Of a DNA stretch of 64,000 nt, positions 1 through 64,000 are shown piece after piece. Position 1 is the stretch's first letter. Each line of letters starts with the position of its first letter. Made by a program: the position numbers and the translations under genes. The notes under the pieces are model-generated. The model saw only the letters and a list, made by a program, of their open reading frames with translations, made no database searches and was not told where the DNA came from. Source of the DNA: Luteolibacter flavescens (lineage in GTDB: Bacteria > Verrucomicrobiota > Verrucomicrobiia > Verrucomicrobiales > Akkermansiaceae); assembly GCF_025950085.1 (NCBI RefSeq), contig NZ_JAPDDS010000017.1, forward strand, positions 56,223 through 120,222. The letters are read 5' to 3'.

Positions 1-1
1 C

Positions 2-1306
2 TTGAAATGGCGCGACACCCCCACCCCGCTCAGCGAGGAGGAGTTCAATCTGGCCATCCAGGAGCTTGGCACCGTCGTCCAGGCACTGGACAACCACCCC
101 GATCAACTCGGCCGCTTCGCCCGCGCGCTGGGCCTCGTGGTGCTGGGCAATCTCCATCGCGACCACGGCCTGCTGGATCACGCGCTGCCTTTCTACCACC
201 TCGCGCTGCAAAATCCGGCCGACCTCGACGACGGCACGCCACGCGGTAAGAACGAGCTGGCAAACGCCCACACGAACCGCGGCATCTGCACGCTCTCCGC
301 TGGTGACAAGGACGAACTGCCCGACGCGCTCGCCGACTTCGAGCAGGCGATCGCACTGCGGAAGGAAATCCCCGCCGAAGGCGAGGAGAACATCCGCTGG
401 GGCCTGGCCGCCAGCCTGATGAACCGCGGCGACGTGCTGCACCGCATGGGCGAGCGCAATGAAGACGCCCGCGCCACCTACGACGAAGCCATCGCCCTGC
501 TGGAGGAGATGGACTGGCAAGGCAATGCCGGCGTGCTCCAGCGCCTCGCCCTCGCATGGGCAAATCGCGGCCTCGTGGGCGACTCGCACGAGGACGCCCG
601 CCGCTGCTTTGAAAAGTGCATCGAGCTTCTCCCGGATCCACAAAATCCGGCCCAGCTCCTGACCCTCTGCAATGCGCTGCTGAACCGCGGCCGTCACTCG
701 CTGGGCGTGGGCAGCGATACCGAAGCCGCCGCAGCCGATGCGCGGAAGGTGCTGGAACTCACCACGCCCCACGAGCGCGATCATCCGGCACCCGCCGAGC
801 TCTCGCTGCAGGGCCGTCACCTGCTCGCCCACGCGCTGGTGACGTGGCTCGACTCGTCCAAGCAAGGCCCCGGCCTCGCGGAGGACTGGATTGGCGACAC
901 GACCGACACGGTGGAAGACGCGCTCTCCGTGCAACGCCACTGGGAGCAGCAGGGCTTCACCGGCCTGCGCCCGCTGGCCGGCGAGCTTTTCGCGCTAGGC
1001 CTGCATGTCTATCGCGTGTGCCAGCCGCACTTCTTCGCTGAATTCCTCATCGAGTCGATGGACCCGGAGACCTCTCCCGGCGCTCCCTTCGCCGACCCGA
1101 TGTTCCAGGCCACCGCCGCCCGCGCCCTCCACACCGTGGTGAACGAAGTCGCCCAGCGCGCGGCCTCCTCCACCCTCGAGCCCGCCGACGTGGAGAAGCA
1201 GAAGAAGATCCTCAATAGCCTGCGTGCCGCCGACCAGCGCCTCGCCGCGCTGCAGCAGAAGTACGCACCACCGCAGCAGGAAGAACCGCCCGCGGAGATG
1301 GTGTGA
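2..1306 (+). CDS. TPR-repeat protein, 5' end outside the window
   Basis: The frame is open from the first bases of the window; its first possible start here is a TTG at base 2, so the true N-terminus probably lies upstream. About five degenerate tetratricopeptide-like helical hairpins are visible between residues 40 and 255, with recurring ANRG/MNRG/TNRG turns followed by A-x-x-x-(Y/F)-x-x-A-(I/L) helices, for example DALADFEQAIAL. TPR arrays act as protein-protein scaffolds. No signal peptide or enzymatic domain is seen. The next gene starts 3 bases after the stop, so the two are probably cotranscribed. The partner and cellular role cannot be deduced. Confidence 0.75.
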   Translation: MKWRDTPTPLSEEEFNLAIQELGTVVQALDNHPDQLGRFARALGLVVLGNLHRDHGLLDHALPFYHLALQNPADLDDGTPRGKNELANAHTNRGICTLSAGDKDELPDALADFEQAIALRKEIPAEGEENIRWGLAASLMNRGDVLHRMGERNEDARATYDEAIALLEEMDWQGNAGVLQRLALAWANRGLVGDSHEDARRCFEKCIELLPDPQNPAQLLTLCNALLNRGRHSLGVGSDTEAAAADARKVLELTTPHERDHPAPAELSLQGRHLLAHALVTWLDSSKQGPGLAEDWIGDTTDTVEDALSVQRHWEQQGFTGLRPLAGELFALGLHVYRVCQPHFFAEFLIESMDPETSPGAPFADPMFQATAARALHTVVNEVAQRAASSTLEPADVEKQKKILNSLRAADQRLAALQQKYAPPQQEEPPAEMV

Positions 1307-1309
1307 GCC

Positions 1310-1606
1310 ATGCAGCCGCCCTCCGGCACCCCTCACCCGCCATCTGGGGAAACGACGTCGCCGCCTGAACTCCCATCGCGGAAATCAGGCGGCCGCATTT
1401 CCCTGGCGATCGCGATGGTGCTGCTGGCGGCTTCCCCCACGGTCATGTCCTCACCAGAGGACATGCGCCCTTGGTATTTCGCCTGCCTGCTCTTCTCCAG
1501 CGCCGGGTATCTGATGGCGAAAAGCCGCCGGCAAAAGCTCGCCGGCATCACCGTGATCACGCTTTCAGCCTTGGGTTTCATCAACGGTTGTTGGGCGCTG
1601 TTTTGA
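1310..1606 (+). CDS. small hypothetical membrane protein (98 aa)
   Basis: A short ORF with a proline- and serine-rich cytoplasmic-looking N-terminus (about residues 1-27) followed by three hydrophobic stretches at roughly residues 29-46, 53-67 and 76-97. It starts 3 bases after the TPR gene, which suggests translational coupling. The family is not recognised. Its hydrophobic pattern makes it a plausible real gene rather than a chance frame. Confidence 0.5.
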   Translation: MQPPSGTPHPPSGETTSPPELPSRKSGGRISLAIAMVLLAASPTVMSSPEDMRPWYFACLLFSSAGYLMAKSRRQKLAGITVITLSALGFINGCWALF

Positions 1607-1718
1607 GGCAGGGTGGAGATTCATCTCCCGGAGAGTGAACCGACCCGCCTCACAAGCTCCTCTTCTAGCGCACCCATCGAACGATGGAGAAACGCTCGAC
1701 GACTACGTCACATGATCC

Positions 1719-1942
1719 GACCGCGTAGCGGTCAAGGACGGTAGCTGCGGGCTTCAGCCCGCAGAACTCCCGCAGGCCGGGATGGTGTCGCGTAGTGACA
1801 CAGGAGTCGCTGGTTTGCGGCCGGTTGATCTTCGGGGCGTCCGGGTCGGTCGGGTTCCAGTGTCGCTCTGCGACACCACGCGCGCACGACCCGCATCCGC
1901 GGACTGAAGTCCGCGGCTACCATCCTTGACCGCTACGCGGTC
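1719..1942. repeat. composite mirrored palindromic repeat element
   Basis: The stretch 1607-2005 between genes is occupied mainly by this element. A 27-base outer inverted repeat (1719-1745 against 1916-1942, one mismatch) encloses further palindromes. Six short hairpins are arranged in mirror order: 1719-1733, 1745-1764, 1785-1801, 1860-1876, 1897-1916 and 1928-1942, with stems of 5 to 9 bases and loops of 2 to 7. The central 1802-1859 has no obvious symmetry. There is no transposase or open frame inside. It resembles BIME/REP-type intergenic elements or a non-autonomous foldback element. Confidence 0.8.
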
Positions 1943-2005
1943 GTCTGAAGCCCGATCTCGATTGGGAATGCGGATCGGATCTCTTGCACTTGCAGATCTC
2001 TAATC

Positions 2006-2509
2006 TCAGCCGCCCTTCACCGGCACTTTCCCTTCGAGGAGGGCCAGCAACCTTGCGCGATCCGGGATGACGGAGAGCGGGAAATAGTAATACGACCCAG
2101 CATGGGTCTTCAGGATGAAATGCTTCTTCGTCACCGTGGCGTGGGCGAATTGAGGCCACTCGGTGAAGTTCCGTCTGCGGTCGGAGCGGGTGGCGAGGCC
2201 TTGCTCGTCGAAGTCGTATTCGAGCGTGGCCCGCAGAGCATCGATCTTGTCCCAGCGCTTCCTGATTGAGACGCGGATCGCGATCGCGAAAAGCAGCGCG
2301 AGGAGCGGGATGCCGATGTGGATCAGCCCGAACTCAAGCTGCGCGTCCGGATTCCCCGCGCTGGCCAGATGACGGACGACAAAGGGATAAACCAGCGCGA
2401 CGAGCGTGAGGACGCCCATCACGAGCATGGCGATCTTGAGCTGCGCCCACAGCACGTGGCGGTTCAGCGCGAGATAGTCGCTGAAATTCGGTTGATAGGT
2501 GAAGCGCAT
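2006..2509 (-). CDS. YcxB-like small membrane protein
   Basis: A 167-residue protein starting at the ATG whose complement is at 2507-2509; the frame stays open further upstream but that part is out-of-frame coding shadow. The N-terminus (MRFTYQPNFSDYLAL) followed by two hydrophobic segments (about residues 20-45 and 56-80) and a soluble C-terminus rich in beta-type residues, with the phrases FILKTHAGSYYYFPLSVIP, resembles YcxB-like proteins of unknown function. It follows the small gene 2539-2790 by 29 bases and probably shares its transcript. Confidence 0.6.
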   Translation of the reverse strand: MRFTYQPNFSDYLALNRHVLWAQLKIAMLVMGVLTLVALVYPFVVRHLASAGNPDAQLEFGLIHIGIPLLALLFAIAIRVSIRKRWDKIDALRATLEYDFDEQGLATRSDRRRNFTEWPQFAHATVTKKHFILKTHAGSYYYFPLSVIPDRARLLALLEGKVPVKGG

Positions 2510-2538
2510 CGTCGTCGCCTTCGCCGGGTCGCGGTCGC

Positions 2539-2790
2539 TCACTTCTCCTCGTCCTCCGCGAGGATCTTGTCGATCTGCTCGACCCACTCCCACGGGCAGC
2601 GCTTGCGCTGGTACTTCCGCCACAGCACGTCGCGCAGCTCGGCCCACACTTCCTTTGGCACGGGATCGACCGGATACCAGTCCGGATCCGTCTTCAGCGT
2701 CGTCTGGAAGGACCAGCGGTTGGCATAGCGGGACGCGCGCCAAAAGCGCAGGCCTTCGTCGGTGCGTTCACGCCATTCATGGGACTCCAT
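2539..2790 (-). CDS. conserved small hypothetical protein (83 aa)
   Basis: The likely start is the ATG giving MESHEWRERTDEG; a second in-frame ATG 42 bases upstream would add 14 residues. The protein is rich in Trp, Arg and acidic residues (RYANRWSFQTTLK, PKEVWAELRDVLWRKYQ) with no signal peptide or membrane segment. The family is not recognised; it may be a small adaptor or a lineage-specific protein. It precedes the YcxB-like gene on the same strand. Confidence 0.5.
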   Translation of the reverse strand: MESHEWRERTDEGLRFWRASRYANRWSFQTTLKTDPDWYPVDPVPKEVWAELRDVLWRKYQRKRCPWEWVEQIDKILAEDEEK

Positions 2791-2920
2791 GCGCGGAGCG
2801 TGCGAGCGGGGACGGGTGCTGCCAAGCGCCAAACGACAGCAATCGCAGCCAATCGAAGGCGGCCGCCGATGCCGCGTTTCCCGCTGGCCAGCGCGATGGG
2901 TAAAACGGTTAATTCATCCC

Positions 2921-4450
2921 ATGTTCCTCGGTCTCGATTCCTCGACCCAATCGCTTTCCGCCCTCGTCATCGATCCCGCCCGTGGCGAAATCGTCCGCGA
3001 GGTCTCGGTCAATTTCGGGGCCGAACTGCCCGCCTACCATTCCCCCAGCGGCTTCATTCCCGGGGGCAAGGGCGGCGAGGTCCATGCGGACCCGCGGATG
3101 TGGATGGAAGCGCTCGACCTGGTCTTCGCGAAGCTGACCGATGGCTTCGATCTCTCGCGGATCACCGCCGTTGCCTGCTCCGGACAGCAGCACGGATCGG
3201 TCTATTTCGACGCCACCTTGGAGCAACGTCTGGCCACGCTGGATGCGGGCGTGCCCGTGGTGGACCAGCTTTCCCCGGCGCTGACCCGCGCCACCGCACC
3301 GATCTGGATGGACACGTCCACGGGTGCCGAGTGCGCGGAGATCGCCGCAGCGGCGGGCGGGAATGCCGAGGTCTGCCGTCTTTCCGGCTCCATCGCCATC
3401 GAGCGTTTCACCGGTCCGCAGATCCGCCGCTTCCACAAGCTCGATCCGGCGTCTTATGAAAAGACCGCCGTCATCCATCTCGTCAGCTCCTTCGTCGGCT
3501 CGGTGCTGGCGGGGAAGTCCATCGCCATCGACCACGGCGACGGCGCGGGCATGAACCTGCTGAACCTCCAGACACTGGACTGGGACGATGCCTTGCTCGA
3601 CGCCACCGCGCCCGACCTGCGGGCGAAGCTCCCGCCCGCCGCAGCGTCCGCCACCATCGCAGGGCCGGTCTCCGCATACTTCGTGGAGAAGTACGGCTTG
3701 TCTGGTAATTGCCAGGTCGTCCTCTCCACCGGGGACAATCCGTCGTCGCTCGTCGGTATGGGGGCCACTGCGCCGGGCACCATCGTCATCTCGCTCGGCA
3801 CCTCGGACACCTTCTTCGCCGCGATGGAAAACGCGGTGACGGATCCTCAGGGCTTCGGCCATGTCTTCGGCAATCCCGCCGGTGGCTTCATGTCGCTGAT
3901 CTGTTTCCGGAATGGCTCGCTAGCCCGCGAAGCGCTCCGTGACGAACTCGGGCTGGATTGGTCGGCCTTCGACAGCGCAGGCCTCGCCGGAACGCCCGCA
4001 GGCAACGACGGCAAGCGCATGCTGCCCTTCTACGGTCCGGAGATCACGCCGCGCCGTGACTTCGATGGCCCGGTCCGCAATTTCCCCGCCGATGCATCGG
4101 CTCCCGTGCAGGTCCGCGCGCTGCTCGAAGGCCAGTTCCTCAACATGCGCCTCCATAGCCTGTGGATCGGCGAGAAGGCCGAGCTGATCCGCCTGACCGG
4201 CGGGGCGTCGCAGAGCAATGGCATCGCCCAGCTCATCGCCGATGTCTTCCAGGCACCCGTCGAGCGCTTCGCCATCGCGAATGGCGCGGGCCTCGGTGCC
4301 GCCCTGCGCGCCGCGCATGCCTGCGGCCACGATCTCGCGAAGCTGCAGGCCGACTTTTGCAAGCCCGCCGCCGGATCGCGACTGGAGCCGGATGCCTCGC
4401 TGGCCGCGGTGTATGACGAGGCGCTGGCGGATTACCGCGCGATGCTGTGA
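2921..4450 (+). CDS. xylB: xylulokinase, FGGY carbohydrate kinase
   Basis: A 509-residue FGGY-family sugar kinase, the usual length for xylulokinase, which phosphorylates D-xylulose with ATP to feed the pentose phosphate pathway. The N-terminal phosphate-binding loop LGLDSSTQS is at residues 3-11, an SGQQHG substrate-loop motif near residue 87, and the STGDNPSS segment near residue 268 contains the Asp expected to act as general base. The C-terminal ATP-site motif LTGGASQSN is near residue 427. The start at 2921 places the kinase motif at the N-terminus; the longer open frame upstream lacks homology. No xylose isomerase lies beside it, so substrate assignment rests on family resemblance. Another FGGY pentulose kinase is the main alternative. 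Confidence 0.85.
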   Translation: MFLGLDSSTQSLSALVIDPARGEIVREVSVNFGAELPAYHSPSGFIPGGKGGEVHADPRMWMEALDLVFAKLTDGFDLSRITAVACSGQQHGSVYFDATLEQRLATLDAGVPVVDQLSPALTRATAPIWMDTSTGAECAEIAAAAGGNAEVCRLSGSIAIERFTGPQIRRFHKLDPASYEKTAVIHLVSSFVGSVLAGKSIAIDHGDGAGMNLLNLQTLDWDDALLDATAPDLRAKLPPAAASATIAGPVSAYFVEKYGLSGNCQVVLSTGDNPSSLVGMGATAPGTIVISLGTSDTFFAAMENAVTDPQGFGHVFGNPAGGFMSLICFRNGSLAREALRDELGLDWSAFDSAGLAGTPAGNDGKRMLPFYGPEITPRRDFDGPVRNFPADASAPVQVRALLEGQFLNMRLHSLWIGEKAELIRLTGGASQSNGIAQLIADVFQAPVERFAIANGAGLGAALRAAHACGHDLAKLQADFCKPAAGSRLEPDASLAAVYDEALADYRAML

Positions 4451-4459
4451 CGCGGGCGG

Positions 4460-4489
4460 AGCGGCGGCTTTACTTGCAAGGCCGCCGCT
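4460..4489 (+). terminator. 9-bp hairpin between xylB and the TonB receptor gene
   Basis: A perfect 9-base inverted repeat (4460-4468 and 4481-4489) with a 12-base loop lies just after the xylB stop and 31 bases before the next start. It has no T-tract, so it is a weak intrinsic terminator or a transcript-processing/attenuation hairpin. Confidence 0.35.
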
Positions 4490-4520
4490 TGATAGGAAGG
4501 GAGGTCTCGCGCTTCCCCCT

Positions 4521-6584
4521 ATGACTCTCCCCGATTTGCGGATCCTCCCGGCTTCCGGCCTCCTGGCGCTCTCCTCCCTCGCACCGGCGGAGACGCCGCA
4601 CGAGATGGACGACCTGGTCGTCTCCTCGCGCGCCGATCATCCGACGCTCGGGCGAAAGGAAGGCGACTTCGCGCTGCCGCTACCGGGCGGACGCGGCTTC
4701 CAGGACGTGCTGCCGCTCTTGCCAAATGTCCAGCAAGGCTCGCCGAGTTCCACCGCCTTCACCATGCGCGGGCTGGGGCAGGACAACGTGATCTTCCTGC
4801 TCGGCACGCAGTCGAACACGCTGCTGAATTTCTCGGATGGCGGAGCGCCGCAGACCGCATCCTCGCTGACCTCGGTGACGCCGCTGATGTGGGACATCGG
4901 GGAAGTGCGGGTGACGCGCGGTCCGGTGCTCTTCGGCCGTGGCGTGAATGCCGCGGGCGGCGAGATCCGGCTGGAGCCGAATGCCCCGCAGTTCTTCCAC
5001 GAGGGCAAGGCGACGGTCGAGCTGGCAGACTACGGCTCGTGGCGCGTCGGGCTGACGGAGAACATGGAGCTGATTCCGGAGAAGCTGGCACTGCGGGTGA
5101 GCGCAGCCTCCGAGGGCACGCACAACGCGGTGACGAATCTCTACGACGGCAACGAGCGTTTCGCGGAAACCCGCCGCGAGAATTTCCGCGGACAATTGCG
5201 CTGGCGGCCCGCCGGGAACGAGCAGTCGGTCTTTGACCTGCGGGTGGATCTGGACCGCGGGCGCGGGAATTTCTTCGGCCAGGCCTACCAGCTTCCCGGA
5301 CGCGACATCTTCGACCGGGTGGTGAATGTGAATGACACCGCGACACTCCCGGCGGATCGCCATGCCTTCGTGCTGCGCGGCCGCGTGGAGCTGGACGACG
5401 GATGGTGGGTGGAGTCCGAGTCGTCCTACTCAAAGCTCGACGGCACCCACTTCAATGACTTCGACGGTTCGCCGCTGCTCGATTGGTTCTACGTCTATAC
5501 CGCGGACGAGACGCGCCTGACCGAAAGCCTGCGCGTCGGTCGCGAGGGCGAGGGCTTCCGCTGGCTGGCTGGCATCTATGCGGAGGCGGCGGAGTATGAA
5601 TTTTCGTTCAAGGGCCGTGGGCTCGGGCCGGTGCCGGCGGGGCGTCGCTTTGAAAGCGTGACGACCGAGGAAATCGGCATCGCGGCTGCCTACGGACACG
5701 GGGAGCTCGAGCTGGGCCGGGATATCTGGCTGACGGGCGGGCTGAGGCTTGACCACCAGTCGCGGGATCAGGTGTCTGCCGCGCAGATCAGCGGAGCCCT
5801 GCGGGGTCGCGATGAGGTCGATGTCAGCTCCACCGAGTGGCTGCCGGAGCTGGGGCTGGAGTGGCGCGGCGATGCGCTGACCACCGGGGCGAAGATTTCA
5901 CGCGCCTATCGTCCAGGCGGGGCAGCGGTCGCCCCATCGCTCGGCACGTCCCAGGCCTACGGCCCGGAGCGCGGCTGGGAGCTGAATCTCTTCGCCGAGC
6001 ACCAGGGCGAGCACCTGCGCAGCACCGTGCGGGCATTCCACGCGTGGATGGACGGACAGCAGGTGCCCTACGTCGCGCCGGGTGGATTCCCGGTGGTGGA
6101 CAGCTTCATCACGAACAGCGGGAAATCCCAACGCGCTGGCGTGGAAGTGGAGATGGAGTGGCGGAAGGGCAACTTCGCCGCCGGAGCGTCGGCAGGCTAT
6201 CTCCATACCGAATTCGACGAGCTCGTGGTCAATGGCGTGAACCGCAGCGGCCAGGCCTTCCCGCTGGCTCCCGAGTGGAATGCCGCCCTTGGCATCGGAT
6301 GGCGTCCGGCCACCGGCTGGTTCGGCGAGATGACGGTCCAGTGGGCGGACACGTCCTACGCGCAGATCGACTCCACGGCGGCAACCAAGCTGGAAGCGCG
6401 CACCCTGCTCTCCGCCCGCACCGGCTACCGCTGGCAACAGGTGGACGCCTACGTCTTCGGCAGCAACCTGCTCGACGAGGAGTATGCGCTTTCGAAGAAC
6501 GACTACACCGCCGTGGGCTTGCCGGTGTCCGGCAAGCTCGGGATGCCCTGCGTGATCGGCACGGGCGTGACGATCAAGTGGTGA
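4521..6584 (+). CDS. TonB-dependent outer-membrane receptor
   Basis: A 687-residue protein beginning with a signal-like N-terminus (ASGLLALSSLAPAE) and a TonB-box-like DDLVVSS near residue 31. A plug domain follows (about 55-155), with TAFTMRGLGQDN and the GPVLFGRGVNAAGG segment typical of the plug end. The rest is an alternating-residue beta-barrel pattern ending in an aromatic residue (VTIKW), as expected for a BAM-recognised outer-membrane barrel. It would import a scarce ligand such as a siderophore, cobalamin or oligosaccharide with TonB-ExbBD energy. The ligand is unknown; it follows xylB by 70 bases, so a carbohydrate is conceivable but unproven. Confidence 0.9.
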   Translation: MTLPDLRILPASGLLALSSLAPAETPHEMDDLVVSSRADHPTLGRKEGDFALPLPGGRGFQDVLPLLPNVQQGSPSSTAFTMRGLGQDNVIFLLGTQSNTLLNFSDGGAPQTASSLTSVTPLMWDIGEVRVTRGPVLFGRGVNAAGGEIRLEPNAPQFFHEGKATVELADYGSWRVGLTENMELIPEKLALRVSAASEGTHNAVTNLYDGNERFAETRRENFRGQLRWRPAGNEQSVFDLRVDLDRGRGNFFGQAYQLPGRDIFDRVVNVNDTATLPADRHAFVLRGRVELDDGWWVESESSYSKLDGTHFNDFDGSPLLDWFYVYTADETRLTESLRVGREGEGFRWLAGIYAEAAEYEFSFKGRGLGPVPAGRRFESVTTEEIGIAAAYGHGELELGRDIWLTGGLRLDHQSRDQVSAAQISGALRGRDEVDVSSTEWLPELGLEWRGDALTTGAKISRAYRPGGAAVAPSLGTSQAYGPERGWELNLFAEHQGEHLRSTVRAFHAWMDGQQVPYVAPGGFPVVDSFITNSGKSQRAGVEVEMEWRKGNFAAGASAGYLHTEFDELVVNGVNRSGQAFPLAPEWNAALGIGWRPATGWFGEMTVQWADTSYAQIDSTAATKLEARTLLSARTGYRWQQVDAYVFGSNLLDEEYALSKNDYTAVGLPVSGKLGMPCVIGTGVTIKW

Positions 6585-6599
6585 CGGAGGAAGGAAGGC

Positions 6600-7202
6600 T
6601 TACTTCTTCTCCTCGGTCGCCGGGGCGGTGGTGCCGTCGTTGAGGGTCTTGAGGAGCGCGTCGGTCACGTCGGTGGCGTCCTTCGTGTAGAGGAGCACCG
6701 GGACCTGCGAGGTGCTGGTGCCGGTCTTGTCGAGCACGTAGTCGAAGCCCTCGGCCTCGGCGTACTTCTGCACCTTGGCGCGGATCTGATCGAGGATGTT
6801 CTTCGTGCGGATCTGCATCTGCTCCTGCATCGCGCGCACCTTGCGGTTGCGGAAATCCTCGGCCTCGCGCTGGAGGGCTTCCGCCTCCTGCATCTTGACC
6901 TGCCGCTGGTTGAAGATCTCCTGCTTCTTGGTGTCGGCCACGGAGGGGTCGTTCAGTTGCTTCTGGAAGGCATCCAGATCGGCCTTGGCCGCGGTGATGT
7001 TGGCGGTGCGTTGCTCGAATTGCTTGGCGACGCCCTGGCCCTCTTCCTCGAACTTGACCTTGGTTTCCTTCGTCGGGTTGTACTCCATGAAAAGCGCCTG
7101 CATGTCCACCGTGGCGATCTTCAGGCGACCGCTGTCCTGCGCGGCGGAGATTCCACCGAAGGCGAGCGAAAGGGCGATGACGGAGCGGAGCGAGAGTTTC
7201 AT
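6600..7202 (-). CDS. OmpH/Skp family periplasmic chaperone
   Basis: A 200-residue secreted protein with a clear signal peptide (SVIALSLAFGGISAA) then KIATVDMQALFMEYNPTKE, the characteristic start of mature OmpH/Skp proteins. The middle (about residues 50-140) is a long charged helix with coiled-coil character, corresponding to the tentacles of Skp. Skp-type chaperones hold unfolded outer-membrane proteins in the periplasm. The start is supported by an AAGGAAA ribosome-binding site on the minus strand. It converges on the TonB receptor gene. No bamA or lpxD neighbour is present, unlike in many bacteria. Confidence 0.85.
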   Translation of the reverse strand: MKLSLRSVIALSLAFGGISAAQDSGRLKIATVDMQALFMEYNPTKETKVKFEEEGQGVAKQFEQRTANITAAKADLDAFQKQLNDPSVADTKKQEIFNQRQVKMQEAEALQREAEDFRNRKVRAMQEQMQIRTKNILDQIRAKVQKYAEAEGFDYVLDKTGTSTSQVPVLLYTKDATDVTDALLKTLNDGTTAPATEEKK

Positions 7203-7361
7203 GGTTTCCTTGCGAACGATGCAGATGGGTAGCAGCCCTTGGCGGTCAGGGGAAATTCTTTTCTCCGCCCCCGGGAATGGCCTCCGGCGGCGGTAAATTC
7301 GACGTAAAGCGTTCGCCACGAGCTTGTTTGCCTGAACTTCGCGGGATCATGGTGGATCGCT

Positions 7362-8594
7362 ATGAAAACAATCACCATCCTGTTGCTGACCGCCACCGCG
7401 GCCTCCGCCTACACGCTACACGAGTGGGGCACCTTCACCACGGTCGCCGGGTCGGACGGCGTGCTGCTCACCGGACTGGAGCGCGAGGAAGCCCCGCTGC
7501 CGACCTTCACCTACTCCCACTATGGCCTGGAAAACGGCAACCTGCGTGTCGCTCCCGACGAGATCGTAAAGGAACACGGGAGAATGCCGATCTTGTCCAT
7601 GATGAAGGGCATGGACCGCCCGCTTCGCGGCGTGACCGTGAAGATGGAGACGCCCGTGATCTACTTCCACTCGGACAAGGCCTTCGACGTCTCTGTGAAG
7701 GTCGGCTTCAATGGAGGGACCATCAGCCAGTGGTATCCGGATCGCTCCGGCGGCGAGACCCTGCCGGTGCCGAAGGCGAGGAAGACCGTGGATATCAAGG
7801 ACGTGGAGGACTGGGCAATCGACTTCACAAAGCCGTGGAAAGGCTCCATCGAGTGGCAGGCACGGGTGCTTTCGCCGGAAGAGTCGCGCAACACCATCCT
7901 CTTCAAGCCCTGGGAGTCGCTGCACTGGATGCGCCCGCGCGTGCCGGAGGCAAATGCGGTCCGCACCGCGAATGGCGAGACGGAGGGCTTCCTCTTCTAC
8001 CGCGGCATCGGGGCCTTCAATCCCGGGCTCACCACCACGGTGGGCGCCGACGAGACGCTCCGCCTGAAGAACCGCACCGGCGGCGACATTCCCTTCGCCT
8101 TCGTCTTCGAGAAAACCGCCGGAACCACCCGTTGGATGGTCATGAAAGAGGGCCTGAAGGCAGGGGCCGCCGCGGAAGTGCCGGTGTCCGGCTTCACGGA
8201 GTCCTCCGCCGCATTTGACGAGACGGTCTATCGGGAAATGGTGGCCGGGCTCACGGCGACCGGCCTCCTCGAGAGCGAGGCGCGCGCGATGGTCGAGACT
8301 TGGTGGAACAGCTATTTCGCCCAGAACGGGCTGCGCGTTTTCTGGGTGGTGCCGGAGGCCAAGACCGAGGCCATCCTGCCGCTGGAAGTCAGCCCGAAGC
8401 CGGAGAAATCCGTCCGCGTCATCGTCGGGCGCAGCGAGGTCCTGCGCCCCACCACGGAGCGCGAGTGGCTCGCCCTGTCCCAAGACCCCGACAAGAACCG
8501 GCGCGAGGCATGGGCGAACTTGTGCAGCCACGACCGCTTCGGCCTCGCCTACCTGAAGCGCCTGGAAGCCCTCGGTGCCACCGCGGCAAAATGA
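7362..8594 (+). CDS. secreted hypothetical protein of the HEWGTFT type
   Basis: A 410-residue protein with a short signal peptide (KTITILLLTATAASA) directly followed by YTLHEWGTFTTV. This HEWGTFT opening is, from memory, characteristic of an uncharacterised family in Verrucomicrobiota and Planctomycetota. The rest contains KMETPVIYFHSDK, DWAIDFTKPWKGSIEWQ and a C-terminal helical tail. No catalytic motif is certain. Predicted periplasmic or secreted. It stands alone between OmpH (opposite strand) and the CHAD gene (opposite strand). Confidence 0.75.
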   Translation: MKTITILLLTATAASAYTLHEWGTFTTVAGSDGVLLTGLEREEAPLPTFTYSHYGLENGNLRVAPDEIVKEHGRMPILSMMKGMDRPLRGVTVKMETPVIYFHSDKAFDVSVKVGFNGGTISQWYPDRSGGETLPVPKARKTVDIKDVEDWAIDFTKPWKGSIEWQARVLSPEESRNTILFKPWESLHWMRPRVPEANAVRTANGETEGFLFYRGIGAFNPGLTTTVGADETLRLKNRTGGDIPFAFVFEKTAGTTRWMVMKEGLKAGAAAEVPVSGFTESSAAFDETVYREMVAGLTATGLLESEARAMVETWWNSYFAQNGLRVFWVVPEAKTEAILPLEVSPKPEKSVRVIVGRSEVLRPTTEREWLALSQDPDKNRREAWANLCSHDRFGLAYLKRLEALGATAAK

Positions 8595-8597
8595 GGC

Positions 8598-9422
8598 TCA
8601 GCCCTTGCGTTTCAGCGCCGGGAGCAGTTCCTTGCGGATCACGGAGATCGATTTCCGCCGGACCTTCTCCTGGCGCTTGCGCAGGACCTTCCAGGCGCAG
8701 GGACAGATCGTCGGGGTGAAGCCGCGGGCCTCCAGCCAGGCGGCGAGCACTTCCAGGTCATTCTCCTCACCGAGACTGTTCGCGAGCCTTTCGGCTTCCT
8801 CCTTGCCTACAAGCGGGAGATCCGGGGCGGCGAGCGCCATCCCGCCCAGCCATGCCTTCACCGCCTTCCGGCAGTCGTGGAAATCCTCGTTGATCACCCG
8901 CTGGAGCGCACGCTTCAGGCGCTTGCGGAGCTGCTTCTCCAGCTTCCTCGCGCCGTCTTCGGCGGCTTCCGCGACTTCTTCGTCGGTCTGCGACTCCAGT
9001 CGACCCCGGACTTGGCAGAGGGCGGCGAGCGACCAGTCGATCACGGCCTGCGGCGGCTTGCGGGTGGACGCATCCGCCTCCAGCTCAAGCAGCGCCGCGG
9101 CAGCCGCTTCGGACGAGCCCACCGGCGAAGCGTCGATCCCCAGGGAATTCCACGTCTTCACCCGCACGGCGGCATCGCGCGAACCACCGAGCATGCGGCC
9201 GACCACCCCGATCCAGCGGACGCACGGCTTCGGCTCGCCCGCGATGACCAGCCCGCCGCGCAGCCGCTTGCCGGCCTTGCGCGTCTGGTGGATCTCGTCA
9301 GCCACGCGGCCCTTGCTGTCGGTCAGCCCCTTCAGCAGCCGCTCCATCTCCGAACACGCGGCGATGATAGACCCGCGGACACCGGAAAAGTGAGACGTAT
9401 GGTCAGACATGGGACGTGCCAT
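8598..9422 (-). CDS. CHAD domain protein
   Basis: A protein of up to 274 residues with the CHAD pattern: an early DEIHQTRKAGKRLRGG helix with conserved His and basic residues, a second DCRKAVKAWLGG helix, and a C-terminal helix rich in Arg and Lys. CHAD domains are helical modules with conserved histidines and basic residues that bind polyphosphate. There is no N-terminal CYTH (triphosphate hydrolase) domain, so this is a stand-alone CHAD protein. The start is uncertain between 9422 and 9410 (MSDHTSHF). It converges on the HEWGTFT gene with 3 bases between stops. Confidence 0.8.
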   Translation of the reverse strand: MARPMSDHTSHFSGVRGSIIAACSEMERLLKGLTDSKGRVADEIHQTRKAGKRLRGGLVIAGEPKPCVRWIGVVGRMLGGSRDAAVRVKTWNSLGIDASPVGSSEAAAAALLELEADASTRKPPQAVIDWSLAALCQVRGRLESQTDEEVAEAAEDGARKLEKQLRKRLKRALQRVINEDFHDCRKAVKAWLGGMALAAPDLPLVGKEEAERLANSLGEENDLEVLAAWLEARGFTPTICPCAWKVLRKRQEKVRRKSISVIRKELLPALKRKG

Positions 9423-9475
9423 CTAGCAGATGCACCATCCCCTGTCAGGCAATCTTCCGTGAAGTTTCCTTCGTT

Positions 9476-10054
9476 TCAAAACGACACGCTACCAAACCAG
9501 CGAGCCACCGCCTCCGCGGCATCGTCGCCGTTTTCCGCGACCAGCCGGTAGTGGCCCTTGCGTCCGTCCGCCGCCTTGAGGGTGAAGCCTTCGGTGCTGA
9601 AATACGCGCCATCCGCGCCGCCGCTGGCGGACTCCTGGAACCAGCGAACCTTTTGCTCCGCGATGGTCACGGTGCGCCATGGCTGGTCGCGCTCGTAGCC
9701 TGCCAGCGTGTTGTTCCGCATTTCCTCGCCGGAGAGCTTCGGCGGGCTGGAAAGCCTCGGCAGCGGCTCGGTCATGCCGTGGACGACCAGACGGGTGAAG
9801 GGCTTCTTCGGGTCCGCGTAGGTCAGGGTGTAGCCGCCTTCGCCGTCGCGCTGGATCTTCGGCGAGCCCCAGACCTGCTCGAGCCCGCGGCTGCGCAGCA
9901 CCGGCACGGTCACGCCCAGCAGGTCCGAGCCCGGCTTCAGCACGCGATAGCGGGCGCTGTTCGCGCTTTCCCACTTCTCGATCCCGGATCCGCAGCCGGT
10001 GACGGCGAGCACGAACGAGACTGCTCCGGCGAGCTTCAGCAATGCCTTTCCCAT
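9476..10054 (-). CDS. hypothetical lipoprotein (192 aa)
   Basis: The start is chosen at the ATG that gives MGKALLKLAG and a lipoprotein signal peptide with a lipobox LAVTGC, acylated at about Cys20. The mature part (EQVWGSPKIQRDGEGGYTL, RTVTIAEQKVRWFQ) looks like a small beta-rich domain, with no recognised enzyme motif. Aspartate is not at position +2 after the Cys, so outer-membrane sorting would be the default in a proteobacterial scheme. It is transcribed away from nagA, and the 124-base gap between them should hold both promoters. Confidence 0.65.
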   Translation of the reverse strand: MGKALLKLAGAVSFVLAVTGCGSGIEKWESANSARYRVLKPGSDLLGVTVPVLRSRGLEQVWGSPKIQRDGEGGYTLTYADPKKPFTRLVVHGMTEPLPRLSSPPKLSGEEMRNNTLAGYERDQPWRTVTIAEQKVRWFQESASGGADGAYFSTEGFTLKAADGRKGHYRLVAENGDDAAEAVARWFGSVSF

Positions 10055-10178
10055 GCCCCACGGATAGCCTCCCGGAGCCCTTTGCCAAGCCGCCGCTGCG
10101 CATATCCGCAAAAATCCCGGCTCGCCAAACCGACGGCATCGTCCCAGAAAATGACCTGTCCCGCCCCGCATCTAACAC

Positions 10179-11315
10179 ATGAGAAAGCTTATCACCAACG
10201 CGCGCGTCGTCTCGCCCGACCTCGATCTCGCCCGCGCGGCCGTCCTCATCGAGGGCGACCGCATCGAGGCCGTGATCGAGGGGACGAATCTCCCCTCCGT
10301 GGAGCACAAGATCGACGCCGCCGGCAAGCTGCTCATCCCCGGCTTCATCGACATTCACAGCCACGGCGCGGATGGCTCCGACGTGTGCGATGACTCGCTG
10401 GACGCGCTGCGCCACATCGCCCGGCGGAAGCTGCAGGAAGGCGTGACCACTTGGCTGCCCACCACCCTCACCCAGCCGCGGGAGAAGCTGAAGTCCATCG
10501 TCGCGAAGATCGCCACCTTCCGCGAGGAAGGCGGGCTGACCCGCTGCCCCGGCATGCATGTCGAGGGCCCCTTCATCAACAAGGAGCGGGCCGGCGCGCA
10601 GAATCCGCAGTATATGCGCGCACCGGACTTCGCCGAGGTGGAGGAACTGCACGCGATCGTGCCCGCCCTGATCCTCTCGCTGGCCCCGGAGATGCCCGGA
10701 GCGTTGGAACTCATCGGCGGCTGCAAGGCGCTCGGCATCACCTGTTCCGCCGCGCACACCTCCGCCACCGCCGCGCAGATCTTCGCCGCCTGCGATGCCG
10801 GGCTCACGCACCTCACCCACTACGGGAATGCGATGACCCCGCTGCATCACCGCGAGATCGGCGTGATCGGCGCCGGCATGGTCGATGACCGCCTGATGAT
10901 CGAGCTGATCAGCGATCTCATCCATCTCTCGCCGGACATGCTGCGGCTCGTCTTCTCCACCATCCCCATCGACCGCCTGATGATGATCACCGACTCGGTC
11001 GCCGCGTCGTGGATCGTGGAGGGCGAGGTGGACCTCGGCGGCCTGCCGGTGGTGGTGAAGGACAAGGTGGCGCGCCTGAAGGACGGCGGTGCCCTGGCGG
11101 GCTCGACCCTGCTGGCGAACGAAGGCTTCCGCAACCTGGTCGGCGCGACCGGCCTGCCGCTGCACGAGGTGATCAAGGTGACCTCATGGAACCAGGCCCG
11201 CTCGCTGGGGCTGGAAGGCCTCGGCAAGGTGGTCCCCGGCTTCTACGCGGACCTCGTCCTGCTGAATGACGACTACAGCGTCGCCAAGACCATCGTCGGC
11301 GGGGAGGAACGCTGA
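10179..11315 (+). CDS. nagA: N-acetylglucosamine-6-phosphate deacetylase
   Basis: A 378-residue amidohydrolase of normal NagA length. It hydrolyses GlcNAc-6-phosphate to glucosamine-6-phosphate and acetate in amino sugar and peptidoglycan recycling. Visible motifs: metal-binding HSHG near residue 61, HVEGPFIN near 127 with the metal-binding Glu, AHTSAT near 193 and THLTHYGNAM near 210 giving metal-ligand histidines, and ITDSV near 270 with the catalytic Asp. No nagB or transporter lies next to it; the following acyltransferase frame overlaps its end by 50 bases if its first ATG is used. Confidence 0.88.
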   Translation: MRKLITNARVVSPDLDLARAAVLIEGDRIEAVIEGTNLPSVEHKIDAAGKLLIPGFIDIHSHGADGSDVCDDSLDALRHIARRKLQEGVTTWLPTTLTQPREKLKSIVAKIATFREEGGLTRCPGMHVEGPFINKERAGAQNPQYMRAPDFAEVEELHAIVPALILSLAPEMPGALELIGGCKALGITCSAAHTSATAAQIFAACDAGLTHLTHYGNAMTPLHHREIGVIGAGMVDDRLMIELISDLIHLSPDMLRLVFSTIPIDRLMMITDSVAASWIVEGEVDLGGLPVVVKDKVARLKDGGALAGSTLLANEGFRNLVGATGLPLHEVIKVTSWNQARSLGLEGLGKVVPGFYADLVLLNDDYSVAKTIVGGEER

Positions 11316-12291
11316 ACTTGCCCGTGGCGGCATCGCCCGCTTACCTCTCCGGGCCTTGGAGGAGAAAAAGCAGAGCCGCTGGCGGCGCATCGGGGTCTTC
11401 GGCGACCTGCCGACGCGTCTTCTCATGCGTGGGCTGAGGGTGGCCCCGTGGTTCCTGGAGCCCGTGCTGATCCCGCCGTGGACGCTGCTTTTCTTCCTAG
11501 TCGCGAAGTCCCAGCGCCGCGCGGTCATGGGGAATCTCCGCGCGCTCTTTCCCGCCTGGTCCGCCCTGCGCGCGTGGACGGGGGCCTACCGGGTCTTCCT
11601 GAATTTCGCCTTCACCTACGTGGACGCGATGCGATGCGAAACGGGCACCGGCGGCGTGGACTGGATCATCGAGGGGCTGGAGCACTTCGAGGACCTCAAG
11701 TCGCGCCCGGCGGGCTGCATCGTGCTGACCGCCCACATGGGGAACTACGACATGGCCGCCCCGCTCTTCTCCGAGAAATTCGGCCGCACGATTTATGCGG
11801 TGCGCGCTCCCGAGCGCGAGCCCGAGATGCAGGCGCTGCGCGAGGCGGAGATCGCGGAGAAGGAGCGGCTGAACCCTTATTTCCGCACCTGCTTCAATCA
11901 CGGCGGCGAGATGCTCGGCGTCGAACTCGCCCGCTACCTGAACCAGGGCGACATTGTCGCGGTACAGGGGGATCGCGTGATCTTCGAGGTCTCGCCGATG
12001 GAGACGGAGGTGGAGCCGGGGCTGATGATGCGCTTGCCACGCGGCCCGCTTTTCCTCGCCCGCATCACCGGGTCCGCGGTCTTCCCGCTCTTCATCGTGC
12101 GCGATGGCTGGCGGCGCTACCGCGTGCAGGTCCACGCGCCGCTCGACCTGCCCGCGCGGGTCCGCGGTCGCGGTGAAGACCCGGCCACGCCGGTGTGGGC
12201 CGGGGCCATCCTCAGCGGCGTGAAGGAGCACTGGAAGCAGTGGTTCGTCTTCGAGCCCGTGCTGCGCCGCGAGAAGGGAGGCGCGGCATGA
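11266..12291 (+). CDS. LpxL/HtrB-like lysophospholipid acyltransferase
   Basis: A protein of about 341 residues resembling the lipid A late acyltransferase family, which transfers acyl chains to lipid A or related lipids at the inner membrane. The catalytic HxxxxD motif is visible as HMGNYD near residue 157, and VQGDR near residue 235 resembles the conserved second block. A membrane segment is present near residues 67-80. The start is uncertain: the ATG at 11266 overlaps nagA, and a TTG at 11356 would remove a low-complexity 30-residue leader. The stop overlaps the start of the next gene (ATGA), pointing to translational coupling with the polysaccharide deacetylase. Confidence 0.75.
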   Translation: MTTTASPRPSSAGRNAELARGGIARLPLRALEEKKQSRWRRIGVFGDLPTRLLMRGLRVAPWFLEPVLIPPWTLLFFLVAKSQRRAVMGNLRALFPAWSALRAWTGAYRVFLNFAFTYVDAMRCETGTGGVDWIIEGLEHFEDLKSRPAGCIVLTAHMGNYDMAAPLFSEKFGRTIYAVRAPEREPEMQALREAEIAEKERLNPYFRTCFNHGGEMLGVELARYLNQGDIVAVQGDRVIFEVSPMETEVEPGLMMRLPRGPLFLARITGSAVFPLFIVRDGWRRYRVQVHAPLDLPARVRGRGEDPATPVWAGAILSGVKEHWKQWFVFEPVLRREKGGAA

Positions 12292-13523
12292 TCATGCTGG
12301 AGAAGGATCGCCCGAACCGTGCGGTGACGCCGTTTTTCCAGATCTTCGGGGGCCGTTGGCAGCGACTCTCCGGCGATGCCATCCACATGACCGAGGGCGC
12401 GGGACACCATCGCCTGGAGTGGCGCGTGCTCTCCGTGCTCGTCCCGCTGGTGGCGGGTGCCGCGGTCTTCGACGCGTTGTGGCGGATCGGCGGAGCGTGG
12501 CTCGCATGGGGCGGCGTGCTGCCGGTGCTGTTCCTGCTCTTTCACATCGTCGCCATCGTCATCGGCGGAAAGAACCCGCTCGCCCAGTGGCAGCGCTGGA
12601 ACCTGCTGCTCGCCGCTTGGTCGGTGTGGCAAGGGTGGTTCGCGAATGAAAGCGGGGTGCGCTGGGCCGCGGGGATCTGGCTCGGGGTGCTCGCGCTGAA
12701 TGCCGTCTCGGCGCTGTGTCTTGGCTGGCGTTTCCTCATGGTCCATCCAGCCACTTGCACGGCGGTCGCCCGCTGGTTCATCTTTGCCGCGATCCACGTG
12801 CCGGTATTCGTCGTCACCTGGCTCTACGGCTGGCACGCCGGGCTGGTCGTCCTGCCAGTGGCGGCGGCCGTCTGGCTCTGCGGCACCTTCCTGCCAAATT
12901 CGCGCGTCTTCGGCCCCATCGCCCGCCGCGTGGAAGGAAAGGACGTGCTGCTCACCATCGATGACGGCCCGGATCCCGTGGACACCCCGGCGCTGCTCGA
13001 CCTGCTGGACCAGCACGGGCGCAGGGCCGTCTTCTTCATCATCGGCGAGAAAGTACGACGCCACCCGGAGTTGGCGCGGGAGATCGTCCGCCGCGGCCAT
13101 GAGCTCGGGAATCACACCATGACCCACCCGGTCGGAGTTTTCTGGGGACTCGGTCCCGCGCGCACCCGCCGCGAGATCGAGGGCTGCCAGCAGGCGATCG
13201 AGGAAGCCACCGGCACGAAGGCCCGCTTTTTCCGCGCGCCCGCGGGCCACCGGAATTGGTTCACCCACCCCGCGCTGCAGGACCTCGGCCTGGAACTCGT
13301 CGGCTGGCGCAAGCGCGCCTACGACACCATCCGCAGCGACGTGGACGGCATCGTCCGCGACCTCGTCACCGGCGTGAAGGATGGCGACATCCTGCTACTC
13401 CACGAAGCGACCATGACCTCTCAGGGAGTGATGAAAGGCGTCTTGGAGGCGCTGGAATCCGGCACCCCTCGCGTGAAGAAGACTGAAGCCCCCGATCACC
13501 ACGCCGCCTTGCCGGACTCGTAG
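12288..13523 (+). CDS. membrane polysaccharide deacetylase (NodB domain)
   Basis: A 411-residue protein with an unusual N-terminal half of about six hydrophobic segments between residues 45 and 205, followed by a NodB/CE4 domain from about 218. Motif 1 is TIDDGPD (metal-binding Asp), motif 2 is HELGNHTMTHP with the two metal histidines, motif 3 includes FFRAPAGHRN, and a later DILLLHEA motif supplies the last catalytic His. It probably removes N-acetyl or similar groups from a lipid-linked or envelope glycan at the membrane. The start is fixed by the ATGA overlap with the acyltransferase stop and a GAGAAGGGAGG ribosome-binding site. The 3' end overlaps the convergent patatin gene by 28 bases. 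Confidence 0.82.
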   Translation: MIMLEKDRPNRAVTPFFQIFGGRWQRLSGDAIHMTEGAGHHRLEWRVLSVLVPLVAGAAVFDALWRIGGAWLAWGGVLPVLFLLFHIVAIVIGGKNPLAQWQRWNLLLAAWSVWQGWFANESGVRWAAGIWLGVLALNAVSALCLGWRFLMVHPATCTAVARWFIFAAIHVPVFVVTWLYGWHAGLVVLPVAAAVWLCGTFLPNSRVFGPIARRVEGKDVLLTIDDGPDPVDTPALLDLLDQHGRRAVFFIIGEKVRRHPELAREIVRRGHELGNHTMTHPVGVFWGLGPARTRREIEGCQQAIEEATGTKARFFRAPAGHRNWFTHPALQDLGLELVGWRKRAYDTIRSDVDGIVRDLVTGVKDGDILLLHEATMTSQGVMKGVLEALESGTPRVKKTEAPDHHAALPDS

Positions 13524-14317
13524 CCGCGCTCGTAGCAGAGAGGCGCGCGGCCCTGGGTGAAGATGCCGGGCGTCGGCGTGATGGTGTCGATCTCGATGAG
13601 GCGCTTGCCCTTCATCCGCGCGAGTTCCGTGCGGTGGCGGTGAAGCTCGTTGCACACGGTGTGATGGGACGCGCCGATGGCGGTGGCGATGGTCTCCCAC
13701 GAGACCGCCGGGCCGCTGTTTTCTTCATGGCGGATGCGGTGGACGACGATGGTGTCAATCTCCGGGTCATCCAGCCAGTGCTCGAAGGGCGCCTCGCAGG
13801 CCACGCCACCGTCGAGGTAGCGCTTCCCGCCGACCCGCTGTATGCCGATGAGGCACGGCACGGCGCAACTCGCGACGATCAGCTCCGCGAGCGGGCCGCT
13901 GCGGAGGATCTCCGTGCGATGCAGATCGGCATCGGTGACGGCGATGTCCATGACCGGCGAGACCAGCGAGGAGAGGTCCGCGCCATTCAGGATGGAGTGG
14001 AATTTCTTCACCGCGTGCTTTCCGGAAAAAAGCCCGGTGGACCAGAAGGCGGTGCAGACCCCCGGCAGACGGAGGAAAGCCGCCCAGTCGAAAAACGACC
14101 AGCGTAGCGCGGAATCGAGCACCGTACTTTTCAGCGCCTCCCCGCGGATGCCGGCGGCATGCAGCGATCCCGCGATGGCCCCGGCCGAGGCCCCGGAGAT
14201 GCGCGCGGGATGCAGGCCGACCTCCGCCAAGCCATTCAGGAAGCCGGCATGGGCATAGTAGCCGAGGAAGGATGATCCGAGGGCGACGGCGAGTCCGGGC
14301 GTGACTGGGTGATCCAT
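13496..14317 (-). CDS. patatin-like phospholipase
   Basis: A 273-residue patatin-family lipid hydrolase. The nucleophile elbow is GASAG at residues 42-46 (Ser44) and the partner Asp lies in the DGG motif near residue 167. Patatins cleave acyl chains from phospholipids through this Ser-Asp dyad. The glycine-rich oxyanion loop usual at the N-terminus is replaced by LGSSFLGYYAHAG, a divergent version. The chosen start gives MDHPVTPGLAVALG; an ATG 24 bases upstream is the alternative. It converges on the polysaccharide deacetylase. No signal peptide, so probably cytoplasmic or membrane-peripheral. Confidence 0.8.
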   Translation of the reverse strand: MDHPVTPGLAVALGSSFLGYYAHAGFLNGLAEVGLHPARISGASAGAIAGSLHAAGIRGEALKSTVLDSALRWSFFDWAAFLRLPGVCTAFWSTGLFSGKHAVKKFHSILNGADLSSLVSPVMDIAVTDADLHRTEILRSGPLAELIVASCAVPCLIGIQRVGGKRYLDGGVACEAPFEHWLDDPEIDTIVVHRIRHEENSGPAVSWETIATAIGASHHTVCNELHRHRTELARMKGKRLIEIDTITPTPGIFTQGRAPLCYERGYESGKAAW

Positions 14318-14404
14318 GGGAGGCGCGCGGAAAGTAGGCATCCCCGCCGCCGTGGCGAGTTTTCAGTTTTCACCGGGCGGCGGCGAGGCGATGGTCGCGG
14401 CGCG

Positions 14405-14770
14405 ATGTCGGCCACGGCGGTGAATTACAAGATCGGGAACGAGAAGCTGGTCCGCGTCATGGATGCGGCCTCCGCCCACCTGCGCGGCCTGCTGGAAAAG
14501 CAGGGCCGCCCGGACGGCGGACTGAGAATCGCCGTCATCGGCGGCGGCTGCAGCGGGCTCCAGTACAAGATGGACCTGGTGGACGGCCCGCGCGACCGCG
14601 ACATCATGGTGCCCAGCAATGGCGTGAACGTGGTGATCGACCCGAAGAGCGCGCTTTTCGTCAGCGGCAGCGAGCTGGATTGGTCGGACGATCTCCAGCA
14701 GGGCGGCTTCAAGGTGAGCAACCCGAACGCCATCGTCACCTGCTCCTGCGGGGAGAGCTTCGCCGCGTGA
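14405..14770 (+). CDS. A-type iron-sulfur carrier (IscA/ErpA/HesB family)
   Basis: A 121-residue protein of usual length for A-type carriers, which receive Fe-S clusters and deliver them to apoproteins. The three cluster-binding cysteines are Cys49 in GGGCSGLQY and Cys113 and Cys115 in TCSCGESF. The start at 14405 was chosen because upstream residues overlap the divergent patatin promoter and lack homology. The stop TGA overlaps the ATG of the J-domain gene (TGATG), so the two are translationally coupled. No iscS or iscU is adjacent. Confidence 0.88.
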   Translation: MSATAVNYKIGNEKLVRVMDAASAHLRGLLEKQGRPDGGLRIAVIGGGCSGLQYKMDLVDGPRDRDIMVPSNGVNVVIDPKSALFVSGSELDWSDDLQQGGFKVSNPNAIVTCSCGESFAA

Positions 14771-15303
14771 TGAATCCCTTCGCGACGCTCGGGCTGGAGC
14801 CTCGGCTGGCGATTTCCGAGGAGGAATTGCGCGCCGCTTTCCGCGAGGCGGGCAAGCGCGAGCACCCGGATGCGGGCGGCAGCGGCGAGGACTTCGCCCG
14901 GGTGCAGGAGGCATTTGCCCTGCTCTCCCGTCCCTCGAAGCGGCTCCGCGCGTGGCTGGCCGCGAAAGAGATCTCCGGCGACGAGCGCGGCTCGATTTCG
15001 CCCGGGCTGGTGGATCTCTTCGGAAAAGTCGGCACCACACTCCAGCAGGCCGACGCAGTGACGAAGCGCCGCGAGGCCGCCCTGAGCACGCTGGCGAAGG
15101 CGATGCTGGAGCCAGCCGTGCAGCAGGCGCGCGAATCTCTGGAGGCCGCCCTGGACGAGGTGGCCGCCGCCTTGGCCGCGGAGGAAGCCCATTTCGCAGC
15201 CATCGAAGGAGGCCACGGCGACCCCTGGCGGACCGCGCGAGACCTAGCATTCCTGGAAAAATGGCAGGCCGAGCTCAAATCCCGCTTCGCGAGTCTCTGG
15301 TAA
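14770..15303 (+). CDS. J-domain protein, HscB-like co-chaperone
   Basis: A 177-residue protein with an N-terminal J domain: MNPFATLGLEP, then HPD at residues 32-34 and the helix FARVQEAFALLSRPSKR. The C-terminal half (about 85-170) is a helical bundle rich in Ala, Glu and Leu, the overall architecture of HscB, which brings Fe-S scaffold protein to the Hsp70 HscA. Coupling to an A-type carrier gene supports a role in Fe-S protein maturation. It lacks the zinc-binding cysteines seen in some HscB proteins, and HscA is not nearby, so a general DnaJ-like helper cannot be excluded. Confidence 0.75.
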   Translation: MNPFATLGLEPRLAISEEELRAAFREAGKREHPDAGGSGEDFARVQEAFALLSRPSKRLRAWLAAKEISGDERGSISPGLVDLFGKVGTTLQQADAVTKRREAALSTLAKAMLEPAVQQARESLEAALDEVAAALAAEEAHFAAIEGGHGDPWRTARDLAFLEKWQAELKSRFASLW

Positions 15304-15425
15304 TCATCATGCCTGATCCTGCGTCTTGCGTCTCCAAGTCTTGAATCTTCTCCAAAGAATTTGCCTTGACGCTTTGGTCCGCCCGGCCATTCTCCCTGCC
15401 CCGCGTAAGCAACCCCTTTCCTACC

Positions 15426-15689
15426 ATGGCCCGAGTCTGCAGCATCCGAGGAAGCCGAGTCCGTTCCGGCGGCAAAATCAATCGTTCCGGTCTCGCCAAG
15501 AAAAAGGGCGGTATCGGTCGTCACGTGACCAAGGTCGTGAAGCGCAAGGTCGCTCCGAACCTCCAGTCCAAGCGTATCTGGATCCCCGAGCTGAACCGCT
15601 GGGTGCGCCTCACGCTGAGCTGCAAGGCCATCAAGACGATCAACAAGAACGGAGCCTACGCGACCCTCAAGGACGCAGGCCTGCTCTGA
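15426..15689 (+). CDS. rpmB: 50S ribosomal protein bL28
   Basis: An 87-residue protein matching bL28, a component of the large ribosomal subunit. The C-terminal phrases RIWIPELNRWVRL and LSCKAIKTINKNG are typical of the family. The N-terminal region carries a single Cys (residue 5) and no four-cysteine zinc motif. Length and the strong downstream terminator support a monocistronic unit. The longer open frame upstream is noncoding. Confidence 0.95.
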   Translation: MARVCSIRGSRVRSGGKINRSGLAKKKGGIGRHVTKVVKRKVAPNLQSKRIWIPELNRWVRLTLSCKAIKTINKNGAYATLKDAGLL

Positions 15690-15723
15690 TCCCGATCCTG
15701 GGAATCTGAATTTTCATCCAAGG

Positions 15724-15751
15724 CGGCCCGGAGGAAACTCCGGGCCGTTTT
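15724..15751 (+). terminator. intrinsic terminator after rpmB
   Basis: A perfect 10-base stem (15724-15733 with 15738-15747), GAAA tetraloop and a run of four T directly after it. It lies 35 bases after the rpmB stop. Confidence 0.85.
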
Positions 15752-15833
15752 GCGTCTGCCCGGGAAGGTCCGGAAAATTCTTGTTGCTTGCCGCTTGACG
15801 CCCGGGGAGCGCGCCATTTTCTTCCCGCCCGCC

Positions 15834-16181
15834 ATGCTCCATCAGGTGCTCAAATCAAAACTCCATCGGGCGATGATCACCGCCGCCGACGTCGATTACG
15901 AAGGCAGCATCGAGATCCCCACCGACCTCATGGAGGCCGTCGGCCTGTGGGCAGGTGAAAAGGTCCTCGTGGCCTCCATCACCTCCGGCAACCGCCTGGA
16001 GACCTACGTCCAGCCCGGAGCCCCCGGCACCGGAAACATCCTGATCAACGGTGGCGCCGCCCATCGCATCAAGAAGGGCGAACGCGTCGCGATCATGGCA
16101 TTCGGCCTGTCCGATACGCCCGTGCTCGCCAAAAAGGTGGTCCTCGACGAGGAAAACCGGATTCTCCGCGACGGACGCTGA
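15834..16181 (+). CDS. panD: aspartate 1-decarboxylase
   Basis: A 115-residue pyruvoyl-dependent enzyme making beta-alanine from L-aspartate for pantothenate and coenzyme A. The self-cleavage site is visible as Gly24-Ser25 within DYEGSIEI, where Ser25 becomes the pyruvoyl group. KSKLHRA at 7-13 and RLETYV near 61 are also family hallmarks, followed by NGGAAH in place of the usual NGAAAH. The start at 15834 gives the standard N-terminus. No other pantothenate genes are adjacent. Confidence 0.92.
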   Translation: MLHQVLKSKLHRAMITAADVDYEGSIEIPTDLMEAVGLWAGEKVLVASITSGNRLETYVQPGAPGTGNILINGGAAHRIKKGERVAIMAFGLSDTPVLAKKVVLDEENRILRDGR

Positions 16182-16216
16182 GGGAAAACCCTCAGAGAAC
16201 CGCTTTAAACGCGGTT
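16178..16216 (+). terminator. two tandem hairpins at the panD 3' end
   Basis: A perfect 7-base stem with an AAAA loop (16178-16195) overlaps the panD stop codon, and a second 6-base stem (16198-16203 with 16211-16216) follows. Neither is followed by a T-tract, so they may end transcription weakly or protect the mRNA 3' end. Confidence 0.4.
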
Positions 16217-16234
16217 TCGACGCCATAGCGGGCT

Positions 16235-16335
16235 CAAGGAAACGATTTGCTTAAAATTATTTACTTGAGAAACATTAAGGACTTTTTTGAATAGCAGGCC
16301 CTTTTTGGAGTCGCGCGCGCAGCATTTCGCTGCTA
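16235..16335 (+). promoter_or_regulatory. AT-rich promoter region before the 102-aa gene
   Basis: This stretch is markedly more AT-rich than its surroundings, with runs such as TTAAAATTATTTAC and a T6 run. A TTGAGA hexamer near 16265 is followed after 18 bases by GAATAG, a weak sigma-70-like pair. The exact start site cannot be read from sequence. Confidence 0.35.
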
Positions 16336-16348
16336 TGATCGCGCCGCT

Positions 16349-16657
16349 ATGGCAACCACCACGAAACGCACCCGGTTTTCACGCCGGCTTCCTGATCACG
16401 TCACGGATGAACTCTGCAACGTCCTCGCGGAAGACAAGGTGTTTGGCTTCAATGACCTGTTCGAACGGGTGTTCGACAACCTCAAGGTCCGTAACGCCGT
16501 GAGCGGCGGTGAAGAAATGCTTCGCCTGCGCGCTTACGAAAAACTGCAGAACCTGGTCACCCGTGGCCTCGTCGAGAAGATCGGCAAGGAGTACAAGGGA
16601 ACCAAGCGCGTTCACGAGGCTTCGAGCGAGTATCTCGCCCAGCAGCAGGAAGATTGA
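16349..16657 (+). CDS. small basic protein, possible winged-helix regulator
   Basis: A 102-residue charged protein without signal peptide or membrane segment. The central part (residues 60-95, LRAYEKLQNLVTRGLVEKIGKEYKG and onward) reads like the recognition helix and wing of a winged-helix domain (helix, RGLVEK turn, strand). It has its own AT-rich promoter region and a strong terminator, so it is a monocistronic and possibly well-expressed gene. DNA binding is an inference from helix-turn pattern only; the family name is not known to me. Confidence 0.65.
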   Translation: MATTTKRTRFSRRLPDHVTDELCNVLAEDKVFGFNDLFERVFDNLKVRNAVSGGEEMLRLRAYEKLQNLVTRGLVEKIGKEYKGTKRVHEASSEYLAQQQED

Positions 16658-16705
16658 GCCAAGAGGTGCCCGGAGCACCCGTTGTTTGCCCTCCCTTTTG
16701 AGAAG

Positions 16706-16738
16706 AACCCGCGCCGTGATCCGGCGCGGGTTTTTTTT
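16706..16738 (+). terminator. strong intrinsic terminator
   Basis: A GC-rich stem of about 10 bases (left arm ending near 16715, right arm 16723-16732) followed by eight T residues. It lies about 50 bases after the 102-aa gene and insulates it from nuoA. Confidence 0.9.
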
Positions 16739-16777
16739 CTGTCCATGGCCCGCGCCGACTTTTAAACCGGAGGCCGG

Positions 16778-17152
16778 ATGTCGTCCCAGTATCTTCCCGT
16801 ATTCGTCCAGATCCTCGTGGCCATCGGCTTCGCGGCGGTGAGCCTCACGCTGAGCGTGCTGCTCGGGAAGTCCGCCCGGCGGAATGCGACGAAGGATAGC
16901 GCCTACGAGTGCGGCATGCTCCCCGTGGGCGATGGCGCGCCGCGCTTCTCGGTGAAGTTCTACCTGGTGGCGATGCTCTTCGTGATCTTCGACATCGAGG
17001 TCGTCTTCATGTATCCATGGGCCGTGCAATTCCGCGACCTCGTGGCCGGCGGGAATGCGATCCCGCTGGTGTCCATGGCAGGCTTCGCCGGCGTGCTGGC
17101 CGTGGCCTACGTCTATGCGCTCAAGAAGGGCGCGCTGACCTGGAAGAACTGA
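16778..17152 (+). CDS. nuoA: NADH-quinone oxidoreductase subunit A
   Basis: A 124-residue membrane subunit of respiratory complex I with three hydrophobic segments (about 7-30, 62-86 and 94-113). The conserved YECG motif is at residues 44-47 (Cys46), followed by FSVKFYLVAMLFVIFDIEVVF, the loop and second helix that form part of the quinone-channel wall. An AAACCGGAGG ribosome-binding site lies just upstream. No nuoB follows: the next gene is on the opposite strand, so the rest of the complex must be encoded elsewhere. Confidence 0.92.
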   Translation: MSSQYLPVFVQILVAIGFAAVSLTLSVLLGKSARRNATKDSAYECGMLPVGDGAPRFSVKFYLVAMLFVIFDIEVVFMYPWAVQFRDLVAGGNAIPLVSMAGFAGVLAVAYVYALKKGALTWKN

Positions 17153-17196
17153 TCGCTCCGCGTGACCGGCGCTGAACCGGACACGCTTGCGAATCC

Positions 17197-17535
17197 TCAC
17201 GCATCCGGCTTGCCCAGCGCCATCGAGGCGACCGCGGGAATCGGGATCGGCTGGCCGACCACGAAGTCCTCGAGGACGAGCTGCAGCCACTCCCGGGAGG
17301 CGGTGACGGTCTCCACCACCAGCAAAAGCTTTCCGCCCTCGCCCGCGACGATGCGGTAGCTGCCGACTTCCACGCGGATCTCCGAGCTTTCGCCCGTGAG
17401 CATGATCTCCAGCGCGAGAGTCTTTTCCTTGCTGCGGATCCTCAGGTCCAGCACCTGACCGTAGCGCTCCATCTTCCCGGAGAGCAGGTTCTTCGCGGCG
17501 GCCGAGGCGAGGTTGTCTTTCAGGGAAGCAAGCAT
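17197..17535 (-). CDS. conserved hypothetical protein (112 aa)
   Basis: A short protein with an amphipathic N-terminal helix (ASLKDNLASAAAKNLLSGK) and a beta-rich middle (TLALEIMLTGESSEIRVEVGSYRIV). No signal peptide, membrane segment or catalytic motif is evident. It converges on nuoA. The family is not recognised; the alternating hydrophobic pattern suggests a compact beta-sheet domain. Confidence 0.6.
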   Translation of the reverse strand: MLASLKDNLASAAAKNLLSGKMERYGQVLDLRIRSKEKTLALEIMLTGESSEIRVEVGSYRIVAGEGGKLLLVVETVTASREWLQLVLEDFVVGQPIPIPAVASMALGKPDA

Positions 17536-17631
17536 GCGGGGAGCCTACGGCGTCCCGGGCCCGGGTGAAAGGAACAGCGTGCTATTTTTTCGTCGGCGCG
17601 GAGTCCCCTCCCCTCCTTTCCCTTACGCAAG

Positions 17632-17665
17632 AACGCCGCAGGGAGCGATGACTCCGTGCGGCGTT
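17632..17665 (-). terminator. hairpin downstream of prs
   Basis: A 14-base stem with one mismatch (17632-17645 and 17652-17665) and a 6-base loop lies 21 bases beyond the prs stop. It lacks a T-tract on either strand, so termination may be weak or factor-dependent. Confidence 0.45.
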
Positions 17666-17686
17666 CGGAAATGATTTCTCAGCTTT

Positions 17687-18613
17687 TCAGACCTCGAAGA
17701 GCGAGGTGACGGACTGGCCGCCATTGATGCGGCGGATCGCCTCGCCCAGCAGCGGCGCGATGCCCACTGCCTGCACCTTCTCGCCCGATGCCTGCGGCAC
17801 GGAGTCGGTGGTGATGATCTCCTCGATCACGGAGTCCTTGATGCGTTCGCGACCGAGATCGCCGAGCACGGCGTGGGAGACGCAGGCGAAAATCCGGCGC
17901 GCGCCGTTCTTGCCGAGGATCTCGGCAGCGGCGGTCAGGGTGCCGGCGGTCTCCGTCATATCGTCGATGAGGATCACGTCGCGGCCTTCCACGTCACCGA
18001 TCACATTCATCGCCTCCACGCGGGTGGCGCTGATGCGGTGCTTCGCCACGATGGCGAGGTCGGCGCCCAGCGCGTCGGCGTAGGCACGTGCCATCTTCAC
18101 GCCGCCTACATCGGGCGAGACCACCGTGAGATTCGAGGTATCGGGATGGCGGTCGCGCAGGTAGTGGATCAGCGCGGGCTTCGCGTAGAGATGATCGACG
18201 GGGATGTCGAAGAAGCCTTGGATCTGCGGGGCGTGCAGGTCCATGGTCAGCACGCGGCCGACACCGGCGGAGGTGAGCAGGTTCGCGACGAGCTTCGCGG
18301 TGATGGGCACGCGCGGCTGGTCCTTCCGGTCCTGGCGGGCGTAGCCGAAGAAAGGCATCACGGCGGTGATACGGCCTGCGCTCGCGCGGCGGGCGGCGTC
18401 CACCATGATGAGCAGCTCCATGATATTGTGATTCGATGGAGGGCAGCTCGGCTGGATGATGAAGACATCGTCGCCGCGGATGTTCTCGTTGATCTTGACG
18501 AACGTCTCACCGTCCGGAAACGCCGTCACATGGACGTCGGCGAGCTGGGTGCCAAGATTGTCGGCGATGCGCTCGGCGAGCGCGCGGTGGGCGGTTCCAC
18601 TGATGAGTTTCAT
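17687..18613 (-). CDS. prs: ribose-phosphate pyrophosphokinase
   Basis: A 308-residue enzyme of normal length that makes phosphoribosyl pyrophosphate from ribose-5-phosphate and ATP for nucleotide, His and Trp synthesis. Motifs seen: early FPDGE, ARQDRKDQPRVPI in the flexible ATP loop, TMDLHAPQIQGFFDIPVDHL, VVSPDVGGV and the PRPP-binding loop LIDDMTETAGT near residue 218. Most Prs proteins have a D-T-G-G-T-L-type loop; here a Glu replaces one Gly, a conservative variation seen in some members. It is transcribed toward the 112-aa hypothetical gene and follows the sugar transferase gene by 77 bases. Confidence 0.93.
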   Translation of the reverse strand: MKLISGTAHRALAERIADNLGTQLADVHVTAFPDGETFVKINENIRGDDVFIIQPSCPPSNHNIMELLIMVDAARRASAGRITAVMPFFGYARQDRKDQPRVPITAKLVANLLTSAGVGRVLTMDLHAPQIQGFFDIPVDHLYAKPALIHYLRDRHPDTSNLTVVSPDVGGVKMARAYADALGADLAIVAKHRISATRVEAMNVIGDVEGRDVILIDDMTETAGTLTAAAEILGKNGARRIFACVSHAVLGDLGRERIKDSVIEEIITTDSVPQASGEKVQAVGIAPLLGEAIRRINGGQSVTSLFEV

Positions 18614-18690
18614 GCAGGAGCGGCGGGGCGGGGCGCATCGTCCGCCGGTAGCGCCTCATTCCTCAAGGCGGAATTCCCTGCTGGCAGGAA

Positions 18691-20103
18691 TTACTTCGCG
18701 CCCTTGCCGAAAAGGACGGCCGGAATGGTCTTGAGCAGGATCTTGAAATCGAGCCACAGCGACCAGTTGTCGATGTAGCGGAGGTCCATTTCCACCCACT
18801 GCTCGAAGCTTGTGATCTTGTTCCGGCCGCCTGCCTGCCACTCGCAGGTGATGCCGGGTTTCACGCTCAGGCGGCGACGGTGCGCCAGCTCCGAGAAGGC
18901 GGCCACCTCGTAGAGCGGCAGAGGGCGCGGGCCGACCAGGCTCATGTCGCCGGTCAGGACATTGAGGAGCTGCGGCAGCTCATCGATGCTCAGCTTCCGC
19001 AGCCAGCCGCCGAAGGCAAAGACGCGCGGGTCGCGGTCCAGCTTGAAGACGGGACCTTCCATGTGATTGCCGTGCTCGGCCTTGATCTTGTCGAGCAGGG
19101 CCTCGGCATTCGGCACCATGGTGCGGAATTTCCACATGCGGAAGGGCTTGCCGTAGTGCCCGGCACGCTTTTGGCAGAAGAAAACCGGAGCCCCCGGACT
19201 GGTGAGGCGGATGCCCAAGGCGGCGATGAGCCACAGCGGCGAGCTGAGGATGATGAGGGTGAGCGCCCCCAGTCGGTCGAAGGCCTCCTTCGTCAAAAGC
19301 TCCCAGCTCAGCTCCGGCGTGGAGCGCAGGACGAGCATCGGTTTGTTCCCGATGGAGTCGAAAACGGGCCGCGCGATCTGGGTGCGGATGAAGGAGGCGG
19401 CGATCCACGCTTCCACGCCCTGCAGCTCGCAGGCCTCCACCGCCTGGGCCACCTTGTCGAAGGCGGTGCGGCGGGTGGCGAAGATCACGCGCTCCACGGT
19501 CTCCACCTTCAGGAGTTCGTAGAGATCCTCCACGGGGCGGGAGGAAAGGTCGAAGCGCTCGACGATATTCCAGCCTTCGATCGACTCGGGATCGAGCTCC
19601 TGGATCAGCTCTTCGAGGTCCTCCGGCGATCCGGCCAGCACGACGCGCTCGCGGCGACCCTCGTCGCGATCAAGGATGACCATGCGCTTCTTGGTGATGC
19701 GGTCGCGCAGCAGCAGCAGGAAGGCGACGACCGGCGCACCAAGGCCGAGGATGAGGCGGCTCGCCTCCGGCAGACGGGAGAAAACGGAGATGAGGCCGAG
19801 CACCAGGCCCATCACGGCCAGCGCCTTGATGATCTGCTGCAGCGCCTTGTGGCGGGATTTCCGGCGGATGTGCTCGTAGAAGCCGAAATGCTCCAGCACC
19901 AGCGGGGTAAAGGGCACGGCGATGTAGAGCACCCAGCTCATGTCCGCCAGCATCGAGCGGTCCATCTTCCCCAGCCCGAAGGCCTCGCGGATGGGATCGC
20001 GCAGGATGGACGCCAGCCAAAAGCCCAGCCAGACCAATGCGGCATCCAGAAGCTGGAGCGCCTGGATCGAAAAGGCCTGTTTGCGTCCGGTGGACATTGG
20101 CAT
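18691..20103 (-). CDS. polyprenyl glycosylphosphotransferase (sugar transferase)
   Basis: A 470-residue exopolysaccharide-initiating enzyme. It has several N-terminal membrane segments (about 10-30, 45-65, 85-130), a central nucleotide-binding-like region (SPEDLEELIQELD, VERVIFATR) and a C-terminal Bac_transf domain with another membrane helix (TLIILSSPLWLIAALG). The domain contains KRAGHYGKPFRMWKFRTM, LRKLSIDELPQLLNV, MSLVGPRPLP and VKPGITCEWQ, all typical of WbaP/WcaJ-type transferases. These attach the first sugar phosphate to undecaprenyl phosphate. The start was placed at ATG 20103; a second ATG lies 6 bases later. No other polysaccharide genes are adjacent. Confidence 0.9.
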   Translation of the reverse strand: MPMSTGRKQAFSIQALQLLDAALVWLGFWLASILRDPIREAFGLGKMDRSMLADMSWVLYIAVPFTPLVLEHFGFYEHIRRKSRHKALQQIIKALAVMGLVLGLISVFSRLPEASRLILGLGAPVVAFLLLLRDRITKKRMVILDRDEGRRERVVLAGSPEDLEELIQELDPESIEGWNIVERFDLSSRPVEDLYELLKVETVERVIFATRRTAFDKVAQAVEACELQGVEAWIAASFIRTQIARPVFDSIGNKPMLVLRSTPELSWELLTKEAFDRLGALTLIILSSPLWLIAALGIRLTSPGAPVFFCQKRAGHYGKPFRMWKFRTMVPNAEALLDKIKAEHGNHMEGPVFKLDRDPRVFAFGGWLRKLSIDELPQLLNVLTGDMSLVGPRPLPLYEVAAFSELAHRRRLSVKPGITCEWQAGGRNKITSFEQWVEMDLRYIDNWSLWLDFKILLKTIPAVLFGKGAK

Positions 20104-20318
20104 AATGGGGGAGACGAGGGCGACTGGGGCAGCCGGGCGAAGCTTGGAGGGGCCGCCGCTGCAAGGCAATCCCGTAAACACGGGACGATTGGCGACGGGT
20201 TTGTCACCTCCCCCGGTTTGGAAAATCCCGGCAAACGCGCTCCAGGACTGGGTCAAAGCCGCACGATACGGTTGCCATGCCGACTTTCGCCCCTACAGTC
20301 CCGCCCTCCAAATCAATC

Positions 20319-21320
20319 ATGAGCGAACCCAAGCACGTCGCCATCGTAGGCGCCACCGGAGCGGTCGGCGAGGAAATGCTACTCTGTCTCGAACAGCGGA
20401 ATTTCCCCGTCGGCAAACTGACCTTGCTGGCCTCAGCCCGCTCGGCAGGGAAACGCATCCCGTTCCGCGGCGAGGAAATCGTCGTGCAGGAGCTCACCCA
20501 CGACAGCTTCGCGGGTGTGGACATCGCGCTGTTTTCCGCAGGCGGCGGCATCTCGAAGGAATTCGGCCCGTCCGCCGCAGCGGCGGGTGCCGTGGTGATC
20601 GACAATTCGTCCGCCTTCCGCATGGACGAGGGCGTGCCGCTGGTGGTGCCGGAGATCAATCCGGCCGCCGCGAAGGATCACCCCAAGGGCATCATCGCGA
20701 ACCCGAACTGCACGACCATCATCTCGCTGATGGCACTCGCGCCGCTGCACGAGAAGTTCGGCCTTAAGGCCATCATCGCGTCGTCTTACCAAGCCGTCTC
20801 CGGCTCCGGGGCGCAGGGCATCGTGGAGCTAGAGGAGCAGGTGAAGGCGATTGCCACCGGCCAGCCCTTCGAGCCGCGCGTTTACCCGCGCCAGATCGCT
20901 TTCAATGTGATCCCGCAGGTCGATTCCTTCACCGAGAACGGCTACACGAAGGAAGAGCTGAAGATGCTGAACGAGGGCCGCAAGATCCTCGGTCACGACG
21001 ACCTGAAGGTCTCCTGCACCTGCGTGCGCGTGCCGGTCTATCGCTCGCACTCGGTCTCGATCACGGCGGTCTTTGAAAAGCCCATCGACGTCGAAGCTGC
21101 CCGCGCCGCCTACGCCGGCAAGCCGGGCATCCAGGTGGTGGACGATCCGGAAAACAAGGTCTTCCCCGTGCCTCTCGACACCACCGGCAAGGACGACTGC
21201 CTCGTCGGCCGCATCCGCAAGAACCTCGTCCTGGACAATGCCCTCGACCTCTGGGTGGTGGGCGACCAGGTCCGCAAGGGCGCTGCGCTCAATGCGGTGC
21301 AGATCGCCGAAATCCTCTGA
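20319..21320 (+). CDS. asd: aspartate-semialdehyde dehydrogenase
   Basis: A 333-residue enzyme that reduces aspartyl phosphate to aspartate semialdehyde on the way to lysine, diaminopimelate, methionine and threonine. It has the N-terminal NADP loop GATGAVGEE at residues 11-19, the active-site Cys in ANPNCTT near residue 129, YQAVSGSGAQG and RVPVYRSHS with the substrate-binding Arg and catalytic His. The start ATG at 20319 puts the dinucleotide loop at the usual position; an in-frame ATG 42 bases upstream is less likely. Confidence 0.93.
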   Translation: MSEPKHVAIVGATGAVGEEMLLCLEQRNFPVGKLTLLASARSAGKRIPFRGEEIVVQELTHDSFAGVDIALFSAGGGISKEFGPSAAAAGAVVIDNSSAFRMDEGVPLVVPEINPAAAKDHPKGIIANPNCTTIISLMALAPLHEKFGLKAIIASSYQAVSGSGAQGIVELEEQVKAIATGQPFEPRVYPRQIAFNVIPQVDSFTENGYTKEELKMLNEGRKILGHDDLKVSCTCVRVPVYRSHSVSITAVFEKPIDVEAARAAYAGKPGIQVVDDPENKVFPVPLDTTGKDDCLVGRIRKNLVLDNALDLWVVGDQVRKGAALNAVQIAEIL

Positions 21321-21329
21321 AATCGAGGA

Positions 21330-21403
21330 ACCGCCAAGACGCCAAGTTCGCCAAGGAAGGACTTCTTTCTTGAGTAACTTGGCGTCCTTTGCGTCTTGGC
21401 GGT
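21330..21403. repeat. inverted repeat of the CCGCCAAGACGCC type
   Basis: A 13-base perfect inverted repeat (21330-21342 and 21391-21403) begins 10 bases after the asd stop. Between the arms the CGCCAAG word recurs and pairs with ACTTGGCG, so most of the element can fold. Similar CGCCAAG/CTTGGCG repeats are common intergenic repeats in several bacterial phyla. It could also act as a transcription terminator for asd. Confidence 0.7.
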
Positions 21404-21430
21404 GAGTCACTGCCTTTTTCAACCGTCGCC

Positions 21431-22312
21431 ATGGATCTCAAGGAATACCTCGCCACCCGCGCTGCCGAAGTCGATGCCGCCCTCGATGCCTTTTTGCCGA
21501 AGGCAAAGGAGAAGCCGGGCACCATCCATGCGGCGATGCGCTACTCGGTTTTCGCCGGTGGCAAGCGGCTGCGGCCCATCCTGTGCCTCGCCGCGGCGGA
21601 AGCCTGTGGCGGGGATCCGGAGGCGGCCATCCCGCCCGCTTGTGCGGTGGAGGTGCTGCACACCTACTCGCTGGTCCATGACGACCTGCCGTGCATGGAC
21701 GATGACGACCTGCGCCGCGGTCGCCCGACCTGCCACAAGGTCTATGGCGAAGGCATGGCCGTGCTGACGGGCGATGCCCTGCTGACCGAAGCCTTCCTCA
21801 TCCTCGCCCAGACCCAGCCGGCCAAGCGCTACCCGGTCGGCAGCTATGTCGCGGAACTCGCGCTGACCGGCGGCTCGACCCGCCTCATCGGCGGCCAGGT
21901 GATGGACCTTGAGGGCGAGGGCAAGAAGCTGACGAAGGCGCAGCTCGTGAAGATCCACGAGGCGAAGACGGCAGCGCTGCTGACCAGCTCCATCCGCCTC
22001 GGCGCGATGACGGCGAATGCCACCGAGAAACAGCTCGAGGCGTTGAGCGTCTTCGGTCGCGCACTCGGCCTGGCCTTCCAGGTCATCGACGACATCCTCG
22101 ACGTCACCGCCTCCACCGAAGTCCTCGGCAAGACCGCGGGCAAGGACGCCGCCGTCGAGAAAGCCACCTACCCCGCCATCCTCGGCCTGGAGAAATCCCG
22201 CAAGGAAGCTGCCAAGCTGACCAAGGAAGCCATGGATGCCCTCCTCCCGCTCGGCAAGAAGGCGCAGCGCCTCAGGGAAATCGCGGACTACCTGTTGAAG
22301 CGGGAGTATTGA
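21431..22312 (+). CDS. ispA: short-chain polyprenyl (farnesyl/geranyl) diphosphate synthase
   Basis: A 293-residue trans-prenyltransferase that condenses isopentenyl diphosphate with allylic diphosphates. The first Asp-rich motif is [11 protein letters not shown] near residue 82 and the second is DDILD near 223; GGKRLRP near residue 43 binds diphosphate. The two-residue insertion in the first motif is typical of bacterial short-chain synthases making farnesyl or geranyl diphosphate. Start is ATG 21431. It follows asd after the inverted repeat. Confidence 0.88.
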
Positions 22313-22385
22313 AAATGACCAGCCGTTGGGATTTCGGCCGTCGGCTTGCCTTTTCGAATGCTCTCTGCTAGAGGTATTCCACCCC

Positions 22386-22607
22386 ATGAGCCGAACGGTT
22401 GAACTCACGGTGCCCATGCCGGCTCGCCTTGCGAGCCTGCGTTTTCCGAAGGCACTCGATGATCGCTTGCATCACCTTCTGGATGAGCAAGGGCGTCTTG
22501 GTCGTTTGAGCCCGGCAGAGAAAAAGGAAGCGGAAGCTTTGGCCAATATCGCCACCACGCTGTCGATCCTGAAGCTCGGGGCCCAAGTCAAAACCATCAA
22601 GGCCTGA
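22386..22607 (+). CDS. small hypothetical protein upstream of an HNH nuclease
   Basis: A 73-residue protein starting MSRTVELTVPMP. It is mostly helical with an LHHLLDEQGRLG and PAEKKEAEALANIATTLS segment and lacks a signal peptide. It ends four bases before the HNH gene start and is surely cotranscribed with it. It may be an antitoxin-like or accessory partner of the nuclease, but this is inferred from position only. Confidence 0.7.
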   Translation: MSRTVELTVPMPARLASLRFPKALDDRLHHLLDEQGRLGRLSPAEKKEAEALANIATTLSILKLGAQVKTIKA

Positions 22608-22611
22608 CGTC

Positions 22612-23031
22612 GTGGCCATTTCCGCAAGTTTGCGGCGGCAAGTCACCAAGCGAGCATCGGGACGATGTGAGTATTGCGGTCTCGCCTCGGTGGGGCAGGC
22701 CGCCACGTTTCATCTCGATCACGTCATTCCCCAGATAGCTGGAGGAGCGACCGAATTGGAGAACCTCGCCCTCGCCTGCATCCACTGCTCCCTGCGAAAA
22801 GGAGCCCGGACTTCAGCCATCGATCAAAAGACGGGAAAGGTAGTTCCGTTATTCCATCCGCGTCGCGATTGGTGGTCGCGAAACTTCCGTTGGTCGGGAA
22901 AGCAAATCATCGGAAGAACATCAACGGGGCGCGCAACGGTCGACGCCCTTGATCTGAACAATCCCGATCATCTGGTAATCCGGGGTTTTGAGGAGCGATT
23001 GGGACGACATCCCCCGCCGGACCCCACCTGA
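22612..23031 (+). CDS. HNH endonuclease
   Basis: A 139-residue nuclease with GTG start. The zinc-stabilised HNH fold is plain: CEYC near residue 19, HLDHVIPQIAGG with the metal-binding and catalytic His near 34-37, NLALACIHCS with the paired cysteines near 55-58. The C-terminal half (PRRDWWSRNFRWSG) is basic and aromatic. Such small stand-alone HNH proteins are DNA-cleaving enzymes of varied roles, from defence to homing. It forms a two-gene unit with the 73-aa protein. Not flanked by repeats or phage genes. Confidence 0.85.
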   Translation: MAISASLRRQVTKRASGRCEYCGLASVGQAATFHLDHVIPQIAGGATELENLALACIHCSLRKGARTSAIDQKTGKVVPLFHPRRDWWSRNFRWSGKQIIGRTSTGRATVDALDLNNPDHLVIRGFEERLGRHPPPDPT

Positions 23032-23078
23032 GACCCTTCCAAGCCAGAGCAACTCTGCTGAGTGCAAGACACTCGCCA

Positions 23079-25367
23079 TCACCTCCCGTCGAGCTGCCGG
23101 GGTGTGATCTTGCCCTCAATGGCTGCGTTCACCGAGTCTTCCGCATAGAGGAGCTTCCTTGATTCTTCGGGCATCGTTTCGAAGTTCGCATCGAGGTAGG
23201 CCTTCGCGTCCTCCGGCTTGGTCTGGAGCCAGGCGACCATCGCGGCGGCATGGGATTTCCCGGTGATGTTGTCGCCCTCGAGGTAGGGGACGACGAAACC
23301 GGGATCGACCACTATCAATCTCTTCACCACGTCAGTCACGGCGGTGGGGCTCACACGGTCGGGATGCTCTTGCAGGTATTCGGCTGCGGACGCTGGACTG
23401 GAATTGAAGAGGCCTTGCAAGAAGGGCGTGGAAACATGCGCCGCGATGGCGGAATTCTGACTCTCCAGATAGGCGATGGCTGCAGCGGGATCCTTCTCAC
23501 CCCAGCGGGCGAAGAGCTTGTCCATGTGAACCACCGGCAGGTACTGGTTGGTGATGCGTCCGGTCATCCAGTCGATGGTTTCATCGGACATGTTTTCCCC
23601 CGAGAGCTGGAAAGAGATGGCGGTGAAGGTCTGGTCGCGCATCTCGCCGGCGGGCTGGGCATCGTAGTAGGCGAGAGCTTCCTCGCGGTCCTTCGACATC
23701 CACTTCGTGAAGATGACGCTCATGTCGCTGAAATCGACCACGCCACCGGTGCGCTCGATGAGCCATTCCGTGGCGGCGCGGGGATCATCGCTGGCGATTT
23801 CATTGGCGATGAGGTTGGTGGCTTCCTTGCGGAAACCATCGTCCTGAAGCCCGTCGAGCCACGCTTGCATCCCCTCCTTCCCCTCGGCGATGAGGTGAGG
23901 AATCAAGTTCGGCAGGGCAGACCGGCTCGGCACGCCCACGGGCATCTCCGCGAAAAGGGCCTTTGCCCGTGCAATGTCCTGGCTGGCCAGGCTGGAAATC
24001 AACCCGGACATGAAGGGATCCACCCGATCGGCACGCACCGACCCCGCAGGCCGGGCCCTTGCCCAGGCGATCGCAGCCTCGGGATCGCGGGCACCCCAGA
24101 TGCTGCCGATCAACTGGACGAGGGAGAGATTCGGGCTCTTCTCAAAGAACGCCAGCGCGGCGATGGGATCCTTCTGCGCCCACGCCGAGATCACCAGATG
24201 GGTAGCCGAGGTGATGGCCTCCCGCTCCAGGTCCGTGGCCGGTGGATAGGACGTGAGGAAAGATGCGATGTCTCCGAAGTCTTCCGGAGCCAGCCTTGAG
24301 ATGAAGCGATCGAGCGATTGACTCCTGGAGACGGCATCCGGATCGGCGAGGATCTTGCGGAGCATCTCCAGCTTGCCTTCCTTCGAGGCGGGCAGGGAAA
24401 CGGAGGTCGCGGCCTGGCGGGAGGATGCGCGGGAGTCGTTCGCGACGGCCGCCGTGTGGGCAGCATCGTTCCGGGCATCCGTGCCTTCACGCGGAGTGGC
24501 GGAACCATTGCCGAGGCCGGCGAAGTAGGCACCGGCGCCGATGGCGACGACAGCACCGGCGGTGCAGAGTTGTGACTTGGTCATAAGGGTGAGAACGGTA
24601 AGGGAAATGGTGGGTGCGGCGGCTGTGGCGGCGAGGCTGCCGGAGCAGATGGCCGTGACTTGTGAGGCGGTGGCGGCCTTCGCCGTGGGCACGCTGAGGT
24701 AGGCAGCCAGCGCGGTAACGGTGAGGGCACCGGCACCTGCCCCTGGAAGAGGAACGACCAGGCGCTCGCGAAGCTTCGCCAGCGCGCGCTCCACGCGCTT
24801 GCGCACGGCGGCGCTGCTCAGGCCGAGGCGGCGGGCAATCTCCTCCGAGGTGAGACGTTCCATGAATCGCAGGATCAGCACCTGACGATCCTGCTCGGGC
24901 AGCCGCAGCATTTCGCGATCAAGCTGCGGGGCGATGGCGCTCCATTGATCCACGCCCGGGGATTCATCGGGGACGAGGTCGGCGATCTCCTCGCGCTTGC
25001 GACGGCGGGTCTCGGAGCGCACGACATCCAGCGCCCGGCGGACGGACTGACGATGAAGCCACGCGGAGAGCACGATCTCCGGCGGAAGCTGGCGGGCCTT
25101 GCGGGCCAGCATCAGGAAGACGTCCTGCGAGACGTCATCGATCCACCCGGCCCGGCCACCGAGCACCCGGGCTGCCGTTTCCTGCACGAGCGGCAGGTGG
25201 CGCTCCACGAGCCTGCGGAAGGCGTCGGCATTGCCATCCGACACATACCGACGGAAGTCCGCATCGCAGCGGGCGGAGTCGATCGATCGGGAAAAGGCGC
25301 GGAATACGGACACGGCGGCGAAAGGCAGTTCTGCCCTAATATCGCCGCTGCCGCCGGAATGTGACAT
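23079..25367 (-). CDS. ECF sigma factor fused to membrane segment and C-terminal repeat domain
   Basis: A 762-residue fusion. Residues about 35-205 are an ECF sigma-70 factor: region 2 includes DDVSQDVFLMLARKARQ and the helix ending SAWLHRQSVRRALD, region 4 includes LPEQDRQVLILRFMERLTSEEIARRLGLS. Residues about 208-290 contain hydrophobic, Ala/Thr-rich stretches able to span the membrane (ISLTVLTLMTK, AGAVVAIGAGAYFAG). Residues about 330-755 hold repeated helical units with DP-x-A-A-x-x-W patterns, such as ARDPEAAIAWA, SDDPRAATEWL and EKDPAAAIAYL, reminiscent of HEAT/TPR-like solenoids. If the membrane prediction holds, the repeat domain would be periplasmic and could control the cytoplasmic sigma part. 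No anti-sigma gene is adjacent. Confidence 0.85.
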   Translation of the reverse strand: MSHSGGSGDIRAELPFAAVSVFRAFSRSIDSARCDADFRRYVSDGNADAFRRLVERHLPLVQETAARVLGGRAGWIDDVSQDVFLMLARKARQLPPEIVLSAWLHRQSVRRALDVVRSETRRRKREEIADLVPDESPGVDQWSAIAPQLDREMLRLPEQDRQVLILRFMERLTSEEIARRLGLSSAAVRKRVERALAKLRERLVVPLPGAGAGALTVTALAAYLSVPTAKAATASQVTAICSGSLAATAAAPTISLTVLTLMTKSQLCTAGAVVAIGAGAYFAGLGNGSATPREGTDARNDAAHTAAVANDSRASSRQAATSVSLPASKEGKLEMLRKILADPDAVSRSQSLDRFISRLAPEDFGDIASFLTSYPPATDLEREAITSATHLVISAWAQKDPIAALAFFEKSPNLSLVQLIGSIWGARDPEAAIAWARARPAGSVRADRVDPFMSGLISSLASQDIARAKALFAEMPVGVPSRSALPNLIPHLIAEGKEGMQAWLDGLQDDGFRKEATNLIANEIASDDPRAATEWLIERTGGVVDFSDMSVIFTKWMSKDREEALAYYDAQPAGEMRDQTFTAISFQLSGENMSDETIDWMTGRITNQYLPVVHMDKLFARWGEKDPAAAIAYLESQNSAIAAHVSTPFLQGLFNSSPASAAEYLQEHPDRVSPTAVTDVVKRLIVVDPGFVVPYLEGDNITGKSHAAAMVAWLQTKPEDAKAYLDANFETMPEESRKLLYAEDSVNAAIEGKITPRQLDGR

Positions 25368-25510
25368 CGGCCCGATCCAAGGGCGGCCGATGATATGAAA
25401 AGTGCCTCGAAAGGACAGACGGAAGGGCGGGATGAGCGCTGAGTACCCCTCCCCGCTCCGCCTTTCCGACCCGGGCCAGCCATCGAATGGCGGCCCCGGA
25501 AATCACTCCC

Positions 25511-25720
25511 TCACAGGGTCAAGAACCACACGCCCAATGCGAAACCACCGATCCAGACGGCACCGATGTGGGCGAGGCCGAAGCTGCGGGCACCCGGAGT
25601 TTCCGCGCGGTGATCGTGGTGAGGGCCGAAGAGCGCGCTGTATTTCACGACGAGCCAGCCTCCGAGAATGGTCCAGCCGATGAGAAAGAGGACGATGAAA
25701 ATCTTGATGATGAGTGGCAT
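25511..25720 (-). CDS. small membrane protein (69 aa)
   Basis: A two-span membrane protein: hydrophobic residues 2-25 (IIKIFIVLFLIGWTILGGWL) and 47-68 (GLAHIGAVWIGGFALGVWF) with a His-rich loop between (FGPHHDHRAE). The loop histidines could bind metal, but that is speculation. It is divergent from the MocR gene, so their promoters share 25721-25863. Confidence 0.65.
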   Translation of the reverse strand: MPLIIKIFIVLFLIGWTILGGWLVVKYSALFGPHHDHRAETPGARSFGLAHIGAVWIGGFALGVWFLTL

Positions 25721-25762
25721 GGCCGACGGACCAACCCTAGGGCAACGCGCCGGCTTTCACAG

Positions 25763-25804
25763 GTACAGATTCGGGAAAATCGCATCAGTACAGAATCTGT
25801 ACTG
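25763..25804 (+). promoter_or_regulatory. candidate operator for the MocR-type regulator
   Basis: A perfect 9-base inverted repeat with one central base (25786-25794 and 25796-25804) reads CAGTACAGA-A-TCTGTACTG. A further copy of the half-site, GTACAGATTC, lies at 25763-25772. MocR regulators bind such direct and inverted repeats near their own promoters, so autoregulation and control of the divergent small gene are plausible. Confidence 0.65.
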
Positions 25805-25863
25805 CATTCCAATCCGCCGGGCTGTATCTGGCAGGGAGCCACAAATCCCTCATCCTACACGCC

Positions 25864-27279
25864 ATGCCCACGCTACTGCCGCTGCATCAGGAGCTCTCCG
25901 GAAAGCTCGCGGGATTGATCCGTGCCGGCACTTTCCCGGCTGGCTCGCGCTTTCCCTCGATCCGCCACACCAGCCGCGAGCACCGCGTGAGCATCTCCAC
26001 GGTGATGGAGGCGTATCGCCATCTGGAAGACGAGGGCCACATCGAGGCGCGCCCGCGGTCCGGCTACTTCGTCGCGCCGCCGAAGATCTCCACGGATCGC
26101 TTTCCCACCACGGCTAGGAAGGCATCCCGGCCGCTGAAGGTCGGCTCGATCGTCGAGACCATCATGGACACCGCGGGGAATCCGGACTTCGTCCCCTTTG
26201 GCACGGCGGCACCGGGCGACGGAATCGTGCCGGAGTCAAAGCTGGCGGTGATCACCCGCGAGGTGATGCGCAAGCACGGCGCAGGGGCACTGCGCTATAC
26301 CCCGCCGCAGGGTCGACGCGAACTCCGCACCGCGCTCTCTCGCAGGCTCTACGACATCGGCCTGAAGGTCGCGCCGGATGAAATCGTCACCACCCAGGGA
26401 GCGACCGAGGGCATCCTGCTCGCGCTGCGGGCGACGACGAAGACCGGCGACGTGGTGGCCGTCGAATCGCCCTCCTATTTCGGCACGCTGAATCTGATCC
26501 GCGACCTCGGCCTGCGGGTCATCGAGATCCCGGTCGATCCGCGCACCGGCATGGTCATCGACGCCCTCGCGGCTGCATTGAAAAAGCACACCATCGCCGC
26601 CTGCATCGTGCAGCCGCATTTCCAGAATCCCATCGGCAGCGTGATGCCGGAGTCTCACAAGAAGGCTCTGGCAGACCTCGCGGAGGCGCACGACTTCACG
26701 ATCATCGAGGACGATGTGTATGGCGATCTCTCACACGACGGGATACGCCCGCCATCGATCGCGATCCACAGCGACCGCGTGATCCACTGCGGCTCCGTAT
26801 CGAAGACCATCGCGCCCGGCCTGCGTGTGGGCTGGCTGGTGCCCGGCTCCCATCTCGCGGAGATCCGTCGGCTGAAAGGCATCCAGTGCCCGTGGAATGG
26901 CACGCTTTCGGAGCTCGTCATCGCGGGCTTCCTCGATGCCGGTGGCTATGACCGCCACCTGCGGCGCATCCGCGGGCTCTATGCCGAGCAGTGCGCCCGC
27001 TCGCGGGAGGCGGTGCTGCAGCACTTTCCCGACTACGCCCGCGTGAATCACCCGGCAGGGGGCTTCGTCCTGTGGGTGGAGATGCCTGCCGGATTTGACT
27101 CGCAGGCATTCACCCAGGCCGCGCTGAAGAAGGGCATCAGCCTCTCGCCCGGCACGATCTTCTCCGCATCCGGCGGGCTGAATCACTGCTTCCGCCTGAG
27201 CTGCGGCTTCGCCTTCGGAGAGCGCACGCTGGAAGCCATCGCCACTCTCGGCCAACTCGCACCACATCACCGCTCATGA
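25864..27279 (+). CDS. MocR-type regulator (GntR HTH with aminotransferase domain)
   Basis: A 471-residue protein with a GntR winged-helix N-terminus (about 1-75: FPSIRHTSREHRVSISTVMEAYRHLEDEGHI) joined to a fold-type I aminotransferase-like domain. The PLP lysine is in GSVSKTIAPGLRVGW near residue 314, and EDDVYGDL contains the cofactor-contacting residues. MocR proteins act as PLP-responsive transcription regulators, sometimes of vitamin B6 or amino-acid transport genes. The overlap ATGA with the EamA gene and the palindrome upstream make a self-contained regulator-exporter unit. Aminotransferase activity without regulation is an alternative. Confidence 0.9.
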   Translation: MPTLLPLHQELSGKLAGLIRAGTFPAGSRFPSIRHTSREHRVSISTVMEAYRHLEDEGHIEARPRSGYFVAPPKISTDRFPTTARKASRPLKVGSIVETIMDTAGNPDFVPFGTAAPGDGIVPESKLAVITREVMRKHGAGALRYTPPQGRRELRTALSRRLYDIGLKVAPDEIVTTQGATEGILLALRATTKTGDVVAVESPSYFGTLNLIRDLGLRVIEIPVDPRTGMVIDALAAALKKHTIAACIVQPHFQNPIGSVMPESHKKALADLAEAHDFTIIEDDVYGDLSHDGIRPPSIAIHSDRVIHCGSVSKTIAPGLRVGWLVPGSHLAEIRRLKGIQCPWNGTLSELVIAGFLDAGGYDRHLRRIRGLYAEQCARSREAVLQHFPDYARVNHPAGGFVLWVEMPAGFDSQAFTQAALKKGISLSPGTIFSASGGLNHCFRLSCGFAFGERTLEAIATLGQLAPHHRS

Positions 27280-28175
27280 ATGCTTCCCGTAGAATGGTGC
27301 TTGCGGACGCCACCGGTACATCCACCGCGACAGCGTGGGGAAACGGGCTGGCGGGCATCGTGATCTTCAGCGGCTCCCTGCCCGCCACGCGATTGGCAGT
27401 GGCGGATTTCTCACCGATCTTCCTGACGTCGGCGCGCGCGGTGATCGCGGCATTGCTCGGCTCGGCTTGTCTGTTTGCCCTCCGCCAGAATCGTCCGACA
27501 CGGGCGGACCTGCTGCCACTGGCCATCGTGGCGCTGGGCGTGGTCGTCGGCTTCCCCCTGTTGACGGCGCTGGCCCTGCAGCACATCACGGCGGCGCACT
27601 CGGTCGTCTTCATCGGACTGATGCCGCTTTCCACGGCCATCTTCGGCGTGCTGCGCGGCGGCGAGCGGCCGAAGCCCGCCTTCTGGCTCTTCTCGATCAC
27701 GGGCGCGGTGACCGTGGCTGGATTCGCCTTTTCACGCGGCGGTGCGGGGGTGCTCACGGGCGATCTGCTGATGATCGCCTCCATCCTCCTGTGCGGGCTC
27801 GGCTATGCGGAAGGAGCCACGCTTTCACGGAGGCTCGGTGGCTGGCAGGTCATCTCTTGGGCGCTGGTGCTGGCGCTGCCGGTGATGGCGGGGATCGCGT
27901 GGTTCACCTTGCCCAGCGCGTGGGGCGGCATCGGGCTCCCGGCATGGCTTGGCCTCGGCTACGTCTCGGTCTTCAGCATGCTCATCGGATTTGTCTTCTG
28001 GTACCGCGCATTGGCGCTGGGCGGCATCGCCGGGGTCGGCCAGTTGCAATTGCTCCAGCCTTTCCTGGGCCTGCTGCTTGCAGCGCTGCTGCTGCACGAG
28101 GCGGTGGCATGGACGATGGTCGCCTCCACGCTGGTGGTCGTTTTGTGCGTTGCGGGAGCGAAGCGCTTCGCCTGA
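27276..28175 (+). CDS. EamA family drug/metabolite exporter
   Basis: A 299-residue membrane transporter with about ten hydrophobic segments arranged as two homologous EamA halves. The repeats are visible in TSARAVIAALLGSACLFAL and the C-terminal GLLLAALLLHEAVAWTMV. Starts with an ATGA overlap of the MocR stop, so it is translationally coupled and probably regulated by it. EamA exporters commonly move amino acids, vitamins or other metabolites out of the cell; the substrate is unknown here, though MocR/EamA pairings are recurrent. Confidence 0.88.
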   Translation: MNASRRMVLADATGTSTATAWGNGLAGIVIFSGSLPATRLAVADFSPIFLTSARAVIAALLGSACLFALRQNRPTRADLLPLAIVALGVVVGFPLLTALALQHITAAHSVVFIGLMPLSTAIFGVLRGGERPKPAFWLFSITGAVTVAGFAFSRGGAGVLTGDLLMIASILLCGLGYAEGATLSRRLGGWQVISWALVLALPVMAGIAWFTLPSAWGGIGLPAWLGLGYVSVFSMLIGFVFWYRALALGGIAGVGQLQLLQPFLGLLLAALLLHEAVAWTMVASTLVVVLCVAGAKRFA

Positions 28176-28200
28176 AATCCGGGTGCGTTTGTCGTGGCTT

Positions 28201-28845
28201 ATGTACATCCCGCCCCATTTCGAAGAGTCGCGTCCGGAGGAGATTGAAAGGATCATCCGGGAGCACCCGCTCGGCACGGTCACCTATCACACGCCTTCCG
28301 GTCCGGATGCCGTCCACATTCCCTTCGTGCTGCGGAGGAGCGGCGACGGGAACGGAACGCTGCACTCCCACGTGGCGAGGAAGAACCCCATCTGGCAGCA
28401 GGTCGCGGAGGGCGGCGAAGTGCTGGTGATCTTCCACGGCACGCAGGCCTACATCTCGCCGAACTGGTATCCCAGCAAGCACGAGACGCACCGCATGGTG
28501 CCGACATGGAATTACCAGGTGGTCCACGTCCGCGGAACCATCCGCTTCATCACAGATCCGAAGTCGCTGCGCGCCTCCGTGGCCCTCCTGACGCACGCGA
28601 ATGAGACCCGCGTCCAAGAGGAAAAGCCCTGGTCGTTGGGCGACGCCGAACCCGGCTACGTCGCCGGATTGCTGGAAGAGATCGTGGGGGTGGAAATCAC
28701 CATCTCCGGGATGACCGGGATTTCGAAACTCAGCCAGAACCGCGACCGGCGGGACAAGGACGGCGTCGTGAACTCGCTCTGCCAGCGCGGCGAGTCCGCC
28801 ATGGCAGACGCGATTGAAAAAGCATGGCCCGGGGACAAGGATTGA
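28201..28845 (+). CDS. PaiB-like FMN-binding protein
   Basis: A 214-residue protein resembling PaiB, a flavin-fold protein annotated as a negative regulator of sporulation and degradative enzymes in Bacillus. Visible family phrases: MYIPPHFEE at the start, HIPFVLRR, LHSHVARKNPIWQQV, YISPNWYPSK, VPTWNYQVVHVRG and a C-terminal KLSQNR. The fold is the split-barrel FMN-binding type. It starts 25 bases after EamA and may belong to the same transcript. A flavin-dependent role rather than DNA binding is equally possible. Confidence 0.85.
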   Translation: MYIPPHFEESRPEEIERIIREHPLGTVTYHTPSGPDAVHIPFVLRRSGDGNGTLHSHVARKNPIWQQVAEGGEVLVIFHGTQAYISPNWYPSKHETHRMVPTWNYQVVHVRGTIRFITDPKSLRASVALLTHANETRVQEEKPWSLGDAEPGYVAGLLEEIVGVEITISGMTGISKLSQNRDRRDKDGVVNSLCQRGESAMADAIEKAWPGDKD

Positions 28846-28862
28846 GCCCCGCGGCAGGACAT

Positions 28863-29129
28863 TCAGCCGCCCTGCTTCGCCCGGCGCAGGTCCCACAAGT
28901 ACCAGCCTTCCACCTTCTCGCGTGCCCACGGTGTCTTCCGCAGGAAGGTGAGGCTGGATTTGATGCTGGGGTTTTCCAGAAAGCACCGGACGCGGATGCG
29001 GCGACCCATTTCCTCCCAGCCGTAGCGCTCCTGCAGCGTGCGGACGATGGTCTCCAGCGTCACGCCGTGGAGAGGATCGCGCGGGTGCTCGCGCGGTGCG
29101 GTCTCGGGTTTTTGCTCCTCCTCGCTCAT
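28863..29129 (-). CDS. VF530-like protein (DUF2132)
   Basis: An 88-residue protein matching the small VF530/DUF2132 family: DPLHGVTLETIV, YGWEEMGRRIRVRCF, then NPSIKSSLTFLRKTPWAREKVE. A member from Vibrio fischeri (VF530) has a solved fold and is described as DNA-binding; the cellular role is unclear. It overlaps the DUF5069 stop by an ATGA, so it is coupled to that gene. The charged N-terminus of about 18 residues is variable. Confidence 0.85.
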   Translation of the reverse strand: MSEEEQKPETAPREHPRDPLHGVTLETIVRTLQERYGWEEMGRRIRVRCFLENPSIKSSLTFLRKTPWAREKVEGWYLWDLRRAKQGG

Positions 29130-29551
29130 GGCTTTCGGCCCTCGTCGTATTCGTAGAAGTCGAACATCGTCATGAGATCGTCGTGCGCGCCGAATCCCCC
29201 GTCAGCCTTGGCTTTCCCGAAGAATTCCGAGCCACCATCCTCATCCCGCCAGCCGCGCTTCCGAGCGAAGCCATTCCACACGAGGTAGTCGATGGCTTCC
29301 AGTCCCCGGCCGTTTTCCAGGCACCAAGCCAGCGTCTCCTCGTCGCTCGCGCCACCGAGCACCCGGGCCTTCACCGCCTCGTAGTCCACGCGGAGGAATC
29401 CGCAGAGCCGGCCATCGAAGCCCTTGCCCAGATAGCCGTGGTAATCCTTTCCGAGCTCCCCGGCGCCATGCAGGCGGATCTTGTCGCACATGCGGGGGAA
29501 ATAGACCAATCCGCCGGTCTCATCGTAGGCGCTGCGGGGAAATCTGGGCAC
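29126..29551 (-). CDS. DUF5069 domain protein
   Basis: A 141-residue protein of the uncharacterised DUF5069 family, recognisable by FPRSAYDETGGLVYFPRMCDKIRLHGAG, the LGKGFDGRLCGFL segment and the DEETLAWCLENG helix. Starts with GTG. The middle and C-terminal part has the (W)NGFARKRGWRDE stretch. No membrane segment. It is followed by the VF530-like gene in a two-gene operon. The biochemical function is unknown. Confidence 0.85.
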   Translation of the reverse strand: MPRFPRSAYDETGGLVYFPRMCDKIRLHGAGELGKDYHGYLGKGFDGRLCGFLRVDYEAVKARVLGGASDEETLAWCLENGRGLEAIDYLVWNGFARKRGWRDEDGGSEFFGKAKADGGFGAHDDLMTMFDFYEYDEGRKP

Positions 29552-29674
29552 ACCCGGATACTCGCAGGATCGCGCCGCCGCGCAATCGTCATGACACGGG
29601 CGGGACGACCGCAGGAAATCCGCTTGCCGGACCGCCCCGAGTCTGGTTCATTCCCGCCCGTTCCGCGAGGTAAC

Positions 29675-29749
29675 GCCGATGTAGCTCAGGGGTAGAGCAG
29701 GTCATTCGTAATGATCAGGTCGGGGGTTCAATTCCCTTCATCGGCTCCA
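29675..29749 (+). tRNA. tRNA-Thr (anticodon CGT)
   Basis: A 75-base cloverleaf with a 7-base acceptor stem (GCCGATG with CATCGGC), D arm GCTC/GAGC, anticodon loop TTCGTAA giving CGT, and a T arm with TTCAATT. The CCA end is encoded at 29747-29749. Stem pairs include a few G-T wobbles. No integrase or repeat is attached to its 3' end. Confidence 0.93.
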
Positions 29750-29809
29750 CTCGCGACCTTTTTCCCCGAACCACCCAAGTGGGAAGCGCTCACCGGGCGA
29801 ATGAAGCCC

Positions 29810-30010
29810 TCAGGGTTTCTTGCAGACGCTGCAGGTGCCGCCTGCCTTGCAGTGGCCGCAGTTCTTACAATTCTTGCAGGCCGTGCAGGTGCCGGTGGGA
29901 GAGCACTTCGCATTCGAGTAGTCGCAGCAGGAGGACACGGGCGCGGATACGCGGGCGAGCGGTGCGGAGCAACTGGCCAGCGCCAGAACGAGCAAGGGGA
30001 GGAATTTCAT
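29810..30010 (-). CDS. cysteine-rich lipoprotein, metallothionein-like
   Basis: A 66-residue lipoprotein precursor starting MKFLPLLVLALAS with lipobox LASC (Cys14). The mature part contains ten more cysteines arranged mainly as Cx2C spacing: CTACKNCKNCGHC at 42-54 and CSVCKKP at the C-terminus, with one His inside. The pattern suggests thiolate binding of metal ions (metallothionein-like) or disulfide clusters at the cell surface. Longer in-frame starts upstream would remove the lipoprotein signal and are rejected. It lies downstream of the tRNA-Thr gene on the opposite strand. Function is inferred only. Confidence 0.7.
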   Translation of the reverse strand: MKFLPLLVLALASCSAPLARVSAPVSSCCDYSNAKCSPTGTCTACKNCKNCGHCKAGGTCSVCKKP

Positions 30011-30194
30011 CGGTTGCCCGTTATCATGCCGGATGGGATATGGCAATTCATCTCCGCGGAGCGAGAGAAGACATGAATCCGTCAATCCGCGGCCCCCCCG
30101 TCCGCGCGGGCATGGATCGTGACGCCCCGGAGGAGATCGCATTGTCAGGAGACCCGGGAACCATCCTTGAGCGGCACCGGCTCTGCCGGCGAAG

Positions 30195-30839
30195 TCACCG
30201 GATTGCCTCGCTGATCTCCATCCAAATCCGGCGGGAGAAGGCACCACCGAGGATGACCTCGACCGCGGCGACCTGATGGAGCGCGATGGTGAGGATGAAG
30301 ATGAACTGGAACCAAGGCTTCCGCGTCTTGTGGCGCAGTCTCCGCTGCGCGAGGAAGGCACCGGGCCAGCCGCCAAGCAGCGAGATCAGATGGAGCTCGG
30401 CTTCCGGGATGCGCCATTGATTCTGCCCGGCCCTGTCCTTGTCACTGCGGTAGAGATGCCATGCGATTGCTGAGGCCACGATGAGCCATGCGGGCACCAC
30501 CCATTTCGGAACCGGCAGATACTCGCTGGAGAAAAGCGGCAGCACCAGCAGCACGCCGAGCAGGATCCACGCGCCAACGCCAATCCGCCCGCCCGTCACC
30601 TTCAGCGAGATGCCTTTCGCGCAAGCCCGGCCCTGCGCGTCCATGCCGAGGCGGTAGATCACCTCATCGCCCTTCCTTGGGCGACGCTGGCGGGTGGTGA
30701 ATTCCTTGATGTGTGCAAAGGCCTGCTTCCCCTCATGCTCCACCCAACCGAAGCCCTTCGCATCATCCCACTGGACAAGCTTGCCGGTCAGCTCGCCACC
30801 ACCGGAGGTGGAGGCCTGATTTGAGGGTGATCCGTTCAT
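30195..30839 (-). CDS. cold-shock-like domain and DUF1294 membrane protein
   Basis: A 214-residue protein with a CSD-like OB fold at about 18-80 (GKLVQWDDAKGFGWVEHEGK, AFAHIKEF) containing the KGFGW RNP-like motif, then hydrophobic segments near 86-105, 112-128 and 180-197. Its C-terminal part carries HLISLLGGWPGAFLAQRRLRHKT, the mark of the DUF1294 family. CSD-DUF1294 fusions are widespread and unexplained; the soluble part may bind nucleic acid at the inner membrane. Its start overlaps the stop of the NERD gene (ATGA), so the two are coupled. Confidence 0.88.
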   Translation of the reverse strand: MNGSPSNQASTSGGGELTGKLVQWDDAKGFGWVEHEGKQAFAHIKEFTTRQRRPRKGDEVIYRLGMDAQGRACAKGISLKVTGGRIGVGAWILLGVLLVLPLFSSEYLPVPKWVVPAWLIVASAIAWHLYRSDKDRAGQNQWRIPEAELHLISLLGGWPGAFLAQRRLRHKTRKPWFQFIFILTIALHQVAAVEVILGGAFSRRIWMEISEAIR

Positions 30840-31753
30840 AAGATGTCAACGTTGCGGCACTGATGCTCGATGCGATCACCTATCCTCTGCACTTCTTCGG
30901 CGCTCAGCCTTGGGTGCAGGTTGAACTCTGACAGGCGTTTCACCAAACGCTGCGGATTCAGGACGAGCATGTCGGCAATCGTGGTTTCGTCGGTGAACCA
31001 GCCGGGCATCGCCAAGACTGGGAATACGGGCACCTTCCGTACAGCCGATCCAGTGATCCACTTCGAAAGATCTTCGGCGGCACTCCTTACCTGGTTCAGA
31101 GGCTTCCTCATTTTTCGGCCATTCGGAAGAACGAGGGCATCAGCCTCGGATCTGACCCTGTGGCTGACGTTTCCGTCCCTCAGCTCTCCATTGGGCTGCC
31201 GGTAGGTCTTCGTCTCGATGGCGAACACGCCGGTAGGCCCCACCACGATGTGATCGATGTTGAAGTCGGTTTGTTTCCCTCCCGCTTTCATATCGAAGAG
31301 GAAATCGTGATAGACCCGAAACCCATGCGGAGAGAGCCCTGCAAGCTTTTCCGCAACGTAGCGTTCTCCCTCGAATCCAAGCCGATACTGCCGTAATAGT
31401 TTCCGATTCTTGCAGATTTTCTTCCAGAGAAGCATTCCCGCCAACGCACCGATCGAGATAACGACGGCCCACACAATCAGATTTTCGATCCAATTGCTGC
31501 CAGTCGCGATGAAGACCATCAGCCCTGGAAACATCATGGCGAAACTCAGCAAAATCACTTGCTCGTGCAGTCTCTCACGAAGGTCGTCGATCTTCAGCCG
31601 CAGGCTTTCCCCCGGAGGCCTGAGCATCTTCTCTTTGAAGGGGGATCTACTGCGTCTCTTTTCCTCGGCCACCATCCTTCGCAAGCCATACCAGAAGAGG
31701 GCGAACGCTCCGACGATGAGAAAACCTCCTACCAAAATCCTCACATAGATCAT
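30836..31753 (-). CDS. NERD (nuclease-related) domain membrane protein
   Basis: A 305-residue protein with hydrophobic helices at about 4-25 and two more near 67-110. The NERD domain spans about 125-250: LGFEGERYVAEKLAGL, then FLFDMKAGGKQTDFNIDHIVVGPTGVFAIETKTY with the D..E-x-K pattern of restriction-nuclease-like folds. NERD domains are predicted DNA-processing nucleases. Cotranscribed with the CSD-DUF1294 gene, giving a pair that couples two nucleic-acid-related domains with membranes. Catalysis has not been shown here. Confidence 0.85.
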   Translation of the reverse strand: MIYVRILVGGFLIVGAFALFWYGLRRMVAEEKRRSRSPFKEKMLRPPGESLRLKIDDLRERLHEQVILLSFAMMFPGLMVFIATGSNWIENLIVWAVVISIGALAGMLLWKKICKNRKLLRQYRLGFEGERYVAEKLAGLSPHGFRVYHDFLFDMKAGGKQTDFNIDHIVVGPTGVFAIETKTYRQPNGELRDGNVSHRVRSEADALVLPNGRKMRKPLNQVRSAAEDLSKWITGSAVRKVPVFPVLAMPGWFTDETTIADMLVLNPQRLVKRLSEFNLHPRLSAEEVQRIGDRIEHQCRNVDIL

Positions 31754-31895
31754 TGCCCGAACCCTTCCCGAATCTCGTTTTCGCCCGTCGATTTCATTAA
31801 CTTTTCACCCTATCTATCAGACGCCCCTGTAACGACGCAACCCTCGCATCTTGACTGCAACCATTGGTTTCAGCCATACGTGGCGCTGTGGTGTA

Positions 31896-32288
31896 TCAGC
31901 GTCGCCGCCATGTGAAGGCCGACTCCCCCGCCACCCCAATCCCCACCCCGACCGTGTAGCAGATCAGATCCGTGGCGACCCAGCCGCGGCCGAGGACGAG
32001 GGCCCCCAGGCGGGTGGCGCGGATGCGATTGAGCCAGTCCACGTCGATGAGCTGGCTGAATTCCACCGCGAAGGAAATGCCGAGAGCCGAGAAACCGAGC
32101 GCCACCGTGCTTGCCCGCGGGAAGAGAAAGCCGAGGCCGAGGAAGACCATGGTGGCCCACAGGACATCGCCCGCGTAGGTGCGGATGAAGTGCGGGAGGA
32201 TGAACGGGGCGAACGACGAGCGCGTGAATAGCCCGACGGCTATGACCACCGCGATCGCCCCTGCATATGCCAGCCGGCTCCTCTGCAC
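31896..32288 (-). CDS. DUF2809 family membrane protein
   Basis: A 130-residue membrane protein with four hydrophobic segments, starting at a GTG preceded by a GGGAAGA ribosome-binding site. It contains SFAPFILPHFIRTYAGDVLWATMVF, ISFAVEFSQLI and TDLICYTVGVGIG, characteristic of DUF2809, a family of unknown function. The frame extends 51 codons further upstream without conserved character. It is divergent from the HEFAH protein gene. Confidence 0.75.
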   Translation of the reverse strand: MQRSRLAYAGAIAVVIAVGLFTRSSFAPFILPHFIRTYAGDVLWATMVFLGLGFLFPRASTVALGFSALGISFAVEFSQLIDVDWLNRIRATRLGALVLGRGWVATDLICYTVGVGIGVAGESAFTWRRR

Positions 32289-32417
32289 GGCGGAATCTTC
32301 CCAGATGCATGAATAACGCGGAATCGAAATCGTTTCATCATGGAGACCATTGCTCACGATGACGCCTGACCATTTCACTTTCGCCCCCGGATTTCCGGGC
32401 TCTATTGCTGGCCGGTG

Positions 32418-33146
32418 ATGACGATACATTCCCTCGAGCAAACCCGGCAGCGGCTCGCCCGGCTAGCCATGGGCGTCGTGCTGGTGGCGTCGATGACCTG
32501 GCCGGTTGTCGCGCGGGAACCGGGCCCGCCCGGGAAGCCCGGCACCACGTGGAATGCACCACATCACGGGACACGCCAGACCACGCCGCCCCGCGCTGCC
32601 CAGCCAAAGAGGGCCGAACCGATCCGCCGCGGCATGCAGGCACGGCCCGACCCGCGATATCGTCCGGCCGCAAATTTCGCCGAGCTCCAGGCAATCGCGG
32701 GCGAGGTGGCGAGGGCCTCCGGCCGCAAGATCAACTGGAAGCTGCGCCACGGGGAGAATCCCGGGCCGCTGGTCCGCATCCGTGGTACGCTGGCGGACTG
32801 CACCATCACCATCCATCCGCTGGCGGCGCAGAAGCTCCCCGCGAATACCTGGGCCTTCCTCTTCGGCCATGAATTCGCCCACCTCACCGAGCAACTCGGC
32901 GTTCACTCCGAGACGAATCCGGAGGTCGAGCTGAAGGCGGACATCGCCGGGGCTCGCTATGCGATGGCCGCGGGCTTCCGGCTGGATGCCTTCCTCGGCT
33001 GGGTGCTGACGGAGCCGAACAAGGAGACATCATCTCACGGATCGCTTCACCGGCGCGTGGACTCGATCGCCAAGCGCTTCGGCATCCGCCAGGAGGCTAT
33101 CCGCGCACAAGCGCAGCTCTACTCGAGATATCGGGCGAGGCACTGA
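32418..33146 (+). CDS. secreted HExxH metalloprotease-like protein
   Basis: A 242-residue protein (from ATG 32418; GTG 32415 is possible). A signal peptide covers about residues 13-33, then a Pro-rich linker. The catalytic zinc motif is HEFAH at 151-155 and a downstream ELKADIAGARYA (171-182) supplies a plausible third-ligand Glu, an arrangement like M48-type or related metallopeptidases. Length is short for M48 and no transmembrane segment follows. It is probably periplasmic. Substrate unknown. Confidence 0.7.
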   Translation: MTIHSLEQTRQRLARLAMGVVLVASMTWPVVAREPGPPGKPGTTWNAPHHGTRQTTPPRAAQPKRAEPIRRGMQARPDPRYRPAANFAELQAIAGEVARASGRKINWKLRHGENPGPLVRIRGTLADCTITIHPLAAQKLPANTWAFLFGHEFAHLTEQLGVHSETNPEVELKADIAGARYAMAAGFRLDAFLGWVLTEPNKETSSHGSLHRRVDSIAKRFGIRQEAIRAQAQLYSRYRARH

Positions 33147-33159
33147 GCCACCGGATCCG

Positions 33160-33624
33160 ATGGACGATGCCAGGGAAAACGAACTCGCCCGGGCGCTCGA
33201 TTCGCCCGATCCGGGAGTGGTGCTGGAGGCGGCGCATGCCATCCGGCACGAATGGGATCGCGCAGTTCTCCGGGCACTGGCGGAGGTGGGAGGGCGGCTT
33301 CAGAAGCGGCTGCCGGAGATGGAGTTCGACGGTGCCCTGCGAGCCAACCGCACGCACGTCGAGACCGCTTTGAAGCGCATCCGCCTGGCCATGACGGATC
33401 GGTGCCTGTGCGCGGCCTACCTGACAGAGGATCTCTACAATCCGGAGCGGGAGGCTGAAGCCGGCCGGGTGAGGTTGCTGGAATTCATCGTGGTCCCGGA
33501 GGAATACACCACGCGGTCCAGGTGCGAATGCATGGCATGCGGGGACATTTTCACCGTGGAGGAGCGCGAGTATCACTATTCGTGGTGGATCTGGCAGCGA
33601 GTGGCGACCAGGAAGAAAGGCTGA
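33160..33624 (+). CDS. hypothetical protein with zinc-binding cysteines
   Basis: A 154-residue protein of helical N-terminal part (LARALDSPDPGVVLEAAHAIR) and C-terminal region with CECMACGD, a CxC..CxxC-like metal site near residue 121, following Cys79 and Cys81 in RCLC. No signal peptide. Starts 13 bases after the metalloprotease gene. Family not recognised. Confidence 0.6.
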   Translation: MDDARENELARALDSPDPGVVLEAAHAIRHEWDRAVLRALAEVGGRLQKRLPEMEFDGALRANRTHVETALKRIRLAMTDRCLCAAYLTEDLYNPEREAEAGRVRLLEFIVVPEEYTTRSRCECMACGDIFTVEEREYHYSWWIWQRVATRKKG

Positions 33625-33640
33625 CGCGTCACGCGATCAA

Positions 33641-34120
33641 TCAGCGCCGGAGATGCGCTTGGAGAGCCTGCCAGCGGTCGTCTATCCGGCGCTTTTCAGC
33701 CTCATCCATGGTGAGTTGATGGAGATGACTGCGGACGTGGACAGCGAGGCTGCCAATGCTTTCGCGCAAATGACGCCGCGGGCCAAACCCTGGCAACTGA
33801 ACCTGTGTCGAAATGCCTGCGGCGATGATGGCAGCATAGGATTCGTCCAGATACCCTGGGCCGCAGCCGATTCGATATTCCCGGAGATAGCGGTCCAGCA
33901 CGGGGAAGTAGAACTCGAATGCCTCCGGGCCCATGGACGCGAAGTCCTCCTGCCGGTTCAGCGGATTGGCGATGAACTTGGCGAAGGCCTGCTCGATGGA
34001 AAGCCCGCCGAATTCCCGCCACGCATGCTTGGCGTCGAGGCAGCCCCACGGATCGAAATCGGCTTCGCTGGGTAGCTCGGAATTTCCGCGCGGATCGGAC
34101 ATGTTGCGGGATAGATCCAT
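33641..34120 (-). CDS. hypothetical protein (159 aa)
   Basis: A protein of mixed helix with no signal peptide: AFAKFIANPLNRQEDFASMGPEAFEFYFPVLDRYL is the main recognisable segment. ATG at 34120 overlaps the stop of the upstream membrane protein gene (TGATG), so the genes are coupled; an in-frame ATG at 34102 is the alternative. Family not recognised. Confidence 0.6.
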   Translation of the reverse strand: MDLSRNMSDPRGNSELPSEADFDPWGCLDAKHAWREFGGLSIEQAFAKFIANPLNRQEDFASMGPEAFEFYFPVLDRYLREYRIGCGPGYLDESYAAIIAAGISTQVQLPGFGPRRHLRESIGSLAVHVRSHLHQLTMDEAEKRRIDDRWQALQAHLRR

Positions 34121-34524
34121 CACGTCGGCTCCCCTGGCTTCTCATCCGACAGCCCGAGATGATCTTCGAAGGCCGGGGAAAAGAGCATCCAATGCAGCAG
34201 GGCGAGCACGGAGCCCATGATCATCACGATGAGGATCATGAACGAATCCGGATTGGAGACCGGAAGCTCGGCAGGTGAGAACACGCGCCAGGTGCGGGAG
34301 AAAAACGCCACAGCCAAGAGGAACAAATAACCGATTGTGAAAACCGCCGTCGCCAACGCTCGCGACCAGCGGATGCCAAGGAACAGGAGGATCGAGACGG
34401 GTAGAAAGAGCGCACCGACATTGAAATACAACTTCCCCAGCAAAAAGGCATTCAAGGTCTCGTAGGAACCTTGGAGCCCGAATATGAACAGGACGACGCA
34501 GGTGAAGATGACTCGCTTTGACAT
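34120..34524 (-). CDS. hypothetical four-span membrane protein
   Basis: A 134-residue protein with hydrophobic segments at about 5-20, 32-50, 57-75 and 92-112. The C-terminus (FEDHLGLSDEKPGE) is acidic and cytoplasm-like. It is translationally coupled with the downstream 159-aa gene. No motif was recognised. Confidence 0.6.
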   Translation of the reverse strand: MSKRVIFTCVVLFIFGLQGSYETLNAFLLGKLYFNVGALFLPVSILLFLGIRWSRALATAVFTIGYLFLLAVAFFSRTWRVFSPAELPVSNPDSFMILIVMIMGSVLALLHWMLFSPAFEDHLGLSDEKPGEPT

Positions 34525-34728
34525 GAATTCAGGGCGCTTTCCTCAGGTTGGGACGAAGATACCAGAGAGCAGGCCAGCCTAGAAGAGAACAAATCGTCTG
34601 CTCCCGTCATCTCCCGCCCTGTCTTCCCCGGGACGGGAATGCTCCTTGCGGATGGGCGATCGCGTGCTCTTCTCATGTGCGATTGGCCGGTCACGCGGGC
34701 AGTCGATTTTCCCAACCCCACTACGACC

Positions 34729-35151
34729 ATGAAACAGAAAGCATCCGCGCAATGGCAGGGCTCCCTCAAGGAAGGATCCGGCAATCTCAGCACCGGCTCC
34801 GGCGCGCTCGTCGCCAAGCCATACTCCTTCAAGACCCGCTTCGAGGGCGAGCAGGGCACGAATCCGGAGGAACTCATCGGCGCGGCTCATGCGGGCTGTT
34901 TCTCGATGGCGTTTTCCATGATCCTCGGCATGGCGGGATTCACGCCGGAGAAAATTTCCACCACCGCCACGATTTCGCTGGAGCAGCAGGACGGCGGCTT
35001 CGCCATCACGACCAGCCACCTCGACGTGGTCGCCAGCATCCCGGGCATCGATGACGCCACTTTCCAGGATCTGGCGGCGAAGGCGAAGGCTGGCTGCCCC
35101 GTCTCCAAGGTGCTCAATGCCGAGATCACCATGGATGCGAAGCTGGGCTGA
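34729..35151 (+). CDS. OsmC family peroxiredoxin
   Basis: A 140-residue protein with the OsmC signature: GTNPEELIGAAHAGCFSMAFS with peroxidatic Cys near residue 60, and GCPVSKVL near 124 with the resolving Cys. OsmC proteins reduce organic hydroperoxides. The start at 34729 places MKQKASAQWQG at the family N-terminus. Alone on its transcript; expression is often stress-induced in relatives. Confidence 0.9.
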   Translation: MKQKASAQWQGSLKEGSGNLSTGSGALVAKPYSFKTRFEGEQGTNPEELIGAAHAGCFSMAFSMILGMAGFTPEKISTTATISLEQQDGGFAITTSHLDVVASIPGIDDATFQDLAAKAKAGCPVSKVLNAEITMDAKLG

Positions 35152-35211
35152 GCGCCCGTCCCACGCCGTAAGAACTCGACAGAAAGGACCCGGGCGGATC
35201 GTCTCCATGGG

Positions 35212-35919
35212 ATGATCCGCGCGCTGGTCCTTTCCTTTTTCATCCTGCCGCTCGCCGCCGCCGAGAAGCGCATCGCGGTCTTCGTCGGCCTCTGTGACAA
35301 TGCCACGCAGGGCATCGTGAAGGTGGGCGCGAAGATCGGCGACGGGGACAAGCCCGCGGACAATCTCTACTGGGGATGCAGCGATGGCCTGAAGTCCCAC
35401 TTCAAGGCGAGCAAGCGCTGGAAGCTGGAGAAGACCGACACCGCCACGGGCGATGACCGCATCCTCGAGCGACTGACCTTCCGCCATGTCTCCGGAGACG
35501 CCGTGCTGGTGGCGGAGGCGTGGCGCGGCTCGAAGCTGAAGGAGTGCTACGAGGCCTGCGAGAAGGCCATGCTCTCCGGCCAGAACGACCTCGTCACCTT
35601 CATCGGCCACAACGTACTGATGGATGTGGCGATCCCAGCCCCGGAGCAGAAGGCGAAGGGCAAGACGGACGCGATCGTCCTCTGCTGCATCAGCGACCGC
35701 TATTTCCGCCAGCGACTGGAGGATGCGGGCGTGCGGCCCGTGGTGCTGACCACCCAGCTCATGTATCCCGGTTCCTTCATCCTCCACGATGCCCTGGAGC
35801 CGTGGTTGCAAGGAAAAGCCCGCGGCAGCTTGCGCGATGCCGCGGGCCTGGCCTATGCGAGGAATCAGAAGATCAAGCCAGCCGCGGCGAAGGGTGTCTT
35901 CGCGCGGCTGGACCCGTGA
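35212..35919 (+). CDS. secreted hypothetical protein (235 aa)
   Basis: A protein with signal peptide (LVLSFFILPLAAA) and a following EKRIAVFVGLCDNATQGIV. Later segments include DNLYWGCSDGLKSHF and the C-terminal ILHDALEPWLQGK. No known catalytic motif. It converges on the RDD gene. The compact length and repeated Cys (about six) suggest a folded periplasmic or secreted domain. Confidence 0.65.
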   Translation: MIRALVLSFFILPLAAAEKRIAVFVGLCDNATQGIVKVGAKIGDGDKPADNLYWGCSDGLKSHFKASKRWKLEKTDTATGDDRILERLTFRHVSGDAVLVAEAWRGSKLKECYEACEKAMLSGQNDLVTFIGHNVLMDVAIPAPEQKAKGKTDAIVLCCISDRYFRQRLEDAGVRPVVLTTQLMYPGSFILHDALEPWLQGKARGSLRDAAGLAYARNQKIKPAAAKGVFARLDP

Positions 35920-35928
35920 TTGTCCTTA

Positions 35929-36546
35929 TCAGATCGCGGACGGTTCCTTCACAGCCACGACTTTGGTCTTCGCCCACTCGTCGCCGAGGCGGCGCAGTGG
36001 TGGAGCCTGACCCTTCCGGGTGAAGAGAATGTAGAGCTCTACCAATCCGAAGAATGGGATGATCATCGGGAGATTTCGCACGATGCTGCTCTGCCAGTCT
36101 CCGGACAGCCCCTTGCCGTCCAGCGTCACGGCGCGGATTTTCATGATCCGCTTGCCCAGGCTGTGGCCATCCAGGAAGGGCAGAGCATCTTTTGTCAGCA
36201 TATAAGCCAACATGAGCAGCCAACCGACAGCGCCACTGATCATCCCGATGATGGCATAAACAAGGCCCGCGATGAAGCAGTCGATGATCGCGGCGATGAC
36301 CCGGGTCTCAAAGGGTGCGCTCGCTCCTGGCTCTGCTCCAGCGATGTCCACTTCCTCCTCTTCCTCGTCCGATTTGACCGGCGGCACGTAGGTATCCACC
36401 GGAGGCGCGGCACTGACCGGCGGGGCGGATGCTGGCGGAGGTGGCGGCGGGATGTCCGGCGGGGGCGGCATCGATGGCGGCGGAGGCGTCAGGTCGGGGG
36501 GCGGAGGAGTACCGGACGACGGCGACTTGTCGGGTGTGTTTTCCAT
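35929..36546 (-). CDS. RDD family membrane protein with proline-rich N-terminus
   Basis: A 205-residue protein. Residues 1-55 are very rich in Pro, Ser and Ala, including runs of PPPP, followed by an acidic stretch. From about residue 78 it reads ETRVIAAIIDCFIAGLVYAI with two hydrophobic helices, GHSLGKRIMKIRAV and a final helix, typical of RDD proteins. RDD domains are uncharacterised small-molecule or ion-associated membrane units. The start at 36546 gives MENTPDKSP; the frame is open upstream but noncoding-looking. Confidence 0.8.
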   Translation of the reverse strand: MENTPDKSPSSGTPPPPDLTPPPPSMPPPPDIPPPPPPASAPPVSAAPPVDTYVPPVKSDEEEEEVDIAGAEPGASAPFETRVIAAIIDCFIAGLVYAIIGMISGAVGWLLMLAYMLTKDALPFLDGHSLGKRIMKIRAVTLDGKGLSGDWQSSIVRNLPMIIPFFGLVELYILFTRKGQAPPLRRLGDEWAKTKVVAVKEPSAI

Positions 36547-36595
36547 GGATCTAACCAATCTAGCAGAAAACCGCGCCCGGTCGAGGGACAAGCTC

Positions 36596-37573
36596 TCACA
36601 AATCTTCACGCAGCCCGGAAAAAACCCGGTGCGAGAAATAGCGCTCCATCCGGTCCGGGAAAACCGTGATCACCCGGGCACCGGGACCCAGCCGCCGCTT
36701 CGCCTCCAGCGCCGCCGCGTAATTCAGCCCGGAGCTCGGCCCTGCCGGGAAGCCGAGCGCCCACAGCCGCTGCGTCAGCTCCAGGCAAAGCTCCTCCTGG
36801 ATCACCAGCTCCTCAATAACTCCCCCGCGCGGCCCGCCCTGCCAATCGCTGTAGAGTGCAGAGAGCCCCTGCGCCACGCCCGGCACCTCCTTGCTGAAGG
36901 CCAGACTGCAACACTCGGCATTGTCTCCAAAGGCCCGGCCCTCGGTCGGGATCGCCGCATACGCCCGTGCCTGGCAGCCCGCGTCATCGAAGGCCTCCCA
37001 CAGCCCCCGCAGCGTCCCGCCGGTACCGACGCCGCTCACCACGGCATCCACGCAGCCGCATTCCATCTGGGAGAGAATTTCGGGCCCTGTGAAGATCCGG
37101 TGCGCCTCGGCATTGTCGGGATTCTCGAATTGCCGGGCGGCGAACCACCCGTGCTCCAGCGCCGCCGCTTCCGCCGCCTCCAGCACCGCCATCATGCCGC
37201 CCTCCACCCGGCGGACCTCGCCGCCGTAGGCCCGGATCATCAGCCCGCGCTCCTGCGTCGCCGTATTCGGGATGAAGGCCACGAATCTCAGACCCATCTG
37301 CGCGCACGCCAGTGCCAGCGCGATGCTCGTGGACCCGCTCGACGCCTCCACCACCGTGTCCCCCTCGCGCAGCGCGCCGCGGCGCCACGCTTTTTCCAGG
37401 ATGTGGCGGGCGATGCGGTCTTTCGTCGAGCCGCTGGGATTCATGAATTCCAGCTTGCACCACACCGGCCCCAGCTCCGCCTCCAGCGTCACCGGGACCA
37501 GCGGCGTCGGCGGGATCTGCCGGATGAAGCGACCGCCGGACGGTACCGAGCGCGAAACGGATGCAAGTGCCAT
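36596..37573 (-). CDS. PLP-dependent cysteine synthase family protein
   Basis: A 325-residue fold-type II PLP enzyme of normal cysteine synthase length. The cofactor Lys is in NPSGSTKDR near residue 51, and SSGSTSIALA near 80 and SGVGTGGTLRG near 180 are substrate- and phosphate-binding loops. Family members make cysteine from O-acetylserine and sulfide, or do related beta-replacements such as cystathionine synthesis. It is not next to other sulfur genes, so the precise substrate is uncertain. Confidence 0.85.
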   Translation of the reverse strand: MALASVSRSVPSGGRFIRQIPPTPLVPVTLEAELGPVWCKLEFMNPSGSTKDRIARHILEKAWRRGALREGDTVVEASSGSTSIALALACAQMGLRFVAFIPNTATQERGLMIRAYGGEVRRVEGGMMAVLEAAEAAALEHGWFAARQFENPDNAEAHRIFTGPEILSQMECGCVDAVVSGVGTGGTLRGLWEAFDDAGCQARAYAAIPTEGRAFGDNAECCSLAFSKEVPGVAQGLSALYSDWQGGPRGGVIEELVIQEELCLELTQRLWALGFPAGPSSGLNYAAALEAKRRLGPGARVITVFPDRMERYFSHRVFSGLREDL

Positions 37574-37682
37574 GTGCGACAGCTATCCTGACCGCCCCCA
37601 CCGACTCAAGCACGGCCACGCGGGCGACAATCTAACGACGATCCAATCTTGCCCTGACGCAGGTTCGCGGCATCATTGCAGC

Positions 37683-37979
37683 ATGCAAGTGGTGACAGAC
37701 CAGATCCGGAACTTCCTCCAGTACGTCGCCGTGCAATTCATCGAGTTCCCCGCCGAAGCCCAGCTCAAGGTCACCGAGCTCGGGCCGAAGCGCCTGCGCT
37801 TCAAGCTCGTGCTCCGGCAATCCGACGTCGCCCTCCTCATCGGGCGGAACGGATTCAGCGCCTCCGCCATCCGCGGCGTCATCAAGTCCATCTCCGAGCG
37901 CGAGGACGTGAATGTCAGCCTGCAGATCCACTCCCACGAGGAGGAGGCGGAAATGCAGGCCCGCGACCCGCGCCACTGA
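37683..37979 (+). CDS. khpA: KH domain RNA-binding protein
   Basis: A 98-residue protein with one KH domain. The nucleic-acid-binding GxxG loop is GRNG at residues 54-57 within LIGRNGFSASAIRGVIKSI. The length and layout match KhpA/YlqC-type proteins, single-KH RNA chaperones that pair with KhpB/Jag in other bacteria. The N-terminal ~37 residues precede the domain. The start ATG 37683 is close to the divergent cysteine synthase gene. Confidence 0.8.
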   Translation: MQVVTDQIRNFLQYVAVQFIEFPAEAQLKVTELGPKRLRFKLVLRQSDVALLIGRNGFSASAIRGVIKSISEREDVNVSLQIHSHEEEAEMQARDPRH

Positions 37980-38105
37980 AGTCCCCGCCCCGGCGAGGAA
38001 CGTCTCCGATGCCCGGGTAGCCGGAGGTTCTCCTTGCCAAGCCCCGCCGCGGCCCGCTACCTTCCCGCCCGCCGCGCGAGACGCCTCACCGCGTTTCCCA
38101 AGAAC

Positions 38106-38177
38106 GGTCCCGTAGTCCAATGGATAGGACGATGGCCTCCGAAGCCGTAGGTACAGGTTCGATTCCTGTCGGGACTA
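38106..38177 (+). tRNA. tRNA-Arg (anticodon CCG)
   Basis: A 72-base cloverleaf. Acceptor arms GGTCCCG and CGGGACT pair with a single G-T wobble at the first pair, D stem GTCC/GGAC, anticodon loop CTCCGAA gives CCG, and the T arm contains TTCGATT. CCA is not encoded after the discriminator A. Confidence 0.93.
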
Positions 38178-38214
38178 CTTCTCTTCCTCTATCTTTATTA
38201 GCCGAGGCTGCGCT

Positions 38215-41200
38215 TCACTTGAGCGCGTAGGAGACGCGGGCGAAGAATTTGGTCTTCACCATGGGTTCGGGCAAGGACCAGCGGGTCATGCGGTAGTCGA
38301 GGCCGAGGTCTTCGCTGGAGAGCATCACTTCGCCGGTGGCGTCGTCCCAGACGAAGAGGTCGTCGCTGACCTCGATGTCGAAGCCGACGTCGGTGGTGCT
38401 GCGGCGGGTGATGAGTTCGAGCTCGATGCCCTCTGCATTTCGACCGAGGAAGCGGGTGCCGCCGGATTCTCCGAGGAAGTAGGCGGCGAGCGCTGGTGCG
38501 CCATCGATCTCGTCCTCCGGCAGCAGCGATTGCAGGCCGCGGTCGCGCTTCCAGGCGTCGAAGCCCGCGGGGATCACTGAGATTTCCGCCGCTCGGACCA
38601 CATTCGTACCGGTGGTGGTGGTGAGGGCGGTGAAACGGAACCAGCGGGTCTTCAGCTCAGGGAAGCGGACTTCCTGCTGCACGGGGTTGTTCGTAATGTT
38701 GCCGAAGTCGCCCTCGGACCGCACCGTCCACTCGACGCCATCGTCGCTGGTCTCGAAACGATAGCCGAGCACCGTGCCCGCCCCGCCGCCGGAGGGAGGC
38801 AGGTAGGTGAAGCCACTGATCCAGCGGGCGTCGCCCATGTCCACGCGGTGCCAGTGCGGCAGCGCCGTGGCGGTGGAGGTCCATGACGTGGTCGCATTTC
38901 CGTCGATCGCCGACGATGCTGCGCCAGAGGTCTCCTGGCTGTCCGCCGTGGCCGTCCAGCCGACCGAGGCGAGCCCGGGGAAATTCGCGGACGCTTCCAA
39001 GCTGGGGAGCCCGTCGGTGCCGACGGCGATGGCCTTGATCACACCGCCCAGCGGCAGCGGCACAGGGCCGGAGTAGAGCGGGGAATCCAGCAGCGGCGTG
39101 CTGCCATCCAGCGTGTAGCGGATCGGCCGACCCGACGCGTGGGTGAGGGTCACGGAACCGGATGCATTCCGCGCGGAAATGAGCGGCGCGGCGGTGGCCA
39201 CGGCCTGCTTGTGCAGGGACACTTCCGCCAGCGAGGGATTCAGTCGACACGTGGTGATGCGGATGCGCACCCGCGTGGTATTCACCGCGGAGGTGAAGCG
39301 CACCAGACGCTTGTGACCCACGGTGGTGCCGGTCGCCCGCTGGATCCAGGCGGTGCCGGTCCACGTGTCGACCGCGAAGCCTTCGATGCGCTGGCCGCGC
39401 ACGGCGATTGGCTCCTGCAGGCTGACCACGTCGATGCTCTTCGCGGCAGGCAGGTCGATGATGATTTCCTGCGCGCCGGTGCCTGCCGGGGATTCCCAAT
39501 AGGAATCGAGGTCACTGTCGAGAATGCTGGCCGCATTCGTGCCGGTCGCCGTCACCGTGCCGCCGCTGGCAAGATCGGTAGAAAAGGTATTGCGGATCAC
39601 CTGCGCCATCGAGCGCAGCGGCGTGAGCTGGTTATCCGGCACCAGGCCGCGATTGTCCGGGGAGAGATTCAGCAGCAGGTTCGCATTCCGCCCCACGCTG
39701 CGGTAGTGGATGTCGATGAGTTCGGTGGCGGATTTCGGCGTCTTCGAGGCATTCCAGAACCAGCCGTTGAGGATCGGCACGTCGGCCTCGGCGGGATACC
39801 ACCAGAGGTAGGAGCCCGACGAGAGCTTGCTGCGGCTGCCCAGGTCGGTGGCGGTCATGTCCGGCCAATTGAAGCTGTCCGGATGGGCGGAGATGGGCAG
39901 CGTGCTCCACTCCGTCTCGCGCGCGGTGCCGTCTTCATTCCCCACCCAGCGGACGTCGGGCCCCTTTCCAAAGATCACCGCCTCGGGCTGCAGCTTCCGG
40001 ATCAGGTCATACCACGCGGCATGCTGGTAGCCCTGGCTGGTGCCGGGCTTGGGATTGGCCCCGTCGAACCACACCTCGGAGATCGGTCCGTATTCCGTGA
40101 GAAGTTCGTAGAGCTGGTTCAGGAAGTAGCGGTTGTAGGAGTCCACCGTGTAGGTCCACGGGCCGTGGCCGTCCACGGGAGTGCGGCCGGTCGTGGGTGA
40201 GGATGTGAAGGAAGCCGGCGCGGTGGGGATCACCGATGGCACGGAACTACTATTGTCACCGTAGTATCCGGCGGCCGACTCGATCTGGAAAAGGTCCGCG
40301 GGCGAGAGATACACGCCCAGCTTCACGCCGCGCGCCTCGCAGGCATCCGCCACCTCGCGCAGCACGTCCCCCTGCCCGCCGCGCCATGGCGACGAGGCCA
40401 CGTCGTGAGCGGTGTAGCGGCTCGGCCACATGCAAAAGCCGTCGTGGTGCTTCACCACCAGGATCGCGAGCTTCCCGCCCGCATCCGCGATTTCATTCAC
40501 CCATTGCGCCGCATTCAGCGCCGTGGGATTGAAGATCGCCGGACTCTCCTTGCCGGTGCCCCATTCCACGCCGCTGAAGGTATTCGGGCCGAAGTGGATG
40601 AAGAAGGTCGTCTCCAGCCGTTGCCACGCCACCTGGTTGGCGCGCGGCAGCAGCTTCGCAGCCTTTTCCGCCACGCGCGCCGCATTGTCCGAGGGCATGA
40701 TCTGCTGCACATTTGCGTACTCGATGGGTTCCACCACCGGCGGCCAGCCGTCCGGCTCGCCATCGCCATTCGCGTCGGCGAAGTCCCCGATGAGCACGTA
40801 GCCGGAGATTGCGGGATCGGGGTCGTCGGAGAGATTGCCGTCCTGCTGATTGCTGCGGATCGAGATCGACTGCGTGTCCGCATCCGCCACGAAAGTGCCC
40901 ACCACCGTGCCGAAGCCGCCCACAGCGGCGGCACCACGCGTCAGCACGGGCAGCGTGCCGCCGCTGAAGAGCGTCCCGCGCGCCAGCTCATACTCGCGGC
41001 GGTTGATCGAGGAACTGGTGCGATTGTCGTGCGCGCCGATGATCTGGATCTGGTACGGTCGTCCGGGGATGAGGCCGGTGAGGGTGAAGGTTTTCGTCTG
41101 GACGCCCCATGGCTCGCCGAATGCCGTGTGCCCGGAAAGCAGTGCATCGATCTGTGCATTCAGGCCGCTGCCACTCCAGTAGTCCGTGTCCCCCGCGGCG

Positions 41201-41475
41201 GAGGAGAAGCTCACGCCATTCACGCTCACTCCGGGGTAGCCGTAGTTCACCGCCGAGACGATGGCCGTCACGCCGGTCGAGGATCGCCCGCCATTCCTTG
41301 AGGAATCAAAGTCCGCGAGCACGGTCGCCGGATCATTGCCGATATTGAAGGCCGTCCCCCAGTTGATGGTGGATGCACTTGAGAGGAGGGGAAGCATGAC
41401 GCCCAGCGGAGTCAGGTGGCGGAGAAATCCGTTCATTTCGGGCAGGTGGTACTGAATTCGCTTTACGGGTGGCAT
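38215..41475 (-). CDS. secreted GH29 alpha-L-fucosidase with discoidin-like modules
   Basis: A protein of about 1086 residues. After the signal peptide comes an N-terminal domain of about 220 residues (STINWGTAFNIGNDP, then SSAAGDTDYWSG) found in secreted Verrucomicrobiota proteins. A GH29 catalytic domain follows from about 280-610: FFIHFGPNTFSGVEWG, VVKHHDGFCMWPS with substrate-contacting histidines, and EVWFDGAN containing the likely nucleophile Asp. Two discoidin/F5-8-like modules follow (about 630-780 and 830-960) and a C-terminal domain. It releases fucose from host or algal glycans. The start at 41475 is favoured by GGAAAG upstream; 41436 is the alternative with a tidier signal peptide. 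Probably exported and surface-associated. Confidence 0.88.
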   Translation of the reverse strand: MPPVKRIQYHLPEMNGFLRHLTPLGVMLPLLSSASTINWGTAFNIGNDPATVLADFDSSRNGGRSSTGVTAIVSAVNYGYPGVSVNGVSFSSAAGDTDYWSGSGLNAQIDALLSGHTAFGEPWGVQTKTFTLTGLIPGRPYQIQIIGAHDNRTSSSINRREYELARGTLFSGGTLPVLTRGAAAVGGFGTVVGTFVADADTQSISIRSNQQDGNLSDDPDPAISGYVLIGDFADANGDGEPDGWPPVVEPIEYANVQQIMPSDNAARVAEKAAKLLPRANQVAWQRLETTFFIHFGPNTFSGVEWGTGKESPAIFNPTALNAAQWVNEIADAGGKLAILVVKHHDGFCMWPSRYTAHDVASSPWRGGQGDVLREVADACEARGVKLGVYLSPADLFQIESAAGYYGDNSSSVPSVIPTAPASFTSSPTTGRTPVDGHGPWTYTVDSYNRYFLNQLYELLTEYGPISEVWFDGANPKPGTSQGYQHAAWYDLIRKLQPEAVIFGKGPDVRWVGNEDGTARETEWSTLPISAHPDSFNWPDMTATDLGSRSKLSSGSYLWWYPAEADVPILNGWFWNASKTPKSATELIDIHYRSVGRNANLLLNLSPDNRGLVPDNQLTPLRSMAQVIRNTFSTDLASGGTVTATGTNAASILDSDLDSYWESPAGTGAQEIIIDLPAAKSIDVVSLQEPIAVRGQRIEGFAVDTWTGTAWIQRATGTTVGHKRLVRFTSAVNTTRVRIRITTCRLNPSLAEVSLHKQAVATAAPLISARNASGSVTLTHASGRPIRYTLDGSTPLLDSPLYSGPVPLPLGGVIKAIAVGTDGLPSLEASANFPGLASVGWTATADSQETSGAASSAIDGNATTSWTSTATALPHWHRVDMGDARWISGFTYLPPSGGGAGTVLGYRFETSDDGVEWTVRSEGDFGNITNNPVQQEVRFPELKTRWFRFTALTTTTGTNVVRAAEISVIPAGFDAWKRDRGLQSLLPEDEIDGAPALAAYFLGESGGTRFLGRNAEGIELELITRRSTTDVGFDIEVSDDLFVWDDATGEVMLSSEDLGLDYRMTRWSLPEPMVKTKFFARVSYALK

Positions 41476-41702
41476 GGAAGCCGCTTTCCATAAAAGCACA
41501 AAAGTGTGCATTCGTTTGCGAGGGTAAACAGGGATTGTGCCAGATAGCCAGCGATTCATCACAATGCAGCAAGTGTCACCAATCCTCCTCCACGGGACCC
41601 CTGCCTTGAACTACCCCTCCTGAACGATCTCTCACATTTTTGTTCATAAAATCGGCCGACGCCTCCTCCGCGCCAGAACGAATCCCGAGCCAAATCCGAC
41701 TC

Positions 41703-43457
41703 ATGACCGTAGCCACCCCGACCCATTCCAGCCGCCGCCTGATCGTGACGAGAGCCGCCCTGCTCGCGGCAGCCCTGACCTTCCAAAGCAACGGCGAGTC
41801 GATCTCCTACAATTTCTCGGAGACCAGCACCAACACCACCCAGACGCTGGATACCACCACGCCGAAGGGACCACTCGGCAGTCTCGTGTGGAACGACTCC
41901 TACGTCGTGACCACCGGCAACGTGGCCACTGGCACGGAGGACGGACTGGTGGACGGCAGCGGCGGCGCGACCGGAGCCTCGATCTCGTGGACCTCGAAAA
42001 ACACCTGGTACGGCGACGGCGTCTATAACACCCAGGACCAGCGCATCGTGCTCGGCTACCTGGACGACGGGGATGACGGCGTGACCGTGACGGTGACGAA
42101 TATCCCCTACGAGAACTACAATGTTTACGGGATCCTCGCGTCCGATGCCGGGTCGAATACGACCTACACCACCAAGGACTTCCTGATCAATGGCACCACC
42201 TGGGCGCTGGGCGGCAGCGCACCGGCCACGGCGACCGCCTTTGCCAGCATGGAGGCCAGTTCCGCGAACGGTGCTTGGGTGAAGATCATCCCGGGCACCC
42301 AGACCGGGAACTACTGGAAGATCAGCAACCTGACTTCCGGCACGCTGACCATCGACGGCGAGCCGGGTGTCAACAACGGCAACCGTGCGAGCCTCGCCGC
42401 GATCATCATCGAGGACAATACCGACACCGACAATGACGGGATGATCGACAGTTGGGAGATCAACAACAACCTCATCGTCGGCTATGACGACAGCCAGGAA
42501 GACGCGGACGGCGACGGCGTCACGAACATCCGGGAATTCCAGCTCGGGCTGAACCCGCAAAATCCGGACACCGACTTCGACGGCCTGGATGACGGAGTGG
42601 AGCTCAGCGAGGCCTACGGCACGAACCCGCTGGTGGCGGACACCGATGGCGACGGCTCGCCCGATGGCGAGGACACCGCCCCGCTGGACCCGCACATCCG
42701 CCCGGGCACGAGCACCATCACCTGGACCACCGAGGGCGAACTCACCTCGGACGCAGCGATTTCCATGACCGGCACGCTCGCGCAGGCATGGGTCTTCGGC
42801 TCGGCAGGCGTGGACGTCACGATCGGCAGCACCACGATCAACTTCGCGAGTGTCAGCGGGAATACCGGGACCTTCTTCACTGCCAACGGCGACACCACGG
42901 GCAACGCCTCGCTGGACAATCTGCTGAACAACCACGCGGCGAGCGAAGGCATCGCCTGGCAGTACATGCTCACCGGCCTGACTCCCGGCGCTACCTACCA
43001 GGTGCAGGTCATTGCCGGAGCCGACCGCCGCGCGGGCATCTCCACCCGCACGCAAAAGATCGGCGACGGCGTCGGTCACTTCACCGGAAACCTTGCGCGC
43101 TCCGGCCCGGGCTACGCCATCGGCACCTTCACCGCCAGCGCCGAGGCCACGCAGATCATCAGTGTCGTGCCCGGTGACATCAACCCGGTCGATCCGGCGA
43201 TCACCGCCATCATCCTGCGCGAGGTGGACCTCAGCACGCTGGCGCTCACGTCGTCCACCTTCAGCCCCACCCAGATCACCCTCACCTGGATCTCCGAGGC
43301 GGGCATGACCTACGACGTCGAATACTCGGACACCCTCACGGCGGGCTCCTGGCAAAACGTGAATGCCTCGCCCATCCCCGCGACCGGCCTGTCCACGAGC
43401 TACACCTTCCCCCGCCCCGCAGGCACGAAGCGCTTCTTCCGCGTCAGTGAAAACTGA
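41703..43457 (+). CDS. secreted surface protein with thrombospondin type 3 repeats
   Basis: A 584-residue exported protein with signal peptide (IVTRAALLAAALTFQ). Its N-terminal domain of about 205 residues is closely related to the next gene product. A thrombospondin type 3 calcium-binding block follows at about 239-326 (DTDNDGMIDSW, DADGDGVTN, DTDFDGLDDG and DTDGDGSPDGED). A second domain (about 345-500) contains GLTPGATYQVQVIAGADRR, and the end is a FNIII-like stretch (LTWISEAGMTYDVEYSDT) with no PEP-CTERM tail. Probably displayed at the cell surface; ligand unknown. Confidence 0.82.
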   Translation: MTVATPTHSSRRLIVTRAALLAAALTFQSNGESISYNFSETSTNTTQTLDTTTPKGPLGSLVWNDSYVVTTGNVATGTEDGLVDGSGGATGASISWTSKNTWYGDGVYNTQDQRIVLGYLDDGDDGVTVTVTNIPYENYNVYGILASDAGSNTTYTTKDFLINGTTWALGGSAPATATAFASMEASSANGAWVKIIPGTQTGNYWKISNLTSGTLTIDGEPGVNNGNRASLAAIIIEDNTDTDNDGMIDSWEINNNLIVGYDDSQEDADGDGVTNIREFQLGLNPQNPDTDFDGLDDGVELSEAYGTNPLVADTDGDGSPDGEDTAPLDPHIRPGTSTITWTTEGELTSDAAISMTGTLAQAWVFGSAGVDVTIGSTTINFASVSGNTGTFFTANGDTTGNASLDNLLNNHAASEGIAWQYMLTGLTPGATYQVQVIAGADRRAGISTRTQKIGDGVGHFTGNLARSGPGYAIGTFTASAEATQIISVVPGDINPVDPAITAIILREVDLSTLALTSSTFSPTQITLTWISEAGMTYDVEYSDTLTAGSWQNVNASPIPATGLSTSYTFPRPAGTKRFFRVSEN

Positions 43458-43510
43458 TCCCACCCCTCTGTCCCATCGCCTCCCCGAACCAATAAAACCG
43501 CAAACCTGAA

Positions 43511-44314
43511 ATGACCCCCGTATTCCGCTCCCTCCGGACCGACAGACTCTGCCTCGCCGCGCTTGCCGCGGGCGCATGGCTCGCCGGCACTCCCGCTGCC
43601 GACGCCGCGTCGGTGGCCTACAACTTCAGCGAGACCAACTCGAATCCCTCGCAGTCGCTCGACACCACCACTCCGAAGGGCCCGCTCGGCTCCTCCATCT
43701 GGAATGACTCCTACGTCACCACCACCGGCGGTGTGGCGACGGGCACCGAGACGAACCTCGTGGACAACACCGGCGCGAACACCGGCATGTCCATCTCATG
43801 GACCTCGAAGGAAACGTGGTTCGGCGATGGCGGCGGCACCACGCAGGACCAGCGCATCGTGCTCGGCTACCTCGATGACGGCGACCAGGGCGGGGCGAAT
43901 CCAGGAGTCTTCGTCACCCTCTCGAACATTTCCTACAGCCTGTATAACGTGTATCTGATCCTCGCCTCGGATGCGGGAACGAACACGACCTACACCTCGC
44001 AGGACTTCCTGCTGAATGGCAGCACGTGGATCTTCGGCGGGGCCTCGGCGACGACCGCGACGGCCTTTGCCAGCATGGAGTCCACCTCGGCCAATGGCAC
44101 GTGGACCCGCGCGATCGCCGGGGTGCAGACCGGGAACTACGCGCTGGCCACGAACCTGAGCGGCAGCACGCTGACCATCGACGGCCTCATCGGTGCGGGC
44201 GGTGCCCGCGGCAGCCTCGCGGGCATCATCATCGAGCAAGTGCCGGAGCCCTCCGCAGCGCTGCTCGCCGCGGCAGGTGGCATGCTGCTTTTCCGTCGCC
44301 GGAGAAACGACTGA
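43511..44314 (+). CDS. PEP-CTERM sorted surface protein
   Basis: A 267-residue exported protein. An N-terminal domain (about 32-245) is homologous to that of the preceding gene, sharing LDTTTPKGPLGS, QRIVLGYLDDGD, ATAFASME and TLTIDG. The C-terminal tail (VPEPSAALLAAAGGMLLFRRRR) is a textbook PEP-CTERM signal: PEP, hydrophobic helix, Arg cluster, which is processed by an exosortase. It is exported and anchored in the exopolysaccharide or surface layer of bacteria with this system. The stop lies 16 bases before the halogenase gene. Confidence 0.9.
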   Translation: MTPVFRSLRTDRLCLAALAAGAWLAGTPAADAASVAYNFSETNSNPSQSLDTTTPKGPLGSSIWNDSYVTTTGGVATGTETNLVDNTGANTGMSISWTSKETWFGDGGGTTQDQRIVLGYLDDGDQGGANPGVFVTLSNISYSLYNVYLILASDAGTNTTYTSQDFLLNGSTWIFGGASATTATAFASMESTSANGTWTRAIAGVQTGNYALATNLSGSTLTIDGLIGAGGARGSLAGIIIEQVPEPSAALLAAAGGMLLFRRRRND

Positions 44315-44330
44315 CCCGCCCTCACCCCTC

Positions 44331-45884
44331 ATGTCCACGTCCATGATCCGGTCCGTGCTCGTGCTTGGCGGTGGCAGCGCCGGGCTGCTAGCCGCCCTCA
44401 CCCTGAAGCGCAAGCTACCCGCGCTGCAGGTGGAGGTCGTCGCGAGCTCGCGGATCGGCGTCATCGGCGTGGGCGAGGGTACTACGCCCAACGTACCTGC
44501 GCACCTGAATGGCTATCTGGGCATCCCCGAGCGGGAAACACAGGCGGCGCTCGATCCGGTATTCAAGCTGGGCGTGCGCTTCGCCTGGGGCCGCCGGGAT
44601 CACTTCGACTACACTTTCACCGGCCGCCAGTTCGCCTGGCGCTGGCCGGAGCTGCCAAAGACGAATGGCTTCTACGCCACGGAGGAGCCCGTTGGCACCG
44701 ACCTCGCCTCCGCGCTGATGGAGGCTGGCAAGGCCGCACCGCGCCGCGCCGACCGCTACCCGGAGCTGCCGCCGATGGGCACGCAGATCGCCTGGCATCT
44801 GGAGAACCGCTCCTTCGTCGCGTGGCTCGAGTCCGCTTGCCAGCGCGAGGGTGTCACCTTCCGCGATGCCGAGTTGGCCGAGGCCGTGCGTGATGCCGAA
44901 GGAGGAATCGCCGAGCTGGTCTTCAAGGATGGCACGCGCACCTCCGCGGATCTCTATGTGGATTCGTCGGGCTTCGGCTCGCTGCTGTTAGGCGGCGCGC
45001 TCGGTGAATCCTTCACGTCATTCTCCGGCCAGCTCTTCTGCGATCGCGCGGTGGCCGGCGGCTGGGATCGCGGCGACGAGACCATCCTTCCCTACACGCT
45101 TTCTGAGACCATGCCCGCCGGGTGGGCATGGCGCATCGATCACCCGGAGCGCATCCATCGCGGCTATGTCTTCTGCTCGGATCATCTCTCCGATGACGAG
45201 GCCGTGGCGCAATACTCGCAGGTGGCGCCGCTGGCGAAGAATCCGAAGATCGTGAAATTCCGCTCCGGCCATTACCGGAATCCGTGGGCTCACAACGTGG
45301 TCGCCATCGGCAATGCAGCGGGGTTCGTCGAGCCGCTTGAGGCCACCGCCCTCATGGTGATCTGCCTGCAGGCGCGCTGGCTCACCGACGGGCTCATCGA
45401 CTCCGGCTGCAAGCCGCCGCCGACGATGCGTGCCCACTACTGCCGCATGAACCGCACGCTGTGGGAAACGATCCGCGATTTCCTCGCCATCCACTACCGC
45501 TTCAATGACCGGCTTGAGACGGATTTCTGGCTGCGCTGCCGCCGCGAGACGGATCTCGGCAGCGCGGCGGAGCTGGTGGATTTCTATCGCGAGAATGGCG
45601 CGTCCGGCATCGGTGCCTCGCTGCTCGGCGCGCAGGACCCCTTCGGTCTCGATAGCTATCTGGCGCTTCTAACAGGCCTGCGTGCGCCCTGCGAGGTCAC
45701 CCACACATCTAGCCCAGCGGAGCTTGCCGCATGGTCCGAGCGAAAGGCGGCCTTCCGCAAGATCGCCGCGGGCGGCCTCGGCATGCGCGAGGTGCGGCAG
45801 CGGCTGGCCGAGCCATCCGGCTGGGCACGCGTCCGCGGCACCCAGCCCGCATCCCCTTCGCCCAAGGCAGCAAAGGTCTTCTGA
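44331..45884 (+). CDS. flavin-dependent tryptophan halogenase-like enzyme
   Basis: A 517-residue flavoprotein of the tryptophan halogenase superfamily. The FAD dinucleotide loop is VLGGGSAGLLAAL at residues 10-22, and GVGEGTTPNVPAHL (about 46) is the second family hallmark. FKLGVRFAWG (near 82) includes the Lys expected to carry HOCl/chloramine chemistry. A PAGWAWRI segment near 264 corresponds to the WxWxIP-type motif that blocks monooxygenation, with His in place of Pro at the end. GNAAGFVEPLEATAL near 328 is the FAD-binding loop. The substrate may be tryptophan, a peptide or another aromatic. It sits between secreted surface proteins. Confidence 0.85.
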   Translation: MSTSMIRSVLVLGGGSAGLLAALTLKRKLPALQVEVVASSRIGVIGVGEGTTPNVPAHLNGYLGIPERETQAALDPVFKLGVRFAWGRRDHFDYTFTGRQFAWRWPELPKTNGFYATEEPVGTDLASALMEAGKAAPRRADRYPELPPMGTQIAWHLENRSFVAWLESACQREGVTFRDAELAEAVRDAEGGIAELVFKDGTRTSADLYVDSSGFGSLLLGGALGESFTSFSGQLFCDRAVAGGWDRGDETILPYTLSETMPAGWAWRIDHPERIHRGYVFCSDHLSDDEAVAQYSQVAPLAKNPKIVKFRSGHYRNPWAHNVVAIGNAAGFVEPLEATALMVICLQARWLTDGLIDSGCKPPPTMRAHYCRMNRTLWETIRDFLAIHYRFNDRLETDFWLRCRRETDLGSAAELVDFYRENGASGIGASLLGAQDPFGLDSYLALLTGLRAPCEVTHTSSPAELAAWSERKAAFRKIAAGGLGMREVRQRLAEPSGWARVRGTQPASPSPKAAKVF

Positions 45885-45935
45885 AAAGCCCGGGCTGCGG
45901 CCCATCCCACTTCCCCATCGTCACGAACCAGCGAA

Positions 45936-48900
45936 ATGAAGAAACGAACACTATCACGCGCCGGACTTCGCGAGCGCGGCTTCGCCTTGGTCATCTCGAT
46001 CATGCTGATGGTCCTGCTCACGGTCCTCGCCGTCGGCCTGCTCGGCCTGTCATCGATCTCGATGCGATCTTCCACCCAGGAGGAGGCGCTGCGACTCGCA
46101 CGCAGCAATGCCCGCGTCGCGCTCTCGCTCGCCATCGCCCAGCTCCAGAAGCAGGCCGGCCCGGACCAGCGCATCACCGCGCCCGCGACGATCACCAACG
46201 TGAAGAATCCCCGCGGCGTGACCGGCGTCTGGAAGTCCTGGCGCCCGCCCCAGGAGAATCCCGACTACGCGAAGGAGAAGGCCGAGCGCTTCACCGAATA
46301 CCTGATCTCCACTCCCACGCCGGGGAAGACCGATGACATCGCCAGCGTGCCGACCTCCGACGAGGAGCAGGTGATGGTCGGCGCGGGCAGCCTCGGCGGC
46401 GGCTCGGTTTCATCCACCGCCCTCACCACGGATGAGACGACGAACGAGATCATGGCCCCCGTGGTTCCGGTCGCCGCGGAGAATGGCAAGTCCACCACCG
46501 GCGCGCTCGCCTGGGCCACGCTCGACGAGGGAGTGAAGGGCCGCATCGACCTCGCTCCCGCGGAAGACCCGAAGGACTCCGTCGCCGATGCCGTCTCCCG
46601 CATGGGCTCGCCCGCGCGGAACAAGGCCGGCAGCCTGGATGGACTCGCCTTCCTCGACGATGCGCGCGAGAACCTGCTGGAAAAGCTCCCGAAGCTGGTG
46701 AGCACCGCCGAGGTGAATCTCGCGGGCGGCGACAAGGAAGTCTTCGGCCGCTACTTCCATGACTTCAGCGTCGCATCGAATTCCGTGCAAGCGGACGTGG
46801 CGAATGGCGGGCTGAAGACCGACCTGAGCGTTATCTTCGACGGTGCCACCCTGCCGACCGAGTATGCGACCCGGCGCCTCTACTCGAACTCGGCGGTCCC
46901 GGCCACTGGCACGAACAACTCCGACCCGATGTGGGCGGCCTACCAGCACTACTACCGCCTCTATCAGAAGGCGGTGGCGAAGGACAATCCGAAGGACGGG
47001 ATGAAGGCCTTCGTCCCCACGACCTACCGCCTCGCCCAATCGAGCGACACCACCATCAAGGACGTCCGCATCGAGCCGAATCTCTCCACCGTCCGCCAGT
47101 CCATCCTGATGCCCACGGTGGCCAAGGTGGACATCGTCTTCAGCATCGTGGCGCGGGACGTGCACTCCAGCCGCACCACCGCGCTGCTCCAGGCCGGCTA
47201 CCCCTACATGATCCATCTCATGTACCTGCCGGTGATCACGCTGCACAATCCCTACAACGTGCCTCTGCGCTTCACGGAGATGGAGGTGGAATTCGCGGAC
47301 CTGCCGATGGGCTTCCAGTTCTTCGTGAATGGCCAGGCCGCGACGAACGAGATGAAGCCCTTCAACTCGCTCTACACCGGCAACGAGTCGGGCGGTGCGA
47401 AAAAGGTCTTCAAGGTCACGCTGACCGGCGACCTGAAGGCCGCGAAGGAAGTGGTGATGGGTGCGGGCGAGACGCGCATCTTCGGCAAGCCCTTCCCTCC
47501 CGAGTGGACCTGGGCGCAGGAAAATGCCGGCGGTGCGCAGGACGGCGTGGACATGTTCGACTGGCGGAACGACCGCACCCAGCTCGGCAACCGCATCATG
47601 CCCGGCATGATCACCGGGCCGAATGACGGCATCGGCTACGACCTCGACTGGCTCGCGCCGCTGGTGACGACGCGCGCCGAGTGGCACAAGGCCCGCACCG
47701 CCGAGGGCGTGCTGCCCGTGAAGCCCGGCGAGTCGATCATGGTGAAGTATGGTCCGAAGACCCAGCCGAGTTCGCCGAACAACAAGTTCGCCATGACGCT
47801 GCGGCTGAAGAATGGCACGGCGCCCGTGGACTACGGCACCACGCAGGTCTATTTCCAGAACGAGGGCAAGCTGAAGACCGTGCTGGAGGAAGGGACCTCG
47901 CCGCGCTTCACCGAGGCACGCAGTTTCCCCGAGAGCTATCCGAAGCCCGGGGTGGAAGCCCCGATCACCGCGTCCTCGATCTACGAGTCCAATAGTACCA
48001 AGATCCGCGACTACAGCAAGGCGCGGCCCTTCGCGGTCTTCAGCCTTAGCGGAAAGACCACGCAGGAGGCCTTCACCCGCTCGCGACCCGCGGCGGATAC
48101 CGGTGCCGCCCCGCAGATGGCGACCTGCGAATTCATCAGCACGGCCAGCCAGGGGACGAATCCCTATGAGTTCATCCTCACACCCGTGCGCGGTGGCAAT
48201 GCCGTGATCGAGTCCGAGGGTGAGAAGGGCTACTTCTTCGGCGGCCACGGAGCGACCCGCGGCACCACCGCCGCGACCTTCTTCGAGATCCCGATGGCCC
48301 CGCTGCAATCGCTGGCCCAGCTCCGCCACGCGAACGTGGGCACGATGGCTGCGGCACCTTACTTCACCTACGCCACCGGTGAATCCCGCGCGCATCCGGC
48401 ACTGCCCGCGAAGTCCCCGCGCTTCGCCGTCGCGACGAACCGCACCATCCTCGACCACTCGTGGCTGTCGAATGACCAACTCTGGGACCGCTACTGGTTC
48501 TCGACCATCGCCACGCTGCAGGGCCCCGCCTACGCCGGCAGCTCCGCGAAGACCCAGACGGAGCTGGCGAAAAGCTTCTTCAATGGCGAGGGCACGCTGC
48601 CCAATGTCCGGAACATGGCGATCGTCCCCACCGGCTCGCTGCCGGACGATGTCGCGACCACGGCCATCGAGGCGGGCGGCCAGAAGTCCGCGATGTATCT
48701 GCTCACCCGCGGCGGCTTCAATGTGAACAGCACCTCGGAGGCCGCCTGGGTCTCCGTGCTCTCCGCGATGGCGGACTCCCCGGTCCCGCTTGCCACCGGT
48801 ATGCTGGAAAGCACCGGCGACTCCGTCCCGCTGCTGCGCACCCGCCGCCCGAGCACGGGCCTCGACGGAGGCGTGGTGGGCCGCGACCAACTGTGGAACA

Positions 48901-49457
48901 GCTACCGCAAGCTGACTCCTGAGGAAGTCCGCTCGCTGGCGAAGGAGATGGTGAAGCAGGTCCGCCAGCGCGGCCCCTTCCTCTCCATGTCCGACTTCGT
49001 GAACCGCCGCCTGGCGGAGGATGACACCGGAAAGGCCGGTGCCATGCAGGCGGCCATCGACGCCAGCGGCATCAATGAGGTGATGGTGCCGAATGCGATG
49101 CCCATCGATCCCGCCGAGGTCACGAAATACGGATGGAGGAATCCGAAGGCGCTCGAGGGCAGCAACACCGCGGCGGGTTCTCCCGGCGCGATCAGCCAAG
49201 GCGACGTGCTCTCCGCCATCGGGTCCTTCGCCACCGTGCGGTCGGATACCTTCCGCATCCGCGCCTATGGCGAGGCTCGCGATCCGCAGGGCAAGGTGCT
49301 CGCCCGCGCGTGGTGCGAGGCCACCCTGCAGCGTCTGCCCGACTACGTGGACCCCTCGGAGTCGCCTGAAATCATCGCGACCAAGGAAGCCAACGTCACC
49401 TTTGGCAGACGCTTCGAGACCTTGGCATTCCGCTGGCTTCACCCCGAGGAAGTTTGA
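45936..49457 (+). CDS. large pilin-like protein resembling Verru_Chthon cassette protein A
   Basis: An 1173-residue protein with an N-terminal prepilin-like signal: basic MKKRTLSRAGLRERGFALVIS and a hydrophobic helix at about 16-36 with a G-F cleavage-type site and further hydrophobic residues. The remainder is a large soluble domain without known catalytic motifs (for example NVRNMAIVPTGS, TGLDGGVVGRDQLWNSYRKL, then FLSMSDFVNRRLAEDD), which resembles PilX-like helical parts. Length and N-terminus fit the Verru_Chthon cassette protein A family, from memory. No cassette B, C or D follow. It would be assembled or exported by a type IV pilus/type II-like machine. Confidence 0.75.
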   Translation: MKKRTLSRAGLRERGFALVISIMLMVLLTVLAVGLLGLSSISMRSSTQEEALRLARSNARVALSLAIAQLQKQAGPDQRITAPATITNVKNPRGVTGVWKSWRPPQENPDYAKEKAERFTEYLISTPTPGKTDDIASVPTSDEEQVMVGAGSLGGGSVSSTALTTDETTNEIMAPVVPVAAENGKSTTGALAWATLDEGVKGRIDLAPAEDPKDSVADAVSRMGSPARNKAGSLDGLAFLDDARENLLEKLPKLVSTAEVNLAGGDKEVFGRYFHDFSVASNSVQADVANGGLKTDLSVIFDGATLPTEYATRRLYSNSAVPATGTNNSDPMWAAYQHYYRLYQKAVAKDNPKDGMKAFVPTTYRLAQSSDTTIKDVRIEPNLSTVRQSILMPTVAKVDIVFSIVARDVHSSRTTALLQAGYPYMIHLMYLPVITLHNPYNVPLRFTEMEVEFADLPMGFQFFVNGQAATNEMKPFNSLYTGNESGGAKKVFKVTLTGDLKAAKEVVMGAGETRIFGKPFPPEWTWAQENAGGAQDGVDMFDWRNDRTQLGNRIMPGMITGPNDGIGYDLDWLAPLVTTRAEWHKARTAEGVLPVKPGESIMVKYGPKTQPSSPNNKFAMTLRLKNGTAPVDYGTTQVYFQNEGKLKTVLEEGTSPRFTEARSFPESYPKPGVEAPITASSIYESNSTKIRDYSKARPFAVFSLSGKTTQEAFTRSRPAADTGAAPQMATCEFISTASQGTNPYEFILTPVRGGNAVIESEGEKGYFFGGHGATRGTTAATFFEIPMAPLQSLAQLRHANVGTMAAAPYFTYATGESRAHPALPAKSPRFAVATNRTILDHSWLSNDQLWDRYWFSTIATLQGPAYAGSSAKTQTELAKSFFNGEGTLPNVRNMAIVPTGSLPDDVATTAIEAGGQKSAMYLLTRGGFNVNSTSEAAWVSVLSAMADSPVPLATGMLESTGDSVPLLRTRRPSTGLDGGVVGRDQLWNSYRKLTPEEVRSLAKEMVKQVRQRGPFLSMSDFVNRRLAEDDTGKAGAMQAAIDASGINEVMVPNAMPIDPAEVTKYGWRNPKALEGSNTAAGSPGAISQGDVLSAIGSFATVRSDTFRIRAYGEARDPQGKVLARAWCEATLQRLPDYVDPSESPEIIATKEANVTFGRRFETLAFRWLHPEEV

Positions 49458-49459
49458 TC

Positions 49460-50173
49460 ATGAAAATCCACACGATTCCCCTGCTCGCGCTCGCCGCATG
49501 CGTCCTCCCCTCGTCCGCGCTGCATGCCCAGGAGGCACGCACCGTGCGCTTCCGCACCCTGTGCCTGGAGCAGACCGCAGGCGTCACGAGCGTGCATCTG
49601 CCCGCGGCGAAGTCGGGTGCCGATGCCGTGGAGGTGCCGCTCTACACGGGCTCCCTCTCCCCGGAAATCGTGGGAAACTTCACGGGCAAGGAAGCGGTTT
49701 TCACCGGGGCACCGGGAGCGGATGGCAAGCCGGCCGTCATGGCCAAGGTCGCGCTCGCCAGCTCATCCCGGCAGTTCTTCCTCTTCCTGCCCGCGAAGTC
49801 CGGCGGCGCGAAGCCCTACGAGGTGATGGCCTTTGACGACGACACGGACAGCTTCAAGCCGGGGCACATCCGGTCCATCAATCTCGCGCCCGTGCCCGTG
49901 CGCTTCACCATCGCGGGCAAGGCATCCCCGCCCGTGCCGCCTTCGAAGCAGATGATCTTCCCGCAGGCGGCGAAGAAGGACGACTACAACATGTATCCCG
50001 TGGTGGTGGACTTCGCCAGCGCGGGCGACAAGTGGTTCAAGGGCTACTCGGCGAGCTGGAAGGCCAGCGATACGCGACGGGAAATCGTGATCACGCTGAT
50101 CGATCCGAAATTCAAGCAACCGGTAGTGAAGTGCTATCCGGACCTCCCGCCGTGGCTCGCCGCCACCCCGTGA
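49460..50173 (+). CDS. secreted hypothetical protein (237 aa)
   Basis: A protein with signal peptide (IPLLALAACVLPSSALHA) and mature sequence ARTVRFRTLCLEQTAGVTSV. The rest is beta-rich with no motif recognised. It begins 2 bases after the pilin-like gene stop, so it is coupled to it and may be an export or structural partner. An alternative TTG lies 6 bases earlier. Confidence 0.7.
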   Translation: MKIHTIPLLALAACVLPSSALHAQEARTVRFRTLCLEQTAGVTSVHLPAAKSGADAVEVPLYTGSLSPEIVGNFTGKEAVFTGAPGADGKPAVMAKVALASSSRQFFLFLPAKSGGAKPYEVMAFDDDTDSFKPGHIRSINLAPVPVRFTIAGKASPPVPPSKQMIFPQAAKKDDYNMYPVVVDFASAGDKWFKGYSASWKASDTRREIVITLIDPKFKQPVVKCYPDLPPWLAATP

Positions 50174-50185
50174 AGGGCCCTGCCC

Positions 50186-51961
50186 TTACTGGCCCGCGGG
50201 CGGCAGGCTGAAGTCGCCGCCCATCACGCGGCGGACCTGATCTTCTGTTAGAACGAGATTGAAGACGGCAAGATCCGACAGCAGTCCCTCGAAGTGATTG
50301 CCATGGGCGGGCGGGGCCTCGCCCCGTCCGAAGTACCAGCTTTCCGACGGCCAGTCGAAATTGAAGGCGGGCGCGGTATTGAGATCCTGATCCTGCACAC
50401 CGGTCGGCTCGCCATTCACGTAGAAGCGGATCTGTCTCATGGAGGTCCCGTCGAAGAACACGGAAAACGCCACGTGGACCCACTTGTCCACCGGCAACCC
50501 GACGGACGACTGCTCCTCACTGATGCCGAAGGAGTCGAAGGTGGGATACAGGCCCGGAGACGATCTCGATGGCCCGCCATCCGGACCATGCTGCGCGGTC
50601 AGGCTCAGCTCACGCTCTCCGAAGACCCGGAAGACTCCATTCCCCATGTGGGCACTGGCCGCGCTCCAAGTCTGGTTGTAGTCCCCGCGCAGCAGCAGGC
50701 CGCCGCCGTCCGCGGTCGCAGGTAGCTTCAGCCACATGGCCACGGTCAAAGGTCCCGTGGTCCAGTCGCTCAGCGCCGCGGGCAGGATGAGGATGTCATT
50801 CACGCCGTCAAAGGACAGGCACGGCCCGCGCTCGGGATCGGTAACCCACGAGGCCCCGTTGATGCGACCGTGATGACCGTGGCCGCTCCAGTCGTCCACG
50901 ATATCCCCGCTTCCCACACGCATGCGCCACAGCGCGCCGAGTCGTGGATCCGGTGTCAGCGGGCGGAAGGCGGGCTGCTTCGGATACGGTGTGATGCCGG
51001 TGACGGCAAGTGGAGCGAGCGCTAGCAGGAAGACAAGCACGAGCGAGACCACGGTCAGAGGATTCGGCAACGAGCGCCGCTTGTCCGACCGGAGCACGGC
51101 CAGCAGGCGGCTGCGGACCTCGCGGAGATGGCGGCGGCTCAGGCGGCCTCCTTTCGCCTCGTTCACGAGCACCTCCCCGTATTTCGAGGCAGGTACACCG
51201 CCGGCGATGACCGCGTCATCGCACGCCATCTCCACTGCACGGTCGTATTGCCGCAGCAGCAGGTGGACGAGCGGGTGGAACCAAAAGACGATCGCCGCGA
51301 GCTCCAGCGCGGCACGCAGCGGCACATCGTGCCCGTGCAGGTGCTCCATCTCATGGCGCAGGATCATCTCCTGCGAGGCCTCGTCGCGCGCGAGGAATTC
51401 CGAGGAAACCAACAGCCGCGGGTGCAGCAACCCGTGCACCACCGGCCCGGGCAGGGTCTCCACTTCAAACATCCACGGACGCCGTCGCATTCCCTCCGTC
51501 AGCTTTTCTAACAGCCGCGCCGCAGGATGATCCGGATGAACGGGCTTCGCCTTCGCGAAACGCACCAGGCTGGAGCAGTACTGCGCGCCGCGGAAGAGCA
51601 GGAAAAGGAATGCCCCGGCCGCCCAGACCTGCACGATGAGGCCCGGCAGCGGATCCCGGTTTGCCCCCGGGATGGACCCGGCCACCGGCATCGAGGAAAC
51701 CGCGGACACTCGCAACTCGCCCGGCACCTCGGGTGCGAAAGCACGCGTCGAGGCCAGCGCGGGGATCGTGATGCGGAAGACCATCGGCAACGCCGGAGCC
51801 GCGAGCCCCGCCAGCAGCCCCACGGCCAACAACACGCAGACGATGCGGGATGCGGAGCGCCGCGACACATACGCGAGCGCCAGCACGAGCGGGAGCACCA
51901 GGCAAAACCGGAGGGAAGCGACAAGGAGCCAGCGGTAAAGCTCCCCGGTCATTTCCTCCAT
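50186..51961 (-). CDS. BlaR1/M56-type membrane metalloprotease with C-terminal LamG-like domain
   Basis: A 591-residue membrane sensor-protease. Hydrophobic helices lie at about 9-30, 35-62 and 106-123, then an M56 zinc protease active site HEMEHLHGHD near residue 204 and a downstream ACDDAVIAGG. A further helix sits near 305-320. The C-terminal 230 residues form a LamG/concanavalin-like domain (GHGHHGRINGASWV, LSFDGVND, LTVAMWLKLP, WVHVAFSVF, GEPTGVQDQD, LSDLAVFN) where classical BlaR1 has a penicillin-binding sensor. The partner BlaI-like repressor is encoded upstream at 52027-52449. A laminin-G type domain could sense a polysaccharide or polymer at the outside. The start at 51961 is the first ATG; a TTG lies 12 bases earlier. 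Confidence 0.85.
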   Translation of the reverse strand: MEEMTGELYRWLLVASLRFCLVLPLVLALAYVSRRSASRIVCVLLAVGLLAGLAAPALPMVFRITIPALASTRAFAPEVPGELRVSAVSSMPVAGSIPGANRDPLPGLIVQVWAAGAFLFLLFRGAQYCSSLVRFAKAKPVHPDHPAARLLEKLTEGMRRRPWMFEVETLPGPVVHGLLHPRLLVSSEFLARDEASQEMILRHEMEHLHGHDVPLRAALELAAIVFWFHPLVHLLLRQYDRAVEMACDDAVIAGGVPASKYGEVLVNEAKGGRLSRRHLREVRSRLLAVLRSDKRRSLPNPLTVVSLVLVFLLALAPLAVTGITPYPKQPAFRPLTPDPRLGALWRMRVGSGDIVDDWSGHGHHGRINGASWVTDPERGPCLSFDGVNDILILPAALSDWTTGPLTVAMWLKLPATADGGGLLLRGDYNQTWSAASAHMGNGVFRVFGERELSLTAQHGPDGGPSRSSPGLYPTFDSFGISEEQSSVGLPVDKWVHVAFSVFFDGTSMRQIRFYVNGEPTGVQDQDLNTAPAFNFDWPSESWYFGRGEAPPAHGNHFEGLLSDLAVFNLVLTEDQVRRVMGGDFSLPPAGQ

Positions 51962-52026
51962 GATCCGAGACAAGCAGCTATCGCCGGGCCGCCCAGCACA
52001 ATGTCAGGCGGGATGTAAAATTAGGC

Positions 52027-52449
52027 TCAGCCCTTCGCTGCGTCCTCTTCCTTCTTCGGCGAGTCGGCCCGTTGGAGGATCTCCTCCAGCATGCGCCGGT
52101 CCTCCGGAGCCAGGGTTCCTTTTTCCCGCTTCAGGAAGGATGCGAGGCCGAAGGACAGCGAGCCATTGAAGAAACTCCCCACCGTGCGCTTCAGCATCTC
52201 GAATCCCACCTCGGAGGAATTCATCACCGGCAGGTAGAGGTAGCGGTTGCCATCCTTCCGCATCGCGAGGAAGCCCTTGTCATGGAGAATGCCAAGGATC
52301 CGCCGTGCCCCCGAATTCGTCATCGTGGTCTCCAGATTCTCGCACAGCGAGTCTGCGGACACCTCACCCAGGCGATGCACCACGTACATCACTTCCCGCT
52401 CGCGGCGGCTGAGGTTTTCAAATTCCAGGGTCTTGCGCTTTGATGACAT
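52027..52449 (-). CDS. BlaI/MecI-family transcriptional repressor
   Basis: A 140-residue winged-helix protein in the penicillinase repressor family: LEFENLSRREREVMYVVHRLGEVSADSL at the N-terminus and RRILGILHDKGFLAMRKDGNRYLYLPVM as recognition helix and wing. The C-terminal part (FLKREKGTLAPEDRRMLEEILQ) is the helical dimerisation tail. It probably represses its own operon and is inactivated by the downstream M56 protease, as in the BlaR1-BlaI system. The gap to the M56 gene is 65 bases. The start at 52449 gives MSSKRKTLEF. Confidence 0.85.
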   Translation of the reverse strand: MSSKRKTLEFENLSRREREVMYVVHRLGEVSADSLCENLETTMTNSGARRILGILHDKGFLAMRKDGNRYLYLPVMNSSEVGFEMLKRTVGSFFNGSLSFGLASFLKREKGTLAPEDRRMLEEILQRADSPKKEEDAAKG

Positions 52450-52472
52450 GTATTGGGGCCGGAGGAGACGGC

Positions 52473-52486
52473 GCACAATTTTGTGC
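52473..52486 (-). promoter_or_regulatory. candidate operator palindrome before the BlaI-type gene
   Basis: A perfect 14-base palindrome, GCACAATTTTGTGC, lies 24 bases upstream of the repressor start. A site in such a position would fit autorepression by a BlaI-family dimer. It is not the classic TACA-N9-TGTA sequence of BlaI, so this is only a candidate. Confidence 0.5.
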
Positions 52487-52707
52487 AAACACGTTTCACT
52501 GTCCAGCACTGATTGCCCTCGTCTGCGTAAATCCCGAACCTGACACCGAGTTCTCCCCCAGACACTAGCGGGGGCTTTTCCTCCCGCAGATGTTCAAGGT
52601 AAAGGCTGATCGGGGTTGAAGCCTGCGCCCTTCGAGAGCCCGCTTTTTTCGAATTATCTCTCGATTTCAGCACGATCTGAATCTCTCATCCGCCCATCAT
52701 TCCCACC

Positions 52708-54528
52708 ATGTCAATCACCCTACCGCTCAAGCGCTTGATGGCCTGTCTGGCCACCATCTCCGGGATTTGTCTCGCCGATCCCATCGGAGTTGGCGAAGTG
52801 CGCGGCTTCACCCCCGGCATCCACGGTGCGGTGGAGCTCGTCTTCCAATCCGAGGTCGGGAAGCATTACCAGATCCAGATCAGCTCGGACCTGGCCACGT
52901 GGGACAACGAAGGATACTCCGTGAAAGGCACGGGCGGTGAAATCTCCGTGCTCGCCCGCACGCGGAATCTTCCCAATGCCTACTACCGTCTCCGCGACGA
53001 CGGGAGCCCGGACAATGTGGCTCCGCTGGCCTCCGTGACCGCCGGGGCGATCGCAGCAGCAGGTGGCGCACTGGCCGACTTTTCGAATGTGGACGCCACA
53101 ACGGGCCTCGCCGCGCTGGGAGCCCAGAGCAATCGCGTGACCGTCCTGGAGCGCTTCGGCCGCTTGCCGGAGGGAACCGTCATCGGTCCCGGCCATACTC
53201 CCGAGATCGGCGAAGGCTGGCGCTGGCACCACCTCGGAGGATCGGCCAAGCCCTATATCGAAAACGGGGCCCTGCGTGCGGTACCGGGCTCGGTCTATTA
53301 TCTCGGGAGATCCGTTGACGAGGGGATCACATCGCTGTCCACCGTGATCGAGTGGCGTCCGTCGGCCTCGTATCCATCCGGCCTGTGGACCAATGGCTTC
53401 ACCATCGGGCTCGCCCCGAGCAACATGATCAATGAAGACGGACGCCCGGTGACCCTCCCGGTTGACATGCTGCACCTTCGTTTCGATCGCAGTGGCATCG
53501 CCGCTTTCGAACTGGGAAATGGAGGCGTCAATTTCACCCCGGTCGTGGCCGAAGGAGCTACGAGGAACTATGTGAACTGGGGACCCACCAATCAGTTCTG
53601 GATGCAATTCCAGCGGCAATACCTGCTCAACATCGAACTCGACACGGTGAAGCACGAGTGCCGTATCACCGCGCTTGGCAAGACGTGGAAATTCTCCCAC
53701 CCCCGCATCGGTGCCAGCGGGCCATATACCGACTTCTTCCTTGAGGGAGGTGGGGATACCCAGGGGGCCGCCACTTATGATGGCTACGTAGCCGTGCATT
53801 CGGCATGGGTGAATTCTCCGCAGTTGGACCAGACACCGGGCCTGGGGGTCATGCCTTACAACGACGCCCTCGCATCACTCTCGACTGGTGCCATCGGGCA
53901 ACTCCTGATGACCCAGCTCAAGCTGCCGGGCGCGGTTTCAGGCGTGGTGGCCGGTGAGCAAAACTCTGACCGCCTGGTCGTCGGTGGCGATGCTTACATC
54001 CATGGCAAGCTGTCCGCCAACACCGGCAATGGTCGCGGGCGAGTACCTGTGATGATCCAGACGCTGTCGAATACGTGGGCACCTTCTTCCGGAGGGGCGG
54101 CGAGCGGCGGCACCGGTGCGCCACTGGTCTCCACGGCATCACAGATCGACGGTGCGATGCTTCAATTCTACGACACCTACCTCCCGAACAACGGCGACAG
54201 CATCACCTACGAGATCAGAGGAAAATTCGGTGCGAACGGCAACACGAAGCGTCTCCGCATTGAGTCCGCCGGGATCGGTTACTGGTTTGATTCGGGCAGC
54301 TTGACGGAAAATGGAACGTCATTCGTCCTTCGGGTCACACGCACGAAGACTTCCAGTTCCAGTCACGTGCTTGACGGGGAATTCCTGACCTCGGATGCGA
54401 AGGTCATCATGGGATCAAGCCATAATCCCGGAGGCGCGACGAATGCCGTGCTGCGCATCTCGGGCACGGCAGCAGGTGATGTGACGGTGCACTCGATCGT
54501 GGGAATCTACCATCCATCCGGGATCTGA
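52708..54528 (+). CDS. large secreted hypothetical protein (606 aa)
   Basis: An exported protein with signal peptide (MACLATISGICLA). The first domain after it (GVGEVRGFTPGIHGAVEL, HYQIQISSDLATWDNEG) resembles a fibronectin-like or BACON-type beta domain seen in secreted Verrucomicrobiota proteins. The middle contains GAIAAAGGALADFSNVDAT, PEIGEGWRWHHLGGSAK and a GGVNFTPVVAE stretch, and the end has GGDAYIHGKLSANTGNG and a final GTAAGDVTVHSIVGIYH, resembling concanavalin-like or tail-fibre-like folds. No catalytic motif. It is isolated from neighbours on both sides. Confidence 0.7.
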   Translation: MSITLPLKRLMACLATISGICLADPIGVGEVRGFTPGIHGAVELVFQSEVGKHYQIQISSDLATWDNEGYSVKGTGGEISVLARTRNLPNAYYRLRDDGSPDNVAPLASVTAGAIAAAGGALADFSNVDATTGLAALGAQSNRVTVLERFGRLPEGTVIGPGHTPEIGEGWRWHHLGGSAKPYIENGALRAVPGSVYYLGRSVDEGITSLSTVIEWRPSASYPSGLWTNGFTIGLAPSNMINEDGRPVTLPVDMLHLRFDRSGIAAFELGNGGVNFTPVVAEGATRNYVNWGPTNQFWMQFQRQYLLNIELDTVKHECRITALGKTWKFSHPRIGASGPYTDFFLEGGGDTQGAATYDGYVAVHSAWVNSPQLDQTPGLGVMPYNDALASLSTGAIGQLLMTQLKLPGAVSGVVAGEQNSDRLVVGGDAYIHGKLSANTGNGRGRVPVMIQTLSNTWAPSSGGAASGGTGAPLVSTASQIDGAMLQFYDTYLPNNGDSITYEIRGKFGANGNTKRLRIESAGIGYWFDSGSLTENGTSFVLRVTRTKTSSSSHVLDGEFLTSDAKVIMGSSHNPGGATNAVLRISGTAAGDVTVHSIVGIYHPSGI

Positions 54529-54602
54529 ACTCATGGTGCGTGGCAGTCCGGGCGCAGTGGCCACGGGAGCGGTGCGACCCGCGCCCGTGACCGCCAGATA
54601 TC

Positions 54603-56834
54603 TCACACATCCTCGTCCGGCATTTCCGCGATCAGCTTTTCCAAGGTGATCGGGTAGTCCCGCACCCGGACGCCGGTGGCATTGTAAATAGCATTCGCGA
54701 CCGCGGCAGAGACTCCGCAAATTCCCAGTTCCCCGACGCCCTTTGCCTTCATCGGCGTGGACCGCGGGTCAGTCTCGTCCAGGAAGATCACCTCCTGGTG
54801 AGGGATGTCCGCATGGACGGGTACCTCGTAGCTGGCGAGGTCGTGATTCACGAAGAAGCCCTGCTTCTTGTCCACGGCGCATGCCTCCATCAGCGCGCCA
54901 CCCACGCCCATGACCATGGCCCCGATCATCTGGCTGCGCGCGGCCTTCGGATTTAGAATCCGGCCCGCGGAGCAGACCGCGAGCATGCGGCGCACGCGCG
55001 TCTCACCCGTGGCGATGTCCACGGCTGCCTCGACGAAGTGCGAACCGAAGGTCGACTGCTGCTGATCGTTGGAAATCGCGTCGTTGTATTCGATGCTATC
55101 CTCTGCCACGAGCCCGGCATTCCCCGCGACGTCACCGATGAGGATGCGGTGCTCCCCGGAGATGATGCGTCCGTCGCTGAAGTCCGCCACCGCGGGATCG
55201 AAGCCCAGCTTCGTCGCCAGCATCCCGCGGAGCTTCATGCAGGCGGCATAGACACCCGCAGTGGAATTCGCCGCACCCCACTGGCCGCCCGATCCGGCTG
55301 AGGCGGGGAAGCTCGAGTCGCCCAGCTTCACGACCACCTTGTCCAGCGCCACGCCCATCGTCTCTGCCGCGGTCTGCGCGACGATCGTGTAAGTGCCGGT
55401 GCCGATGTCCGTCATGTCCGTCTCCACGGTCACGATGCCTTTCCCATCAAGCCTGACACGCGCGGCCGATGGCCTCAGCAGGTTGTTCCGGAATGCCGCC
55501 GCGACACCGAGGCCGATCCGCCAGCGTCCTTCGCGAACCGTGCCCGGCTTCGCCTGGCGCTTGTCCCATCCAAAGCTCTTCGCCCCCTGGCGAAGGCACT
55601 CGACCAGCGCTCGATGGGAAAACGGGCGACCCGGTTTTTCGGGGTCCTCCATCGTGTCGTTGATCACGCGGAATTCCACGGGGTCCATCCCGAGCTTCTC
55701 CGCCATCTCATCCATCGCGATCTCCAGCGCCATCAGCCCCGGAGCCTCGCCGGGTGCCCGCATCGAGTCGCCCTCCGGCAGATCCAGATCGAGCTTCCGC
55801 AAGGCGATGAAGCGATGCGGCGCCGCGTAGAGCAACCGCGTCTGCGCGACGGAATTCTCCGGCCTGCCACCCGGGAGATTGCCGGACCATCCTTCATGGG
55901 CGATCGAGGTCAGCTTCCCGTCACGGGTCGACCCCAGGCGGATGCGCTGCACAGTGGCGGCGCGATGCCCGGTATTGTTCATGATGTGGGCACGTTCCAG
56001 CGCGAGCTTCACCGGCCTGCGAGCCAGTCGGGCACCGAGCGCCGCGAAAAGGATGTCGCTGCGAATGCGCAGCTTCGCCCCGAAGCCACCGCCGATGTAA
56101 GGCGAGATCACACGGAGCTTCGCGGGAGGAATCCGCAGCGTCTCCGACAAATCCCGCACCGCCCAAGCAACCATCTGCGTGGACGTCCACACAGTGAGTT
56201 CATCGCCATCCCACGCCGCGATGGTCGCATGCGGCTCCATCATCGCGTGGCTGTGGTCCGGCGTGCTGTAGGTCGCATCCAGCGTGACCGGTGCCTCAGC
56301 GAATGCCGCGTCAAAGTCCCCCGTGCGATAGACCGGCGGCGGCCCGCCACCCGGTGGCGGCGCGGGCTCCTTCCCCGCGTCCTGCTTGATCTGCTCGGCG
56401 AGGTCAAAGCGGCCCTCCGCCTTCTCGTAGTCCACCTTGATCAAGCGCGATGCAGATCTCGCCTGCTCGTAGGTCTCGGCGACGACGAGCGCCACGGACT
56501 GGTGATAGTGCTCCACCTCCGGTCCGGCCAAAAGCTTGGCGACATTCTGGATCATCTTCGCCTTGGCCAGTTGGCCGGCATTTTCCGACGTGACGATGGT
56601 GATGACCCCGGGCGCCGCCTTGGCTGCGTCGATGTCGATGCGGAGGATCTTACCCTTCGCGATCGCGCTGCCGAGCAGGTAGCCGTAGGCTTGGTTCTTC
56701 GCCACATCATGCCGCTCGTAGGCGTATGGGGCCTTGCCAGTGACCTTGAGTGGGCCTTCGATCCGGTCGGTCGCCTTGCCCACCACCTTCAGCCGGTCGA
56801 TGGGATTGATCCCTGCGGGTGCGTCGAATTTCAT
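54603..56834 (-). CDS. paoC: xanthine dehydrogenase family molybdopterin-binding subunit
   Basis: A 743-residue molybdenum-cofactor subunit, close to the length of PaoC of E. coli. N-terminal [20 protein letters not shown], then [13 protein letters not shown] (about 250), [14 protein letters not shown] and the C-terminal [20 protein letters not shown] with the Glu that acts as catalytic base. It oxidises aldehydes, in PaoABC-type enzymes aromatic aldehydes to acids. Starts in an ATGA overlap with the FAD subunit gene. No sign of a signal peptide, so it is expected to be carried by the Tat-signalled small subunit. Confidence 0.88.
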
Positions 56835-57790
56835 GACTGTGCTTGTTTTGCTTCGGCTAGGACGGACCGCAGCGTCCGCTCGACCAGTTTCACCTTGAAC
56901 TCATTTTCCGGCGTCGGCCTGGCACCGGCCAGCAGCACCTCGACGACTGCCTTCGCCCCCTTCGGCAGCAGCGCCTCCGCAGCTTCCACACGCCACGGGC
57001 GATGCGCCACGCCGCCCAGCGCGACGCGACCGCTGCCGTCCTTCTGAATCACCGCGGCGACGGAAATGAGTGCGAACGCAAATGAAGCGCGGTCCCGCAC
57101 CTTCCTATAAAGATGCACGCCCCCAAGCGGCGGAGGTAGCACCACCGCAGTGATGAGTTCCCCGGCAGCCAGTATCGTATCGGTCTGCGGCGCATCTCCG
57201 GGCAGACGGTGGAAGTCGGCGATGGGGATGGTCCGCGTGGAGCCGTCCGGCCGTATCGTCTCGACCTCCGCATCCAGCAGGCGCATGGCGACGGCCATGT
57301 CGCTCGGGTGCGTGGCGATGCAGCTTTCGCTCGCACCGATGATGGCGTGCTGGCGGTTGTAGCCGTCCCTGGCTCCGCAACCGCTGCCGGGCTCCCGCTT
57401 GTTACAGGCCTGATAGGAGTCGTAGAAATAAGGGCAACGGGTGCGCTGGAGCAGGTTCCCGGCGGTCGTCGCCATGTTCCGCAATTGCCCGGTGGCCCCT
57501 GCAACCAGCGCGCGCGTCAACACGCCATAGTCGCGGCGGATCGTCTCATGCGCGGCGAGGTCGGTATTCCTCACCAGCGCTCCGATGCGCAGGCCGCCCG
57601 AGGGGAGCTTCTCGATCTTGTCGAACTCCAGGCCATTCACATCGATGAGATGAGGCGGTGCCTCGATCTCTAGCTTCATCAGGTCGAGGAGATTCGTCCC
57701 ACCCGCGACGAACTTCGCTCCGGGATGGCTCGCCGCGGAAGCCGCAGCCTCGGCCGCAGTGCGCGGCTTCTCGTAGGTGAAGGCTTTCAT
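56831..57790 (-). CDS. paoB: FAD-binding subunit of molybdenum aldehyde oxidoreductase
   Basis: A 319-residue FAD-binding subunit of the CoxM/PaoB type. It reads [18 protein letters not shown] (FAD-binding loop), and [21 protein letters not shown] with an inserted Cys-rich stretch ([16 protein letters not shown]) and [10 protein letters not shown], which in PaoB binds an extra [4Fe-4S] cluster. It links the iron-sulfur and molybdenum subunits by electron transfer. Overlaps with both neighbours (ATGA) show it is translated as one operon of three. Confidence 0.88.
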
Positions 57791-58434
57791 TTCACACCTC
57801 CCGCCACTTCCTGGATCGCATCCATGATATTCGAGTAGGCACCGCAGCGGCAGAGATTCCCGCTCATGCGTTCGCGGATTTCACCTTGGGTCAGCTCCGG
57901 CGGCTTCGTCAGATCGCTTGTCGCATGGCTGGGGATGCCGGCCTTGATCTCGCCGAGCACGGAGACCGCGGAGCAGATCTGTCCGGAAGTGCAATAGCCG
58001 CATTGGAAGCCATCGTGCTTGATGAAGGCCGCCTGCATCGGATGCAGATCCTCCGGAGTACCGAGGCCCTCGATGGTCGTGATCTCGCTGCCCTCGTGCA
58101 TCACCGCGAGGGTGAGGCAGGAGGCGATGCGACGTCCGCCCACCATCACCGTGCAGGCACCGCATTGCCCCTGGTCGCAGCCCTTCTTGCTGCCGGTAAG
58201 TTCCAAGTGCTCGCGCAGCGCATCCAGCAGCGTCGTCCGTCGGTCCAGCTCCAGCTCGCGGGCCTCGCCATTCACCTTGAAGGAAACCTTTGCCATCAGC
58301 GAGGGATCACTGGCCGGAACCTTCACCGCGTCCTGCGCGCGGGCCTTTGGAGGCAGCAGCGTCGCCGCCGTCACGGCCGTGCCGGTGATCAGGAAATCCC
58401 GCCTGTTGAAGTCGTGGTCATCTCTCGCTTTCAT
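57787..58434 (-). CDS. paoA: Tat-exported [2Fe-2S] subunit of aldehyde oxidoreductase
   Basis: A 215-residue iron-sulfur subunit. The N-terminus [18 protein letters not shown] is a twin-arginine signal, which would carry the assembled heterotrimer to the periplasm. The plant-type cluster binds [16 protein letters not shown], and the second cluster binds [11 protein letters not shown] and [10 protein letters not shown]. Start at 58434 gives [12 protein letters not shown]. First gene of the paoABC-like operon, divergent from mqo. The Mo cofactor insertion chaperone (paoD-like) is not adjacent. Confidence 0.9.
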
Positions 58435-58760
58435 GGTTCGTCGCAGTGGTTTTCCCCGCCTCCGGGAGTCCGGTTCGCAAGGGTCGACGCTACCACCGAT
58501 GCCCGGCCTCGCAATCGGTCGCTTGCTCCGGATGTCCCAATATTGCTGCATTCCGGACGGGAATAAACCGCGCCCGGGAGCCTCCCCGGATCAGGCCTCA
58601 GCGCACCCTTTCAAACAGCGCGTCGATGCCCGGAATCGCGCCCTCCATTCGCGTCGCGAGGCCATTTGACGCTTCATTGTGAAAAATTGGCGCGGAAGGC
58701 GCTCGACCGGGGATTGCCAAGAGGCCGGAGGCCACGTATCCGGCCGCTCCGAATTTTCCC
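58435..58760. other. divergent intergenic region between paoA and mqo
   Basis: A 326-base gap that must hold promoters for both divergent genes. A TTGACG hexamer near 58668 and an AAAAATT stretch downstream look weakly promoter-like for mqo, but no convincing -10 element at proper spacing was found. No gene or repeat was recognised. Confidence 0.4.
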
Positions 58761-60254
58761 ATGAAGCGCGTAGAAACCATGGCAGAAGCCGACGTCGTCC
58801 TGATCGGCGGCGGCATCATGAGCGCCACCCTCGGCGTCCTGCTCCACGAACTCGACCCCACGCTGAAGATCCAGATCGTGGAAGCCCTCGCGGAAGTGGC
58901 CAAGGAGAGCTCGAACCCGTGGAACAACGCTGGCACCGGCCACGCCGCGCTCTGCGAGCTGAACTACACGAAGGAAAAGGCGGACGGCTCCGTGGAAATC
59001 TCGAAGGCGCTCGAGATCAACGAGGCATTCGAGCTTTCCAAGCAATTCTGGGCCTACCTCGTCGAGCGCGGCGTGCTGCCGGCCCCGGAGGGCTTCATCA
59101 CGCCCGTGCCGCACATGAGCTTCGTCATCGGGAAGGAAAACCAGACCTACCTGAAGCGCCGCCACGAGACGATGGCGAGCCACCATTTCTTCGATGAAAT
59201 GGAGTATTCCGAGGACCACTCGGTCATCCGGAAGTGGGCTCCGCTCCTTCTCGAAGGCCGCCGCCCGTCCGAGCCTCTCGCCGCCACCCGCGCCGCCGGG
59301 GGCACGGACGTGAATTTCGGCGCACTGACCCAGTCGCTGGTCGATCACCTCGCATCAAAGGACGTGGTAAGGATCGCCACCCACCACCAGGTGCGCGACA
59401 TCAAGCGCAAGCGCGACGGCCGCTGGCACCTCACCGTCCGGAACCTTTCCAAGAACATCAACCGCAGCATCGCCGCGCCCTTCGTCTTCGTCGGTGCCGG
59501 TGGTGCCTCGCTGCCGCTGCTCCAGAAGTCCGGCATCCCTGAGGGCAAGGGCTTCGGCGGCTTCCCGGTGAGCGGGCAATTCCTCATCTGCGACGACGCC
59601 GCGATCGTGGAGCGCCATCATGCCAAGGTCTATGGCAAGGCCGCCGTGGGCGCGCCGCCGATGTCCGTGCCGCACCTGGATACCCGGGTAATCGATGGCA
59701 AGAACACGCTGCTCTTCGGACCCTTCGCCGGCTTCTCGCCGAAATTCCTGAAGTCCGGCTCGATCTTCGACCTGCCAGGCTCCGTGCGCCTGTCAAACCT
59801 GGTGCCGATGCTCGCTGTGGGTAAGGACAACATCGACCTGACCCGCTACCTCATCGAGCAGGTCATGCAGAGCCCGCAGGATCGCCTGGACGCGCTGAAG
59901 GAATTCTTCCCCGCGGCGGAGCTGGGTGACTGGCGTCTCCTCACCGCCGGCCAGCGCGTGCAGATCATCAAGCAGGATGCGGACAAGGGTGGCGTGCTCC
60001 AGTTTGGCACCGAGATCGTCGCCTCCGCGGACGGCTCCATTGCCGCGCTGCTCGGTGCCTCGCCGGGTGCCTCCACCGCGGTGGACGTGATGCTGGACAT
60101 CCTCGGCAAGTGCTTCTCGAAGCGCCTGCCCTCGTGGAAGGACCGCCTCGAAAAGATGATCCCCTCCTACGGCAAGAGCCTGCGCGACGATCCTGCGCTC
60201 TACCGCAAGGTCCGCGAAAAGGCGGACCGCCAGCTCGGCCTGGCGGGAAACTAG
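58761..60254 (+). CDS. mqo: malate:quinone oxidoreductase
   Basis: A 497-residue peripheral membrane flavoenzyme that oxidises malate to oxaloacetate and gives electrons to quinone, an alternative to malate dehydrogenase in the TCA cycle. The FAD loop is VVLIGGGIMSATLG at residues 12-25. Further family phrases are NPWNNAGTGHAALCELNYT, MSFVIGKEN, GGTDVNFGALT and GPFAGFSPKFLKSGS. Length is normal for Mqo. ATG at 58779 is an alternative start. No close neighbour of related function, apart from the divergent aldehyde oxidoreductase. Confidence 0.93.
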   Translation: MKRVETMAEADVVLIGGGIMSATLGVLLHELDPTLKIQIVEALAEVAKESSNPWNNAGTGHAALCELNYTKEKADGSVEISKALEINEAFELSKQFWAYLVERGVLPAPEGFITPVPHMSFVIGKENQTYLKRRHETMASHHFFDEMEYSEDHSVIRKWAPLLLEGRRPSEPLAATRAAGGTDVNFGALTQSLVDHLASKDVVRIATHHQVRDIKRKRDGRWHLTVRNLSKNINRSIAAPFVFVGAGGASLPLLQKSGIPEGKGFGGFPVSGQFLICDDAAIVERHHAKVYGKAAVGAPPMSVPHLDTRVIDGKNTLLFGPFAGFSPKFLKSGSIFDLPGSVRLSNLVPMLAVGKDNIDLTRYLIEQVMQSPQDRLDALKEFFPAAELGDWRLLTAGQRVQIIKQDADKGGVLQFGTEIVASADGSIAALLGASPGASTAVDVMLDILGKCFSKRLPSWKDRLEKMIPSYGKSLRDDPALYRKVREKADRQLGLAGN

Positions 60255-60299
60255 GAAGTTGTCGGAACGGGGATTGCGGGATATGCCGCAACCCGACCG

Positions 60300-60650
60300 A
60301 TGAAGACACGTCATCTCTCCCTCCTCCGTCTCGGCCCTATCATTCTGGCCGCTGCCTGCGGTATCACGATCGCGGAGGAGAAGCCGAAGATCACCCTCAG
60401 TCCGGAACTGGCGATCCATGCGCCTGACGTGCCGGATGAGGAGAATGGCATCGTCCGGTTTGAGAAGCGCTTTACCCCGTTCGATCAAACCACCATCGCC
60501 GCGCTTGGAGAGATTGCGGAGCGATTGAGAGAAGGAGTTGCCGTGGAAGATCCGGCACTCTTCGAGAAACTTGAGACAAGCCATCGCCAGGCGCGTGAGT
60601 TGCTGAAAGCTCCCGCCCGGCACCTGAGTAGAAAGGACGTCTCCGAGTAA
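60300..60650 (+). CDS. secreted hypothetical protein, probable N-terminal half of a frameshifted gene
   Basis: A 116-residue frame with signal peptide (GPIILAAACGITIA) followed by a soluble stretch ending KAPARHLSRKDVSE. The frame that continues downstream (60800-61567) stays open upstream to about 60632 and reads protein-like there, ending up in direct continuation of this one. A single-base shift between 60632 and 60650 would give one protein of about 420 residues. It may also be a true short gene. Confidence 0.55.
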   Translation: MKTRHLSLLRLGPIILAAACGITIAEEKPKITLSPELAIHAPDVPDEENGIVRFEKRFTPFDQTTIAALGEIAERLREGVAVEDPALFEKLETSHRQARELLKAPARHLSRKDVSE

Positions 60651-60799
60651 CCACGTGGATACAGGTCTTCAAGGCAGCAGATATTCTTGCCCGCCGCTCC
60701 GCGCTCGGAGGTGACCGCGCCGCCGCACTTGCCTATCGTCGCGACCTGCTGGAGTGGAGCCGTCTCATCCGCCAGAGCCATCCGGACCTGATCCGCTAC

Positions 60800-61567
60800 G
60801 TGATCGGCATCTTCGGATGGAGGATAGCGTTCAATGGAATGCTCTCCGACTGGGAAACCCACCCCGATCAAAAGGCCGGGCTCTCCGAGATCGAAGCTCT
60901 CCTCCGCGAATTCCCGTGCGACTGCTCGGAACTGATCCAAGTCTATCGCCGGGAAGCTCAGTTCTTCTCCGACTCAGGAGGCACGAAGGGCATATTGCAG
61001 GAGATCCCTGTGGACCAGACCTCCGGCTTTCTCCTGCGGGAGCCCTTTGACAAGCTCACCGTCGGTGAATTGCTGGAGCTTCCTTACGATGAGGAAAGCG
61101 AAGTCCGCAGGCGAGAATCGCAGCTACTCGGTAGCATCGAAGCGGTCAGGGAACGGGCACCTCTGGTGAATTGGCCGGGGTTTGTCGTCAAACCGTCCGC
61201 CACTGATCTCGATGCCTATCGCAAGCGACCGAACGGACTTGGAGACTTGTTGGAAGAGCATCCCACCGACATTTATCATGGCGCGCTGACCACAACCTTG
61301 TTTCAGCAGCCAAGCATGGAAACCTGCATCGCCTGGCTCAGGGCGGAGGGAGAGGGAAAGATTTTCACCCAGCATTCCGATGGAGTGGCCGATGACCCGG
61401 TGACGGGAAAGCCCCTGAAGATCGAGCCCGGCAGCAGGAGGATACGGAGCGTGGGAGCCGACTTGGAACTCGCTGATCTCGGCGATCTATCCCCGGATCC
61501 AGGTATCCAGGTCCTCAAGGATGACCGGATCATTAAAGTCCCCTCTTGGCGGAAGGACGGCGACTGA
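60800..61567 (+). CDS. hypothetical protein, probable C-terminal half of a frameshifted gene
   Basis: A 255-residue frame from a GTG start (60800). The coding-like reading continues upstream in the same frame to 60632 without an ATG, GTG or TTG start closer than 60800, so this start may be artificial. The C-terminal stretch DDPVTGKPLKI, RRIRSVGADLE and SPDPGIQVLKDD resembles the ends of secreted Verrucomicrobiota proteins that resemble pseudopilin C-termini. No signal peptide of its own. See the frameshift finding. Confidence 0.6.
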   Translation: MIGIFGWRIAFNGMLSDWETHPDQKAGLSEIEALLREFPCDCSELIQVYRREAQFFSDSGGTKGILQEIPVDQTSGFLLREPFDKLTVGELLELPYDEESEVRRRESQLLGSIEAVRERAPLVNWPGFVVKPSATDLDAYRKRPNGLGDLLEEHPTDIYHGALTTTLFQQPSMETCIAWLRAEGEGKIFTQHSDGVADDPVTGKPLKIEPGSRRIRSVGADLELADLGDLSPDPGIQVLKDDRIIKVPSWRKDGD

Positions 61568-61573
61568 CCGGCG

Positions 61574-62137
61574 TCACCCCAGGATTTCCGCGAGCTTCGC
61601 CTGCAGGGCTGCGAACTCATCATCGCCAAGCACCGGTCTGGCGACGGGGAGCGAACCCTCCGGAGGCGCGGGCAGGGTCACCCAACTACGACAACCGCCG
61701 TACTTTGCCTCGTAGGGGAATTCCCACGGCTGCGCGAGTTCGCCGACCCGGACGAGCGCGATGTGGATGCTCCCGCTCGCCATGCCCTTGCCTTCCCAAT
61801 CGAAGCGCTGGCGGATCGTCTCCTCCGTCCAGATGTGCAGCGGCTCCAGCGCGGCGACCTGGTCCCAGCTTGTGAGTGTTTTTGCCCACAGGGCCTCGGC
61901 ATGGTGGGTGATGGTGACGGTCTCACCGGCGACCCACTCCGGCTTCGCGACGACGGAGCCCTCCCGGACGAACTGGTCCTGATTGTGGAAGCGCGTTGGA
62001 AACAGGAAGAAATTCTCCTCCGCGAAGGAGAAACCGGCACGCCCCTCATGAATGCCGCCCTTCCGCAGAATGATCGCCTGCCGTCCGCTCGCGAGCGCGT
62101 CGCACACCACCTGCCATTCCTTGAAGCCGCTTGCCAT
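61574..62137 (-). CDS. DUF1802 family protein
   Basis: A 187-residue protein matching DUF1802: FKEWQVVCDALASGRQAIILRKGGIHEGRAGFSFAEENFFLFPTRFHNQ at the N-terminus is the hallmark, then EEEAHITHHAE-type WVAGETVTITHHAEALWAKTL. No membrane segment or signal peptide. Members are of unknown function; from the hallmark one may suspect a nucleic-acid or nuclease-related role but nothing shows it here. The start at 62137 gives MASGFKEW; an open frame 37 codons upstream is not conserved-looking. Confidence 0.82.
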   Translation of the reverse strand: MASGFKEWQVVCDALASGRQAIILRKGGIHEGRAGFSFAEENFFLFPTRFHNQDQFVREGSVVAKPEWVAGETVTITHHAEALWAKTLTSWDQVAALEPLHIWTEETIRQRFDWEGKGMASGSIHIALVRVGELAQPWEFPYEAKYGGCRSWVTLPAPPEGSLPVARPVLGDDEFAALQAKLAEILG

Positions 62138-62209
62138 GCCGCGGAGGTAGCGTGGAGCAAGGCCGCGCTCAATTGAAAATACCCGGGTGCGTCGCCTCAA
62201 GATCGTGGT

Positions 62210-62228
62210 CCGCACGCTCCGCGTGCGG
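62210..62228. repeat. short palindromic REP-like element
   Basis: A 7-base perfect inverted repeat (62210-62216 and 62222-62228) with a CTCCG loop, in the gap upstream of the DUF1802 gene. Its form resembles the hairpins of the element at 1719-1942. Confidence 0.5.
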
Positions 62229-62393
62229 TTCACCGGTCGGGGAGCCACTCCGCGATGCTTGCCATCTCTTCACCGAGCCATGGGGTAACTGGTGATGTCC
62301 GCCTTCACCTCGCTTCAACCGCGCGCGGAGCGATGCGAACCACGATTTCGCACCAACTCAATTTCAAGGCTCTCGACTCCCGCCAGTGCTCTT

Positions 62394-63293
62394 TCACTCC
62401 TCATCCCCCACGATTCCTCTCCCCTCTCCTTCCGACATCCGCCCCGCCACATGAAACTGCATCGGGCCGGTGATGATCTTGCCGAATTCATAGTAGGGAT
62501 AAGCCACCCGCTCGACCTCCGGCCCGCCGGGGCTCCTTCGATCCTCCACCCAAGTGCGGACGATTCTGAATCGCATGAGTTCACCATTCTCCTTCTCGCT
62601 TCTTTGCAGGACCCACTGCCCCTCCACGTCGAGATTGAACTCAAGGTCAGACTCTCCCCGCTCCATCGTGTTCCGAATGATGTCGAGCTTGCCGCTCCAG
62701 ACTTCCGCCATCTTCCGATTGATCTCCTCCACGGATTCATTCTCCTGAATACCCGGTATCAGATCGAGGATCGCCTGAATCCGAGGCGGCGGTGCCGTGT
62801 TCGGAAGCGGCGGGCGGGATGCCGCATGCGGGGTACCCTCGCGATAGAGCGTCAGCACGATCAAACTTCCACTCTTCCGATCACTCTTGAAGAAGACGAA
62901 TTCATCCGGGCGATCATGATAGATCCGCGCGATGTAGCGCCCGCTCAAAGAATAAAAGACGTTCGAATCTCCCGGGACAAGGAAGGCGTGCTTAGCGAGA
63001 TCCGGCCATCCGGGAGCATCGCCGAATTCCAAGAGCTCGCCATCCGCGGAAAGCATCGTCTGACCGTCTGCGGAGATCCATTTGCCCGAGCGCAGCTTCA
63101 GCCTCTCATTGGCCTCCTCCTCATTTCTTCGCTCCTTTTGCAGGAGTTCCCGCTCCCATTCTTCGCGCAGCAATGTCCGCAAGCGATCATCCGGAGCTGA
63201 TCCACCACCTGCCTGCTTGCCAGCAAGATAGCCGATGAATCCTCCGGAAAAAATGCCGAGGACCAGCACGAAGATCGCCACGCCCTTTCGCAT
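62394..63293 (-). CDS. membrane-anchored hypothetical protein (299 aa)
   Basis: A protein with a single N-terminal hydrophobic helix (about 4-22: GVAIFVLVLGIFSGGFIGYLAG) and a long charged coil after it (RLRTLLREEWERELLQKERRNEEEANER), then a soluble domain with PGWPDLAKHAFLVPGDSNVFY and IIRNTMERGESDLEFN. Its topology suggests an inner-membrane anchor with a cytoplasmic or periplasmic domain. Family not recognised. The start at 63293 gives MRKGVAIFV. Confidence 0.65.
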   Translation of the reverse strand: MRKGVAIFVLVLGIFSGGFIGYLAGKQAGGGSAPDDRLRTLLREEWERELLQKERRNEEEANERLKLRSGKWISADGQTMLSADGELLEFGDAPGWPDLAKHAFLVPGDSNVFYSLSGRYIARIYHDRPDEFVFFKSDRKSGSLIVLTLYREGTPHAASRPPLPNTAPPPRIQAILDLIPGIQENESVEEINRKMAEVWSGKLDIIRNTMERGESDLEFNLDVEGQWVLQRSEKENGELMRFRIVRTWVEDRRSPGGPEVERVAYPYYEFGKIITGPMQFHVAGRMSEGEGRGIVGDEE

Positions 63294-63417
63294 GGACGCA
63301 GAAGACGAAATCCAACGACCGTCCGTCAATCCAGCACGGACCTAGCAAAAAGACGTCACCTCCACCGCCCTCAAGCTTTCGCCAAATTAAGGCTGCCCTC
63401 AACCATTGGGCGCCCCC

Positions 63418-63546
63418 CTGGGAGCGCCGGTCATCAGACCGGCCCGAAGCCATCCTGACTGCCCGCCCTACCGACAACGCCCACATCGCAGCAAAGGGAA
63501 GGCCACCGGCCGCGGAAAACCACTGGGAACGCGGAATTCATTCCGC
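63418..63546. repeat. pair of REP-like palindromes in a gene-free stretch
   Basis: The gap 63294-63632 has no gene I can support. It contains two related units: CTGGGAGCGC with a palindrome at 63426-63443 (7-base arms, 4-base loop), and CTGGGAACGC with a perfect palindrome at 63531-63546 (7-base arms, 2-base centre). Both start with a CTGGGA(G/A)CGC leader followed by a hairpin, so they look like copies of one REP family. Confidence 0.6.
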
Positions 63547-63632
63547 CCGGGACAGGCAAGCACCACCAGCCATGGTGCCATAGCGCGTTGGTGCCACACA
63601 GGCCATGGGCCCAACCGGCCACCCGTGCGCAC

Positions 63633-63671
63633 AAAAAAAGAGCCCGGCACCTTCTCTCGAAGATGCCGGGC
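63633..63671 (-). terminator. intrinsic terminator of the rRNA operon
   Basis: On the minus strand an 8-base GC-rich stem (63642-63649 and 63664-63671) is followed by a run of seven T (63633-63639 in complement). It lies directly after the 5S rRNA 3' end. Confidence 0.9.
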
Positions 63672-63675
63672 AAAT

Positions 63676-63792
63676 ACCTGGCGGCGACCTACTCTCACAG
63701 GACCTGTCGTCCCAATACCATCGGCGCTGTGGCGTTTCACTTCCGGGTTCGGAATGGGACCGGGTGGTTCCACCACGCTCTGGCCACCAGAG
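63676..63792 (-). rRNA. rrf: 5S ribosomal RNA
   Basis: On the minus strand the sequence reads CTGGTGGCCAGAGCG at the 5' side, CCGAACCCGGAAGTGAAAC in the loop A-B region, CAGCGCCGATGGTA, and GAGAGTAGGTCGCCGCCAG at the 3' side, all conserved 5S features. The end stem pairs 8 bases (CTGGTGGC with GCCGCCAG). Ends are placed to within a few bases. The 23S gene should lie to the right, beyond the window. Confidence 0.93.
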
Positions 63793-64000
63793 GACAACCC
63801 TGCTTTCTATCGCTCGCACTTTGTCGTGCCAACCCAGGGCTGGGTCTCTAATGGTCGGAGGCCTCGGCCAGTCGTCATCGGTCGGCAGCAGTGCTGCCGG
63901 CCATTGGCGAACGGCCAATGTTCACCGCTCTCTGACATCCGCATGGAGCTTTCAAATCATTCCAATCAACCTCAATTCGTCCACTTTCAGAGCCGAGCGC
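63793..64000 (-). other. rRNA spacer, 23S side
   Basis: About 208 bases upstream of the 5S gene on the minus strand, reaching the window end. It includes AT-rich stretches and a CATTGGC/GCCAATG inverted pair near 63902-63920, but no recognisable 23S 3' end. It is interpreted as the 23S-5S spacer. Confidence 0.5.

What the first reader, a model, noticed from the sequence alone, without database searches (positions are those of the whole stretch)
41703..50173. Five-gene run joining PEP-CTERM-type surface proteins, a flavin-dependent halogenase and a pilin-like giant
Five plus-strand genes with gaps of 53, 16, 51 and 2 bases encode two related secreted proteins, a tryptophan-halogenase-like enzyme, an 1173-residue prepilin-like protein and a small secreted protein. 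Halogenases are usually known from small-molecule clusters. Here there is no NRPS/PKS or flavin reductase next to it, only surface proteins. One hypothesis is halogenation of aromatic residues of a surface protein or of a peptide bound to it; another is a small-molecule halogenase with its partners elsewhere.
Basis: partly seen in the sequence, partly recalled or inferred. Interest (0 to 1): 0.7.

Follow-up and report, generated by a model that had tools for sequence, protein, structure and literature searches.

The report
Halogenase paired with bacterial surface proteins
In this verrucomicrobial bacterium a halogenase-like enzyme gene sits right beside genes for predicted surface proteins, and the same kind of pair recurs in related species, so the enzyme likely adds chlorine or bromine to the surface protein itself, which would be a new way for bacteria to modify their surface, though no chemistry has been tested.

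Summary
In detail: five plus-strand genes with gaps of 53, 16, 51 and 2 bases. They are two modules. D-E (prepilin-like giant plus small secreted protein) is a separate cassette: in 16 fetched loci of relatives 18 of 20 D-type genes are followed by E, and no halogenase was found there. A-B-C is the real find. The halogenase clade that holds C (11 loci, 8 genomes, three genera) has a frame with B's domain next to it in 10 of 11, against 1 of 37 other relatives. One further close relative, found later, has a giant repeat protein there. Other halogenases sit beside giant repeat proteins without B's domain. C's closest solved relative is MibH, which chlorinates tryptophan within a peptide (PMC12615548, PMC8269204). 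Lysine 79 and glutamate 337 are kept in all 48 intact enzymes compared, but WxWxIP reads WxWxI(D/E) in all 48. Best reading: C modifies an aromatic residue of its neighbour before export. Substrate and halogenation itself are untested; nitroreductase and SnoaL-like genes beside some relatives keep a small-molecule substrate open. No report of such a pairing came up in the searches run.

The parts
41703..43457 (+). A: predicted secreted protein, 584 aa; N-terminal domain shared with B (about 41790-42419), TSP3-like stretch, C-terminal domain ending KRFFRVSEN
43511..44314 (+). B: 267 aa, signal peptide by eye, malectin-like beta domain (predicted), PEP-CTERM-type tail
44240..44311 (+). PEP-CTERM-type sorting tail of B
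44331..45884 (+). C: flavin-dependent halogenase-like enzyme, PF04820, 517 aa; its hydrophobic N-terminus is the FAD-binding strand and helix, no export signal recognised by eye
44367..44384 (+). GxGxxG of the FAD site of C (residues 13-18)
44565..44567 (+). codon of lysine 79 (catalytic lysine by alignment with MibH; the PrnA lysine was aligned with a clade-2 relative)
45123..45140 (+). WAWRID, residues 265-270, in place of the WxWxIP motif
45339..45341 (+). codon of glutamate 337 (FVEPLEATA)
45936..49457 (+). D: 1173 aa, prepilin-like N-terminus, one of many such paralogs in the genome; separate module
49460..50173 (+). E: 237 aa predicted secreted protein, usual follower of D-type genes

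Best explanation
Gene C encodes a MibH-like flavin enzyme that sits in a recurring pair with a B-type surface protein, and it likely halogenates an aromatic residue, most probably a tryptophan, of that neighbouring protein before the protein is exported. Shown by sequence and calls: the pairing in related genomes, the conserved lysine 79 and glutamate 337, the PEP-CTERM-type tail of B, two exosortase genes and one PF01613 flavin reductase gene elsewhere in the genome; the fold is a confident prediction. Inferred: C works in the cytoplasm with FADH2 from a general reductase, makes HOX at the flavin, relays it through lysine 79 to an aromatic side chain of the still unfolded A or B chain; the chain then leaves by Sec and B is cut and anchored by exosortase. 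D and E are a separate cassette that happens to lie behind C in this genome.
Against: No experiment. Likeness to MibH is not special to this pair: two clade-2 relatives score it higher (318 and 313 bits). WxWxIP is changed in all 48 intact enzymes. In three loci of C's clade (L043, L044, L045) the genes upstream include a 212 aa protein that is a nitroreductase by Pfam in the two scanned, and in L043 and L045 a SnoaL-like protein, which fits small-molecule chemistry. B-domain proteins also occur without a halogenase: 6 of the 14 best matches are unlinked, and G039 has one although the C search found no halogenase there. A partial halogenase related to C (L141) has neither B-domain nor PATR frame near it. 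PEP-CTERM-type tails as such are not enriched beside halogenases against other genes of the same loci (5 of 92 against 21 of 632, p 0.36). Tryptophans 64, 97 and 103 of the domain are nearly as conserved in unlinked copies, so no target residue stands out. The mirror test is weak (r 0.41, Mantel p 0.005, species history not removed). Ten of the 12 stand-alone B relatives lie on contigs whose lengths match none of the 120 listed C relatives; several of those contigs are short.
Confidence: 0.43

Rival explanations
1. C halogenates a small aromatic molecule (an indole, a phenol or a cell-envelope pigment), and the surface proteins are its carriers, binders or sites of deposition rather than its substrate.
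Against: The nitroreductase and SnoaL-like genes belong to one group of loci only; the recurrent partner across C's clade is the surface protein. A nitroreductase could as well serve as the flavin reductase.
Confidence: 0.32
2. C is no longer a halogenase but a flavin monooxygenase that hydroxylates a protein-bound aromatic residue, as QhpG does (function of QhpG recalled).
For: WxWxIP, suggested to keep these enzymes from acting as monooxygenases (PMC5945002, passage), reads WxWxI(D/E) in 48 of 48 intact enzymes. QhpG is the best NCBIfam match (27.9 bits, E 1e-6), far below its cut-off of 240.
Against: Lysine 79 and glutamate 337 of the halogenase site are kept in 48 of 48; overall similarity is to halogenases.
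Confidence: 0.13
3. The pairing is a by-product of genome architecture: both genes favour variable surface-protein islands and have no shared biochemistry.
For: These genomes hold many PATR repeats (76 to at least 150 matches each in six genomes) and often several halogenases.
Against: PATR genes are rare in D loci of the same genus (1 of 188), and the partner type follows the halogenase clade: B-domain with C's clade, PATR without B-domain with others.
Confidence: 0.12

Closest known systems
MibH, NAI-107 lanthipeptide tryptophan 5-halogenase (PDB 5uao)
   Same: Closest solved relative by sequence and structure; same fold, lysine and glutamate; acts on peptide-bound tryptophan (papers, passages)
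   Different: Modifies a small cyclised antibiotic peptide after leader removal; MibH keeps WxWxIP (GWCWTIP), C has WAWRID; neighbour here is a surface protein
SrpI and MppI, leader-dependent peptide brominases
   Same: Flavin enzymes acting on ribosomal peptides, guided by a leader (PMC12615548, PMC10858898, passages)
   Different: Act on short core peptides in biosynthetic clusters; their sequences were not compared here
BrvH and Xcc4156
   Same: PF04820-type halogenases listed without the free-tryptophan motif (PMC8269204, passage); BrvH has an open substrate site (PMC5945002, passage)
   Different: 28% and 26% identity; BrvH acts on indole (papers); gene context not compared here
PrnA, RebH, PyrH
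   Same: Same fold; PrnA's lysine and glutamate align with those of a clade-2 relative of C
   Different: Free tryptophan substrate; 25-27% identity; letters YHG absent from C
PEP-CTERM/exosortase surface proteins
   Same: B has a PEP-CTERM-type tail and the genome has two exosortase genes
   Different: Halogenase partner not described in the searches run
Verru_Chthon cassette protein A (TIGR02600)
   Same: D resembles its N-terminus
   Different: 21.5 bits against a cut-off of 332.3

Membership tests
Flavin-dependent tryptophan-halogenase superfamily (PF04820) | profile score above curated cut-off | tested here: met
   321 bits against 21
Flavin-dependent tryptophan-halogenase superfamily (PF04820) | GxGxxG flavin site | tested here: met
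   residues 13-18; glycines kept in 48 of 48 intact enzymes
Flavin-dependent tryptophan-halogenase superfamily (PF04820) | catalytic lysine | tested here: met
   K79, 48 of 48
Flavin-dependent tryptophan-halogenase superfamily (PF04820) | catalytic glutamate (E346 of PrnA) | tested here: met
   E337, 48 of 48
Flavin-dependent halogenases in the strict sense | WxWxIP motif | tested here: not met
   WAWRID in C; aspartate in 20 and glutamate in 28 of 48 intact enzymes. It can be said to work like a halogenase, not that it is one
Free-tryptophan halogenases | YYHG-type motif that holds free tryptophan (PMC8269204) | tested here: not met
   letters YHG absent from C; of 54 frames one has them, at another place
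MibH-type peptide halogenases | closest relationship to MibH | tested here: met
   two other relatives share this; only four solved enzymes were in the tree
MibH-type peptide halogenases | activity on peptide-bound tryptophan | not testable with these tools
   needs an assay
PEP-CTERM proteins (B) | sorting tail above curated cut-off | tested here: inconclusive
   TIGR02595 16.5 against 16; PF07589 17.9 against 20.7
PEP-CTERM proteins (B) | exosortase in the genome | tested here: met
   two genes, 173 and 101 bits
PATR / autotransporter-repeat proteins (A, B) | PATR repeats | tested here: not met
   none found in the window's A or B; present in partners of relatives
Malectin-like domain (B) | fold | tested here: inconclusive
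Verru_Chthon cassette A (D) | TIGR02600 score above cut-off | tested here: not met
   21.5 against 332.3

The most novel reading that the evidence does not exclude
Verrucomicrobiota run a surface-protein halogenation system: several paralogous enzyme-substrate pairs per genome, each a MibH-like enzyme with its own B-domain or giant PATR-repeat surface protein, that write chlorine or bromine into the protein chain before export and so change the chemistry of the cell surface.
Probability: 0.29. Interest if true: 0.87.

Novelty: new variant of a known kind. Interest (0 to 1): 0.63.

Why it matters
Enzymatic protein halogenation in bacteria is known from small antibiotic peptides and other natural products. 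A dedicated enzyme paired with large exported surface proteins would move it into cell-surface biology, help explain why several halogenase genes lie outside obvious biosynthetic clusters in Luteolibacter-type genomes, and give new tools for tagging proteins at tryptophan. It also makes a clear bench test possible, since each enzyme comes with its suspected substrate next door.

Tried and rejected
One operon of five partners: rejected, since D-E is an independent cassette (16 loci of the best D matches fetched; a D gene was recognised in 15, 20 D genes in all, 18 followed by E, no halogenase found in any of the 16). Against this: at L057 the end of a D-like gene and an E-like gene (101 and 53 bits) lie about 6 kb from a halogenase of another clade.

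A target residue from conservation: tried on the B-domain alignment. Tryptophans 64, 97 and 103 are conserved in linked (11 of 12, 12 of 12, 11 of 13 rows) and unlinked copies (23, 18 and 19 of 24). Tryptophan 173 (6 of 13 linked rows) and 198 (9 of 11 linked, 10 of 29 unlinked) are commoner in linked copies, but relatedness explains this as well.

Mirror distances of the two families (9 pairs): weak, not used as support.

The ranking (the ten best B-domain places in 9 genomes all lie in the A-B-C or a halogenase locus) is not used as proof, because the alignment A2 was built from those very copies, made with B alone, is used instead. The B-domain profile was built from 28 regions that include linked copies; L054 was not among them. 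The background of 632 other genes includes 20 regions, most chosen because they held B-domain proteins, so for B-domains the D-locus background (9 of 92 against 0 of 188) is fairer than the other (24 of 632, p 0.03).

Rows left out of counts: the six second copies of tandem halogenases (139-209 bits) were dropped from the 54 found, leaving 48. L140 and L141 hold cut or partial halogenases and were not counted. My gene caller missed short genes in some loci (L047, L054), hence the six-frame check. The count of 23 of 48 was made by hand and uses 1 kb between frames, while the D-gene control uses the next called gene. Tree warning: MibH and PrnA are long branches.

Literature: no paper was found; the hits did not look like a halogenase-surface protein pairing. 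For some searches I saw listings only; I read passages of two of the four papers, one of which mentions earlier halogenases from Verrucomicrobia; I read passages of four papers. No paper was read whole.

Full report
What is there. The five genes are as described. The name of the window's own genus is inferred from this.

Two modules. D is one of many paralogs: 21 matching stretches in this genome and 9 to 25 in each of 17 same-genus genomes (stretches, not genes, and at most 12 candidates per genome were scored). In 16 fetched loci of the best D matches, 15 with a recognised D gene, 18 of 20 D genes are followed by an E-type gene, and no halogenase was found in any of the 16. In one such locus the cassette goes on with a subtilase-like protease and a 263 aa protein. 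So D-E is its own unit, placed behind C here. One fragmentary D-E end lies about 6 kb from a halogenase of another clade (L057).

The halogenase and its partner. C-type enzymes were found in 26 of 57 genomes searched, often several per genome. I fetched 44 regions around halogenases and 16 around D genes and 20 more, most of them chosen for B-domain proteins. In these and the window 54 halogenase frames were found, of which 48 score above 400 bits against C. A maximum-likelihood tree puts C in a clade of 11 rows (100/98) from six Luteolibacter-type genomes, Rubritalea and one more genus. In that clade a frame with B's domain lies directly beside the enzyme in 10 of 11; L047 (54 bits) and L054 (32.8 bits) are weak matches. 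The exception, L045, has a giant PATR protein 1.6 kb away. Among the 37 others only L114, from another family, has a B-domain frame directly beside it (Fisher 1.8e-8). In six loci of Luteolibacter-type relatives the domain is the front end of giant PATR proteins of 1001-1513 aa; in the window, Rubritalea, G028 and L114 it is a short protein with a PEP-CTERM-type tail (the window's A lacks the tail). The partner lies upstream, downstream or on the other strand, and flanking genes differ between groups of loci.

Chance. B-domain proteins are few: searching with B alone gives 0 to 6 matches per genome, in 29 of 57 genomes. Of the 14 best matches outside the window (above 61 bits), 8 lie beside a halogenase (coordinates); 6 do not. 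PATR genes are 22 of 92 neighbours of halogenases but 1 of 188 genes in D loci and 11 of 632 other genes (Fisher 6e-11 and 1e-13). PEP-CTERM-type tails as such are not enriched against other genes of the same loci (5 of 92 against 21 of 632, p 0.36). Of 48 halogenases, 23 have a PATR or B-domain frame within 1 kb (counted by hand), against none of 20 D genes with such a next gene. Related loci are not independent, so these P values overstate the case.

Other clades. Twelve halogenases outside C's clade sit within 1 kb of PATR proteins without B's domain: ten of the 22 rows of one large clade (called clade 2 here), and two elsewhere. Many of the giants in the large clade share an N-terminal stretch TTRASLxATAxxNxRWxAxLLAG. 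Searching with 42 residues of it in 10 genomes gave 19 matches; by coordinates, 12 lie within 10 kb of a halogenase and 7 do not. It is enriched but not exclusive; a role as a recognition leader is a guess. Five rows nested in the same large clade (L050, L063, L064, L068, L070) instead follow two further PF04820/FAD oxidoreductase genes and an ion-exchanger-like gene (L050 scanned; the others by gene size and start).

The partner. B is modelled (pLDDT 79) as a beta sandwich of malectin or carbohydrate-binding type; sequence gives no Pfam domain but the tail. Two exosortase genes stand elsewhere in the genome. That C acts before export is inferred: my crude signal scan flags its N-terminus, but that stretch is the FAD-binding strand and helix of the model, and FADH2 is cytoplasmic (established knowledge).

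Limits. Genes in relatives were called with a script of my own and checked in six frames only for the two domain types. The linkage does not name the substrate. No residue of B is singled out by conservation. No experiment was possible.

Novelty. No paper pairing a halogenase with PEP-CTERM, PATR or other surface proteins came up, mostly seen as listings, in a library that lacks most subscription journals and preprints. The enzyme kind is known; the partner and the likely substrate class are new as far as these searches go.

Noticed in passing
L051, L061, L074, L105, L108, L077 (own genome: G000:C2:277513-280415): Tandem halogenases in six genomes: the second copy (139-209 bits against C) has lost both the lysine and the glutamate (6 of 6 for each on the alignment) and directly follows an intact copy; possibly a non-catalytic partner.
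   Followed up: partly
L050, L063, L064, L068, L070: A halogenase group follows two further PF04820/FAD oxidoreductase genes and an ion-exchanger-like gene (L050 scanned), unlike the surface-protein pairs.
   Followed up: partly
L043:4950-6182, L045:6993-8056, L044:3805-4443: Nitroreductase (PF00881) and SnoaL-like (PF07366) genes upstream of C-clade halogenases in L043 and L045; L044 has a similar 212 aa gene, not scanned.
   Followed up: partly
L049, L056, L058, L059, L060, L069, L042: Giant PATR proteins beside halogenases of the large clade share an N-terminal stretch TTRASLxATAxxNxRWxAxLLAG; 12 of 19 matches in 10 genomes lie within 10 kb of a halogenase.
   Followed up: partly
window 50186-52449: BlaI-like repressor gene followed by an M56 (BlaR1-type) peptidase with a laminin-G-like domain at its far end; no penicillin-binding domain was reported.
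   Followed up: no
window 38215-41436: Large alpha-L-fucosidase-type protein with F5/8 and chitobiase-C domains, divergent to gene A.
   Followed up: no
L104:8098-14631: This D-E cassette continues with an S8 protease near mycosin and QhpE and a 263 aa protein; the window's copy is followed by other genes.
   Followed up: partly
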